Of a stretch of DNA of 64,000 nt, positions 1-64,000 are shown piece by piece. A program made the position numbers and the translations under genes. The stretch is from Toxonevra muliebris (taxonomy: Eukaryota > Arthropoda > Insecta > Diptera > Pallopteridae): contig OY829330.1 of the NCBI GenBank assembly GCA_963691655.1, positions 16,588,815 to 16,652,814 of the forward strand, in the 5' to 3' direction. Within the stretch, counting starts at the first letter, position 1, and the number at the start of each line of letters is the position of its first letter. The notes beneath the pieces are model-generated. The model was not told the origin of the DNA. It searched no databases and saw only the letters and a program-made list of their open reading frames with translations.

Positions 1-189
1 CAATCAAGTGCAATTGTGCGTGCACCCCCTCTTGCATCTCCCGCTACTCGCATCATATATCGAAGTCTGGAGACGTCTCACTTCAGGGATCAGCGCGTTA
101 GGAATTTTTTGGGCGATGTGGTTCAGACGTTGAGGCGACTACAGGACGCCATCGATGTTGCACCCGTGCAAGGGGGCCGGGATGTCTAA
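1..189 (+). pseudogene. 3' end of an unidentified ORF, open at the window edge
   Basis: Frame 1 is open from base 1 to a TAA at 187-189 (62 codons). The product is Arg/Leu-rich with no motif I recognise. The following ~240 bases are T-rich and noncoding with an AATAAA-like stretch near 411-416. This looks like the 3' end of a retrotransposon or gene whose body lies left of the window. It could equally be a chance open frame. I assign no function. Confidence 0.3.
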
Positions 190-535
190 GACGTCTATTC
201 TATCTCTTTTCTATCTCTTCTGTAGTTTGGTAGCCTTTCCAACACTATTTTTTATCTATTTCTATTCTCTTCGTTTTTCTCTTCCTATTCAATTCTACCT
301 TTCTAGTTCTATCCTTTTCTTCTCTCTATTGTTATTCTTATGAATATTCTCTACCGTGCCGATTGCGATCTCCACAATTTGCATATTCCAAATTTTCTAT
401 TTTCTAAATTCAATAAATTCTTTTGTATATATTTATTTATTTATTTATTACAGCTTTTTTTAGCCTAATTCAAATGCAGATGCATTCTTAAATAAGTTAC
501 AAAACATACCTATAACAAAATTCATTATCTTATAT

Positions 536-1760
536 CTAGAGTTTTGCAATAATCATACAATTTTCTTTTAAACATTTTAATCCTTTATAAAACAGACTAC
601 ATTTGTCTGCTTCTGTTTTATACAACGGGAAGCCAAAGTCATTCTTATTTCTAGTGTTAATACTATGTAATTCTCTATTAAATTTTATATTGCAACTCAA
701 ATATTCAGGCAAATATCCAGACTTAATATTATTTATAAGTTTCATTGTGTAATTGTTGCTTAACACTGAGGCAATTGAGGGCAATTACCATGTCTTTTAT
801 GGGTGTATCATATCGTTTGTTTAAAATAAACCTCATAGCCTTATTTTGCATTTTTTGTAATTTATCAGTTTGTGCGTCTTTCATGATAAAAAAGATTGTT
901 GAACAATATATGAAATGCGGCTCAATAATCGATCTGTAAATCATTTTCTTATAATATTTACTGAGAAGTTTTCCTCTTTTTAAGAACCCTATTTTTTCCC
1001 AATTTTACCAATTATATAGTTAATGTGATCATTAAATTTAAGTTTCTTATCTATTTGAAAGCCCAGATACTTTATTTTATCCACCCTCTCAATTTCTACA
1101 TTGTTTATTTTTAGTCTTTCTGTAATAACTAGATTACTTCTCGAAATAATCATAAATTTAGTTTTATCTATATTTAATTTTAATCTGTTTGCACACAACC
1201 ATTTATAAAGGGCGTCTAAATCACTCTGTAAATTGTTACTAATTTCATCCATGTTTTTTCCACTTATCATAATTAAAGCATCGTCTGCAAACAATTTAAT
1301 TGAGCTAAATTTTAGTACAGATACAATATCATTTATGTAGATGTTAAACAAAATAGGAGCCAAAACTGAACCTTGCGGTAGTCCAATTTTAACATCTACT
1401 TCACCAGAAATTGAGGAACCAATAATTGTGCATTGCTTACTATTTTTTAAAAAACTATTAAACCATTTTAATTCAACATTTTCAATGCCAATAATAGCTA
1501 GCTTTTGCAGTAATATATCCTGGTCTACAGTTTCAAAAGCTCTCTTTAAATCAACAAACACAGCTAAAATCGACTTTGTATCTTTTAAATCTTCCTTCCA
1601 ATTTGCTATGACATAATTTAATGATGTTTCACATGAATGGTTCTGTCTAAACCCTGATTGTTGCGTTATTATTATCTTATTACTTTCTAAATATTTCACA
1701 AGATGGTTTTTTACCACCGTCTCAATAATCTTTTCGTCACAAGGCAAAGTATTTATTGGT
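536..1760 (-). pseudogene. LINE ORF2 reverse transcriptase and C-terminal region
   Basis: The longest open part (989-1747, 252 aa) carries RT motifs in order: an F-x-Q-x-H-S-C-E-T-S block, a VDLKRAFETVD palm motif with the first catalytic Asp, LPQGSVLAP, and the catalytic KLFADDAL box, followed by a thumb ending in IKYLGFQID. Frames at 729-944 and 536-784 continue the C-terminus through frameshifts (IIEPHFIYCSTIFF and LQKMQNKAMRFIL are typical of this LINE group). The RT active-site residues survive, but frameshifts on both sides show the copy is dead. Confidence 0.8.
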
Positions 1761-1880
1761 CTTAATTCCTCTGTCTTTAAAGTATTTTTCTACTGGAACA
1801 ATCAATGAAGTTTTCCATATACTTGGTACAATTCCTTTGGTTAGACTTTCATTTATAATTAGGGTATAGAAAAAACTTAA

Positions 1881-2192
1881 TTATGGCATTGAGTCTTTAA
1901 GTACCCCATCCGAAAACAGTTTTTTCCCTCCCTTTTTATTTTTAAACTTGTGCACAATTTCTTCGATATCCTTTATCGTAACTTGGTTAAATGTAAATTT
2001 TACCATTGATTGCTCAGTTGTGTTAATTACTCTATCTACTAGTTCAATATTACTACTAATATCTAATATGCTGTCCACAAAGATTAAAATTTTTTCTAAT
2101 GTAGGTTGTACATTCGTCATACTTATAGTCTGTTTTAAAAACTTCCACATTGTTTTGCTGTCGTGACGGTTACTGTCAATTTTAAATTCCAT
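1881..2192 (-). pseudogene. LINE ORF2 segment between endonuclease and RT
   Basis: This 103-aa minus-strand frame (KTMWKFLKQTISM, then FNQVTIKDIEEIVHKFKNKK) matches the usual linker between the endonuclease and RT fingers, where the 'K-NKK-DG' motif precedes the RT. It sits between the two recognisable domains in the right order and strand. Frameshifts separate it from both. Confidence 0.6.
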
Positions 2193-2373
2193 ATACTTAA
2201 CTTTTTTGATTTTAACTAACTTCTTTTACTGTTTTTTGACGTACTTTTAAGTAAATTTTTTTATAGTATGTTAGATTATGCATAGAATTCAAGATTGCGG
2301 TGTTAAGAAATAAAACTTTGCTCTCTAAATCATTTTTTTTTTTAAATTACTGAAGTCAATTTGGCGTGAGAGG

Positions 2374-3066
2374 TCAATTAGGTCTCATTTTAAATTCGGT
2401 GTTACTTCTGATTTTAAATGTAATAGTTTTATGGTCTGAAATTTGAAATTCATCCAAACTTTCACATATTACGTTGTTCGAGTTAGTAAAAAGTAAGTCA
2501 ATTTTTGTTTTGGATGTTTCAGTAACGCGTATATCGAACTCTATTTTCTGGTGCATCGACTGAGACTTAAGAAGTTCAATTAATCGAATACAATAAGTCG
2601 ATTGAATATTTAAATTAATATTAAAGTCACCAATTAGGACATTACACTCAGATAATTCGCAGGTATTTCCCAATACATTACTCAAATAATTAATAAAGTT
2701 CGCGCCGCTTGAACTGGGTGAATGATACACCACCCCAATTTGACATTTTTTGTTTAATAGCTTTAATTCAATGAAAATACACCAAATGTTTTTGTCGTCC
2801 GATTTGTTGTACTTGACAATATAACTAATAGATTTGTGTACATAAATTAACACACCACCAGTATGTCTACTGTGAGAGTCACATCTTGTGACATTATAAT
2901 TTTTCATAAAAAGTTCTTGATCGGTGATATCAATGGTTGTACATGTTTCGGTACATAATATTAACCCTGGGTTTTGAATTTCAGTGAGTCTTTCCAGTTC
3001 ATTTTTATTAGATATTATACTGCTTATATTAAGATAGATGCAATTTAAGTTTGTGTTTGTTGATTG
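2374..3066 (-). pseudogene. LINE AP-type endonuclease remnant
   Basis: The minus-strand frame is open from a stop near 3069 to 2374, longer than the ATG-started part. It contains N-terminal text on listing earlier texts (ELERLTEIQNPGLILCTET), HTGGVLIYVHKSI, the catalytic GDFNINL block and a terminal SDHKTITF block. These are hallmarks of APE-type LINE endonucleases. It lies upstream of the RT remnant, as expected for ORF2. Confidence 0.75.
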
Positions 3067-3189
3067 CTACTTATTACGTTTATTTTTACTTTGGAGGTAT
3101 CTTTTGTATGCTGGGCATTCCCTACTAAATGGAGAATGATTCACATCGATTTCTAGTAGATTTTTCTGTACTAGTTCAAATAATTAACG

Positions 3190-3465
3190 CATTTAGAAAA
3201 ATTGGAGGTAAAATCTTTTTTATCATGACCTACTGCAGATTTACTACATGCTTTTTTATTTATACATTCATTAGACTTATGATTATATCCTAAACATTTA
3301 AAACTTCGAAAAACATTTTCATGTTCCTATACAATACATGAGTCCCACTCTATGTTAATTCTCTTTTGTTTTATAATATTCTTATCATGATAGTTTTTTA
3401 GGAGACTATGAAAATTAAATCTAGAGGTTAATTTTCAAAGTCTTAAGTTCATGGCAATTTCGTTA
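3190..3465 (-). pseudogene. LINE ORF1 (gag-like) remnant with broken CCHC knuckle
   Basis: Reading through frameshifts on the minus strand gives a gag-like block followed by a zinc knuckle, S-F-K-C-L-G-Y-N-H-K-S-N-E-C. The first knuckle Cys is now Ser. The block directly precedes the endonuclease remnant, the normal ORF1/ORF2 order. It is cut at its 5' side by the inverted repeat beginning near 3473. Confidence 0.55.
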
Positions 3466-3472
3466 TTTGAAG

Positions 3473-3920
3473 TTATATATAAACAGGTTAATGAACAAAT
3501 GTAGTCATCACAACAACAATGTATATAGAGACGAGCAAATCAGACGGCCGTTTCGGAATCCGCCACAATTCCTCATCAGTGATCTTAGTGATAGTTCTAA
3601 ATCTTTCAATATCCTATATAAGCTACTAATACTGTTATGCAGACTAGCTACAATGGGAAAAAAACAACAACATAAGTGTATAGAACGGTAGTGGTAGTTT
3701 CTTTCAATATCTCTATTCAGTGAAGATATTTGGAATCAAATCCGTAATTCTGGGTTATGATTTCAAATATTAGTAGCTTATATAGGATATTGAAAGATTA
3801 AGAACTATCACTAAGATCACTGATGAGGAACTGTGGCGGATTCCGAAACGGCCGTCTGATTTGCCCGTCTCTATATACATTGTTGTTGTGATGACTACAT
3901 CTGTTCATTAATATTCTTAT
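3473..3920. repeat. Long inverted repeat, ~150-bp arms, ~140-bp loop
   Basis: The left arm (about 3473-3630) and right arm (about 3769-3920) are reverse complements with only a handful of mismatches over ~145 bp. Both contain the landmark CGGATTCCGAAACGGCCGTC or its complement. The loop (3631-3768) shows nothing recognisable. A transcript would form a long near-perfect hairpin. It may be a fold-back element or an inverted duplication. Confidence 0.85.
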
Positions 3921-4105
3921 ATGTTAATAAATCTGTCTCAATTAGAGCATTATAACATTCATTTCTTTTGTTTACATTTTCAAACATTTTTATATTTAAA
4001 ACCAAAAATATATAGTTGAAGAAATATAATTAATCGCTGAATTATACAAAGTTGTTGGTTATCATTTACCTTCCCCGTTCGCATTTCAAAATTTCGCTTC
4101 CCAAA

Positions 4106-5064
4106 ATGACTCGAAATTAGTATTCTGCACAATTTAGAGAAAACATTCTAAGTGGATTTAATAAAGCTAAATCAGTGATATGCACTGTAAAAAAATCGCT
4201 ATTGTGTTAATTCCCGAGCTATAAGCCGTTTTCGCGCTTCCCATTTTTTATATGGTAATTAAGGAGGTGGCAGACAACCAAACGTGAGGATCAGGCCATC
4301 TTTCGGATTATAAAGAAAGATCATTTTATATCTTGGAAATAAATTGCGTTTAAACATTTGATATAAGTTTAACCAACGACGAGCTGTGGAGGGTAGCTTA
4401 GCAACATACCGAAGCGTGAAAATGCCATTTATTTCTCTAAAGAATTAACAGGCAAGGCTCGAATTTATAACCGCGAACTTTAATTGGACTACTGCCAAAT
4501 GAAGGATCGTGGCTTTTACTGATGAATCTATATTTAACATGAAAGATTGCGACGGATTGAAGCTAGTGTGCAGACCAAAAGGGCAACGATTAAATCCGCG
4601 TTATTTTAAAATCACCGTATGATACGAACGAGGCAACGTAATGGTCTGGTGATTTTTTTCGGTCATGGAATCGGTTCAATTCATAAAATAAGAGATATGA
4701 TGAACCGTTTGATGTACAAAGATATTCCCCAGAATGTTATGTTACCTTATACGGAAGAAAATCTGCTGTTAACGAATCTGCACGATGACGATCCCAGTAC
4801 GGTGTGTAAAAGAGTGGTTTGTTGCCAATAAGATCGGGATTTGATAGAGGACCACCCATTCACCCAATCTTAATCTCAAAAAATATATAGGAAATCGTAG
4901 ATCGGAAATTTCGGCGCATAAAGGATAAAAACAAGGATTCCATTTTCTACCAATCGGAGATTGCATGGAGGAAGATTTCAGCAGACGTTTTGAGCAATTT
5001 TATTGAGTTCTTGCCACGAAAATGTGCAACATTTCTGAAAAATATTGGATACGCTACAAAATAG
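4106..5064 (+). pseudogene. Tc1-like transposase pseudogene
   Basis: An N-terminal helix-turn-helix remnant begins at ATG 4106 (SAQFRENILSGFNKAKS). A second DNA-binding block (REDQAIFRI, 4280-4330) and the catalytic core follow: FTDESIFN holds the first Asp (near 4520), then GNVMVW, RLMYKDIPQNVMLPY, and the DDDPSTV remnant of the usual DNDPKHT with the second Asp (near 4790). The end matches the family's K-N-x-GYATK terminus. Many stops and frameshifts break it. The right end near 5307-5321 (GTCCGACACTGTA) looks like a Tc1 terminus; I could not place the left terminus. Confidence 0.75.
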
Positions 5065-5321
5065 TGGAGAAATCGAACTTTTCTATTAATATATTCCATA
5101 TGTGCTTTAGTTTTGTCGCGCCAGTTTTATGCATTTTGTTACTTTTGAGTTAATATTTTTATTTTATTTAAAAAATAATATTATATTTTTTATATTTTAT
5201 TACAACTAGTGTATATTCTTACCACATTCATAAAAAAATTTCAGTCCAAGCATGTTTTACAACATTATTGAACAAAATGTAAACAGGGAAGAATCCGTGC
5301 TATAGTTTTGTCCGACACTGT

Positions 5322-6732
5322 ATGTTGGTTTCGCTGCGGCCAAATATATTCAGAATAATAGTGTGCATGAAAATTTCAAGTGGTTCATCATTTTCTAGAC
5401 CAGAACGAATTTTGAGAAAAATTTCGAGGTTTCGAGAATATTTTATTTTTACTCAATCATTGATAACATTGTCATTTTTGATCCGATTGCTATCATTTTA
5501 TGCTTAAAACTTTTGTAATGTTTATATCTTTAGAATAAAAAAAAAATTAAATTACAGATTTTGTGATTACTTTTTGTGAGAAAGAAAACTTAGCCCACGA
5601 CTTGGGTGAAAATTTCTCAAAAATCACACCAAAATTTAACTTTCAGCATCTATAGCTCAGTCATTTATAATCCGATTTTAACAAACTTGACAGGATTAGA
5701 CGCCTAATTTAATTATATATATATAACTTGGATCGGTCGAAACTATAGTTAATGAGATATTAGCCTGTAAGTGAAACTGTAACCTGAAAAACCGTTATTT
5801 TATCATATCTCGAAAACTTACCCAATTAATGTGATTTTTGTGTTCAGCGACCACGAATTTATTTAGAAAATTTGGTTCATATTATATTTTCACTGTATTC
5901 CAGTGTAACAGGCAAAGCAGCTTTTTCGCAGCTCTTCGTGCATCCACATCATTTTATCTTATTTTCTTTCTTAGCTTTTTCTACTTTATCTCTCTCAACT
6001 CTGAAGCGATTTCTGGTGCAGTTTATTTTTAGATTTTTTAAACTTATATGCACCATGTCTCCGTGCTCACGTTCATTTGTTTTTCTTGGAGGTCCACTGC
6101 CAGATAGGCCTGTCAGACTTCCGGTTTCCAAAAATTTCTTCCAGAATCTTCCCACTGATGATTCGTGACAGCCTATTCTTTTCTATAAAAATACATTTCC
6201 GAAGTTTTGCCGGTTATATCCAATAATTTTAGTTTTTTGCTTTTTTGTTAATAACATAACTTATTTTTTAATATTTACTTAACCTTCAAATATTTTAAGA
6301 CCGAACTGTACTGATCGATATAAAACTCTTATGTAAATCAGAACTTGAGTTAATCAGTCATAAACAAACTCCAAAAAAAGGAGTAAATGCGAAAATATAA
6401 CGTAGTAAAGGAAAATCTACGAAAAAATTTGAGGTCGGTTTATTTTTTGAGCACGAGTGTATAACAATTAGAGCAAAAGTATAACAATTAAACAAAACAG
6501 TGGCGTTCTTGAACACAGACTAAATATTGCCTTATGGCGTTTGTGGTTGCATTCACTGTCGACACTGAGATTGGTGACACAATATTTTCGTCTAAATCTC
6601 AGGACTCTTCGTACTTTGTACAGGTCTGAACTAGGGCATCCTTTTCAACAGGTGAACCCAGAGACATATTCGACGCTTTTAGACCAGAAGGGCGTTGTTG
6701 TTCATGGCTAAACGGCGGTTCTGGCATTGTCT
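5322..6732. other. AT-rich stretch without a supported gene
   Basis: Short frames at 5838-6168 are low-complexity and I do not support them. About 6420-6460 resembles a Tc1-type terminus, but I found no partner. A 70-codon ATG-less frame before 6714 has no recognisable motif. Confidence 0.5.
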
Positions 6733-7685
6733 ATGGGAGTTGATTGTAAGCGTATTTTCACTGATGGCTCCAGAACAGAATTCGGTTCGGGTTCTAGAGT
6801 CTTCATTGAAAATTATGGAGTGCAACTGCACTTCTCCCTTGGGTTGTATGCTTCTGTTTTTCAAGCAGAAATTTTTGCAATCATCAAGGCAATGGACCAT
6901 ATTATTGATAATGGTTGGAGAGAAAGGAGTATCTGTGTATTTAGTGACAGTCAGGCTGCACTTTAATCCTTGCTTAATCCTCTAACCACATCTAACTTGG
7001 TTATGCATTGTAAATCCAGGCTTGATTGTGTTGGAAAGCACAATAGTCTGCTGTTGATATGGGTTCCTGGACACTCAGGAAATGAATCGGCTGACCTTCT
7101 GGCCAGAAAAGGTTCGGAAACTGGTTTCCTGGGCCCAGAATCTGTACTCTCTTTGTCGTCTACATCCATCAAGACCACCATTAATGAGTGGGTCGACCTG
7201 ACCCACAACCGTTAATGGGAGGACCTGAGGGGCTTTAGACAGACAAAGACCATGTTACCTGCTATCTCGAAGCGTCTAACAGACTTTCTGTTATCACTTA
7301 ACAGAAAGAGCTGTAGGCAGCTGGTGTGATTATATACAGATCATTTCTCTTGGGCCAAACATATGCATATGATTGGCCTGGGAGCTAGTGCCTTCTGTGC
7401 TTCCTTTGGTTTGGAGGAAGAATGTGAAGAGACGGCGGATCACTTTCTTAGTGTCTGCCCCGCTTTCTGCCAGATCAGAGTAAACATATTTGGTACTGGA
7501 GTGTTGGGAGACGAACACCTGAGCTCTCTAACACCGCAAGATCTACTAAGAATTATTAATAAATCTGGTAGATTTAAAGAATAGAAAAAGAGAACACAGG
7601 ATATAGTACAATGGACGTAAAACTTGTCTGAGTGCTGTATTCTTGAATACTTCTTTTGGCTGTTCCAACAAAAAAAAAAAAAAAA
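6733..7685 (+). mobile_element. LINE copy A (LOA-like, RNase H end), 5'-truncated
   Basis: The copy starts abruptly at 6733, where identity with copy B (22585-24127) begins, and ends in poly(A) at 7672-7685. The frame encodes an RNase H domain: FTDGSRTEFGSG with the first Asp, QAEIFAIIKAMDH with the Glu, VFSDSQAAL with the second Asp, and WVPGHSGNESADLLAR with the last motif. A C-terminal zinc-finger-like block (CASFGLEEECEETADHFLSVC) follows. A TAA stop at 6964-6966 interrupts RNase H and is shared with copy B. A second stop lies near 7213. Confidence 0.8.
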
Positions 7686-8060
7686 TGGGTGAAACGATAG
7701 TTCTGGCACTGTTGGTGAACTTATATAATAGCTTATAAAGAGTAACTACGATTTCGGAGCAGTTGATGCAGTTATACTTGTTCGTGAAGTCTTTTATATT
7801 CCGTGGACATAACTTATATTTTAGATTTATCGGTACCGAAATGGCAAATATTGCTCCATTAACATCAAGAATTTCTAATAGCTCGCAAGCACAATATAAC
7901 TTCAAAATATCAAAAACTGCCAGCATTGGGATCTTCAAGGCTCATCTTTGGGAAGTTATTGATAACGCAAACTAATACTGAGATGAATTGAATTATCTGT
8001 ATCTTCATAGTGGACATTAACCTCTGATACCAGAAACGATGAAAGCATCCATAAACTTAA
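7686..8060 (+). other. Unassigned stretch before the TAA array
   Basis: A 70-aa frame (7763-7975) has no motif I know. The first ~20 bases after the poly(A) resemble the 5' end of Dong-B (see findings). The stretch runs into a TAA array at 8060-8074 and could be the 3' part of an element with a TAA tail. Confidence 0.3.
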
Positions 8061-8164
8061 TAATAATAATAATAGTTACACCTCCCTCGCAGTTTGGTTT
8101 ACATTATTATTATTATTATTATAGAGGACCCTGTCGAGATGGAAAAACTCTATAATAATAATAA
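8060..8164. repeat. TAA-microsatellite landing pad with two tiny Dong fragments
   Basis: The order is (TAA)n at 8060-8074; a 27-bp inverted copy of Dong-A's 5' terminus (8075-8101); (TTA)n at 8102-8123; a ~36-bp direct copy of Dong-A's 3' terminus (GGACCCTGTCGAGATGG, 8126-8152); and (TAA)n abutting full Dong-A. As a result 8075-8124 and 8150-8193 are reverse complements and form a ~45-bp-stem hairpin. Confidence 0.85.
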
Positions 8165-8229
8165 TGTAAACCAAACTGCGAGGGAGGTGTAACTACCCAC
8201 GTGCGTGGCAAGCATGCAACCCCTAGCCA

Positions 8230-8261
8230 ACCTCATGAAGGGCTAACTACCCACATGAGTG
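8230..8261 (+). promoter_or_regulatory. Hairpin containing the Dong-A start codon
   Basis: CTCATG (8232-8237) pairs with CATGAG (8254-8259), with an inner GGG/CCC pair around CTAACTA. The ATG at 8255 lies in the 3' arm. Dong-B has a same-length counterpart at 12379-12410, in which one outer T-A pair is replaced by C-G and the GGGCTAACT core is unchanged. This suggests a conserved RNA structure around translation start. Confidence 0.45.
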
Positions 8262-11200
8262 AAAAAATAGTTCCAAACGCAGCAAGAGAAGCCTCGGACG
8301 AGCGCCGTCACGGTCGAGTACGGCGCGGGAATACACAGCTCGACCAAGATGCCGAAACCGCTAATACAAACCAATCTACCGAACGTGTTTTGCTAGGACA
8401 ACCTGCAACCACTAAGGCTGGAAAACCCAGGCAACGCATGACATGGGCAACCGAAATGAATACCGAGGTTATGCGTTGCTACTACAAAGCAACAAAACTT
8501 GAGACAGTTAGAATAGGATACAGGGAAGAATTATATAACCTATTTATACAAGCTTATCCACAGTTAAAAGACATCGTTACTACACAGAGGCTAATGGATC
8601 AAAAAAGGACTATACTAATAAACAAACGCCTATCAGAAATTGAAATTGAGAACATAAAACAATCAATAGCATCATCTCTCGATACACGATCGTCACAGAC
8701 CCACAGTACAACAGTGGAACAACAAGATATTCTAAGAGATACAACAGATCAAAACAATAACACAGCCACTACACCAACACTAAACAATAACATTCTGATA
8801 ACACCAATCCAAAATCAAACCAATACCAGCACTAATGAAATAATAGATGTAATAGGAAACAAACTACTTGAAAACACCATAAAATGGAAAAACACAGACC
8901 CAACATTAAGAATTCCACTCCTGAAACTAATTTTTAAAGAAGGTACAACCACAAATATAAACAGTCTGAATGAATACATAAACACGCACCAGTCGTACAT
9001 GGAAGAAATCAGAAACCTCGAAGACTATCAAACAATAATATATGCAGCTGCTACGACAATAATAGAATTAAATAAACAAAAAATACAAAAAAGAAACGTC
9101 ACGACCAATAGCACTTATACCCCGAAATGGCAAACTCGTTTAAATAACAAAATACTAAAATTAAGAAAAGACATTGGAAGAATAACACAATACAATAGAG
9201 GTAACCCAAGTAAAAAACTAGTTAAATACATCAAACAAATAGCTAAAGAAAATGAAACCATAACCGAAACCCTAGACACCCTACAGCAAAAACTTAAAGT
9301 CTATTCATACAGAATACGCCGGTATATAGAATCATATAAAAGAAAACAACAAAACAATAAGTTTAAAAATAGTGAAAAAACTTTTTATAAATCATTAGCA
9401 GAAAAACAAATAGATATAAGACCCCCAACAAAACAACAAATACAAACATACTGGCAAGAAATATGGGGACATCCCACAAAACATAATAGCAACAGTACAT
9501 GGATTAAAGAAGAAGAAACTCTATACAACACCTTGCCAATACAAGAAAATTTCACAATAGCACAATCAGAACTCACAATAGCCATCAAAAACACTAATAA
9601 TTGGAAATATCCTGGAATAGACCACATACACAACTTTTGGTACAAAACATTCAACTCAACCCACAATAAACTACTACTACTGATAAACGACACCCTAAAG
9701 AACTCAGCGACGTTACCATCCTTCCTAACCCAAGGAATAACATTCATCAAACCAAAGAATTGCAATACCAATAACCCGGCAAACTATAGGCCAATAACGT
9801 GCCTACCCACACTTTACAAAATAATAACTTCACTAATCTCACAAAAAATTTATACACATCTCTTAGATAATAATATACTTACAAATGAGCAAAAAGGATG
9901 CAGAAAATATAGCCAAGGATGTAAAAAACAATTAATAATCGACCAAACAATCACACAGCAAGCAATAAAGGAACAACGAAGTCTCCACACATGCTACATA
10001 GACTATAAAAAGGCATTCGATAAGATACCACACAGTTGGCTTATACATGTCCTAAACATATACAAAATTCACCCAAAATACATCGATTTTCTAAAAAATA
10101 ACATGAAAAACTGGAGAACAAATATACACTTACAAACTAAATCAGAATACATAACTACAGACCCAATAAAAATAGAAACCGGTATATTCCAAGGAGACTC
10201 TCTAAGTGCACTTTGGTTCTGTATATGCCTGAACCCCCTATCTAACTCACTTAACAAAACACAATACGGATTCAATATCAAAAAACACAAACAAAATGAA
10301 CACCGAATAAATCACCTGCTATATATGGACGACATTAAATTATACGCAGCAACACAATCACAATTACAAAGATTAATTAGAATAACAGAAACAATCACAA
10401 TAGACATAAAAATGGAATTTGGTATCGATAAATGCAAAACACAACACATAGAACATGGAAAATGGATAAACAGAGAAGCAACAGAAACCTTAAACAATGA
10501 AATCTTACAAAACATGGAAGAACAGGATCTTTATAAATACTTAGGTTTTCAGCAAAGTATAAAAATAGACCACACAACAATCAAAAATGAACTTAAAGCA
10601 GCATACTTGGAACGACTAACTAAATTAACAAAAACTTACTTAAATTCCAGAAATCTATTTAAAGCCATAAATACATTTGCAATACCACTACTCACATACT
10701 CATTTGGAATAATCAAATGGAGTAACACCGATATTGAAAACATAAAAATAGCCACCAGAACAAAACTGACCAAATACCAAAAACATCATCCACATGCATG
10801 CAAGGAGCGTATCACGATCCCCAGAAAAGAAGGTGGTAGAGGACTGATAGACATCCAAAACCTACACAATAACCAAATAACCAATCTAAGAAACTATTTC
10901 TATACCCAAACAACAACATTACATCAAGCAATAATAAAAGCAGATAATGATTACACCCCACCAAACCTTAATAATCGGAACCTTATAATAAATAATCAAA
11001 CAATAGAGGAAAGTAAAACAATATGGAAACAAAAACAATTACATGGAAAACACCCACACATAGTAGACAACAATAACATAGATAAACAAAATACATACAC
11101 ATGGCTGATAAAAGGTGAACTACAACCGGAAACAGAAGGGTTTATAATAAGTATACAAGATCAAATAATAGCAACAAGAAACTACAGAAAGTACATAATT

Positions 11201-11809
11201 AAAGATCCAACCATCACAACAGATAAATGCCGAAAATGCAACATATACACAGAAACAATAGACCATATCACATCAGGATGCCCAATACTTGCAGGATCAA
11301 AATACACACAAAGACATGATACAGTAGCCAAAATAATCCACCAAGAAATCATAAACAATCTTAACATCTCTAACAATAGAATACCATATTTTGAATACAA
11401 GCCCGAAACAATAATAGAAAACGAAACCTTCAAAATATACTGGGACAGAACAATACTTACGGATAAAACAATAGCATGCAATAGACCAGATATCACGATA
11501 ATAAATAAAAAAGATAAAACAACCCAGCTTATTGAAATAAGTGTACCCAATGACAACAATATACATGACAAATACATAGAAAAAATAGAAAAATATACTG
11601 AACTTGCACAAGAAATCAAAAACATCTGGAAACAAAATGAAGTAAAAATAATACCATTCATAATTTCAACAACAGGAATACTACATAAATCATTTACAGT
11701 AAACTTAAAAACCCTTGCAATTAACGAAAAACTGCATGCGAAAATCCAAAAAGCAGTAATTCTCAAAACATGCAACATAGTCAGGTCCTTTTTAAATCTA
11801 AATTCATAA
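8255..11809 (+). CDS. Dong/R4-like retrotransposon polyprotein: DNA-binding, RT, zinc finger, restriction-like endonuclease
   Basis: The 1184-aa protein performs target-primed reverse transcription. An N-terminal Myb-like block (RQRMTWATEMNTEVMRCYY) is typical of Dong/R4. RT follows with NYRPITCLPTLYKI, CYIDYKKAFD, GIFQGDSLSALWFC and the catalytic YMDD at 10322-10333. The thumb ends in GGRGLIDIQNLHN. A CCHC zinc motif (11228-11281, C-R-K-C...H...C) precedes a restriction-like endonuclease with R-PD (11483-11491) and LIEIS. I place the start at ATG 8255. The frame is open further upstream, but only from a GTG, and Dong-B conserves this ATG. All catalytic motifs are present, so it is potentially active. 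Confidence 0.88.
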   Translation: MSEKIVPNAAREASDERRHGRVRRGNTQLDQDAETANTNQSTERVLLGQPATTKAGKPRQRMTWATEMNTEVMRCYYKATKLETVRIGYREELYNLFIQAYPQLKDIVTTQRLMDQKRTILINKRLSEIEIENIKQSIASSLDTRSSQTHSTTVEQQDILRDTTDQNNNTATTPTLNNNILITPIQNQTNTSTNEIIDVIGNKLLENTIKWKNTDPTLRIPLLKLIFKEGTTTNINSLNEYINTHQSYMEEIRNLEDYQTIIYAAATTIIELNKQKIQKRNVTTNSTYTPKWQTRLNNKILKLRKDIGRITQYNRGNPSKKLVKYIKQIAKENETITETLDTLQQKLKVYSYRIRRYIESYKRKQQNNKFKNSEKTFYKSLAEKQIDIRPPTKQQIQTYWQEIWGHPTKHNSNSTWIKEEETLYNTLPIQENFTIAQSELTIAIKNTNNWKYPGIDHIHNFWYKTFNSTHNKLLLLINDTLKNSATLPSFLTQGITFIKPKNCNTNNPANYRPITCLPTLYKIITSLISQKIYTHLLDNNILTNEQKGCRKYSQGCKKQLIIDQTITQQAIKEQRSLHTCYIDYKKAFDKIPHSWLIHVLNIYKIHPKYIDFLKNNMKNWRTNIHLQTKSEYITTDPIKIETGIFQGDSLSALWFCICLNPLSNSLNKTQYGFNIKKHKQNEHRINHLLYMDDIKLYAATQSQLQRLIRITETITIDIKMEFGIDKCKTQHIEHGKWINREATETLNNEILQNMEEQDLYKYLGFQQSIKIDHTTIKNELKAAYLERLTKLTKTYLNSRNLFKAINTFAIPLLTYSFGIIKWSNTDIENIKIATRTKLTKYQKHHPHACKERITIPRKEGGRGLIDIQNLHNNQITNLRNYFYTQTTTLHQAIIKADNDYTPPNLNNRNLIINNQTIEESKTIWKQKQLHGKHPHIVDNNNIDKQNTYTWLIKGELQPETEGFIISIQDQIIATRNYRKYIIKDPTITTDKCRKCNIYTETIDHITSGCPILAGSKYTQRHDTVAKIIHQEIINNLNISNNRIPYFEYKPETIIENETFKIYWDRTILTDKTIACNRPDITIINKKDKTTQLIEISVPNDNNIHDKYIEKIEKYTELAQEIKNIWKQNEVKIIPFIISTTGILHKSFTVNLKTLAINEKLHAKIQKAVILKTCNIVRSFLNLNS

Positions 11810-11972
11810 GTACTTATACGTAACGAACAAAAATCAACATACAACAAACAAAAAGCAACAGGAAAAAGAAAAAACAACAGAGCATTGTCCTTTGGTAACG
11901 CTACCCGGGACATATGTAATCTCCGACATGTGCGGACCCTGTCGAGATGGAAAAACTCTATAATAATAATAA

Positions 11973-12033
11973 GGGGTGTAACGATAGTTCGCCTCCACGT
12001 GGTGCACCCTGGGTAATGCCAAATGAACTATCG
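11973..12033 (+). ncRNA. Candidate HDV-like self-cleaving ribozyme at Dong-B 5' end
   Basis: Manual folding accounts for all 61 bases in HDV order. P1 is GGGGTGT (11973-11979) with GCACCCT (12004-12010), including the conserved G.U at the cleavage position. P2 is CGATAGTTC (11982-11990) with GAACTATCG (12025-12033). P3 is GCC (11991-11993) with GGT (12001-12003). Loop L3 is TCCACGT, whose CC can form P1.1 with GG at 12011-12012. P4 is minimal or absent. A CAAA segment (from 12020) fits the C-N-R-A catalytic J4/2. Predicted cleavage before 11973 is exactly the TAA/element border. Confidence 0.65.
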
Positions 12034-12294
12034 CCGGGTGACGCAGGAACAAATTCCATCCAATCAGCCTAACATGCTGGCTCGAAGTGAAATTCGCATG
12101 TCTGAAGGAAAACTGTGAACCTGGGTGATGCAAGAACGAATTCCACCCAATCAGCCTAACATGCTGGCTCGAATTGAAATACGCATGTCTGAAGGAAAAC
12201 TGTGAACCTGGGTGATGCAAAAACGAATTCCACTCAATTAGCCTAACATGCTGGCTCGAATTTTAATTCGCATGTCTGAAGGAAAACTGTGAAC
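12034..12294 (+). repeat. Three 87-bp tandem repeats in Dong-B 5' UTR
   Basis: The units are 12034-12120, 12121-12207 and 12208-12294, each ending GGAAAACTGTGAAC, with ~90% identity. A short fourth remnant follows and ends ATGTAAACC near 12316. The array begins at the first base after the ribozyme. Tandem 5' monomers in LINEs often carry promoters; that role is inferred here. Confidence 0.9.
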
Positions 12295-12403
12295 CCGGAA
12301 GGAAAAATGTAAACCAAGCGACCCGCATAGGAAGGAAACCACCTTTACGTGTGTAGCGAGCACGCGGACTTGAGCTGAACCCCAGGAAGGGCTAACTCCC
12401 CCA

Positions 12404-15400
12404 ATGGGTGATTAAATTGTTACTAGTAGAATAGAAGAAGCCTCGGACGAGCGCCGTTACGGTCGAGGACGACGCGGGACTAGAATGCTCGATCAAGATA
12501 CAATTCTGGCAAACGAAATTCAACCAGCCCCTACTGTTTTATCGGATCAACCGGTAACCACAAAGGCTGGAAAACCACGACAACGCATGGCTTGGACTAA
12601 TGAAATGAATATTAACATCATGCGCTGCTACTACAAAAGCACTAAACTTGAAACAATAAAAATAGGATACCGTGATACATTCCACCAACTATTCACTCAA
12701 CTTTACCCACAATATTCGCACATTACACAGCAAAGGCTAGCAGATCAAAGAAGAACAATAGTAATGAACAACAGAATAACCAACATTGAACTTCAAATCA
12801 TCAAGGAAGAAGTATCTGTCGAACTAAATTTAATAACGAATGAAAATAACAACAACGTCAACCTATCACAGACTCATAATAGCGAACAAACACAAAACAA
12901 CCCACAAATACCAAGCAGTACTAGAACACACAGCAACCTACCAACACACAATAACTCAGATCTTGTTGATAACGCAGTCATTCACACCCTTTCCGATCAA
13001 AATAACAACCTAGAAACCACTCCAAATAGAAACATAAACCAAAACCATAACGAACTCACAAGTCCACACAACGATTTACGTGAAAATATAAAAAATGAAC
13101 TAAACACAAATATTGCTAAATGGAAAGATACAAGTCCTATTAACAGACCTTCACTACCAAAACTCTTTATAAAAAAACAAACTATGATCATAATAGAAAT
13201 AATAAACAGCGAACTTTTACCCACTCTATTTAACCACAACTCAACTCTAGAAGACATACACACCCTAATATATATATCTGCAGTAACTACACTGACACTT
13301 AATAGCCAACAACCAATATCAAAAAACATGAAACCGTACAAAGAGAGGAAACCAAAATGGCAAATAAGACTAGAAAACAAAATAAATCAACTCCGTAAAA
13401 ATATAGGAAGAACTACACAATATACCAGAGGAAACCACTCAAAAAATATAATAAAACACATAGAAAAATTAAACCAACGATACAAAAAACCAATAGAAGA
13501 GACCCTTGACATATTAAAACAAAGACTTAAAGCATACGCTGCGAGACTCCGCAGATACAAGGAATCGTATCAAAGAAAAATGGACAATAGAATGTTTACA
13601 AATAATGAAAAACTTTTCTACCGAAAACTAATACATAGTCATAACCCGATTAACGAACCTCCTACAAAAGAAGAAATAACAAAATATTGGCAAGGCATCT
13701 GGTCAGAACCACTTCAACATAACGATACAACCCAATGGATAAAAGACGAAGAAATATCACAAAACAATTTAAACTCTCAGGATAATCACATAATAACTAC
13801 ACAAGACATAATGGAAATCATTAATAAAACACATAACTGGAAATGCCCTGGAATAGACAATATACACAACTTTTGGTATAAAAAGTTCACATACATCCAT
13901 GAACACCTAACTATATTAATAAATAAAATAATAGCCAATCCACAAGATCTCCCAGATTTTCTCACAATAGGCAAAACATATATAAAACCGAAAAATAACC
14001 AAACCAATAACCCAGCAAACTACAGACCCATAACTTGTTTACCAACTCTATACAAAATAATAACAGCTACATTATGCAAAAAAATAGATACTCATTTATC
14101 AGCACAAAAAATAATAACCAATGAACAAAAAGGTTGTAAAAAACATAGTCAAGGATGTAAAGAGCAGCTGATAATAGACGCAACAATCATGAAACAGGCA
14201 ACAACACAACAACGAAACCTACACTCATGCTTTATAGACTACAAAAAAGCATTTGATTCCGTTCCTCATAGCTGGCTAATGAAGGTGCTAAAAATCTATA
14301 AAATTCACCCAACATACCAACATTTCCTAGAACAAACAATGAAGAAATGGAAAACAACAATAAGCCTAATCACACCAACAGATACAATTGAAACAGAAAA
14401 AATAGAAATAAAAAGAGGAATTTTCCAGGGAGACTCCTTAAGTGCGCTCTGGTTCTGCCTCTGCTTAAATCCTTTGTCAAACTCTCTCAACAAATCATCA
14501 TATGGCTATAATATAAAACATCATACAGAAACAAAACATAAAATAAATCCTATACATGGACGACATTAAACTATATGCAGCAACGGAAACTCAACTTGAA
14601 GGACTCCTAAGAATCACAGAAAGAATCACTACAGACATAAAAATGGAATTCGGAATGAGTAAGTGTAAAACACAACACATAGAAAAAGGTAAATGGATAG
14701 AAAGACACACGAATATAGCATTAAATAATGAAGTACTAGATAACATGGAAGAGAACGAAACCTATAAATACTTAGGATTTCAACAAAGCACGAAAATGGA
14801 TCACAACACAATAAAGAAACATATTATCAATCAATACGAAAAACGACTCCATCTAATCCTAAAAACATATCTCAATGCAAAAAATATGTTCAAAGCAATA
14901 AATACATACGCAATATCAATACTTACATACTCATTCGGAATAATAAACTGGACAAACACAGATCTAAACAACTTAGAAATAGCAACGAGAAAACAGTTAA
15001 CGAAACACAGAAAGTTACATCCAAATTCCTGCATACAAAGAATAAACATCCCAAAACATCCCCCAACAGAAGGGGGCAGAGGACTCATAGATATCACCAA
15101 CCTACACAATAGCCAAACTAACAATCTTCGAACATACTTTCACAATAACACTTGTAACTTACATCAAGCAATAGTTCTCGCAGACAAAAACTTCACACCA
15201 CTTAACTTGCATAATTACAACCAATCATTTAACCTGACAACAGTACAAGAAAAGAAGGCAATATGGTCACAAAAACAACTACACGGAAAACACCTACATG
15301 CAGTGCAGAACGACAACATAGATAAGAATAACTCCTATACATGGCTAAGTAGAGGGGAACTCTATCCAGAAACAGAAGGCTTTCTAATTGCAATACAAGA

Positions 15401-16043
15401 CCAAGTTATATCCACTAAAAACTACCTTAAATATATAATAAAAGACCCCAACATAGTCAATGACAAATGCAGGAAATGCCAAATACAAACCGAAACCATA
15501 GACCATATAATATCCGGATGCCAAGTTCTGGCCGGAACGGACTACACAGAAAGACATAATATTGCTGCAAAAATAATACACCAAGAACTAGCCACATACC
15601 TTAATCTAACCAAAAACACAGACCCATATTATACATACCAACCCATAACTATAGCAGAAAATGAAACATATAAACTATACTGGGATAGAACAATACAAAC
15701 AGATAAAACCATTTTTAACAATAGACCAGATATCACACTTATAAATAAAATAACCAAAACCACATACCTAATAGAAATAAGCACGCCTAACGATACCAAC
15801 ATTCACAAAAAATATTGTGAAAAAATAGATAAATATAATGAACTAACACAAGAAATTAAACGAATATGGAAACAAAACACAATTAAAACAATACCATTTA
15901 TAATATCGGCAACTGGTATCCTACACAAAACCTTCATTTCAAATCTAAAATTTTTAAACATAGAACCAAAGATTCATCACAAAATTCAAAAAGCTGTGAT
16001 ACTGAAGACCTGTAATATAGTGAGAAAGTTTTTAAATCATTAA
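12404..16043 (+). pseudogene. Dong-B retrotransposon ORF, stop at codon 4 and one frameshift
   Basis: The ATG at 12404 aligns with Dong-A's start, but the fourth codon is TAA where Dong-A has AAA. The frame then stays open (next ATG 12485) to 14569 with the Myb-like block (RQRMAWTNEMNINIMRCYY), RT fingers, CFIDYKKAFD and GIFQGDSLSALWFC. Five bases are missing relative to Dong-A just before the YMDD box (14553-14564), and the rest reads in another frame to 16043: YMDD, thumb, CCHC finger (C-R-K-C...H...C) and the PD...E endonuclease (RPDITLINK, LIEIS). Apart from the early stop and the frameshift it is intact, so it is young or recently inactivated. Confidence 0.85.
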
Positions 16044-16204
16044 AAATAAAAAACAAAGTAAAAATAATAGACTAAATATAAAAAAAATAATAGTGCTGAC
16101 ACGACTTGCAACTCGTAGTGCCGTCGTGATCAGTGAAAATGGACCCCGCCTCGCGCGGTATGCGGGGGGGAGAGTGGCGTGGGAATATAATAATAATAAT
16201 AATA

Positions 16205-17335
16205 GATCTTTTATTAGTATTTGAAATACTTTAAATTACAATAAATTACATTAAATTTTGAAATGTTGATATTACAGTACATATTAATACAAATTTTTTA
16301 TAAATTCAATACATTTTCTTTTATATCTGTTTATATTCCGTTCATTTTTAGTATCTTCTGTAAGCATGTTATACAATTGAAGTCCTTTGTAGAAAAATTA
16401 GTTTTGAGCTGATGTAGTATTTTGAAATTTTAGTCGAAAGTCATTTCTATTTCTTAGCTCGTAGTTATGTACATCTCTCACATACTCAATATAGTCCGTG
16501 ATGTATCTTAGAGCTTTTCCATTTTCCAGTTTAAAAATTGCCATTAATGTATTATACATATTGTAGTCTTTCTGTAATATTCAACCATTTGAGTGTTTCG
16601 TGCATTCTATTTATGGAGGTATACCTATCACATTTTAGTATACATCTCATTCCTCTATTTTGTAATTTTTGTAGTCTGTTTAATTGCATTTGATTACAAC
16701 ACGCATATAAAATAGTTGAACAATATTCAAAATGTGGCTTTATTATAACATTATATATTTTTATTGCTGTCATTATATCGATTTTTCCACGTATTCGTTT
16801 AAAGAAACCAATTTTTTTACCAATTTTTTTACATATATATTCAACATGATCTTTAAATTTCATATCTTTGTCTATAATAATACCTAAGTACTTTATTCTG
16901 TTAACTTTTTCAATAATGACAATGTATTAATTTCTATTACTTCGTTACTATTCATATTTATTTCCATCATTTTTGTTTTTTTTTCATTTAATTTTAGTTT
17001 ATTACTCTTGAGCCATAGATTTACATTCTGAATGTCACATATTAATTTATTTTTGCATTCAATTTCATTTTGTCCTTCTGCATATATTAATGTGTCATCA
17101 GCATACATTATTATCTTGCAGTTTGTTAAAACATTTTGTATATCATTGATATAAATAATAAATAGAAGTGCACCAAGAATAGAACCTTGAGGGACTCCTA
17201 TTTCGACGTTTTGAAAATTTGAAACACAGTTATTAACTTTAGTTCTTTGTGTGAGATACGAATTAAACCACTTGATCTCGTTATTTTTTATTCCATACAT
17301 TTGCATTTTTTTAAGTAATATCTCTTATCTGAGAT
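16205..17335 (-). pseudogene. 5'-truncated LINE (RT to 3' end), minus strand
   Basis: The frame 16893-17306 holds GVPQGSILGALLF and the catalytic IMYADDTLIYAEG box. The frame 16552-16863 continues the thumb and C-terminus (IIKPHFEYCSTILY, LQKLQNRGMRCIL). A further frame runs to a stop near 16285 with one internal stop. The 5' truncation is near 17335, before the palm is complete. It is the same broad LINE group as 431-3470 but a distinct family. It begins just right of Dong-B's terminal TAA array. Confidence 0.75.
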
Positions 17336-17923
17336 TTTTTTCAGTAATTGCTAGTGGGGGTATGATAGATGGAAAAATCACAAAAATCAGTTCTGGGGTT
17401 GCAGAGCGACCCCCCCTAAAAACGCCCCCTTTGGTGAAAATTGCATTTTTTACTAATAACTGGTTAACCGTTGGAGATATAAAAAAATTACTAGCTACAA
17501 AAAAGCTTGAGTGATTTCCTAAAAAAAGGTCTCAAGTAAGTTTTTCGTATATGTCATAGTTTTCGAGATATTCAATATTTAAAACATTGCAAACTTGTAA
17601 TTTGGATGTACTCTGGATGCACCCGCATCTTTGTTTATTTAAATTTTTGCGCGCGGAGCCTATTCACTCAGCGAAATCGCTATATGCGCATAGGTAATTT
17701 TTATGTGTTTTCTGTATACAATTCGTTTTGTCAAACTAACGGTTAACTATGAGTATGCAAAAAATAAGTTTGATGTTCATCAAAAAGTTATTCATTGCTT
17801 TGTTAATGTTTTTCTTGAAAATTGTGCAGTTACATATTAGTCGGTCTTTTTAGTCTCTCGCTAATAGAAGGAAATAATTATATGTGCATTGCCTCTTGAA
17901 GCATACAGGTGTCAATTAAACCA
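17336..17923. other. Noncoding stretch, no supported feature
   Basis: The only frame is a short one at 17251-17514 that spans the LINE border and is not credible. The sequence GCAGAGCGACCCCCC and its surroundings are low in structure. I see no gene. Confidence 0.5.
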
Positions 17924-18258
17924 TTAAGGCCTGGGCGTTGCGAAAACGCAACGTTGGTAATTTTTCGTATTCTGAGCAAATAATTAAAAAATCTGATCTT
18001 GATGCAATTGATATATATTCATTCTAGATGTCTTTAGATTATGCTATGTTTGATTTGATTCGATTTCTTTATTTTATTATATATATTTCGATCCAAAGTT
18101 AACCAATTTTATTCCCAATTTTCAAAACTTGTTTCGGTGTTGCTTTTTTCCAATCCTATATTTGATATAAATTCATTTTTTAATTCATTTTCGCCAACAA
18201 TTTATTTAAAATATAAATTTAAACTTTTACGTTGCGAAAACGCAACGCTGGGCCTAAA
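17924..18258. mobile_element. Candidate TTAA-type short element with snap-back ends
   Basis: TTAA (17924-17927) is followed by GGCCTGGGCGTTGCG. The far end has CGCAACGCTGGGCC, near-inverted, followed by TAAA in place of TTAA. Each end contains CGTTGCG-AAAA-CGCAACG, a perfect 7-bp stem-loop. No coding capacity. Placement in the piggyBac-like TTAA group rests on the flank only. Confidence 0.45.
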
Positions 18259-18446
18259 TGCTGCTTATTTTGCTTGTGTAGCAGCACTGTATAATTCAAC
18301 TGATTTACGTTATTTGAATATGAATATGAATATTTGTACGTGAAAAGTTTAAAAATTCATATTTCAGTGTTGTGTAAACAAATTAGGGTAAGAATAATTT
18401 TTGTATTAACCTTTTTTGTCAATTATATCATTTTAATTAGATAAAA

Positions 18447-18690
18447 ATGCCGCGTGGATGTTCGTTAAGTGAGTCCGAACAGATTTACATCAAGTCCTAT
18501 AAGGAAATGGGCCTTGGGATAATCGAAATTGCTGCAAAATTAAACATACAGAGAAACACTATTGCAAATTACTTAAAAAATCAGGATAATTACTTAGTTG
18601 TTAAGAGACTCGGTCAAAGGTAGATGAAAGGCGGAAAAGTGAAATTTGCGCTCAGCAGCTACAAAAAGCATGAGCGCTAGTTATTTTGAT
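18447..18690 (+). pseudogene. Tc3-like transposase N-terminal fragment
   Basis: The ORF 18447-18623 (58 aa) starts MPRGCSLSESEQ and contains a helix-turn-helix (EIAAKLNIQRNTIANYLKN) like the Tc3 DNA-binding domain. A frameshift then leads to VDERRKSEICAQQLQK, the usual second DNA-binding block (18610-18680), ending in a stop. No catalytic core follows. It is a truncated transposase and is unlikely to be functional, though a short DNA-binding peptide could be made. Confidence 0.6.
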
Positions 18691-19161
18691 TTCCTTATTA
18701 TATTAAATTTCACAATTTAATAGTCAGCTTTTCAGAAAATGATGAATATAAAGATATATAACAAAATGGTTCTTTTCGTTGTAGCCAGTGTTGCCAGATC
18801 TCGGCATAGTGTTTTCTAGTTCAGTGATACCACAGTGTTCTTATTTCAAAAGTCCAGATCAGCAATACTCGCTTGACAAAAACAACGTTGTTTACATTAT
18901 AATGACCAAAATGCATGAAAGGAGTATAATTTTAAGAGCAAATTTTAATTTTTTTTAATGGAAAAAACAATTAAGGTTTATTTTTCAATGTAAAATAAAC
19001 TATTAGTTTAGAAAATACTTTTAAAGACACACTTGTTCACTGCGTATATTGAGTGAATTTTTGAAAAATTTTTGGAATTTGGATGTAAAATCAATTATAC
19101 AAATTTTTGTTGTTCAGTAACCTATAATAAAATTTCAAGGGCAACATATTTCTTGAACATA

Positions 19162-19233
19162 TTAACCCTCCATATACCCTCGTAATGAGTCAAAAATAAA
19201 AAATACCAATGATGGTGGGCGCCAAAGGGTTAA
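19162..19233. mobile_element. Minute TTAA-bounded element (64 bp)
   Basis: TTAA at 19162-19165 and 19230-19233 bracket a 64-bp segment beginning CCCT and ending AGGG. The right end reads GGTGGGCGCCAAAGGG. This fits an extremely short piggyBac-like MITE, but the terminal inverted repeat is only 4 bp, so chance is possible. Confidence 0.35.
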
Positions 19234-20281
19234 TACGTTGGAGGTAAATATTATACGGAAAATTCTCCTATAAACTGCTTAACATACAAACAATATCAAG
19301 TTGTCTTTTGGTTTATTATACTTAATCTGTTAGAAATGGGAAAACTTTAGGCCCACGTAAAAAAAAATACGCGTAAACTTTTAAAACGCTGAGACCTGTA
19401 TAATTTTTTTCACCCTATCTATTCTATCAATTCTATCAGAATCTACTTTCAGAACCCTGTTATTTTTTCGTTTGTTGTACTATATTATTCAAAAACAAAT
19501 CAACACTATCACAATTTGATACCCGCGGAAAATTATTCAAAAATCATCAACTTTTCACGTTTTTTGTACACTATAGTAAACAAATTATTTATTGTACATT
19601 ATATTGTACATTAGAGTTGCGTGAATTTGTACACTATAATGCACAATTTTTTTAAGCATTTAAAACAATTTTTTCTAACAACTTGTTTTTAAGTTTTTTA
19701 ATTTGTATTACGAAATGGAGTTTTAATTGTCGTTTTAAAAAAAGTTTATAAACCTTTTCAAAATTTTCAACTTTACACCTTCATATCTTAAATTCACACA
19801 AATGTAATTTGGATTTTTTTTCAAAATCAAATAAAAAAAAACAATGGATGTGTGCAAGGCACGCAAGATATTTGATGTATAAACAGTTAAGCCAACTGAA
19901 TGCCATATACATAAGCTCACATAAATATAGCCATATATAGGGATTTGATATATAATCTATATGGTAGGTAAATAATTCCAACTAAAACAATTCTTTTATA
20001 AACTTAAAAATTTATTAGATATCTTTTATATATAATAGCCCAATTCACTATAAATTGCAAATGGTCTTACATCATTGCAAATGCAAATTTTTATTCCATG
20101 TCGCATATATTTGTTGTTATGATAGCAAAAATATTTTGCAATTGCTCCAAATCGTAGTTCCATTATTTGTCTTTTACTCGATGCATTTTGATCGAGGCAC
20201 GATATGTTCGCATATACGCAGCTGTAATTGCATCTTTCTTCTTTGATTTGAAATTTTATTAAATGTGAAAATTTTACATAA

Positions 20282-20357
20282 CGTCGCCTGAGAATTGATT
20301 TGGCGTATAGGTGTATGAATTTGTACACACATACGCCAAATTAATTCTCAGGCGACG
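20282..20357. repeat. Near-perfect 33-bp-arm hairpin
   Basis: The left arm starts CGTCGCCTGAGAATT and the right arm ends AATTCTCAGGCGACG. The arms (20282-20314 and 20324-20357) differ at about three positions around a ~9-nt loop. It lies 17 bp left of a TTAA element. Its size suits a pre-miRNA-like foldback, but there is no evidence of expression. Confidence 0.7.
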
Positions 20358-20374
20358 ATAAGTGCTTTCCGCAT

Positions 20375-20591
20375 TTAACCTTTGAAAGGCAACAGGGGTG
20401 ACCAGTCACCCCACTACTTTTTAAAAGCACTGCAAAGAGATTTGCCTTAACTGCATTTAATAAAAATAAGAAACAATGTACTTTTATTGAAGTAAATAAG
20501 TGATTTTATAATATCTAAATAAGATTGATTTTTTCTGTTTAACATATTTGCTACTTATATAGATAAAAAAGTGTTGCCTTTCTAAGGTTAA
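20375..20591. mobile_element. TTAA-flanked MITE with 20-bp inverted ends
   Basis: The left end TTAACCTTTGAAAGGCAACA and the right end (reverse complement) TTAACCTTAGAAAGGCAACA differ at one base. TTAA lies at 20375-20378 and 20588-20591, the target duplication of piggyBac-like elements. A subterminal perfect palindrome, GGGGTGACCAGTCACCCC, lies at 20395-20412. No coding capacity. Confidence 0.75.
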
Positions 20592-22584
20592 TGCACAAAA
20601 CAAAATTTTTATAATACCGTGGTTTACTATCATTATCACTATATTTTTTGTTTATACATTTATTGAAACCTAGATACTTTATTACTTATCATTTTGTATA
20701 GTTTTTATATTTAAAAAAATATCTAATTTTAATCCAATCTTACTAGCCGAATGGAAAACCTATCAAACGCCTGTGTTTGCTACGGCGACTTCTCTGCTTG
20801 TATGTTATAGACTAGCGATGTGCACTTCGACACATATGGGCAATAAACACATATGAGCTGATGCTATACTCATAAGGGCTAGACGAGGGGCAACGCTGTG
20901 CTAAGGGGAAGAGTAACTAGTATGAGAGAACAAATGTGATTTCTTTTGTGTATGTATAAGTATATGAATTTATTGATTTCGTCCCTGTAGAGAGTATGAA
21001 CGTGAATGCATAAGAAAATTTCGTACTTAGCTATACTTTACTCATGCTTTTTGGATTGATTTCATAAACCTAGTAATTGCGTTACCAGGAATAGAAAGAA
21101 TTTATCAATTACCTTTGTATTGTGGAACTTTTTAATTATATTATTAAATGCATATGTAATTTTCCTGCTTGGTTGTTACTTTGAGAGATCGAAAAAAGAG
21201 AAGCAGCAAACGCACTGCTGCGTGCTGATCAGGAATGCCAACTCTATATTCTAGATCAAATTAATAATTAACACAAAAAGTAAATATTTTTATTTACGAT
21301 TACAACTTTTATGCATGTATGTAATGTAAGTAAATACTTTTAACAAAAATTAAAGAATAATAAAAATAAAAAATTTATAAAAGGTTTTACACAAAAGATA
21401 TATACTTTTCATATCTACAAATTGACAAAAAATTGAAACTTTCAGTCGCCCACTAAAACGATCTCACTCCCCAATTCCCTACAACTAACTAAAATTGAAG
21501 TCGATTCCCAACAATTCGAGGAATTCCTTTTAAGTTGGCATTCCTACTGCCAATGCTCACATTTCTTCGGCGTTCTGGCAGTAGCCAGGGCGCTCTCAGT
21601 TATATTCACTCACTCTCCACATTAGTTTGGCCAAGTTAACAATTTATAGTTATTCGAGCTATTTTTGTTTTTTAAATTTTTTTTTCTATCTCACAAGATA
21701 TGTTTTATAAATTGAAAGCTGATTTACTTTTGATAATGGTAATATAAATGTGTAAATCGGACATATTTTGGTCGCTAAATTTAAAAGAAGAATGCGGGTT
21801 ATTTTAATATAACCTGGTCACTCTGCTTTACAATTGGTTAGGCCAGTGGCAGTTGCAAGGGGCTAAATGGGGCTATTTCCCACTCCCCCGCCCCTCCCCC
21901 GAAAAATTTTCAAATACATAAAATAGTAATATCTGATATAAAAATTCTAAATATATGGAAATTTTTAATATTTATGAACCCCCAGAAAATTTTTGTTTGT
22001 ATCCGCCACTGTTGTACTCTCTTCCTTATGTTCGTTTTTTGCACATATACATGTACATTTATATATGCTTTTGGCAAAACAACAACAATAATGTGTATGT
22101 GTACACACAATAAAACCACCACCGCTCGTCTTTAAATTTACACCCCGCTTCTAGCACCTTCTTACACATGACGTCGGCAGAGGGCAACTGAAGTGCACAT
22201 CCCTATTATAGACGATCTCCATACGTTTAATACCAATAAATAATTCTGCCACGAATAAATGTACACACACATTTTGTTTTCGTATGTACATATTTGTGCG
22301 ATTAAATTGATCGAAACATAAACAAACAAACTCCGCTAGTATTTTAATTTCTCCATCTCTCCTTCTCTTTGTTGTTTAGAGTAGCACAGTCATGCCACGC
22401 AGTAGTGCGAGCGAGAGGGGAACTGGACGTTACTGTTATCTTACATCTTACCTTACAGTTATTCTTACATTTTACACATTTGAAATTTTGCCCATACCGT
22501 GAGCTAAAATGTTTACACATCAAAAATTCTGTATTTGTGTTGCTCATCGTTGCTGTCTTTCATACATTTCAAGCTGCATTACTT
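20592..22584. other. AT-rich stretch without a supported gene
   Basis: I find no credible ORF, repeat border or RNA gene. The frames at 21910-22122 and 22344-22547 lack recognisable motifs. Confidence 0.5.
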
Positions 22585-24127
22585 GCTTAATCACGGGCCA
22601 ATCGGTCGGGTATGTTTGTAGGAAAGCCCAAACTGCTCTGAATATGATTGACTCTTGGTGTTGCTCAAACGGGCTATCGGTTAACCCTCTTAAAACTGGT
22701 GTTATTCTTTTCACCAGGAGAAGGAAAATTGATGGTCTCGTTTTACCAGTACTCCAAGGAATCACTATTTAGCTATCCCAAGAAGTGAAATATCTAGGAG
22801 TCATTCTAGATACCAAACTTCTTTGTTGAGCTAAAGGTATCGAAGGTATTGGCAGCTTTTTGTCAATGTAATGCTATTTTTGGCAAAACATGGGGCTTAT
22901 AACCTTATAAAGTCTTATGGCTTTATAAGGCTATGATTCGACCCATCATCACCTATGCATCCATAGTCTGGTGGAGCAGACTTAATGTTGACAGCGTTAG
23001 GAAAGCTCTTGCCAGACTTCAAAGGACTGTGGCCATTTGCTGTACAGGAGCTTTTCCTACAACACCTGGCCCATCCTTGTATGCATTGCTCAACTTACCA
23101 CCCCTTGATATTTTTGCTAAAGGAGAGGCTGTCAAGGCCATCTGTAGGCTTAAACGCAATGGGTATTGGTATGACACTTGCTGGGATATTGGTGACATTG
23201 TTGAAGGTACTGATATGGATCTAACAGTTCTATCAATGCCATCCGATACAATGCCAACAATTCCAGTTTTAAAACAGCGCTATACAATTCAAATTCCAGT
23301 GGCCCAAACTTGGCTTTTGCCGGGACCTGGGCCGGGAGTTGATTGTAAGCGTATTTTCACTGACGGCTCCAGAACAGAATTCGGTTCGGGTTCTGGGGTC
23401 TTTATTGAAAATGATGGAGTGCACCTTCACTTTTCCCTTGGGTTGTATGCTTCTGTTCTTCAAGCAGAAATTTTTGCAATCATCAAGGCAATGGACCATG
23501 TTATTGATAATGGTTGGAGAGAAAGGAGTATCTGTGTATTTAGTGACAGTCAGGCTGCACTTTAATCCTTGCTTAATCCTCTAACCACGTCTAAACTGGT
23601 CGTCTACAGCCATCAAGACCACCATTAATGAGTGGATCGACTTGACCCACAATCGTAAATGGGAGGACCTAAGGGGCTTTAGACAGACAAAGACCATGTT
23701 ACCTGTTATCTCGAAGCGTCTAACGGACTTTCTGTTATCACTTAACAGAAAGAGTTGTAGGCAGCTGGTGGGATTATATACAGGTCATTTCTCTTGGGCC
23801 AAACATTTGCATATGATTGGCCTGGGAGCTAGTGCCTTCTGTGCTTCCTGTGGTTTGGAGGAAGAATGTGAAGAGACGGCGGACCACTTTCTTAGTGTCT
23901 GCCCCGCTTTCTGCCAGATCAGAGTAAGCATATTTGGTACAGGAGTGTTGGGAGACGAACACCTGAGCTCTCTAACACCGCAGGATCTGCTAAGATTTAT
24001 TAACAAATCTGGTAGATTTAAAGAATAGCAAAAGGGAACACAGGATATAGTACAATGGACGTAAAACTTGTCTGAGTGCTGTATTCTTAAATACTTCTTT
24101 TGTCTGTTCCAACAAAAAAAAAAAAAC
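22585..24127 (+). mobile_element. LINE copy B (LOA-like), RT thumb to poly(A)
   Basis: It begins within the RT (GLSVNPLKTGVILFTRRRK, then VKYLGVILD after a stop), continues with FIRPIITYASIVWW-like thumb text (22933 on), the RNase H domain with the same catalytic blocks as copy A, and the C-terminal cysteine block (CASCGLEEECEETADHFLSVC). It ends in poly(A) at 24113-24126. It shares copy A's TAA stop after VFSDSQAAL (23563-23565). About 155 bp present in copy A (7001-7155), including the WVPGH box, are deleted here. Non-functional. Confidence 0.8.
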
Positions 24128-25810
24128 TTGGTAAGATATGTTTTCTCTTTACTATTTTCGATTGTATAAAAACTAAAGCAAAGCTATGAGAGAAGAAATC
24201 TATGCATTCCATGTTCAATTCATCTTTTCTTTATGATTTTTTTCATGACCGAATTCGTTTATGATAAAAGTCATGCATTCCTCATATTCCTTCAGGGCAA
24301 TGATATAACTCATACAACATGAACGGATGCAAAAAGCTTGGCCTTGGCCCTACAGGGGCTGTTGTGCCAATAATAGTAATAGCATTACCAACTGAATAAG
24401 AAAGTATAAATAAAATATTAAACTGTATGACTATAAGTAATTTTAAGTTTTCGAGATGGGTTAAAATGTCTGGGATGCGTAAAAAACTAAGTAAAAGTTG
24501 GGGCATTTTTTACCCTACCTAACCCTAAAGAGTTAACTAGGCAACAAAGAGTAAGATATACAAATTCAAACGACTCAATCATGTTGTCTTTATTTATCAT
24601 TATTTCTAAAAATAGACCATATAAAATTTTGAAATTGTGTTAGTGAAATCCAAAAATTTTGTTACTGTATTGGAGTTTCCATGTCTTTGTCTGGCAGGGC
24701 TGGCTTAAAATGAGTTAAAATTGCTCAAATCGACTAATTTTTATTTTTTTTCAAATGTTGTTTTCTGATGTATTTTGGTTGATACAGCAGTTTTCGAGGT
24801 ACATTATTTAGATAAATAGTAAACAAAAATTAACGCAATTTGTATTCTGGAGGTTCGAATCGTCCAATATTGAAAACAAGAGCTAACCTAGGAAAATGGC
24901 TAACGCCATTGGATTAACCCTCTAGTTCCCAGTCGTTTCTCTAGACAGCCTTCATCAAAACAAGTGTATTTGCCACCTTAATAGTTTTTTGTTGCTACAT
25001 TTTATCATTTCGTTTATGGAACTTAAAGTTTTTAAAAAAATGCATCAGTTATGAGTTAAGATGCGTACTGCAGACTTTAGCGACAGTCATGGTCAAAATT
25101 TTTTGAAAAACAGGAAAATTAATTATTCTGATAGAATTTGAGATAAAAAAAAATAAATAAATAATAAATACTAGCCAGATAAAAAAAAACTTGCTTATCT
25201 TATTATCTCCCATAATTTTCAACAAGGAATGTTTTTTACAAAGACAGTATATAGTTCTCTCAATGTTTTTTTTTCCATCGGCCATTATAAAAAACCTTAT
25301 TTTCAAGAGGAAGGGTACAAGATGGAGGAAAAGTGTTTATCCTAAAATTGTTTATCTCTTTGTGCTTAATAACTTTTCTTAAGACATCAAATTCGTATCT
25401 GTTAAGAAAAAAAAAATTTCTCAATACCCCCTGAAGACCCTATTTTCCGAGTTTAGGTCCATATTGTGGGAAAACTAGAGGTGAAGGAGAAAAACTGAGT
25501 ACGCAGTCGTTATCAGCGACCCAAAATTACTATAAAATCATGCGCATTGGACAAAAGTTGAAATTTTGTTGTACGGTGTTGTAGCTCGCGAACCATGTTA
25601 TTCTTCCTTTATGTGATTTATAATCTAAATGCCGATTACTAACTTATTACACCACGTGACACAATTATCTTAAGTCTATCGTACAATTTTATTTAAAGTA
25701 ATTCTGAGCATATAATAACTTATATTTTACTTGTGTAGGAGGAAGACGTTATTATTGATCGACTCAAAAACGAAACAGCCAAGTTAATTTTACCAATGTC
25801 GAGTCAAACG
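24128..25810. other. AT-rich stretch, no supported feature
   Basis: Only short low-complexity frames are present (24282-24506, 25049-25382). I see no element borders or conserved motifs. Confidence 0.5.
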
Positions 25811-28175
25811 TTATACCAAAGAATAAACAATACATAGAAGGCGCATCACTCAAAATTTTTTCGAAAATGTGTTGCTTTCGTTTCGGGTGCGGACGGTCGC
25901 AGTAAGGAAGCGAACCACTCATTTATTTTTCTTTTACTTTCTCCTATGCACTCTCATGGTGTTTTTTTTTTGTCTTATAATATGTTCACATGGCGGCTGA
26001 AAATTTGATTTTGGTGCCCAAAATCGATTTTGGCTGAAAATAACTTGAAAATTGAATTTTCGTCATAGAACAATTGTCAAACGGAAATCTGATTTTCAGC
26101 CGATTTTCAACGAAAAACGATTTTTGGCTATGATTTTTCTCCTTGCAACTCTGTGTTTCTTAGTGGATTGAGAGAATGCTACTACAATATTCCAACTATT
26201 ACAATATGTAGTACTTTTTTTGGCATTTGCCAAACATGATGACATTAGTAATTTGTAAAAAGTGTGTGAAAAGTAAATGTTTTCAAAAAAATGAAAATAA
26301 AAATTGACAGATGAAAAATCAAATGCAGTCTGCACGACTTTTAAAATATATAGGTGCACTTTCTTTTTTTACGATGTTGCCGAATTTCAATATTATTGTT
26401 CTACCTTAATTTAATTTGCATTTGGATAACATTGATTTTTATTTTATTTATTGATGGTCGTCGCAAAATTTTTTTTGGTAATATTTTTTTATTTTCCAAA
26501 ATAGCACTGGCTAAATTTTACCAAAAGAGATTTTCATGAACCGAACTTTTTTGATTTATACTTACTTATAAATTTTAGCACCGTTAAGAAGGGATTAGAA
26601 TTTTGTATAGTTGAAACCAGTTGGTGTTCAAAATTTAATATAATAAAAAAAAAAAACATTTATTATAAAAAGTTTTTAAGATTTAAAATTTAAGAGATCT
26701 GAATTTTACAACACAGGTTTACAAATATCGGTAATAATTTTGACCCAAGAAGACAACATATGTTTTTACGGCAATTTTAGAACAAAAACACTTTCTCTAA
26801 AATATATTGAAAATATTATGTAAAAGAAAAAAAAAAGTTACCTCATTTTTCTATAAAAAAGTTCGAACTAAGTATACATACATACATGCGATCCTAGTTC
26901 ATCTACTTTTAGAATTAAATGGATTTCAGCACATTTTTGATACAAACATTTAGTACTGCTCTTCATATTTGATTTATTTATTTATTTAGAAAAATAATAT
27001 TTAGTACATAAGATAAACATCTTTTCGTACAATAGTCAAATTAAATAAAAAGTAATTAATTGAATTATTAATTAACTCTATTTCATGATAAACTTATAAC
27101 TAAACATAGAATGATATGAAATATATGTAAGTATTTGGTTTTTTATTTATTTATTTTTTTTTACTTTTTTATCTATTGTCTTTAACGGCTGGAGTAATAT
27201 TGAAAAATTGAATGCTTAAAATTGCTTCTGTTAGTTATATGATGCAAGCAATTAGGCAGTGAATTCCACAGCCTAATGGTGTTAGTGAAAAAAAGCCTTG
27301 ACGAATGTAAATATTTGAATTTAGGAATAATTAAACAACTTATTCGTTTGGACTGGCTAAATTGCAACTTATCAAACATATATTTTGGAGTCTCAGTCAC
27401 CATAACCTTGTGCAAATAAATTTAGTTCCTAGTTAGATATTCCATTAAATTGCAACCTAATAATTGTTTTCTCCAGGTTCTCCGAGTTCAGCATAGGTAA
27501 TTATAGGAAGAATTAATTGTATTACTATTTTAGCTATTTTCCAAATAAAATGGCAATTTGTGGCCTCAAACTACTGAAAATGTCCGATTTATTTTGGTTT
27601 TCGATGAATAAAAAAACATGAAGTAAACCCAGGCACAAGGAAACAAATTTTTGTTGTGTTTTGTTGAATCCAGCTTTCTAAAAGTCCATGACCTATGACA
27701 ACAAAAAATTACATGAGGTTAAAGCTTGACTATTTTTCTAAATGGATAGTTATCAAGTTTTATTCATTTGCTACACTTTACATTTTTTTTTTTGTAATTT
27801 GGAAAAAAAAAATACTGAAAATTGTTATAAAGACTCCAAAATTTGTCAAAAATGTGCTGAAATCCATTTATTTAAAAAGTAGATGAGCTGGAGCCGAAAT
27901 AGCTTTTTACATATAGATATAGTTTGAACTCTTTTACGGGAAACTGCGTTAATTTTTTTATTTCTTTTGGTATACAAAACGCTAAATTCTATCTCATTAA
28001 GCAAAGCCAGCAGCAAAGAGAACAACATAATTTCAACCACTCTTTGCTTTTATGAGAAAAAACCCAACATTCAGTGTAAACTGGAGCCAGTTATGGCTAC
28101 ATAGAACAAAATTTTTGTGCCAAAAAATTTGTACGTGATGCGCCTTCTATGTATTGTATATTCTTTGGTTATACA
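25811..28175. repeat. Two nested inverted-repeat pairs
   Basis: Outer pair: 25811-25850 and 28133-28173 (CATAGAAGGCGCATCAC and its complement; ~36 of 38 match). Inner pair: 26899-26944 and 27845-27890 (GGATTTCAGCACATTTTTGA; ~42 of 46 match). A LINE fragment sits between the inner arms. This is consistent with a decayed fold-back or TIR element interrupted by a LINE. The spacing is asymmetric (about 1050 versus 245 bp). Confidence 0.6.
26968..27420 (-). pseudogene. 3' end of a LINE ORF2 with TAAA tail, minus strand
   Basis: The frame 27182-27415 reads RLFFTNTIRLWNSLPNCL, a typical C-terminal motif of CR1/Jockey-type LINEs. The 3' side ends in an (ATTT)n run at 26968-26983, the complement of a TAAA tail as at 431-452. 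It is severely 5'-truncated near 27420. Confidence 0.65.
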
Positions 28176-28445
28176 TAAGGCTCTCAGATGAGAATTTCGT
28201 CGATTGGGGAATTTGAAAAAAAAAAAAATAAAATGAGTCCCTTCTGCACTCGTCACTTAATATGATAACATACTGTAAAGATGCTCTAGCCTGGGTATCA
28301 CTCGCCGAGTGCAGGGTTCGAGGCTACAGAAATTTATTTGACCGGGACCGGGGCGAACTACCTTCAATTTACGAACACTACACAACACTCACTTGGGGAT
28401 CTTTCCCTTCTATTTTATTTAATTTCACTTTTTATTCTACCTCAA

Positions 28446-28822
28446 GGCGTGGCTTTGTGGTTCCTGCTAGTGCGTGGCACTAGGGAGCACCTACTTACAA
28501 TATATATATAAATTCCGCTGGACGATGGCGTGGCCTATCGCTCGAATCCCCTCTAGTTCGTGGCACAGAGGAGCGTCGAGCTGAATCCGGCAAATGGACA
28601 CTTTAGTGCATAGCACTAAAAGGTGACGAACAAAAAAAGAACACAAACTCACTTCGTTTTAAATTTTCTCTTTTGTTTATTTGTTTTTTTTTTGAAAAAT
28701 GTAATTTTTTTATTTTATTTAATTTTAATTTATTTATTTGTCTTTCATATATATAACCTGTGGGGTGGACGGCGTGGCCTATCCCGATGATCCTCCTGGT
28801 GCGTGGCACAAAGGAGCGTCGA
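28446..28822 (+). repeat. Dispersed palindromic units GGCGTGGC...TGCGTGGCAC
   Basis: Three units share GGCGTGGCYT, then a small palindrome built on GTGCGTGGCAC, then AGGAGC: 28446-28490 (CTAGTGCGTGGCACTAG perfect palindrome), 28528-28575 and 28771-28817. A fourth palindrome without the leader, TTTAGTGCATAGCACTAAA, lies at 28602-28620. The flanking 28176-29440 shows no supported gene. Confidence 0.55.
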
Positions 28823-29442
28823 TGTCCAAAAAAATGGCTTCCCCAGTCAGTTTTCGTTCCCTTCACTGTTCCGTCACGAGACACTCACCTGAATATACGT
28901 CTGCTTGCTGCTGCTGTTGATCGCCGAAAGAGAAAGAGTTTTCTTCGTTCGCCGCCATCTGCTTGTGGTTTCGTTGTCTTTTCTTCGTTAAGTTCTAAAC
29001 ATGGCGTCATTCAGCTAGATGAGTGTGTTCACCACTCGACTATTAATTTATGCAATTGAAGGGTTGCATTTTCGTTTTAATTTAGAATTCTTCTTAGACT
29101 TAGCAAATTTTACATAAAATAAAAATGACCCTTCTAGGCAAATAATAAAAAAGAACTTAACACTTAAAGAATAACAAATTAATAATTCAAAAAGAAAATA
29201 ATAAAGTAAAATAAGCAATTTATGATAATATAAAAAGACTCCACTGGTGAGACGCAAACGAGGGGGTGGGCCGACTTGCATCCTCACAATACTTTACGCA
29301 TTGTTGTTTACTTCATTATAAAAGTTTTCGTTTTTATGTTCCAAAAAGTGCAACCATGGATTTTTTTAAATTTTTCACCTTCTCTTTCAGTGCAATGTTG
29401 ATATTATTTTACAATTTTAATTAGGAAAGAATAAACCATATA

Positions 29443-30299
29443 CACCTTGATCAAAAAGTTCCCGGAATAACCACCGTGTGGCGCTCCCATCGTTCCGATT
29501 TGAGTTCTGTTTTTTTTTTGTTAAGTTGGTACATCTGTTGTTGATATTCCCTTTAAATCTTAGCGTCATAGCTTGAAATTTGTGTGTGTTGGCGATTTTT
29601 TACATTTTTATTAAATTGTATTGTATTAAATTTTGCGTAAAAAACGAATTTAATGGTGCGCGAACGTTGGAAATGTTAGAAAAGTGTTTCGACAGCGATT
29701 CTCTAAAGAAATCGGTCGTTTACCAGTGGCACGAGCGGTTCGAAAATAGTCGTGAGTCAATCGAAGATGATGAACGCAGTGGCAGACCATCGACATCGAA
29801 AACCGACGAAAACGTTGATAAAGTAAAAGAAATTTTGTTCAATAACTGCAAATTAACCATCAGAGGCGTTTGCGTGAAGCAATTTGCCGAAAGAGACCAG
29901 AATTGTTGACAGAAAACTCGTGGATTTTGCACCATGATTACGCACTGTCGCAAAGTGCCATCATTATTCATAATTTTTTTACGAAAAATGCAACAAATAC
30001 CATCCAACAGCCACCGAATTCACCTGATTTGGCTCACGGTGACTTCTTTCTGTTTTATCGAGTTGAAAAACCATTACGGGGAACGCGTTTTAGCAGCCGA
30101 GAGAAAGTAATAATAGAAAAATCGGAGGAAGCGCGGACATATCGAAAACCGAATATAAAAAATGTTTCGAGGATTGGATCAAGCGCTGGCATATATTGCA
30201 GTCAATGGGGATTACTATGAAGGGGGCAATATAGATTTGGATGAATAAACTTGTATTTTTAATTTTCTGAGTAAGTTCCGGAAACTTTTTGATCAAGGG
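29443..30299 (+). mobile_element. Deleted mariner element with TA duplication
   Basis: The ends CACCTTGATCAAAAAGTT and (inverted) CCCTTGATCAAAAAGTT are flanked by TA at 29441-29442 and 30300-30301. Inside, only the first and last thirds of a mariner transposase remain (see next entry). At 857 bp it is shorter than the ~1.3 kb of an intact mariner. Confidence 0.85.
29580..30248 (+). pseudogene. Mariner transposase with central deletion
   Basis: The N-terminal part carries the helix-turn-helix region and the signature ESIEDDERSGRPSTSKTDEN. It is joined near 29866-29880 to the C-terminal catalytic part (RKRPELLTENSWILHHDYA, then PPNSPDLAHGDFFLF). The first catalytic Asp region (TGDE) is deleted. 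The second and third (HHD; GDFFLF) survive. The protein ends GGNIDLDE before TAA at 30246-30248. At least two frame changes occur. Non-functional. Confidence 0.85.
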
Positions 30300-31184
30300 T
30301 ATGGCTTATAAACTCAAAAAAACTATGCAGTAATAATACAATAATTGTAAAACAATTTTTGATATGTTCCACTATTCCATTGATATATAAGTATATTCCA
30401 AAACCGTTTTTAATATAGAAATTGCGTGTTGCATGCTTTTGAGCTTAAAGTAACATATATAATAAAACTCACATATATTGTACTATGAAACCGAAGTGAC
30501 ATTTGATTTTAATTTCTATCAATTCACTCGACTATAAATCACACCGGAAATCGCGCGATTTTTTTAAAATATTTTAATTTTTTCTTTATTTTTGTAAAAA
30601 TCTTTATCAGTCTGAATCAATAACTACATATCTATATATATAAAATAGAGCTCTGTCAAATGTTTAGTCCTAATAGGTTTCTATATTTCGCAACGTATTG
30701 TGAAATTTACTATGTAATTGCTTTTGACATTTGTCGAGTTAAGTGGATATTTATTTTAAGTTAATTTCAAATAGTTTCTTTATTATAGACCATTATTTGG
30801 ACCAAAGTCAGCTTTTTTTATAAAATTTAGCTACTTAATACAAAATGCTGCTTAAATTATAAGAGGTACATACAAATTATGTACAGAAAGATTATAGATC
30901 TTATCATTCGCTAAAATAAAGTCAGTGGTGGCATATATCTAAAGTTAATACTTTACCTGTAAAATGCATTTTTATATTAAAAATTTGTTCCCCTTACATT
31001 TGTTATTGTAAATATTTATGTTTTTCCTAGAATCAAAACCAAAGATTTTTTTACTTCGCTCGCTGTGATTTCCACCACACAAACACAAAGCAGAAAAGAA
31101 GGCGTATGAGCTTTGCGTTTGAAATTCTTTTTCATTTGCATGAATGTAACTACATATTACTAATTTGATCACAGCATTTCATAG

Positions 31185-31515
31185 TGGCTTGTGGATGGGT
31201 TGGTTAGAAGGGAAGGTAAAGTAGTGGATGTAGGAAAGAGTTGTGGAATAGTGAGTTTAAATCCCACTTCAAGCGGGGACCAAATAACTATTTTTTTTTT
31301 ATCGGTGTGGTGGAAAAAAATAAATATACAACAAAAAACAAATACCGACAAAAGTGAATATAAAACATGCCAACACACAAAAGGCATTATTGTTTTTATT
31401 ATTATAGTGAGTTAAAAAGGAGAGTAAAGTTGTGGTTGTGCAAAAAAATTGTGAGTTTTTTTTGGTGTCATGAGTTCGAATCCACTACAGGTGAACCCAC
31501 CAAGTGATTCTTTTT
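31185..31515 (+). repeat. Two tRNA-like (SINE-type) segments
   Basis: Two stretches contain B-box-like sequences, GAGTTTAAATCCCAC (near 31255-31270) and GAGTTCGAATCCAC (near 31470-31485). Each is followed within ~20 nt by ...CCA. Candidate A-box text precedes the first (TGGATGGGTTGG, near 31192). They do not fold into clean tRNAs, so SINE or tRNA-pseudogene origin is likelier than functional tRNA genes. Confidence 0.4.
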
Positions 31516-32215
31516 TTTTATACAAATAATTAATTTTTTTATACTATCATATAAAACTGTAACTTGATTTTATGGACATATGCCCATGTATAACTCAGAT
31601 AATTTTCGGGTATATCTACACAATCAGAGATTTGGTACAAGGATGTTAATTGGCAATGTAATGGCGCATGGACATGGGAACATGTCATCTCCTATATAAT
31701 CTGAGTTTTAGCTATGGAATATCTCAGTATTTATTTGTGGCACGTCTCTAAAAAACGTTATTTGTCAACGGCATTCTATGAAAAAATATGGATAGGCGTG
31801 GCCTTTTCCCTTCAACTTTAATGCTTTTATATATATTTCTTAGAAACTATTTTTAGTTCAGTACTAAGATTTGGAATGATAATATGATTTGTCAATGGAA
31901 TTCGGTGGGTAAAGTATGGGTAGACGTGAGTTAGTGACTGTTCCATCTCGGTTTTTAAGGTATATTTACTAAATTATTTGTGGTTAGAGAGCTTTGATTG
32001 CCAATGGAAAATGCTAGAAAAAAATGAATGGAATAAGTAAAATATGCGTGACACCTCCCATGCAAAGAAAATGTTTGAAACTGTATTCCTGAGAAACCAT
32101 TGCAAAGAACACACTGGCAGTTTGTGTGTAAAGGCGGATGGTTAGTAGTAGTTGTTGGGAAGTAAGTGGAAGTGTTTTGGCATACAAAGGAAATGCTTCA
32201 AAAGGTATATATGTA

Positions 32216-32458
32216 TCCTCTGCCTTATTTTGCTAAGGCCCTACCATCAGTTTTTCAGTATAAAGTTTTCGATGGATTATGATAAAAAATGTGCCCTGTA
32301 CCGAACATTTTAGAAACCTACACTGAAAACTTGCAATCTTTTCTTTTAGTTTAAATTACAAATTCTCGAAACAGTACTCCAAATACAAAAATGTTTTTTG
32401 CTTCCCCTTGTATAATTTGAAAAACGCGTGTTAGGGCTTTAGCAAATTAAGGCAGCGA
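32216..32458. mobile_element. TA-type MITE, copy 1 (inside the Helitron)
   Basis: The terminal repeats are CTGCCTTATTTTGCTAAGG and (inverted) CTGCCTTAATTTGCTAAAG, flanked by TA (32214-32215, 32459-32460). A second copy lies at 48108-48344, alignable along the full length at roughly 80% identity. No coding capacity. Its presence inside the Helitron postdates, or was captured by, that element. Confidence 0.7.
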
Positions 32459-33127
32459 TATGGGGAACCATAATAAGGCAAGCAATCAAAATTTAGTTGT
32501 AAAGGATGTATGATGATAGTTATTAGAGAGCCATAGTAAGAAAGATGGTGAAGGTTTGTATGTTAAGATGGGATGTTGATAGCAATAACTGAGAAGAATG
32601 TTGACACCATTAAACACGTGGAAGTGGAACTACTCATGTAAATGATATGAATGATTAGTGCAATGATTCGATTTTGATCGGAGACTGGCACGCTCATATA
32701 GATATATCTCTTGCAAAAGTTTTAGTTGTTGTAATTTTTGCATTACCCCTACTTTGCCAGGTCTGGACAACGAAGCTGGGCGAAGCCCAGCTAGTATCCT
32801 ATAATATTAAATATTTTACGTGCAAAATATTATTATGAGTTACATGTCTATTCTGTCGAAAGTAAGTATATTATAAGCAATTGCTTATACCCACAAAATG
32901 GTACGACCGAGAATGTAGCGTCAATTAAATAATAATGATAATCAGCTTCAATATAGTTCTTCTTCATATTCGCAATTGTCACTGAAATCAAAAGCGTATA
33001 TACCACTGACACGATGCTAAGCCAAATTTTTGGCGACACATTCTAAACGTAATGCTAACTAAAAGTTACTGATTTTTAATCAAAACATGATTTTCATTAT
33101 TGAAAACAAAATATAACAAGAAATAAA

Positions 33128-33315
33128 TGTTGGGCCTTATGGCCGCTTCTAAGGCGGTCATAAAGCCAAAAAAATGAGGAGTTGCGACCACTTCTACATT
33201 GGCCGTTATGACCGTTTTCGGGGCAGTCATAGCACCTAAAATGATTTTGGGCGTTATGGCCATTCCTAGGGCGGTCATAACACCCAAAATTTTTTTGGGC
33301 GTTATGTCCGGGCAC
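33128..33315. repeat. Array of ~40-bp imperfect palindromes
   Basis: Three successive hairpin units follow the pattern GGGCGTTATGGCC...GGCGGTCATAACACCC: 33131-33168, 33200-33236 and 33247-33285. A half unit lies at 33296-33315. Each can fold on itself, and halves of neighbouring units can also pair. Confidence 0.65.
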
Positions 33316-33329
33316 CAAATTTTCCTTCA

Positions 33330-35540
33330 GCCCCGAGTAAAGATGTTATCATATCAAAAATTTTTTTTGCTAAAATTTGATTCATAAACAACATTTTTTT
33401 TTATTTCTGTACTGGAAAAACATCTGTTTTTGTCTGGTTTAGAGGAGACCTTGGTAAGTTTATGTTGATGGTAAACTAGACTAGTAAACCCATGCAGTAG
33501 TTGAATAATTTCTCGTGAGGGAAGCCACTATTATGAAAACTATCGAAAAATTAGTTTTTAAGATATAAATATATATACAATTGTTAATTTTCTGATATGA
33601 GCAAAAATTTGCAGCACTTTCAAATAAATAGGAATTAAACTGGCAAATAGTGACATTATTTTTTATATTTTACAAATAAAGGAACTAATTACAAAATAAG
33701 CATATTTTTTATCGAAACGCCAAATCATTGTCGAAACCCCTTGGCATTGATTCAGGCAATGAAAAATATAAGAGTTTTAATAGAGAGCATGTATTGGTAT
33801 TATAATGGCAGCATTGTCTGGCGTATCTGTAGTGTATACAATTTGTGTTTTGTGTCATATTTGAATATCAATAGTGTGCCATAAATGCATACGACTTACT
33901 TTATCCTAGTACATCTCGGTATCTCTTGAAAAAAAGTTATCATAAGTTAGGTTAGTTGGCTGTCCGGTTATAGGGTATACTTAGGCCAAAAAGGACCACT
34001 GTAATACCACATAGGCTGTTCTCGAATTTCCCCCTCCTCTTAGTTATAGACTAAAAACTCTAAAAAATTTAAACTCGGAACAACGGTAAATTTCCCCCTA
34101 CTACTTTCATATAAAAGTTTCCATGTGTGAAAGTCGCTATAGCACAGTGTTTTTATTTCTAATTGAAATTTTGTGTCAATAATAAAGAGTATTTACCAAA
34201 AACATAAAAAAGAGGCCGCCAACATGCTCACAAACCATAACCAACACTGAACACTTTATTGTCAATGCTTTTTTGTTTAAAATAAAACAGAAGAAAATAT
34301 AATAATGCTAATTAAATTTATCAAAAAAATTAATAAGTTAAATAAATTTAAGCTGAAAGTTATAATTCAGTTATTATTCAATGTGTTCATTGGCAAACAT
34401 GCCAAAGTTTCATCCATCATCATCGTTTATAAGTGATTAGCGTTTTATACTTGCAGTGCTCGGTTTCTAAACTACAAAATGTCCAAAATTTTTATAACGC
34501 TTGTTACAATTTTTATGGTAACGAATTGAAAATTTTTTTAAGATAATCTGTGTTAAAATTACAAACAACAAAAATCACAAAAATTTCAAAACTAAACCTT
34601 TCCAGTTTTCTCAACAAATGGGCGCTAACTTTGGAGCTTATTGGAATAAATTCGCCGTCGTTAGTGAAACATCATGCGCTGTGCACAAGTAAGATAAAGA
34701 TCTGTTTTGTCCCAGTTTCCACAGGCAAATTTTTGTTTGCAAACTCTCGACTTTGTAGGCGAGAGGGGAAGGGAAGAAAAATAAAAATTTTCGGGTACAG
34801 ACTTTGTAGTACCCGCAAATTATGCTTTGCTCTCTTCGTTGAAACAAATTTTTTTGCATTTATTTTTGGTAGCATTCGTTGTGATTTGGAAAACCAAAAT
34901 TAAAATTATTCTAAATTTTCTGCAATCAATAAAATATATCTTTTAGATGGACATGCGAAGATAAAGAGATTGTAATGGTGCTGATGCAGCGGCGTGCATG
35001 TATTTATTTATTTCCACTTGTTTCTTTCCTTTTATTCCCATTTGCAATACTGCAGCAGCGAAAGAATTTCAAAACTAAAGTTTGCGTGTGGAAACTAGTA
35101 CGCAAAGAACAAAAGGAAGCAATTAAAGGTTTGCAAAGTAAAAGTTGCGTGTGGAAACCGGGACTTATATATATTTTGAAAGCTGATTATAAAAAAAGTG
35201 CTGCCAAATTTATTTTAATGAATTCAATGTCGTTCCCGTGAAGCAATGTAGCTTTTTCAAACTTTTTTTTTTGTATGGGGGCCAACCCGGTTTATTATTC
35301 ATTTTTCAAAAACTAGTGTCATTGATTTGGACCAGATATATTTTTGTAACAATCGTATAAAAAAAATTATTGTGGTTATTACCTTCAATATTACGAAAAT
35401 TGTGCATTCGCAATAGATTTTTTTATACTTTTTCAATAAAAGTAAAGTAAACGTCAAAATATAAAAAGAAAAAAAATTATGTAAAGTAAAATTTAAAGTG
35501 AATTGCAAGGATTCTGCTGCCAAAAGACGCAAAAAAATAT
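33330..35540. other. AT-rich stretch, no supported gene
   Basis: 33940-34020 contains a TTAGGTTAGTTGGCTG motif resembling dispersed repeats of flies. Frames at 34550-34903 and 34975-35241 share the short phrase TGCGTGTGGAAAC but show no protein family signature. I assign no gene. Confidence 0.45.
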
Positions 35541-35552
35541 AAAAAGAAAAAA

Positions 35553-35760
35553 CAGTGGTCTCCAACAGAGGAGCTTTTAATAATCGACTTGTGGGTTTAT
35601 AAAATGGATGAGCTTCGTAAAGCAAGGAGGAATGGCCACATACATGAGGAAATGCAAAGGGAATTGGAGCGTCAGGGATGAGTAGTATCGACGGAGGAGG
35701 TGAAAATAAAAATTCACAATTTAACAGCAAGATACCGGGTCCGGCAATTGAAGTGTCCGT
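35553..35760 (+). pseudogene. Myb/SANT-like DNA-binding domain fragment
   Basis: Translation gives QWSPTEELLIIDLWVYKMDE, then RNGHIHEEMQRELERQG, an in-frame TGA at 35679-35681, then EEVKIKIHNLTARYRVRQL. This is the tryptophan-spaced layout of Myb/SANT-like domains found in Harbinger-associated and related insect genes. The single stop and the lack of continuation make it a pseudogene or an exon relic. Confidence 0.5.
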
Positions 35761-35894
35761 CTAATTCAAATCGCTGTCAAATGTAAACTGCTCATCTGGC
35801 AGCATTCAAATTTTACATGAATTTAGGTTGACATATTTTCTTGTAACTGTGAAAATTATTTTTTAGTAAAACTACGCGTTATAATTTTTTTGAA

Positions 35895-36170
35895 ATGGAA
35901 ATTAAAGGAAATTCTATTGTTACGGTACATTTAAGTGGAAAATCAAACATCGAAATTCGGAGAGAATTAAACCATATGAATTTAAGTGAAAAGTTTGTGT
36001 AACGTACAATTGAACGATTCGACTAAACTGGCAGCATAAAAAACGCTATGGTGGTGGCCGACGGTGCACTGAAACTAACCGAGAAAACATAAATTAAGTG
36101 CGTAATCGATTGCATCGTTATCCGGAGCGAAGTGCGGCAACATTAGCAAATTGTAGTAATAGAATAAATA
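35895..36170 (+). pseudogene. Tc1/mariner-superfamily transposase N-terminal fragment
   Basis: The HTH text (VHLSGKSNIEIRRELN, RTIERFD, TGSIK) and, after a frameshift, KKRYGGGRRCTETNREN and VRNRLHRYPERSAATLAN are typical of the paired DNA-binding region in IS630/Tc1-type transposases. It has several stops. No catalytic domain follows because a TA-flanked repeat begins at 36288. Confidence 0.6.
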
Positions 36171-36287
36171 TTATAGTAGCTTACAATAATATGAAAGCTA
36201 TAATTTATGTCAGATCAACAAATGTCATTTTTCTTTTGAGCTAATAAATCTCTCTTCACTTTAATCTCAAACCAGCAAGACTTATTT

Positions 36288-38148
36288 TACCACGTTTATA
36301 TCAAGTCGCTTTCAATGGTGTCTGTCTGTCTATCAGTCTGTTCAGTACAAATTTTGCAATCGATTTTAAACAAACTTCCCGATGAGCTAGAGACTTGAAA
36401 TTTTAAATATAGTTCAGAACTGGAAGACAATGCAATATGAAGTATCTAAAATATATATAAATATAATAATATTTAAAATATTAGCAACGAAAGTTTTTCA
36501 ATTTTTTTCATTGATCAAAGCATTCATCGTTGTAAAATTCATTGCTTTAGCGGGAGTATAATATATGGATATGTGTATACATGCCAGCGATGCCAACTTG
36601 CGGGGAATTCCCCGATTGGCGGGGAATTTTACTTGGTGCGGGGAATTGGGGAATGAGCTATTTTTTGCGGGGAATTTGAAGTCGTTCAGCTTTTAGTAAT
36701 TAAAGCCTGTAGAACATTTTTTGTGAAATTTTATGTAATGTAAAACGTTTAACTTATGAAATATTTCATATTTTGGGTCTTCAAATCTTCATCTTTTCTT
36801 AAGCAGGCCCTGCAATTTATTGGCTTGGAGAAATCGATTTTTTAAAAAGTGTACTATTTGAAAGTATTGTATTTCGAAAGTAGTTTGTAAAAATTTTAGA
36901 GAACGCAGAGTGCTTTCGTAGATATTGACGATTATAGCGGCGAGTGTCAGTCAGGCCAAAACAGTCGCGCGGCTTTTCGACTTCCCTTTCGGCCGTTCAG
37001 AAAGGCTTAGCTATACCTTCGTCTAGCACATCCTGATTAACTCTCAATCATTGCTGACTAATCTGTAAACTTAGGTCAGCCATCATGAAGAATATGAAGA
37101 CCGATAGTCAAAACTTTGAACCCGTTTTACTCAAAACAAAGTTTTTGCCATTTTTTTATTTGAGTCAAAAGAAATCCCATGTCTTCTCCTTTGAGAACTT
37201 TGATGTTCAAAAGTGGGCTGAAGCTTATATGTTAAGAATTCCGGAGTCAGAAAATACGTTTGTATTAATCTACCAGTCCCATAAAAATTTTTTAAGTTTT
37301 GGACCGAGAAAGTTCAGGGTCGCTTTAAAATAGCACTCACTGAGGTCAATTTCGTTTTTGTAATATGGAAAGTGCGTGTAGCACTGTTATAATATGAAAT
37401 TATTCCAATGCGGGGAATTCGATCGAAAATCGGGGAATTTCACGAGGATTATGGGGGAGAGAGAAAAAATGAGTTGGCATCCCTGATACATACACAAATT
37501 CAAAGACAAATGAGAGAGAGAAGATAAAAGCAGAGAACAAAAACAAACAATAACGAACTTTTTCTTTTCGTTTTTGCTGGAATCGAAACAAAAAATCGTA
37601 GAAACCATCAACGAGGTGCAATACCGATGGTTTGACAGCGAGTTTGGATGAGTTTGACGTGTTCTATAAAACAAATATTTTATATTTCTTTTGGCAAATA
37701 ACATTCAACATTTACAGTGTTTATATATTCTTTACATATAACTACTTTGGAATATTTTTCTACTGATTTCATGAAATCAAAATGCGAAGAAATTGTTATT
37801 ACTATTTTCAACATTTTACCTAAATATTTGTAAATAAGTATATGGAAATAAAATGTTGAAATATTTAAGTTGAATATATTTAGCTAAAATGTTGAAACTT
37901 TTCATATTTTGTATTTCATATACTTATAAATAAATTATCTTCCTTGTACATTTTGTTACATTCATACCAACAAATCGTCCCACGCTTTTCGTTTTAAATC
38001 ATGCAAATATTTTCAGACCTACTAAAATTCATAATTACATATTTTCAAGACAATCTGTATTTGGTTATGAATCTGTATGGTGTTATAAATATGTATGGGG
38101 CAAGAAGAAATTATTTTATACTTTTTAGTCCGTTTTAAAAACGTGGTA
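36288..38148 (+). mobile_element. TA-flanked repeat, copy A, interrupted by a hAT element
   Basis: The ends CCACGTTTATA and (inverted) CCACGTTTTTAAAA are flanked by TA, suggesting a non-autonomous Tc1/mariner-class element of ~950 bp once the insertion is removed. It is homologous to 60732-61526 (copy B) over nearly its full length, including GGTGTCTGTCTGTC near the left end. No coding capacity. Confidence 0.7.
36585..37485. mobile_element. hAT-type element (901 bp) with verified empty site
   Basis: The ends CAGCGATGCCAACTT and (inverted) CAGGGATGCCAACTC are hAT-like. The 8-bp target duplication is ATACATGC (36577-36584) and ATACATAC (37486-37493). Copy B at 61027-61034 has a single ATACATAC and no insertion. 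Subterminal GGGGAATT motifs recur at both ends. An 82-aa frame (37085-37333) is unrecognised and no transposase is evident. Confidence 0.85.
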
Positions 38149-38393
38149 TATTAAAAAATTTTTTTATTTAAATTTTTGTATATTTTAAATCCATTTACAA
38201 TAGATTATGGGCCTTACGTTTTCGTTGAAAATTTATAAAAAAAAAAATAAGAGTAAAACGTTTGCAACACGATTTCAATTTTATTTTTTGTTTTGCTCAT
38301 CAGAAAATTTAATTATACCGACACAATTGTCACTTGTTCGCAGTTATGATTTTGAGGTTACGACGATGGGCTACGACAATATCGAAAAATTTG

Positions 38394-38786
38394 CATGCAA
38401 TATCGGCGCTCGGATTGCTCATTGAACCTTTAAATTATTCGTATGTGCAAAATTCTACAACAGACAAAGCCGCAAGGGATGCGCTTGAAACTGCATTCGA
38501 GGATAATGGTGTCTTGCGTCGCATGGACTTACTGAAGTATTTGATGCGACAAGAATTAACCGATTGCACTTCAATGGAGGATTACGTCAATAAGATAACT
38601 TGCACACACCAAAAATTTGACAAATCGGGCACAAAAATTCAAATTATGTTGAGCGGTCTGCCAAATGAATATCGTCCAATGGTGATGGCACTCGCAAACA
38701 GTGGAAAAGCATTGGATACTGACTTGGTACGCACAAATTTACTTCAAGAAATTAGGCATGAGTCTACGGAATTGATATCAAAATAA
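38394..38786 (+). pseudogene. Copia gag fragment
   Basis: The frame includes DALETAFEDNGVLRRMDLLK, TSMEDYVNKI and LSGLPNEYRPMVMAL. These match the UBN2-type gag of copia elements (L-L-x-L-P-x-x-Y/F is diagnostic). A stop at 38784-38786 separates it from the zinc knuckle in the next frame. Confidence 0.7.
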
Positions 38787-38809
38787 AAACAACACAAAAA
38801 CAAAAAGAC

Positions 38810-39366
38810 GTGGAAATCTATGAAAAATCTACTATTGTGTGTTTTGAATGCAATGAAAAAGGGCATTTTGCTAATAAATGTCCATCGAAAGCAAAGAAAG
38901 TACCAAACAGCTTATTGTTGATGTTGACGTCACTTGTTGCGCAAGCAGAAGCAGCGACCGAATGGTTTATTGATTCCGGTGCATCAGCTCATATGACAAT
39001 GAATGTAAATAATTTGTACGAATTATGTGAACCAAAATCAAAAGAAATAATTGTCGGCGACAACGGACGTCTCAATGTGCAATGTGCTGGAGATGTACAT
39101 TTGCCAATTCCGGCCAATCCGAATCCGGAAAACCGAAGAGTGAACAAGTGACTATGAAAGACGTTCTTTCCATACCTAATATTTGCGCGAATTCAATGTC
39201 GGTAAGCCAAATGGCAAAACATGGGAAAACACTAATATTTGATGATAAAAATATTCGTATTTTTAATGACTTGTATCCACTAAATTGTGCAACAGAACGA
39301 AGCGCAACGGCATTAGCTGCGACAGGAAATCAAAAAAACGCGTGCGTCATTCAAGGAAAGTGGTGA
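38810..39366 (+). pseudogene. Copia zinc knuckle and aspartic protease
   Basis: The CCHC knuckle CFECNEKGHFANKC is followed by the protease active site WFIDSGASAHMT. A frameshift near 39100 leads into a second frame (KDVLSIPNICANSMSVSQMA), the usual end of copia protease. The catalytic DSGA is intact. Confidence 0.75.
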
Positions 39367-39840
39367 TCGTGCAACAGAAACATTGCAAATTATCCACACT
39401 GATGTGTGTGGGCCGATGTCTATGAGTTCATTTGGAGGTGCTCAATATTTGTTGACGTTTGTGGATGATATTAGCCGAAAAGTTTTCGTCTATTTGCAAT
39501 CTTCATAAAATTTATAGAAAATCAACAAAATATCACAATAAAAATATTAAGATCCGACAACGGCAAGGAATTTTGCAACAAATAATTTGATGCGTTCATG
39601 GCGAAGCATGGTATTTTGCATCAACTAGCAGCCCAGTATACGTCCGAACAAAATGGAGTAGCAGAACGAATGAATCGGACGATAATCGAGAAAGTACGGT
39701 GTACGCTTATAGATGCGAACTTACATAAGCAATACTGGGTAGAGGCATCAGTCACTGCAGCGTTTTTAATAAATCGTACACCGGTCAGAGGCATGAAGAG
39801 CACTACGCCAGAAGAAATATGATCTAATGCAAAACAGGAC
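39367..39840 (+). pseudogene. Copia integrase core fragment
   Basis: Across frames I read the catalytic DDISR region (39460), RSDNGKEF (39548-39575) and HGILHQLAAQYTSEQNGVAERMNRT (39604-39680), the last holding the catalytic Glu. The zinc-binding part upstream is broken. Several stops are present. Confidence 0.7.
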
Positions 39841-40011
39841 TTGACTTCGTTACGAGTATTTGGATGTTAGGCTACGGTGGATATTCCGAAGGAAAACCGA
39901 CGAAAATTGGACTCGAAAACGGTTGAACATATTTTTCTTGGCTACAGCGAACAGTCGCAGGCGTACAAATTATTCAACGAAAAGACAAAGTGAACGATTG
40001 TTAGCCGTGAT

Positions 40012-40503
40012 GTGACGTTTTTCGAAACACAAACAAGAAAAGTAATTAAAAAACGTGATATCATTAATAATTCAATTTCATCGCAGATAACGCACAATGA
40101 AAATATGCGTGGAGTTGAGCTGATCCTCGATGATGGCAGTGACGACGATTCCAGTGACCGCGATTATCAATCGTATGAAGACAGTGAGGGTAATACGGAC
40201 TCGGAGGAGAAACCAAGCATCGTTACAGAACTGGATCGAACTCAATGTGAAGAACAAAATATGGGTGAACCATTTCTGCATGCAAATGCTACGAACGAAG
40301 CTACTACCAATGTAATCAGTAGAAGCATTACTGCACATAATGACTCAAATGAATCGCATGTTGGGTTCAGTGAGGGTAACAGCAGCGTTAATATTGAGAA
40401 TCCCCAATACGATTCCTTCCGTGATGTTGATTTTGAAGTGGCTGCGAGCGAAATTTCAGCCGTATATATTTCTGACGACGAAGAAAAACGTGCAGTGCCC
40501 TAA
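40012..40503 (+). pseudogene. Copia integrase C-terminus and acidic linker
   Basis: The 163-aa frame starts with VTFFE-type text (FFETQTRKV), the standard end of the copia integrase C-terminal domain. It continues as an acidic Asp/Ser/Glu-rich linker before the RT. It ends at a stop at 40501-40503. Confidence 0.6.
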
Positions 40504-40919
40504 TACAATTTACAATTACAAATTTGTGCTTGTGAATTACAATTTCAAATGTGTAAAACCATTTTTGGTTTCATAAGTTACAACTCTCAAATTCACAAAA
40601 TTGTAATTTTTGTATGATTTGTAAATAACCAATTTTTTTTTACAAATTTGTGACACTGATGTATGATAACATTTACCAATGAGAGAACAAATTAAAATTT
40701 TCGCGGATTCTTTGATTAGGTATTTCTACCTAAAAATTTTCAAATTAATTATTTTTAAATCTCTTTTTTTATATATACATAAAGAAATTTGGTAGACATG
40801 TTTATTAATTTTAAAATTTTTTTAAAATTGTAGGAATTGGGTGAAACCACATTTAACGATTTTTTTACAATTTTGTGAGAATTTCCTTAGAACTCACATA
40901 TTTGTAAGTTGGTGTAATA

Positions 40920-41060
40920 TGGTAGTGCACAGGTGCAGCGAAAGTGATGTATGCTGGTCTATTGGCAGCGATAGCTGATTCAACAACTGTTCGTAAAGCA
41001 TTGAATGGTGAGGATAGCAAGAAATAGACCATAAGAGGATCAATATTTAGAGGATTGTGA
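40920..41060 (+). pseudogene. Copia linker/RT-entry fragment
   Basis: DSTTVRKALNGEDSKK followed by a stop matches the copia motif (P-x-T-V-x-E-A-L-x-G-x-D-x-x-x-W) that precedes the RT. It is a displaced piece between the linker and the RT fragment. Confidence 0.5.
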
Positions 41061-41148
41061 GAGCTAAGGACAATAATCAAATTCTATTAATAACAAATTC
41101 TTTTCACTCATTTAAAAATTTACATTAACCGAATTTTCTTCAAGCATA

Positions 41149-41832
41149 CATTCTGTCAAATAAGTACCCGGAAATTCTCATTTTAAATTTTCCCTCTGAG
41201 AATATTTAAAAAAAAATTTTTTCCCAGGTTGGCACAACTGTCAACCACTATTCTGTGAATTTTTATTGCTATGTGTCATTTAGCTTGGTTACGGCATCAT
41301 TAAGAACAAGTCAACCTTTTGTGTGCGTTGCGATTTTTACTATGGATATAAAAATATCGAACAAAGAGTTTGTGTGAAATTTTGTGTTTCAAACGAAATT
41401 TCTTGTGCCAAAACGACATGTTTTGGGTATGCGGAAAGTCTCAGCGCGATTGGTGCCAAAAGATCTGAATTTTCTTCAAAAAGTGAATTGCAGTAAGGTG
41501 GCTGAAGACATGCTTGAACGCGTGAATTCCGATCCAACGTTCATCGAACGCATCATAACTGGTGACGAGACATGGGTTTTCGAGTACGACATGCAAACAA
41601 GTCAACAATCATCGGAATGACGCGCCAAAAATGAGCCGAAACCGAAATCGCAACGCACACAAAAGGTTGACTTGTTCTTAATGACGCCGTAACCAAACTA
41701 AATGACACATAGCAATAAAAATTCACAGAATAGTGGTTGACAGTTGTGCCAACCTGGGAAAAAAATTTTTTTGAAATATTCTCAGAGGGAAAATTTAAAA
41801 TGAGAATTTCCGGGTACTTATTTGACAGAATG
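41149..41832. mobile_element. Fold-back mariner derivative with 188-bp inverted arms
   Basis: The left arm (41149-41336) and right arm (41645-41832) are ~97% identical in inverted orientation and flanked by TA (41147-41148, 41833-41834). Ordinary mariner ends are about 30 bp, and the arms here include 5' UTR. The core (41337-41644) keeps mariner pieces: CVKFCVSNEISCAK, then RKVSARLVPKDLNFLQK and the catalytic ITGDETWVFEYD. The right arm appears to be an inverted duplicate of the left end that replaced the native 3' half. Confidence 0.85.
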
Positions 41833-42074
41833 TATATTGCTATTTTCATCTCTATAGCAGTAACGCGTATGTATTTTATTTTGTGAACAATCAGAAAAAG
41901 AAATAAACGGGGTGAGACTGTCTGCAAAAACAATTTTAAGATTAAAGTTAAGCACAAAAATTCTTAAGATGTTAATTTGAAAAAATCGGTACAAAATAAA
42001 AAAACCAGTACATTTTCGTACTGATTTCGAGATTTCCGAAAATCAGTATTTAAAAAAAAAAATCAGGACATGTA

Positions 42075-42471
42075 CTGATGAAATCAGTACGTCTGGCTAA
42101 CCTAGCCTTAGAAGAGAACGGAACTTGGGAACTAACGGATTTGCCTTCGAGGAGGGAGGCAATTGATAGTAAATGGGTATTAAGAGCCAACGAAACTCAC
42201 TTGGTGCTATTGATCGACACAAATCGCGACTTGTCGTCAAAGGCTACTCGCAAATCAGAGGCATCGACTACGACGAAATGTATTCTCCAGTCTCTCGTTA
42301 TTCATCAATACGTTTCCTTTTGGCCACTGCAGTTAAATTTGATTTGGCGATTCATCAAATGGACGAGGTGATGGCGTTCTTGCAAGGCGAGCTGAATGAA
42401 GAAATCTACATGCGCAAGCCGCAGTGTTTTGCAAGCGAAAGCGGCACAGTATGTCGTCACTCTTTACTTTA
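42075..42471 (+). pseudogene. Copia RT N-terminal half
   Basis: Two overlapping frames give LEENGTWELTDLPSRREAID, SKWVLRANE, HKSRLVVKGYSQ, DYDEMYSPVSRYSSIRFLLA and QMDEVMAFLQGELNEEIYM. The first catalytic Asp region survives (MDEV for the usual MDVV/MDVK). The YVDD half is missing: unrelated minus-strand sequence begins near 42480. Confidence 0.75.
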
Positions 42472-42479
42472 GTGATTGA

Positions 42480-43440
42480 AGCAATCGAGCTGAGTTTGGA
42501 ACATCAAACTGAATTCCGTACTGACGCAGCAACTTGATTTCACGAGAGGTGAGGTTAATTGATCACCGTTTCAGAACTATGATATTTCGAATAAATTACT
42601 ATAACGACTGCTAGAGTTGAAATCATTGTCACAAGGATGTACCAGTAAATGTTTTGGGCTACTGCGTTTTCATTAAGCTTTTCGATTTTTCCATATTTTT
42701 GGTATCTATATAGGATTCCTTGCGCTTGATGCGTATCTGGTTCCATTAACAAAAATATTGTATGTATATATTATTAAAAAGGTTCCCGAGATACTCCTGG
42801 TCTGATTGTTTTCGTTGAGAGTGACATTCTAGTAATTAATAATTATAGTGTTGTCATCTATTTGTTGTATCGGTTTTATATGATAAGCAGTGGTTGTTTT
42901 GCACGTTGCTGAGTTGTTGTTGAGTATCTGGAACAGGTATTCATCGAAGTAGTCGATTTGGCAGAAGCTCATGTATGTACAATCCTTGCAGTTATGGATG
43001 GGTTTGTATTTCGATTCGAAGACAGTAGCGTATATGTTCCTTAAATCTATTACTACATTATTACAAACTATTGGATAGATTTTTATGTTTCTATGAAAGG
43101 ACATATTGTCGTAATTTTTGTAACTTTAATTATATATCATATTATTTCGTTATTCGAATATACTTTTACATTTGAAGTTCCTATAAGGGCATTAATGCTT
43201 ATATTTATTTTTTCTTCGTTTGTTATTTTGTTGACGTTTAACAAAATTATATTTATATTATATTTAGTCTTGCTAAAGTAATAGAACAGCAATGAGATTT
43301 TCCGTTGGTTTCTAATGGTTATAATTTGAAAAACATCCGTATTAATGTTGTCTTTTATTGTATCATAGTGATTGTATTTCATTGATTTTTTTTGGTCCTT
43401 TATCTCGTTAATTTTATTTGTTAGTTCGGTATTTACTTCG
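42480..43440 (-). pseudogene. Errantivirus-type env remnant, minus strand
   Basis: Minus-strand frames at 43137-43382, 42829-43104 and 42555-42752 resemble the C-terminal half of the envelope-like protein of insect errantiviruses (gypsy class). The middle frame is cysteine-bearing. The last has a ~22-residue hydrophobic anchor followed by a short tail. The position directly 3' of an integrase remnant on the same strand supports the call. Stops separate the frames, so no functional protein can be made. This is an old insect endogenous element. Confidence 0.55.
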
Positions 43441-43499
43441 ACTTGTGGGTTATCCGCCTCTATTAGTCTAATAGATTAATGAATTGGTAGAATTTATTG

Positions 43500-44640
43500 C
43501 TTTATTTATTTATTCGTGAACAATTTTTTTAATGTACCTGCTAGATATCTTTGTACCTCTACGTTTATCAGTTCTAATTAAAATTTCTTCCCCTGGAACA
43601 AAAATTCTATTAATCTTATTTTTATTGTGCGATCTATTTTGTGACTCTTGATCATTTCTAAGTAAACTGACTATTTTATCTTTTTCCTTCTGGGATATAG
43701 CAAATATATCGTCTATTGGTTTCTGTTTAACCGTTGAATGAATAGAACTGTTTTATAAAATATTTGCCATTTGGAAAATTTCTACTACGTCAGTAATTCC
43801 TTTCGCAAGTTTGATTGTTCTCGCTATTTTGCTAAGCGTATAATGAAACCCTTAGACTTGCCCGTTACTGCTGCTATGCCTTGCTGGAAAAATGTGATGG
43901 GTCGTTTTGAAATAATCCTTTATGAGAGACTCAATTGCTTGTGTGCAAAATGTAGCTTCGTTATCGGTTACAAGAATTCTTGGGGTTTTAAAAAATCCTA
44001 TGATTATTATCGGAAGAACGTGAGTTAATGGGTTCTATTATCGAAAATTTGGAAAATTTGTCAATGCATGTTAAAAGGTGTTATCCATTTGTACTGAAAA
44101 TATCCATGTGTAAAATTTCGCCAGGGTATGTTGGTATTGGTATAGAGGGAATTATCTGTTTTTTTGGATATCGAACATATTTCGATTTTGCACATATTGT
44201 ACAATTTTTCCCAAAGACAATGATCATTCTTCTCATATTAGGAAAGAAATATACGCTGATTAGTTGGAGAGTATTTTCACCGGAACCACGATGACCTCGA
44301 TTATGCTCAGTTGCTTTCGCTTCCATTTGGTCATTCTCATTAGGATGATCTATAACCATTTTTTCAGTGTGCTTGAAGCGAACAGCTGGAAATAGTTCAA
44401 CCCGTTCGTTTTGGATTTTGCCAATATATCCAGAGGACAATGAATTCCGTTTACTACATTTGGGTTAATTGCCTCCTTAATAATGTGATAAAGGGATTGA
44501 AAATCTGTAAACCGAATATCGTGACGAATATAGCCTGGAAATGCCCTTGTTATTAAATTATCAGTAGAGTTTGCCATCGAAAGTAGAATTTGATTTTTGA
44601 AACCATTAACTGGATTGGGAACCGTAGCTATAAAATTTTT
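43500..44640 (-). pseudogene. Errantivirus/gypsy integrase remnant, minus strand
   Basis: Minus-strand frames contain an HHCC zinc-binding block (H-x3-H and C-x2-C, about 44210-44310), the start of the catalytic core with its first Asp near 44095, and a C-terminal domain (about 43510-43790) with the PGxE/D-I-L-I-R pattern. The segment at 44590-44640 matches the region that precedes integrase. Frames are broken at many sites. Confidence 0.6.
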
Positions 44641-45870
44641 TGATTCTTTATAGTTTCAAGAATAATCTTCCAAAATATTAGTGAATTAAAACGAATGTAA
44701 TACATAGAATTGTGCCTTGATTTTCTAAAAATAAGACCTAATGCCCAACAACAAGTTTTCGAGAAAAAGACCCTAAAGAAAGGGGGAGAGAAAAGTTTTA
44801 CTTTTTTGTGGTTCCACTTATAGAGAAATGTCCAGTTAGCCAAATTTTGTTTAGTTTGTGCTTTTGTCTTTATTTGGAAGCACAGGATCCTTTCCACCAC
44901 CAAAAATTAGCTTTTTTGGAGATGACTTTACCACCGTCATCTTGGATTAAAAGTGGTCAAAACATTTTTTTTTGGTTTTCAGTAAGATTATAACATTTCT
45001 AAGCAATTTTATAATGATGTATCATAGTTTCTTCAATTTTAAACTTTAACTTCTACTCCTGCATTATCTGTTTGGCCAAGGTAATAACTAACATGTTTGT
45101 CAATCAAATCCTTTTTCTTATTCATGTTTTGTCTTTTAGACAAAAGCATAGGATCCGACGACGAAGGTAGATGCCGCATAAGATCTATATTAGTATCTTC
45201 TCGTCCAGTTTTTCTAGTATGTGCCAATCCATTTCAATCGAGCGAAATAGCAATAATAACATGAATACTAAGTGCCACTTAAATAAAAAAGAACATTACA
45301 AATTTTGCAAAAGAAAGAAACGAAATGTCAGCCGACGTGTGTTAGTATTAAAACATGAAAAATTACGTTTTAGAGGATTTTTTAAAATGCATTTATTTTT
45401 TCCAAGAATCGGAAAAAATCGGAAAAGTTATTATTATTTCCAAATAATACATATAAGGTTCATTTTAACAAATTCTAAACAAACATTTTAGGAACTTTCA
45501 GGAAGTAATTTTTCCGAGTCTACAGAAAATGGCGAATTTAAGAATATTTTCATACAAAAATATTTTAACTTTGTCTACTCCCAAAATGTTATGCTCTAAA
45601 ATTTAGGGAAAATTACTAATACAACTATATTATCTAACTATTTTAAAATGATAATAAGTTTACCTTACTTATTTTTAGTCCAAAATGTATTTTTGACAAA
45701 TTTTCTTTTGAAGCACTAACAAAAATTAATATCAGATTTGAATATTGCAGTATAAAAACCAGCTACTTTGAGATGCTGCATCGAGAGAGAAACAATTGTT
45801 ATAGTTTCTTCTTAGTTGGACTTCTAACTTTAAAATGGTACCAATATTGCTAACTTTGGCGATACTCATT
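44641..45870. other. Unassigned stretch between errantivirus pieces
   Basis: The RNase H and connecting parts of pol expected here are absent. A 62-aa minus frame (45039-45227) is hydrophilic and unrecognised. This could be an insertion, or sequence left by a deletion and rearrangement. Confidence 0.4.
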
Positions 45871-45874
45871 TTTA

Positions 45875-46125
45875 TTATTTTTGTCCACCGACGAAGCACT
45901 GTGCGTCGATGTAAACGTGACATCGTACTCCAATATCTTCCCGCAATATATCGTCTATTGCTCTTTGAAATATACTGGGTGCGTTTTTTAAACCGAATGG
46001 TAATGTGGAAAATTCATATTTTCCGTTGTTAACAGAAAATGCTATTTTTTCACGATCGCTTTCTGCAAGTAGAAGTTGATGAAAGCCAAATTTAAGGTCA
46101 ATTGTCGTAAAATATTTCTGTAGAA
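45875..46125 (-). pseudogene. Gypsy-class RT fragment, minus strand
   Basis: The minus-strand frame carries the LTR-retrotransposon RT palm: the first catalytic Asp block, the LPFGLKNAP motif and the run-up to the YIDD box. The frame leaves the family consensus at the second Asp of that box (near 45908). Same strand and same class as the integrase remnant, so probably the same original element. Catalytically broken. Confidence 0.7.
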
Positions 46126-46209
46126 AAGTTTTCTGTAACAATAGCAAAAAATATGTCCATATTTTGTCCTCATAAAAAAACAAACAAACAAGGAAAAGTA
46201 GAACCAAGA

Positions 46210-47320
46210 AGGTGTTTGTAAATTTGTCGTTAAACCTGACGTTGGCGTTTGTTTTGTTATTTGTGTATGCAGATAATTCATTAGATAATGCCGATAGATA
46301 CCGTTACTTATGTCTTCTGTCTCTCTCTCACTTATTATTTTCTTCCGCTTAAGAAATGATTTTTGCAACTATGAATGCAATGCTTTGCTCCATGAGCGAA
46401 TTTTAAAAAATATAGATGGCTTCCGGTATTTATGATTTGAGCTTTTGCTCAATAAGACCACGCATATCACTTGAAAGCGCATGCGATCTTTCGGAAAGGT
46501 AAATAATTTGCGGTTGTTTTTATATTGATCGAATAATAAATAGCATGACAGAAGAATTAAGAAGGTAGATGCATTTAGACAAGTAAGAGGAACTTTGACA
46601 ATTGGGAAAACATTTGTTTTGATACTATAATTCTTTTTGCAACAGCGTTGTATTTTCATGGTTCAATTTTTAAGTGAAAATTTATAAGAAAATAATTTGC
46701 ATAGTATTGCATGTACATAGGAAGAATTAGTTGCTACTTTTTATATTAGTTATTAACATGTTCAAGGTATTTGCTAACAAAAGAAACAAATTTAAATAAC
46801 ATTATTTATAACTTTTTTATCATAAATAAAATTTATTATTTAGTATTAAGAAGTAAAAGAAGTATTGATAATCTACTACTAACTCTCTATTTTGGACCCA
46901 TTTCAAAAAATGCATCACTAAAATGTTCCTCTTACTTGTCAAAAATTCAAAATGACTACTTTTTGAAAAAATGCATCTATCTCTAAATACTTCTACCATG
47001 ATAAATAGTGCAATTAAGAAGGGGCGAGATATTGAAGGAGCGAAAAGAGCTGAACCTGAAGAAAGGTTTATCAAGGAAAGGTGGGTCGATTTGGCTAAAA
47101 TCATAATTGAGAGGAATTGAGTGGATGTAGACAGACAAAACGCATGTTACGTGCTGTCATTGAAATATGAGCGTCGGGTTGTTTGTTTACATTTTAGTAA
47201 GTGAAAAATTGTGAAAAAGTGTGTAGTAAGTAATTAATGAATGTAAAATTAAATAATAAATTAATGTATCTATACTATTTTTATATGTATATTTATAAAT
47301 AAATTAAGGAAATTTTAAGT
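46210..47320. other. AT-rich stretch, no supported feature
   Basis: No frame shows a family signature. Short frames at 46369-46659 and 46820-47104 are AT-driven. Confidence 0.5.
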
Positions 47321-48021
47321 TTAAGGGGTATTCTACCCGAGATGGTCCGAAAAATCGATTTTTTTTTATTTAATATTTAGACAACGATGTTAATGATGTA
47401 GACAACGAGTTTTATGAGAAAGCAGAGGGAGCAATGATCCTGGAATCGCTGATTCACCGTAAGTTACATCATTTTTAAGTACCATGTTTAAACTCGTTTT
47501 TCTCGAAACCACTTTTTTCGGGACGGTGGACACGCTTCACACAAAACCACTTGGTCAATTGACTTGAAATTTTACAAGGCTACTAAGCAAATGTATAGGT
47601 ATGGCCTTATCTAGGATTATAGCGAAAGCATTTGTTTAACTAATGTTTTTAATGCAAAATATAAACAAAAACAGGGCAAAAAATCGTCATTTTTTTTCAT
47701 ACGTCTGATTTAAATTGAAGAAAAATTTTCTTTTCTTTTCCCTAGATGAGGCGATAGCAGGAAGTCTCACGATTACAAAATGGGTTACATTTTGTGTTTC
47801 AGAATATTTAAACCGGAGATATCATGTCCACCATGGAGCAACTATTTTCGGCAGGCTCAAGTTCGAGGCGTCGAATGAACCATTATTAACAAAGATAGTT
47901 TTAACATTAAAAACGAAAATTATTGTTCAAAACCTCGAATAAAAATATTGAAAAGCTTTTCATTTACAACGATTTGAAAACATCGATATTTCGCACCATC
48001 TCGGGTATAATACCCTCTTAA
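47321..48021. mobile_element. TTAA-flanked element with ~36-bp inverted ends
   Basis: TTAA at 47321-47324 and 48018-48021 flanks ends GGGGTATTCTACCCGAGATG and (inverted) GAGGGTATTATACCCGAGATG. A frame inside (47715-47942) has no recognised domain, so the 693-bp element looks non-autonomous. TTAA targets suggest a piggyBac-like source. Confidence 0.7.
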
Positions 48022-48107
48022 GCTACAAAATAAAATGAAATAAATACGTAAAAAAAAAATATTAAAAATGTGAAAGTGCCTATAATTCTTTTAAACACAA
48101 AAATATA

Positions 48108-48344
48108 TCGCTGCCTTAATTTGCTAAGGCTCTAACATCAAATTTTTCAATATAGATTTTTTTATGGGTTTTGATAAACCGTGCCCACTTTCATCTGTAG
48201 AGACCTACACCGAAAACTTACGATCTTTTCTATTAGTTTAATTTGCAAATTCTCGAAACAGTACTCCAGATACAAAAATGTTTTTTACTTGTCCTGTAAA
48301 ATTTGGAAACCGCGTGTTAGGGCTTTAGCAAATAAAGGCAGCAC
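48108..48344. mobile_element. TA-type MITE, copy 2
   Basis: It is homologous end to end with the MITE at 32216-32458. The left terminus TCGCTGCCTTAATTTGC and the right ...TTTAGCAAATAAAGGCAGC are inverted. TA precedes the left end (48106-48107); the right flank has decayed. It lies 87 bp from the TTAA element. Confidence 0.65.
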
Positions 48345-48445
48345 AGATTTTCTTCTCGTTGAAATTTTACACTTTCCAAATATGTTAAAAAAAGTTCATT
48401 GCAAATTAGTGACCAGAACCACCCTCTCCAAGTTTTCAGTTTAAG

Positions 48446-48541
48446 ATGGATACGGAGAAACTTATCGAGCTGGTCTGGGAATACAAGGTGTTTGTGCCAG
48501 ATGTAAATCCCGATACAAGTACATACTTTCAAGAATATTAG
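48446..48541 (+). pseudogene. MADF-like domain N-terminal fragment
   Basis: The 31-codon frame starts MDTEKLIELVWEYK and continues VNPDT..YF before TAG at 48539-48541. This is the start pattern of MADF DNA-binding domains (L-I-x-x-V-x-x-x-P/K...Y). Nothing recognisable follows in frame. A separate unrecognised 83-aa frame lies at 48699-48950. Confidence 0.35.
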
Positions 48542-49192
48542 CAAGGGCCAGAATCCGGGTATCTCCGCTGAGCATTGGAGGGTTTACAGTTGTCCTGGGA
48601 AATATGACTTGGTGTTGATGAAGATCCACTTGTGACGCTTGAGAGACGTAATTTAAAGCCGTACTTCTTTACTGGTAGACCAATCTGCAAATCCAGGATT
48701 GGAATATTTGAAAGGACTCATGGGAATATACAACCTAAAACGCGTTAAGGAATGTATGAACATAGCTAACAACTACCTAATAATCAACTATCCTTACAAA
48801 ATGGGAATTCTTTCTAATGACCTATGTAGGTTCGGAGAAAAGATAAAGAATCTACGAAGTACATCTCAGGACAGTGTCCTGCACTTACACATACTCGAAG
48901 AACGGTTCTGGGAGGCCATCAAATACCAGACGCCAATCTGTTCTACATAGAAGTAGGATCAATACTAAAATTTCTAGAAGAGGTTAAAATTATGCAAGTA
49001 CTGAGTCCTTGAATGGCACGGTAGATCTTATGGGGCCCAGTGCATTCCTTAACAAAAATATTAATATGCTCTTTATGTATGTACATAGACTTAGTCTGCT
49101 TTAGGATAAAAGCTCCTACCGATTAATACGCTCTAAATTCGGAGTTGCTGATATTATTTTAATAACATTTATTTTTTCTGTTTTACTTGCAG

Positions 49193-49502
49193 TGTTAAGC
49201 TTTTATCATTACTCAACCTGCTGTGTAATACCACACAAACGACATCAATACAAATGCGTGATGCTTGTTACGGATGTTTTTTTCGAGCTGGTAGCATTGT
49301 AAACGGTCCGACACAATTATCATCCCTAAATGATTGCGCTAGACTATATATTACCACATCGGTGTATGCTACATGTGCGGCAAATCTACAAGCTATTGTT
49401 GATGGTAATCGACCAGCACCACCCGATCCAGCTGCAGGATTTTGTTACACAGGCTATTGTGATTTTGTACGCTGCGTACGACGTATCAATGCACAGCAAT
49501 TG
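49193..49502 (+). CDS. Internal exon of an apparent host gene: cysteine-rich, probably secreted protein
   Basis: A strong 3' splice site (TTTTTTCTGTTTTACTTGCAG, ending 49192) precedes a 310-bp open exon that ends at a 5' splice site (TTG|GTAAGA, GT at 49503). Phase: one base, then codons from 49194, closing on a codon boundary. The product begins with a hydrophobic run (VKLLSLLNLL), then has eight cysteines, DACYGCFFRAGSI, NDCARLY, a Pro-rich bend, and FCYTGYCDFVRCVRR. This suggests a signal peptide and a disulfide-bonded extracellular domain. I do not recognise the family. GC content and codon use differ from the TE debris around it. Other exons are not visible. Confidence 0.6.
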
Positions 49503-49756
49503 GTAAGATTTGCATAAGGTGGCGGACAAAAGTCTACGTACGACCGCCATTTCTGCTATCTGACGAGTCCAAAAGTAATATAAAGAAAAGTAGTGATGTA
49601 GTTTTGTTTTAAATCTATTTTTATTAATATATAACCAAAAAATTAACATGCTGCCATATAAACTTAAAAAATTATTCACAAAAGCTGAAAAAAATCATTG
49701 ACAAAAGTCTACATACTTGAAAATAAAAAAGAATTACTTCATGAAGGAACTAAACG

Positions 49757-50021
49757 TTACGCAAAACTTAATTTAATATTTGATTGGGCATCTATAACTG
49801 CCTGTAAGCATCTGGGCATTGAAGCAACTAAATTATTTATCTCACTGGTCGTAATTCGTTGCCACTCCTCCTGTAGCTTCTGTTTCAGTATTGGAACACT
49901 AGCAACGCCATATTTCGTTATCTTACGTTCCAAAACCTCCGAAACATGCTCAATAACATTCAAGACCGGGCTTTGAGGTGGTGACTTCAATTGCCGTGGG
50001 GCATAGTAGAGCAGCCAGTCC
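49757..50021 (-). pseudogene. Tc1-like transposase, C-terminal part
   Basis: The minus-strand frame DWLLYYAPRQLKSPPQSPVLN...EVLERKITKYGV...RRL-type end is the terminal third of a Tc1 transposase. SPPQSPVLNVIEH holds the region of the third catalytic acidic residue, and the Glu position (NVIEH) is present. The upstream half resumes at 52598 across the piggyBac insertion, with the codons bridging at TTAA. Confidence 0.8.
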
Positions 50022-50274
50022 TTAACCCTGGAAGGACATGCTTCGTCGAATCGACGACGCATGTTTACGCATGTTTATAGTTTTTGTTTCTAAATTTTGT
50101 TCGTATTGGGCTGGTTTTTCATACAGCGCCAGTCGTGAGCAAGCTGTTGCTGTGTGCAGAAGTTCAACTGAATATACATTATGAAAGTATGAAACGACGA
50201 AGCATGACCTTTATGTAACTTTTGCAATTTGAGATGGTGTTTCTTATGTTATAGTTTTTGTTGTTGGAATGCGA

Positions 50275-50945
50275 AATGAGCACGATAAAGTAATTGAATG
50301 ATCAGGAAACTGAAAAATTTCTTGTTGGTGAGTGACGAAGACCACTAACCACACAGAGGAGGTTCAAAATGAAAGTTTGGAAGATGCAAGTTTGTCAATG
50401 GAGGCATCCGATTTAGACTAAAACGATGTGCCTCTATGTAGAGGTATATCATTATTAAAGACAAAGTAGAAAATAATTTCGTTAATCGCATCAATTATGC
50501 ACAGAAAACAACCATAAATGTATGTACAAAAAGCAAAATCATGGGAAAAATATTTTGTTTCAGGTTCGAGGACCGATTCGGCAATGCAAAAATATTACTG
50601 AATATTTTGGAATATTAAACATGACTTTTTTATGCCAATTACGCCCACATGTTTTAAATAAAACAAAACCCCCCAATCGCATTTTTTTTCTAAAAAAAAA
50701 TCTGTCTTTGTCGAAAGCCAATTGACTGATGGGCTTACAAATACCAACTTTGACTACGTCGGTGCAAATAATATTAAAAATGGAATCCCAACTGATGATG
50801 AGAATACTGAACAAATAAATCCTGAAAAAATAGAATGATTTGTGCCATTTGTCCCTCTTCTAAGCGACGAATGACAAAATCGTCCAGTTCAAAATGTAAT
50901 AAAAGCTTGTGCGAGAAGCACAAAATAGAGCTCTGTGCCTCTTGC
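50275..50945 (+). pseudogene. piggyBac transposase remnant (N-terminus and C-terminal cysteine domain)
   Basis: An acidic N-terminal-like stretch (SLEDASLSMEASDLD, near 50375-50420) is followed by debris and the C-terminal cysteine-rich domain at 50841-50945: CAIC...SKCNKSLCEKH..ELCASC, the cross-brace pattern of piggyBac transposases. The catalytic DDD core is missing. The mariner has inserted immediately after the last Cys codon. Confidence 0.65.
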
Positions 50946-50950
50946 ATATA

Positions 50951-52230
50951 TTGGGAGTATGAATGTATAAGCTCGTAATTGTGACTAACTTCATATCTAT
51001 CATACGCGCCATTTTTTTGACATTGACAGCTATTCTATCTCGAAGAGCTATATAAATATATATATAAATACTATAAGAATTGATCTGTCAAATAATTTTC
51101 ATAATTTTACAAAAGTGTTTTACTATAGCTGAAAATGTCGAATTTCGTGCCAACAAAACTACATTTGCGGGAAGTTTTAATTTGCTTCTTCCATTTAAAG
51201 AAAAACGCAACTGAAGCACATCGTTTACTCACTATAGACGTTAGAATGTGTCAGGTGTGGTATGCCCGTTTCAAAAGTTTTGATTTTGATGTTGAAGACA
51301 GGGAACGTTCAGGCGGCCCGAAAAAGTTCGAAGATGAAGAATTGAAGGCATTACTCGAAGAAGATTCATGTCAAACGCAACAAGAACTTGCAGAATCTTT
51401 AGAAGTTGATCAATCAACCATTTAACTAAACGAATAAAAGCATTGGGAATGATTCAAAAGCAAGGAAATTGGGTGCCGTACGAATTGAAGCCGAGAGACG
51501 TCGAACGACGATTTTTCACATGTGAACTGCTGATTGAACGACAGAAAAGAAAGGGTTTTCTGCATCGTATTGTGACTGGTGATGAAAAGAGGATACGTTA
51601 CGATAACCCAAAGCGTAAAAAATCATGGGGACCGCCCGGACATGCATCAACATCAACGACAAAGCCGAACATCCATGGATCCAAGCTCATGTTGTGTATT
51701 TTGTGGGATATGAAAGGTGTCGTGTATTATGAGCTGTTGAAACCGAATGAAACGATCATTGGCGACCGCTACCGACTACAATTGATGCGTTTGAGCCGAG
51801 CATTAAAGGATAAGAGGCCAGAATATGAGAATAGACACGACGAAGTTATTCTTCAGCACGACAATGCTCGGCCGCATGTTGCAAGGCAAGTAAAAACATA
51901 CTTGGAAACGCTGAAATGGGAAGTGCTATCCCACCCGCCGTATTTTCCAGACATTGCTCCTTCTAAGTACCATTTGTTCCGATCGATGACACATGGCCTG
52001 GCTGAACAGCACTTCCGTTCTTTCGAAGAACTCAAAAAATGGGTCGATTCGTGGACAGCCTCAAAAGATGAGAAGTTCTTTCGACGCGGAATCCGTATGC
52101 TACCAGAAAGATGGGAAAACATTGTGGCTAACGATGGACAATACTTCAAAGAATAAATTTATAATCACTTTTTCACAATAAATGTCCAAATTACGAAAAA
52201 AAATACGAGTTTATACATTCATACTCCCAA
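50951..52230 (+). mobile_element. Mariner (irritans-type) element, full length
   Basis: The ends TTGGGAGTATGAATGTATAA and (inverted) TTGGGAGTATGAATGTATAA are flanked by TA at 50949-50950 and 52231-52232. At 1280 bp it is full length. It is the innermost layer of the nest, so it is the youngest insertion there. Confidence 0.9.
51135..52156 (+). pseudogene. irritans-type mariner transposase, frameshifted, third catalytic Asp lost
   Basis: The N-terminal DNA-binding part (51135-51425) and catalytic part (51443-52156) are separated by an apparent 2-bp insertion near 51426. The signature VEDRERSGGPKKFEDEEL and the catalytic TGDEK and LQHDNARPH blocks are present. The third Asp, 35 residues after the second, is Lys (APSKYHLF for APSDYHLF). 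YSPD has become YFPD and the Trp after GDEK is Arg. The end, WENIVANDGQYF, is standard. The protein cannot be an active transposase. Confidence 0.88.
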
Positions 52231-52597
52231 TAATAAAACTTGATTCTCATAAAAACTCGTTCCTTTTTAGTTCAGTATATTACTTTTAAGATGCAAACTC
52301 ATTTAATGAATTATATGTGCCTTAAGTTACTTTTTTTTGTACTTAAATGTACAGCGTTTTGTTAAACAAGCCTAATGAACTAAATCTGTGAAAATCTAAT
52401 TTATAAATAAATATTATTAACAAAAAATGCCCGTTGTTGTTTTTCTATATGTTAAATTAACCAAATAATTGAAAACAATCAACTTTCAAAGTTGTTGATG
52501 CATAGGTCATGTGTATGACCACTTTGAATAATGCCGTCGTCGTTTCGACGAAGAATGACCTTTACGATTAAAAAAGAACATGTACTTCCAGGGTTAA

Positions 52598-53286
52598 TAA
52601 TGTGAGCGGTGTGTTTCGGATTATTCCAAAATGCATTTATATTGATAACGATCCATATTGCCTTTAATAAACACTAAATTTCCTACTCCAGACGCTGCGA
52701 CAGCCCCCCATCGCACTGCCCCCACCATGCTTGACAGTAGGAACTAAGTGTTTCGGGTCCATTGCTGTATTAGCTTTTCTCCAAACTTTACCTCTTCCAT
52801 CGCTTCCCAATATGCTTTATTTAGGCTCATCTGTGAATAACACCCGCTTCTAGAAATCGATTCCTTTGTCCTTATGGTTTTCGGCGAATCCCAAATGAAG
52901 TTTGCCGTTTTTTCACTTATAAGGGGCTTCTTGCGAGGAATTCTGCGGTGAAAACCGTCATTGTTCAAAGTTCTTGTAACTGCTCTTGGATGCGCAACCT
53001 TATCTAATCATATTGCTAGCTCTTGGACCAACTTAGTGGCATGCACTTTCGGATTTTTATCGATTTATTTAAAAATAATGAAGACATCCCTGCGACTTAG
53101 CTTCTTTGGGCAACCACTACGCGGTTTATTTTCAACATTCCGTGTTTTTAAAATTACTGAATATGGTTTGAACTGTCGATTTACTTAAATTCAGTAATGT
53201 GGATATTTCACCAATCGATTTTTTAAATTTCTATATTTTATAACTTACTTTCGCACATCAGTTGAAATTTCTTTTCGCGCAGCCAT
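52598..53286 (-). pseudogene. Tc1-like transposase, N-terminal and central part
   Basis: From an ATG at 53286 (MAARKEISTDVRK) through several stops I read PRSGCPKKLSRRDVF, HATKLVQEL, RRIPRKKPLISEKT, GVGNLVFIKGNMDRYQY and, just before the TTAA at 52594-52597, the NNPKHTAHI block with the second catalytic Asp changed to Asn. The gene continues at 50021 after the piggyBac insertion. Confidence 0.75.
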
Positions 53287-53880
53287 TGCCACAACTATAC
53301 ACTGCTTGAACTCTACACTGCTTGATCTAGACTACAACTTAATACAATTCATTCGAAGCCTAATAAAAAGCATAAACGCAAAATTAAACAAACGATACTT
53401 TTCCTTTATTTTCCAGAAGCACAAAATAACATAAAGCTTGGCATCCTACTCGACATATACATACTCGTATGTAGACTTTTGTCAATGCTTTTTTTCCAGT
53501 TTTTCATGAATAATTTTTTAAATTTATATTGAACCATTTTAATTTTTTGGTTATATATTAATAAAAATAGATTTAAAACAAAACTACATCACTACTTTTC
53601 TTTATATTACTTTTGGACTCATCAGATAGCAGAAATGGATTTTGCAGTTTTGTATATATTATATTTTAGCATTTACTTAAAGTTACAATCCTGGAACGAC
53701 AAATCTTTCTTTTAAGAAAATCAAATACTTGTACTACAGACCAATGTTGATATTTTAAGTTTTTTGAAAGGGCCTAAATTATGTAAAAATTTTACCTTTT
53801 TGAGTCCGATTGTACCTAAAAGATGTATGATATAATTTTCCACATAATTCAAATACGTTACGCTCATAGATTTCATAGCC

Positions 53881-54164
53881 ATGGGTAAGGGTGAAAAAGC
53901 TGACATATTCTGAACAGAAAATAATCAGAATTTTGAGAGACGCGAATTATTCCAACAGGCAAATTGCGAACAGAATCTGCAGGAGTGTGGGAGTAATAGT
54001 AAATTTTTTGAAGGCAAGACTGATGCTCATAAGACATGTTATTTTTTCGGGTGAAAAAAGTTTAATCTAGAAGGGCCGAACTGTTACAGTTGTTATTGGC
54101 ATAATTTGAACAAACACTGCGTTGTACGGTCAAAATGCTATTTCGGTGGAGGAACTGTAATGTT
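53881..54164 (+). pseudogene. Tc3-like transposase, left part, split by the LOA element
   Basis: Starting at ATG 53881, KKLTYSEQKIIRILRDANYS and NRQIANRICRSVGVIVNFLK form the Tc3-like HTH. A large internal deletion then joins to the catalytic region (GEKKFNLEGP, WHNLNKHCVV, FGGGT). The frame breaks at the LOA insertion exactly in the GGGTVMFWG motif and resumes at 60272. Confidence 0.75.
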
Positions 54165-54247
54165 ATTATTATTATTATTATTAGTATTAGAGGAGCCCAA
54201 CCAGGCAGGCACTGCGACCTAAAAGATCTTTTGTGCCATTCCCCATT

Positions 54248-57200
54248 TTATGACAAAAGACGTTCGGCTGACCTAATAAAAGTCAAGACATCTTTCGTTG
54301 AAGAAGATTTCATGTGATCAGCCGTCAAAAACGAATAATCAAAGATTCTTCCTCTGAGCCGAGCCAAGGCCGGACACTCACACAGAATGTGAAGTGTCGT
54401 CTCGTCATCTTCCATACATAGACGACATTCTGTCTCATTGGACAGACCTATTTTGCTTAGGTGATATCTGAGCCCATGGTGTCCAGACATGTAGCCCACC
54501 AATAGCCTAAGGTCAGGTTTGGAATAAGAAATGGGCTGATTTTGGGCAAGCGGAATGGTGAGAGCTTTTGCCTGTCTTAAACCCGGGATAGAGTTCCAAT
54601 ACTCTAGCCATTTTGCCTTAGACCACTCCTCAACGATAGATTTCGTAGAGGCCCAGCCGATTCCGCAAAACGGATCGGGGCCGAAGTGCTTGGTAGATGA
54701 ACCTTGCCTAGCCAGTTCATCGGCGGCTTCATTACCAGCGATGTCACGGTGGCCGGGTACCCAACAAAGCGTAACTTTGTTACGGGTAGACAAGCGCTGG
54801 AGACTATCAAAACACTCTTTCACCAGTTTAGATGAAAAACTCCATGAAGAGAGTGCTAAGAGAGCCGCCTGGCTATCTGAGAAAATTACAATATTTGCGC
54901 CTTTAAGACCTTTATACAGGTTTAAATTAGCGCAGGTCTCAATTGCGTATATTTCGGCTTGAAAGACACTGGGCCAAATACCCAGAGGGATTGAGATTCT
55001 AGTATTGGGTCCAGCAACTCCGGCACCAGAACCACAGTCCATTTTCGAGCCGTCTGTATACCAATTGAGAGCAAAGGGACCGAAATCGGGACATTGGCCA
55101 TCCCATTCGGACCTGGAAGGAAGAATGATGTTGAATTTCCTACCGAAACATAGATCCCTAACCATATAGTCCGATACAGTACATATGGGAGTGTTAGGGA
55201 TTTCGTCAAGAATGCTCAGGTGACCATAGTTGCCTTCCAGTAAGCTTGACGATATACGCAGCCGCAAAGCAGTATTTGCAGCTGTTTTCTTGATGAAAAT
55301 GTGTAATGGCACCAGGCCAATCAACGCTTCAATGGCAGGAGTTGGACAGGTGCGCATAGCTCCAGTTATGGAGACGCAAGCAAGCCTTTGGAGCTTGTTA
55401 AGTTTGGTGATGGCCGAGCCCTGCATGACTTTGGGCCACCACACTAGAGCCGCATAGGCTATGACAGGTCTAACTATCATGGTGTAGAGCCAAAAGATCA
55501 TCTTAGGAGTAAGACCCCATGTTTTACCAAAGAGTCTTTTGCAGGCCCAGAAAGCCCTAGTGGTTTTTAAGAGGACAGTGTGTAAGTGAGTGTTCCAGTT
55601 TAGTCGTTTGTCAAGCGTGATGCCTAAATATTTGACCTCATCAGAGTACACAATAACAGTGTCTTGTATGGAAATGGGACCGAGGTCCAGTTTGTATCTC
55701 TTAGTAAAGGGAATAAGAACTGCTTTGTTGGGATTGATTGATAGGCCTTCTACGGCGCACCAATTTGAAACCAATAGGAGAGCTGATTTCATCACCTCCG
55801 TGATGGTTGAATCATACTTTCCAGAGACGATGATTACCAAATCATCCGCATAACCGATGGCCTCAAAACCAGACTCATCTAGTTTAGTCAAAAGGTCATC
55901 AATTACTAAGGACCACAACAGAGGTGATAGAACACCGCCTTGTGGGCAGCCTTTTACAGCCTTAGTGCACACAGTGGCTTTGCCTAGCGTGGATGAGATT
56001 TCACGCTTCCTCAGCATGGCATCCACCCAGGCAATGGATTGGGAATCAATACCCTTACATTCCAGAGCTTTGGAAATAGAACCGAATCCAGTATTGTCGA
56101 AGGCACCCTCAATGTCAAGGAAAGCACAGAGCGCAATCTCTTTGGATCGAAAGGTTTTTTCAATTTTACTGACAAGGCAATGTAATGCGACTTCGGTCGA
56201 TTTACCCTTAATGTAAGCAAACTGCGTTCGATGAAGAGGTATCGAGCTTGCAAGTTTGCTTCTAAAGTGTAAATCAAGCAGTTTTTCCATGGTTTTAAGC
56301 AGGAAAGACGTGAGGCTTATAGGCCTGTAAGATTTAGGGAGTTCCAGAGGCCTATTGCCTTGTTTGGGAATGAAGACGACAACCACATTCCTCCAAGAAC
56401 TTGGAATGTATCCCCAATTGAAACTTGCCCTAAACAGTTTAACTAGGTGGTCAAGGATGGTTTCCAGACAGTTCTGCAACATTGCTGAAAAGATCCTGTC
56501 ACCCCCTGGGGATTTATAAGGTTTAAAAGAGGCCACTGCCCATTTAACCTTATTCCGGTCAAAAATGACCCCTGAAAGGCTCTTCGTCCTATTGGAGAAG
56601 CAGATCCTATGATCATGTACTTCAGGAGAGGACGGAGTAACTTCCGTAGAAGACCCCGGAAAATGAACATGAAGTAAAGTTTCCAGAGTCACGCGGTGAT
56701 TGGCAGTAAAAGTGCCATCATGCTTTTTGAGGAGACCAACCCCATTAGAAGAGTCTTTGGCGAAAACCCTTTGAAGACGTGCTGCCTCAGGCAGCGAGGA
56801 GATACTCTCACAGTGTCTTCTCCAGCAATCGCGTTTTGACTTCCTAATTTCTGTATTGTACTCCGTCAGTGCAACCCTATATTCATTCCACTGCTTTGTA
56901 CGTTTTGATTTATTGAATAACTTCCTGACATGCTTGCGCATATCTGACAGCTGATTGTTCCACCAGGGTACCTTGCGCACCATTTTAGTTGTAGGAACGA
57001 AATTGCTGTCTTGATAGGAAGAAATTAGCACATTATTGAGCTGAGTTGCTACCTCTTCCAGTTCATCGACTGAGCTGATGGAGGTAGCAATGGAATCTAT
57101 CTTTGTGCCCACAATGGCTTGGAACAGACTCCAATTAGTCCGTCTAGGATTAATTACATTAGCAAGGAGCTCAGTACGTCCTGGAATGTCAAAAACTATG

Positions 57201-57856
57201 TGTTGATGATCAGACAGGGACGCTTCATCTGAGACTCTCCAATTCACAATAGAATCGGACAATATCCTGCTGGCTAGGGTGAGGTCCAGCACCTCTTCCC
57301 TGGCTGCAGTAATGAAAGTAGGCTTACATCCCCTATTTACAATATCTACACTATTAGATACTAAGTAATTTAGAAGACACTCACCTCGTTCGTTGATGTT
57401 GCTACTACCCCAGATGGTATGATGGGCATTAGCATCACAGCCAACAACAAATTGACGATTGGACTGCCGACAGTCACTAATTAAATCCTGGACCTCGATT
57501 GGTGGGATTTGTTGCAAGTCCCCAGCAAAGTATGCAGACGCCAGCACGACCTCCTGTACTCCGTTCGCAGTGGGGACCTCCACCAATATGGCTACGAGAT
57601 CTCTGGAAATGAAATTAGTAAGAGGGAGATAATTAAAACTTTTTTCAATTAGTATGGCCGCTCTTGGCACAACATCTCCACGAAAGTAAAGCAACTTACT
57701 ATGATTCGTATTGAGTCCGCGGACCTGGCCACAGCTTACCCAGGGCTCCTGTATTAGCGCAAGGGTGAATTTGTTTTCAGCGAAAAGCCTGCATACTGTG
57801 GCCGATGCCCCTATGGCATGGTGCAGGTTCGCCTGGAGTACCTTGATGGCACTCAT
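54248..57856 (-). CDS. LOA-like ORF2: endonuclease, reverse transcriptase, RNase H
   Basis: The 1202-aa protein does target-primed reverse transcription. Residues 1-226 form an APE-type endonuclease (N10, QEPW with E37, GCDANAHH, SDHQH). RT spans about 470-760: SYRPISLTSFLLK, AFLDIEGAFDN, GCPQGGVLSPLLW and catalytic YADD at 669-672 (55841-55852). RNase H spans about 930-1060: YTDGSKMDCGSG with D935, FQAEIYAIE, FSDSQAAL and WVPGHRDIAGNEAAD. A C-terminal CCHC-like block (CRLCMEDDETTLHILCECP) ends the protein. The start ATG overlaps the ORF1 stop as ATGA, implying reinitiation. Relatively GC-balanced codons contrast with its AT-rich surroundings. Confidence 0.92.
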   Translation of the reverse strand: MSAIKVLQANLHHAIGASATVCRLFAENKFTLALIQEPWVSCGQVRGLNTNHSKLLYFRGDVVPRAAILIEKSFNYLPLTNFISRDLVAILVEVPTANGVQEVVLASAYFAGDLQQIPPIEVQDLISDCRQSNRQFVVGCDANAHHTIWGSSNINERGECLLNYLVSNSVDIVNRGCKPTFITAAREEVLDLTLASRILSDSIVNWRVSDEASLSDHQHIVFDIPGRTELLANVINPRRTNWSLFQAIVGTKIDSIATSISSVDELEEVATQLNNVLISSYQDSNFVPTTKMVRKVPWWNNQLSDMRKHVRKLFNKSKRTKQWNEYRVALTEYNTEIRKSKRDCWRRHCESISSLPEAARLQRVFAKDSSNGVGLLKKHDGTFTANHRVTLETLLHVHFPGSSTEVTPSSPEVHDHRICFSNRTKSLSGVIFDRNKVKWAVASFKPYKSPGGDRIFSAMLQNCLETILDHLVKLFRASFNWGYIPSSWRNVVVVFIPKQGNRPLELPKSYRPISLTSFLLKTMEKLLDLHFRSKLASSIPLHRTQFAYIKGKSTEVALHCLVSKIEKTFRSKEIALCAFLDIEGAFDNTGFGSISKALECKGIDSQSIAWVDAMLRKREISSTLGKATVCTKAVKGCPQGGVLSPLLWSLVIDDLLTKLDESGFEAIGYADDLVIIVSGKYDSTITEVMKSALLLVSNWCAVEGLSINPNKAVLIPFTKRYKLDLGPISIQDTVIVYSDEVKYLGITLDKRLNWNTHLHTVLLKTTRAFWACKRLFGKTWGLTPKMIFWLYTMIVRPVIAYAALVWWPKVMQGSAITKLNKLQRLACVSITGAMRTCPTPAIEALIGLVPLHIFIKKTAANTALRLRISSSLLEGNYGHLSILDEIPNTPICTVSDYMVRDLCFGRKFNIILPSRSEWDGQCPDFGPFALNWYTDGSKMDCGSGAGVAGPNTRISIPLGIWPSVFQAEIYAIETCANLNLYKGLKGANIVIFSDSQAALLALSSWSFSSKLVKECFDSLQRLSTRNKVTLCWVPGHRDIAGNEAADELARQGSSTKHFGPDPFCGIGWASTKSIVEEWSKAKWLEYWNSIPGLRQAKALTIPLAQNQPISYSKPDLRLLVGYMSGHHGLRYHLSKIGLSNETECRLCMEDDETTLHILCECPALARLRGRIFDYSFLTADHMKSSSTKDVLTFIRSAERLLS

Positions 57857-59937
57857 CGTCTCTGCTGTTCTAGAGACCGTTGGACGAGCTTCCCAGCCAA
57901 AGCTCGTCGAGGCCCTCTGCCTCTAGCACCTCTTCCTCCTCTGCCATGGGCTGCAGCCCTGCCAAGGGAGTTGGGTGGCATTCCTCCCCGAGCGGAAGAA
58001 TGCGAATTGCGGGGCAGAACCGCCAGCGGAGTTCCACCTGGCAGTACTGCTGAAGTCGCAGAAGACAGTGTTTGCTGAGAGGCCCCACTACTAGTCGACC
58101 CTGCAGCACGACTGGTAGAAGGTCCTGCAGCAGCCATTGCTTCTACGTTCCCTTCGGTGATTGTTATGTCATAAGACACAGTAACTGCCCCTACGTGTGG
58201 CAATGAGAGCCGTGCCGCCCCTCCACTGGTAGGCTCAACAGCCCGACCAGCAGAAGACCCCACGGTGCTCATAGCCCTCACTGAAACAGAGGCAGCGGGT
58301 TTATTTTTCGACCTGGAAGCGGTCTCTGAGGCAGATGACTGATGCTGCGAGGGCCCTCTGGTTGTCAGCCCGGCGGCACGACTAGTAGAGGGCCTCTCAA
58401 CATCACTCTCCGCCACAAAACCGCTACCTGGCGCACCCGACGCCCCGACGATACTGGCCCAAGTAACAGGACCGGTCGCAATATCACCAGTGGACCTCAG
58501 CCGCCGAAGAGTCCTTAAATTAGTCTGCCCAGCGGCGCGACTTGTGGAAGGCTCTACAGCGTCTAGAGGCACTGTTGACATGTTGCCGGTCCTGCTACCG
58601 ACCAAATCGGCAGAAGCCGGGAGCATGTCCAACAACATCGCTTTTTCCCCGCTGTCTACCGTACTGGTAGAGGTAGTGTTAGAGGGGACCTGCTCCTCAG
58701 ATACAGGTCCAGCGTTTTTGGTAGCAGCGGCCACAGGTTTGAGCATCAATTTGATGAACCCAAATCTGTAGCAGACCCTGCCCTTGAGCTCCAGCAATTT
58801 AGTCATTGACGCATCATCAATAACCATAATTAGATGGAGAAGCGGACCTTGCGTGCGTCGTTCAACAACCTTCCACTGCTCAGTTGAGAAGGGGTTAAGT
58901 GCACCAAGTGTGCTCACTACCTTCTCACTTGTCAGCGACAGGCTGTGAGGAAAGTAACCCCGGATCAAATGAGTCCTGGGAAAGTTACCCTCCTCCACAA
59001 GGTTTATATCAAGGGCCGAATGGTCTTTGATTTTGTTGAAGTGCCTACGCACCCAGTCAGCCGAGGGCTGGTCGACGCACGTGAGAACTAACCACCCCGT
59101 TCTGGGCAGACAGTTCTCATATTGTGGCTTGAGCACGTCTTTGCCAGCTAGCTCGATTGACACGTCAATAATCGCCTCCTGCACAAGAGCCACTTGCTCA
59201 GCTGTAAGAGGACGATTATTCATGTCGCTCGAGACAAAGCCCAGTCTAACGCTACTCACCACTTGGCTGTAAGTGGCTTTCGCTGGTTCCGTGTGGAAGT
59301 TCTTGGGCTTTTTGGAGTCGGGGAGACTCTGTGATTGCTCCAACGAGCGCACACGCTTGATTTTTTTCGGCTTAGCCGGAAGGGAGAGAAGGGGATTCTT
59401 GGCTATTTCCAGAGACCTATCTCTGGAGAGACCACAGTCCATAGCCCAACGGAACCTCCTTTTCTCTGCAGAAGTAAGTTTGACAAAACCAGACTCCGCG
59501 TTTAGCGTCATCTGGTTAACTTCTGCGCCAATAGCTGTGAGCCCAGATTGCTCCGAGCACAAACTAAAATTGTCCGGCACTACCGTGCCACAGAGGGAGT
59601 CGATATCCGAGGAGTCTTCCTCGGATACGACCCCCTCCCTGGCGCCGATAAGTGTGGACGAAAGCACACCAGGGATAGGTGTTGGTGGCCTATCCGAGAC
59701 CCCAGTAGCCGGACCAACATCACTGCTAGTGGGGTTGGGAGCCAGAGGCCCAGAAGCCAAAGCGCCCGAAGGCATGTCTACCAAGCCGGTAGACATGGAA
59801 ATTGGGACAGCTGTATGCCCGTCAGCACTACAGACTGTCGATGCACTAGGTGCATCCTCCACATCCTTGTTTTTTTCCTTTCGGTTATATAACATATTTT
59901 TATTCCCACGAGTGGGCGGGAAAGGAAAATCACCCAT
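57853..59937 (-). CDS. LOA-like ORF1 (RNA-binding/chaperone-type protein)
   Basis: The 694-aa product lies directly 5' of ORF2 and is presumably the RNP protein. A central block at about 230-400 (LTAEQVALVQEAIIDV, GWLVLTCVDQPSADWVRRHF, HLIRGYFPHSL) resembles the RRM-like domain seen in ORF1 of LOA and related insect LINEs (DUF4780-type). I see no CCHC knuckles. The C-terminal third is low-complexity, with three PSTSRAAG repeats and an Arg/Gly-rich tail (GRGGRGARGRGPRR) that could bind RNA. The start is the ATG at 59937. The stop overlaps the ORF2 start by 4 nt. Confidence 0.85.
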   Translation of the reverse strand: MGDFPFPPTRGNKNMLYNRKEKNKDVEDAPSASTVCSADGHTAVPISMSTGLVDMPSGALASGPLAPNPTSSDVGPATGVSDRPPTPIPGVLSSTLIGAREGVVSEEDSSDIDSLCGTVVPDNFSLCSEQSGLTAIGAEVNQMTLNAESGFVKLTSAEKRRFRWAMDCGLSRDRSLEIAKNPLLSLPAKPKKIKRVRSLEQSQSLPDSKKPKNFHTEPAKATYSQVVSSVRLGFVSSDMNNRPLTAEQVALVQEAIIDVSIELAGKDVLKPQYENCLPRTGWLVLTCVDQPSADWVRRHFNKIKDHSALDINLVEEGNFPRTHLIRGYFPHSLSLTSEKVVSTLGALNPFSTEQWKVVERRTQGPLLHLIMVIDDASMTKLLELKGRVCYRFGFIKLMLKPVAAATKNAGPVSEEQVPSNTTSTSTVDSGEKAMLLDMLPASADLVGSRTGNMSTVPLDAVEPSTSRAAGQTNLRTLRRLRSTGDIATGPVTWASIVGASGAPGSGFVAESDVERPSTSRAAGLTTRGPSQHQSSASETASRSKNKPAASVSVRAMSTVGSSAGRAVEPTSGGAARLSLPHVGAVTVSYDITITEGNVEAMAAAGPSTSRAAGSTSSGASQQTLSSATSAVLPGGTPLAVLPRNSHSSARGGMPPNSLGRAAAHGRGGRGARGRGPRRALAGKLVQRSLEQQRR

Positions 59938-60105
59938 GACATAGCCCGCTGTATCATGGGAAGGCTGATTGAAACTGGAGGTCGCCTGGTATCCAGAGTT
60001 CGCAAATTAACGACTAAGCGCCCTCTTAGCCACGCATCCCTCGGCATATGCTGTTCCACCTTGGATTAGGGGTTTTGATTTAAGAGAGTGGACCATCTCT
60101 CCGCC

Positions 60106-60271
60106 CAACTATGTTAGCCGGTGCATGATAGAGACATGACCATATCATACACCGTTACCAGCCGCCACCCCGAGGAGGTCATAGTCGCACTACCATCAGT
60201 CCAAACAGTTACGGCACGTACACCAAGGTGTTACATGTTGTTCCCCCTGAATTGGCTGACGGCTGACGACC
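60106..60271 (-). ncRNA. Candidate HDV-like self-cleaving ribozyme at LOA 5' end
   Basis: On the minus strand the parts occur in HDV order. P1 is GGTCGTC (60271-60265) with GGCGGCT (60166-60160), including G1.U. There is a long J1/2 (60264-60188). P2 is CGACTAT (60187-60181) with ATAGTTG (60112-60106). P3 is ACC/GGT around loop L3 TCCTCGG (60176-60170), whose CC can pair with GG 60159-60158 as P1.1. P4 is a 12-bp helix (60154-60143 with 60130-60119, one G.U). J4/2 is GCTAAC with the candidate catalytic C at 60117. Predicted cleavage before 60271 is exactly the boundary with the target duplication. Confidence 0.75.
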
Positions 60272-60623
60272 AACTGTAATGTTTTGGGGAACATTTTCGT
60301 ACTTTGTAGCGATACAAATTTTCTTCATCACAACAAAAATGAACTCCGAAACTTACAAAGAGTTATTCGAAAATGTGTTGGTGTCTTACTTTGGAAACGA
60401 GTCTGAGAGAGAGTTCATTTTACAGCAAGATAATAAATACATCCATGTATGTTTTAAGGCAATCGAGAGAGTGGTTTTCCCCATAAACATCAAGTTGTTG
60501 CAATGGCCTGCAGGTAATCCAGATTGTAACCCTATGGAGAAAGTTTGGGGCATACTTTCTTTCAAAGTATACTCACAGTATAACAGCGTGATCGAACTCA
60601 AAAACGCGTTTCGTCAATCTTGA
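60272..60623 (+). pseudogene. Tc3-like transposase, right part
   Basis: It resumes the frame cut at 54164 with VMFWGTFSY, followed by MNSETYKELFENVLV, LQQDNKYIHV (second catalytic Asp), INIKLLQWPAGNPDCNPMEKVWG (third acidic position in NPMEKVW) and ends at TGA 60621-60623. This half alone is open, but the left half carries a deletion and frameshift, so the transposase was already dead when the LINE inserted. Confidence 0.8.
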
Positions 60624-60731
60624 GGTGAAAATGGGTCAGAAACCCTATAAAGGCTAGTTGACTCTATGCCAAATCTAATTTTTCCGTCATTCAAAATAAA
60701 GGAGGCTACACAAAATAATAATAATTTTTTA

Positions 60732-61526
60732 CCACGTTTATATTAACTCGCTTTCAATGGTGTCTGTCTGTCTGTCAGTCTGTTCGGTACAAATTTTGCA
60801 ATCGATTTTAAACTAACTTCCCGATGAGCTAGAGACTTGAAATTTTAAATATAGTTCAGAACTGGAAGACAATGCAATATGAAGTATCTAAAATATATAT
60901 AAATATAGTAATATTTAAAATATTAGCATCGGAAGTTTTTCCATTTTTTCATAGATCAAAGCATTGAATTCATCGTTGTTAAAATCATTGCTTTAGCGGT
61001 AGTAAAATATACATATGTATATGTGTATACATACACAAATTCAAAGACAAATGAGAGAGAGAACAAAAACAAACAATAACGAACTTTTCTTTTCGTTTTG
61101 TTCCGCTTACAAAGAGTATAGATTGTAAAGAGATCGCAATTTGCTCTTGCTGTAATCGAAACAAAAAATCGTAGAAACAAAAATGTATGAATGGATGAGT
61201 TTGACGTGTTTGATGAAATAAGTATTTAACATTTCTTTTAGCAAATAACTTTCAACATTTACAGTATTTATATATTCTTTATATACAAATATGTAAACGT
61301 TTTGTTTTGATTGTATGAATTTTATATAAGAACTTTTAAATCTTTTTCTACTGATTTCATGAAATCAAAATGCGAAGAAATATTATCACTATTTTCAACA
61401 TTGTACCTAAATATATGTATGCAAATAAGTATATTTAGCTAAAATGTTAGAATTTTTCATATTTTATATTTTAATATATAAATAAATTATTCTTCTTGTA
61501 CATTTTTACATCCATAACAACAAATC
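60732..61526 (+). mobile_element. TA-flanked repeat, copy B (no hAT insertion)
   Basis: It is homologous to 36290-37975 once the hAT element there is removed, starting CCACGTTTATATT after TA (60730-60731). It keeps the single ATACATAC site at 61027-61034. Similarity stops near 61526. Its expected right end is instead found inverted at 61989-62134. Confidence 0.7.
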
Positions 61527-61988
61527 TCCTTCTTACTATGTATTTGGCAAATGCCTTTATTTCATTTCTGTTTCAAAATGTAGAATCACAACGAGGTGCA
61601 ATGTAAAAACAGTATTTATTGAGTACCTATTTATGTGAAAAGATATAATTTGAATTCTGTTATATTTAATGAATAGGGCTATTCGAAACCTGGGGAAAAT
61701 GATCTTTTACGAGTCCAATAATTAATTGTGACATTGCTTAGACAATTGGTTTTGATTCAATGTGTCAACAATTTCAAATTCCAATTGAGTTCAAGTGACT
61801 TCAAAACCTCAATTGACTTCAAGTCACTCCAATTTAGTGCAAATTGTCGGTTATTAAACATGGCTTCAATTAAATTGAATGCATTCTTTTACAGCTCTGG
61901 TCTTTACTTAAAATCGATTGCAAAATTTCACACACACAAGACTAAAAAGTAAAAAATAAAAATTTAAATAAAAAATATTTTTAATATA

Positions 61989-62134
61989 CCACGTTTTTAA
62001 AATGGACTAAAAAGTATAAAATAATTTCTCACATATAGATTCCTTATCCCATACAGATTGTCTTGAAAATTTGTAACTGTGAATTTTAGTAGGACGAAAA
62101 TACTTGTATGATTTAAAACGAAAAACGTGGGACG
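61989..62134 (-). repeat. Inverted terminal segment of the TA-flanked repeat
   Basis: CCACGTTTTTAAAATGGAC to ...AACGTGGGACG is the reverse complement of 37976-38146 (the right end of copy A). Either copy B's end has been inverted, or this is a separate truncated minus-strand copy. 61527-61988 between them shows nothing recognisable. Confidence 0.65.
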
Positions 62135-63325
62135 CATATGGATAGAGATAAAACTGCTAGCCATTTCGGTGAACTATTCATCCATCAATTTCCTATTGCA
62201 TGCGAACCACGTTTGTTGCTCACTTTTTGTAGAAAAGAAAAAACATGAAATAATTTTAAGTTAATTCTTGTATAAATTTAAGTTAAAAATGAATAAATAC
62301 ATGGTGCTACGTTTTTTAAACCAACCAGCATTCTTTTGTTTTACAAGTTTTTGCAAAAAGAAATGTGCGTATAACCGAATGTCTACCACTGTTTATAGTT
62401 CTTCATATGCATGAAATAAAGCTGTACCATAGCTAAAACCGGGACAGTTATATCAAAAATTATGAATTCCCAATTTTATCAAGTTTAAAAATCAAATAAC
62501 ACAGTGCAACAACAAAAATGGGAATGGGATGAAACCAAAAACAAATTAAAGCTGACGTCTTTCATAACAAACTTTCCAAGGGATTTTTCTAGTTTAGTGC
62601 GTAATTTTTTTATATTCACAGTTAAAGCGCTGTCTAATGAGAAAGAATTAGTAAAAATTTTATGAAATAATGATTATTTCTTGTGATTATTCTGTTTTTG
62701 GGGTCGAGGAATTCATTTTTGATGTTTTTTTTTGCATAGGACCTACGGTAGAGGGCGCTGTCATACAACTTTTTCTATTTTTTATGTATTTTCATAGGAA
62801 AAGTGATATTTTTATTGTTTTTGAAGCTCAGAAATTTATTTTTGATGTCTGTTTTATATATATATAAAAAATATTAAATATATATTTAATGATATTACAA
62901 AGCAATTTTGTTATTTTCAATACATTACTACTGCGAGAATAGCATTTTTATGAGAAAAAAATTTTATGTGTAAAAAATAAAAAAACGGTGCGCACTCGTT
63001 TAACAGCAAAGAATGATGAATTCTTTTATTTCTTTTTTTACAGCAGTAATTCAGTAGTGGTACAAATTTCTAATTCAGGCTTAAAACATAGAAAAAGTAC
63101 ATAATTTAAAAAAGGCATAATAATTATTTCAGAAGCTAAAAATGCTATAGATAACTTTACATAATTATGTTCGATGATTAAATATCTCTTTTTTAAGTCG
63201 TATGTGTTACACTTACAGCTACTCACACTCAAAGTGGGACACGGGGTATAAATGCTGTACTATTGGGTTGAGCTTCAAAAATAAAAATCATAGTTCATAT
63301 TAAAAATATTTAAAAAAAAAAAATT
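62135..63325. other. AT-rich stretch, no supported feature
   Basis: Frames at 62670-62867 and 63038-63232 are hydrophobic or low-complexity without motifs. No RNA gene or element border is recognised. Confidence 0.5.
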
Positions 63326-63421
63326 TGACCCGTGGTTCAATCCCATGTGGAGCCACCAAAAAAAAAATTTTTTTAAATCAATTAAATTTTTTTTTTTTAA
63401 TTTTGTTGGCTCCACATGAAA
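63326..63421 (+). repeat. tRNA-like B-box segment inside an A/T-rich hairpin
   Basis: GTGGTTCAATCCCATGTGG followed by AGCCACCA looks like a tRNA 3' half with B box and CCA. CATGTGGAGCCACC (63341) is repeated in inverted form as GGCTCCACATG ending near 63419, enclosing A- and T-runs. No A box is seen, so this is a tRNA/SINE relic, not a tRNA gene. Confidence 0.45.
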
Positions 63422-63572
63422 GTCTAATACAACAACAAGCGATTCCATTATTTACTTATGTAGTGTGAGTGACTCGATCCTAATGCAAATAATTTGGTTT
63501 CTGCATTATTCATAGGTTATTCCGATGTTCTAGAACCCCCTATAATTTTTTACAAAGAATATTCTCTCTAAA

Positions 63573-64000
63573 GTGGGGTACCTTTGACACCGGGGCAGAT
63601 TTGACTTTGCCATTTTCAGTATGACCATGCCCTAAAAGCCAAAAAGTTGAAATGCAGAAAAATGCTTAATTTGATTTAAAGAAACGTTATGAACTTTGAA
63701 GATTCTACTTTAACTCTTTTTTTTTAAATAAGAAACAAATCATTAAGAGCTTTTGGGGTACATTTGACTTTTCCCAATGGGGCACATTTGACATATATCA
63801 ATTGTTCCCTATAATGCAGATTTACGTATTTAGAATACAATTATTATATTTTCTGTTTATACATTTTTTAAGATATAGTACGTGGGCTAAAAAGACAAAT
63901 CGATGCAAAAGTGAAGAGAGCTATTTCAGATATTGGAAATAAGCATAAAACGGTGGCATCAGCCTACGAAAAATATGAGGTAAATAAGACAACATTTAAA
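63573..64000 (+). mobile_element. 5' end of a pogo-like element, cut by the window edge
   Basis: After TA, AAGTGGGGTACCTTTGACA begins a run of four related GGGGTACATTTGAC-type motifs (to ~63792), a terminal-repeat style common in pogo/Tigger-like elements. A Psq-type helix-turn-helix ORF follows (next entry). The 3' end lies outside the window. Confidence 0.5.
63872..64000 (+). CDS. Partial Psq-type helix-turn-helix protein (pogo-like transposase N-terminus)
   Basis: The frame is open from 63872 to the window end (43 codons): GLKRQIDAKVKRAISDIG, KTVASAYEKYEVNKTTFK. The helix spacing (A-x-x-Y-x-V-x-x-T-T-F/L-K) matches the Psq HTH at the start of pogo-like transposases. No ATG precedes it. 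A plausible 3' splice site (TTTTTTAAGATATAG, ending 63878) suggests this is the second exon. Confidence 0.5.

Follow-up and report, generated by a model that had tools for sequence, protein, structure and literature searches.

What forms the 5' end of a LINE that begins directly behind the last TAA of its target? The question is raised by a Dong/R4-type element, here termed Dong-B, in the window (the whole 64,000-nucleotide stretch of DNA analyzed). The original prediction had fitted all 61 bases after that TAA to the P1, P2, P3, L3, P1.1 and J4/2 parts of a hepatitis delta virus (HDV)-like ribozyme. We confirmed this fit in both sequence and coordinates, and the results below give good support to the prediction of an HDV-like ribozyme where a Dong-type LINE meets its TAA target.

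Dong-B and its genomic copies

In the window, Dong-B follows a second Dong element, Dong-A, in the following arrangement:

8165..11972, + strand: Dong-A, 5'-truncated, with a 1214-aa open frame and a TAA tail, upstream of Dong-B
11961..11972, + strand: (TAA)4 separating the 3' end of the upstream Dong-A from Dong-B; the TAA count varies among copies
11973 to ~16187, + strand: Dong-B element
11973..12033, + strand: whole predicted HDV-like ribozyme, 61 bases directly 3' of (TAA)4, with the predicted cut just 5' of G11973
12036..12295, + strand: Dong-B 5' untranslated region (UTR) with three tandem 87-bp repeats that begin 3 bases past the ribozyme and also occur in other copies
12416..16043, + strand: Dong-B coding region, overlapping frames 12416-14569 and 14547-16043 with reverse transcriptase (RT) matches

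Dong-B has the single long open reading frame (ORF) with an RT related to R2-type elements that marks R4/Dong members. The RT matches are to PF00078, the second Dong-B piece scoring 26 bits, under the cut-off of 29.6, and a 1207-aa frame is uninterrupted in two of the four full-length copies and interrupted in the window copy. With Dong-A as query, five PDB sequences matched, of which three are named R2 retrotransposon and two reverse transcriptase-like protein. A C-X2-C-X7-H-X4-C stretch followed by RPD, visible by eye in the coding translation, is a candidate for what we take to be the restriction-like endonuclease motif. Insertion into (TAA)n, the target given for LINEs of the R4/Dong clade (PMC7998251), was likewise found, with one copy in a TAATAG repeat. 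The 87-bp unit of the 5' UTR has one alignable unit in Dong-A.

Copies were sought in a 491-Mb assembly that looks eukaryotic by its size and mobile elements, with all match counts being lower bounds. A 171-base query spanning the junction gave at least 34 DNA matches, with the ribozyme at four places (the window, C5:19999267, C2:67938023 and C4:26722411). The four full-length Dong-B copies found are identical in the 61 bases and the first G and differ in flanks and TAA counts. Three are located in Dong-A TAA tails and one in the TAATAG repeat, where the target itself could have supplied the first G, making that junction ambiguous by one base. Pairwise, the copies differ at 8-26 positions over ~4.2 kb (0.2-0.6% divergence), a level at which identity of all 61 bases is expected; identical as they are, the copies show no compensatory change. 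A 216-base query from the N-terminal coding part reached at least 19 places, four at 100%, one at 96% and 14 at 71-84% identity; the 96% copy is 5'-truncated and lacks the ribozyme, and the 71-84% places are largely Dong-A. Relatives for covariation were sought more widely. Part of the Dong-B ORF gave one pattern match and no relatives in viral_contigs, an alignment of eight proteins gave 133 stretches in viral_contigs and 102 in genome_contigs with no relatives in either, and the plasmid collection gave no match. A Dong-A protein search returned 11 proteins, seven of them at 43-70% identity, and a literature search made without the species name returned no recognized description of this very element.

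Fold and statistical support of the putative ribozyme

The predicted fold comprises the following parts:

11973..11979, + strand: P1 5' strand GGGGUGU, partner 12004-12010
between the P1 and P2 5' strands, + strand: J1/2, read from the sequence as AA
11982..11990, + strand: P2 5' strand CGAUAGUUC, partner 12025-12033, 9 Watson-Crick bp
11991..12003, + strand: P3 and L3, GCC-UCCACGU-GGU, aligned with P3/L3 of RF00094 and RF02682
12004..12012, + strand: P1 3' strand GCACCCU, then P1.1 GG, from descriptor and Rfam alignments
12019..12024, + strand: J4/2 CCAAAU with C12019 as likely catalytic C, in the G-C-N-A-A register of both Rfam alignments
12025..12033, + strand: P2 3' strand GAACUAUCG, pairing with 11982-11990

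After the last TAA (ending at 11972), the segment reads GGGGTGT AA CGATAGTTC GCC TCCACGT GGT GCACCCT GG GTAATG CCAAAT GAACTATCG, corresponding to P1, J1/2, P2, P3, L3, P3', P1', P1.1, linker, J4/2 and P2'. All seven P1 pairs form, two of them G.U (G1.U and one other). P3 has three of three bp (11991-11993 with 12001-12003, one G.U) and encloses the L3 loop UCCACGU, while P1.1 joins C11995-C11996 to G12011-G12012 and the linker GUAAUG precedes J4/2. Both the descriptors and a topology score recovered the nested double pseudoknot P1-P2-P3-P1.1 in canonical order, and Rfam alignments located the conserved HDV bases UCC..CG in L3 and G-C-N-A-A at 12018-12022. An alternative nested fold reaches −16.0 kcal/mol versus −11.6 for P1 plus P3 and −11.0 for P2 plus P3, the latter values referring to partial folds taken singly and not to the whole pseudoknot.

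Strict and loose descriptors each identified one site in the window, on the + strand only with none on the − strand, and no site in 18 dinucleotide-shuffled windows. Composition alone gives a chance of ~5e-13 per position and ~7e-8 for the window, figures that flatter the site because the fixed features were chosen after it was seen. The looser topology score at the junction, 40.3, was reached by none of 400 anchored mononucleotide shuffles (maximum 32.1) and also lies above 244 shuffles of a 510-base Dong-A region with 320 starts each (maximum 34.4), a null that represents Dong-A and not Dong-B.

At Rfam gathering thresholds, cmscan matched no family anywhere in the window. Run without score cut-offs (E up to 10, 601 bases, 4,227 families), it gave four matches, the top two of which are HDV-type and both located here: RF02682 (HDV-F-prausnitzii) at 11973-12030 with 19.7 bits (gathering 44, E 0.3) and RF00094 (HDV_ribozyme) at 11971-12031 with 21.9 bits (gathering 50, E 0.75). 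Dividing E by the number of families yields ~1e-4 per single named family. This covariance-model search ranks two HDV families highest at the junction, though with scores so far under gathering that the segment is not filed under RF00094 or RF02682. The P1, P3, L3, P1.1 and J4/2 regions of both models align end to end with the Dong-B segment; the models differ from it in the P4 insert, which has 30 or 15 positions in them and one base in Dong-B.

A C at this J4/2 position is the catalytic base of HDV ribozymes. In the Dong-B segment, GCCAA falls on the Rfam consensus GCuAA or GCUAA, which would place the catalytic C at C12019 and leave C12020 as the variable base that follows. As the loose descriptor also accepts the C12020 register, we infer the assignment, with C12019 as the most likely catalytic base. 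C12020 had been put forward as the base to mutate; homology points instead to its neighbor, so a mutant changed at C12020 alone may miss the catalytic base. Inspection by eye showed that any P4 helix of at least two pairs would have to recruit P1.1 bases or C12019, and a P4 of 2-3 bp (GG/CC) was dropped on these grounds. The earlier view of P4 as minimal or missing was thus borne out, P4 being absent, but not the view that this makes the window copy unusual, as the feature is common to all four full-length copies found and P4-less HDV-like ribozymes have been described.

Elsewhere in the window, positions 7687-7703 (GGGTGAAACGATAGTTC) match ribozyme bases 2-18 with one mismatch, just past the A run with which a degraded LINE-like stretch terminates. 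The remaining fold is absent there, and one of 5000 shuffles of the site's own 100 bases was equally good, so that chance may explain the match over the whole window.

Dong-A and known ribozymes as comparisons

Dong-A served as a control. Its 5' region as query gave at least 20 matches in the genome. Among 14 loci inspected, seven start with GCCCG at the expected base (three of these directly after TAA) and two more start with ACCCG. Most sampled copies are young, as seven of eight others differ from the window Dong-A at 4-6 sites over the last 1.5 kb and one at 84. No HDV-like fold anchored at the Dong-A start was found in two copies, the best topology score between −60 and +259 was 28.6 versus a shuffle mean of 28.1, and cmscan on the start returned one unrelated match and none of HDV type. 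Similarity between the Dong-A start and the Dong-B ribozyme was not significant (881 of 5000 shuffles equally good). The failure to find the fold in Dong-A supports the specificity of the Dong-B result; at the same time, Dong-A often has a fixed start without such a fold, and a fixed 5' base alone is therefore no proof of a ribozyme.

Dong-A 5' ends at L036:5832-5920 and L037-L053 illustrate the fixed GCCCG start without a canonical HDV-like fold. A Dong-A P1 of GCCCG/CGGGU with a CCTCC/GGAGG hairpin, drawn by hand, was rejected, since it leaves no L3 and divergent copies break the pairing. Between TAA/TTA runs at 8058-8190 of the window lies an inverted repeat built from part of the Dong-A 5' UTR and a fragment of a Dong-A tail; it resembles a rearrangement, or a twin insertion, where Dong-A starts.

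The mechanism has already been shown for Bombyx mori Dong, and P4-less HDV-like ribozymes are on record; Dong-B would be a further, compact example. Eickbush et al. (2013, PMC3774820) describe self-cleavage of B. mori Dong RNA at the TAA junction, with a 21-nt upstream product corresponding to seven TAA repeats. They list R4, Dong, baggins and L1Tc as elements cleaved at their own 5' end. The earlier proposal that Dong-B frees its 5' end by an HDV-like ribozyme is supported as to the fold, but in light of this precedent is not a new inference. B. mori Dong resembles Dong-B in being an R4/Dong element with a (TAA)n target and an HDV-like ribozyme at the TAA/element junction (the Dong-B cut being predicted), and differs in sequence, the primer printed there giving the start GCTCCCTAAAATCCTACC. 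The ribozymes of Ascaris R4 and of R2 release a LINE 5' end from a co-transcript, as predicted for Dong-B, although their targets are ribosomal DNA. R2 P4 is described as variable, some variants having too few bases for a stem, comparable to the P4-less Dong-B; in most R2 species, cleavage occurs within upstream 28S sequence, whereas P1 of Dong-B lies wholly inside the element. For silkmoth R2, PMC3774820 reports a P4-less HDV-like ribozyme of very low activity and cites an abalone ribozyme with five nucleotides in place of P4. Minimal metagenomic and phage ribozymes without P4 are active in vitro according to PMC10879173. Among them, drz-Mtgn and theta share with Dong-B the nested double pseudoknot and the lack of a P4 domain, and differ in their metagenomic or phage context, often beside tRNAs.

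Proposed mechanism and alternative explanations

We consider it highly probable that Dong-B, a Dong/R4-type LINE with recent activity, has as its 5' end a compact HDV-like self-cleaving ribozyme, here predicted, which lacks P4 and consists of these 61 bases. A transcript would run through the TAA target into Dong-B, in three of the four copies from the upstream Dong-A tail. The nascent RNA would fold and, with C12019 as general acid, break between A11972 and G11973. Element RNA released in this way, with GGGG at its 5' end, would then serve as the full-length template for target-primed reverse transcription, and new full-length copies would, under this proposal, start at the same G. What the analysis shows directly is the fold, how improbable it is by chance, its match to two HDV families and a 5' base that is the same in all four copies; beyond this we infer the cleavage with its Mg2+ dependence, the read-through transcription and the use of the cleaved RNA.

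It is improbable that the fold is inherited from an HDV-like ribozyme that has decayed or become inefficient, cutting poorly for lack of P4 or through misfolding, with Dong-B RNA starting otherwise. The absent P4, the competing nested fold, the low covariance-model scores and the very low activity reported in PMC3774820 for P4-less silkmoth R2 are all consistent with such decay. Against it, core bases and helices are intact with zero broken pairs, the family is young with an uninterrupted ORF in two of four full-length copies, and the P4-less minimal types are reported in PMC10879173 to be active. Far less credible still is a pseudoknot that arose by coincidence where an ordinary 5' UTR begins, with the fixed 5' base marking a promoter start site: Dong-A does begin at fixed bases with no HDV-like fold detected, but the descriptor and shuffle tests, the placement exactly at the junction and the agreement with two HDV models argue against coincidence.

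A further alternative concerns the copies and not the fold, and is compatible with a self-cleaving ribozyme as the best explanation. Read-through RNA that had escaped cleavage could have been copied into the Dong-A and Dong-B tandems as a single 8-kb unit, in which case the Dong-B 5' junctions would not be independent. Such a unit would fit the position of three of the four Dong-B copies behind a Dong-A tail, the ~99% likeness of the 8-kb stretches and one full-length Dong-A site, not polarized, that groups L032 and W against L036 and L031. The Dong-B sequences point elsewhere: L031, which adjoins Dong-A, groups with L033, which stands alone, through AAA-to-TTT at three adjacent sites versus W and L032, a state that the divergent copy L034, used as outgroup, shows to be derived, although the three sites may be one event. 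An A run whose length differs by one base is likewise shared by the two, with no polarity assigned. In the 5' 1.5 kb of Dong-A (seven copies; L041 left out, without the anchor word), L032 shares two minority sites with L039, and L031 shares one with L038 and L046; the three Dong-B-adjoining copies share minority sites with copies elsewhere and none mutually. In the last 1.5 kb (nine copies), the sole shared minority site joins L002, at the L031 place, and L025. On the polarized L031/L033 sites and the Dong-A minority sites, a single mobile unit was judged unlikely. Other Dong copies, too, sit in Dong-A tails (L015, L023/L024 and L027). For the INDEPENDENCE of copies, independent insertion into TAA tails is a better account than joint copying.

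Dong copies inside the TAA tails of other Dong copies form head-to-tail arrays at L015, L023/L024 and L027/L036.

Dong-B adds a predicted, compact P4-less natural example from a young LINE family and is in line with the view in the literature that R4/Dong elements have their 5' ends set by ribozyme cleavage. A broader scenario is tentative and, in our estimate, rather unlikely: two sister Dong lineages would arrive by separate routes at 5' ends fixed to the same degree, Dong-B through a minimal HDV-like ribozyme and Dong-A, with its GCCCGC start, through its own promoter or an undescribed kind of ribozyme; Dong-B would settle in Dong-A TAA tails, and the ribozyme would free it from Dong-A read-through. 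With Dong-A and Dong-B in one genome, the ways in which target-specific LINEs produce their 5' ends can be compared in a natural setting.
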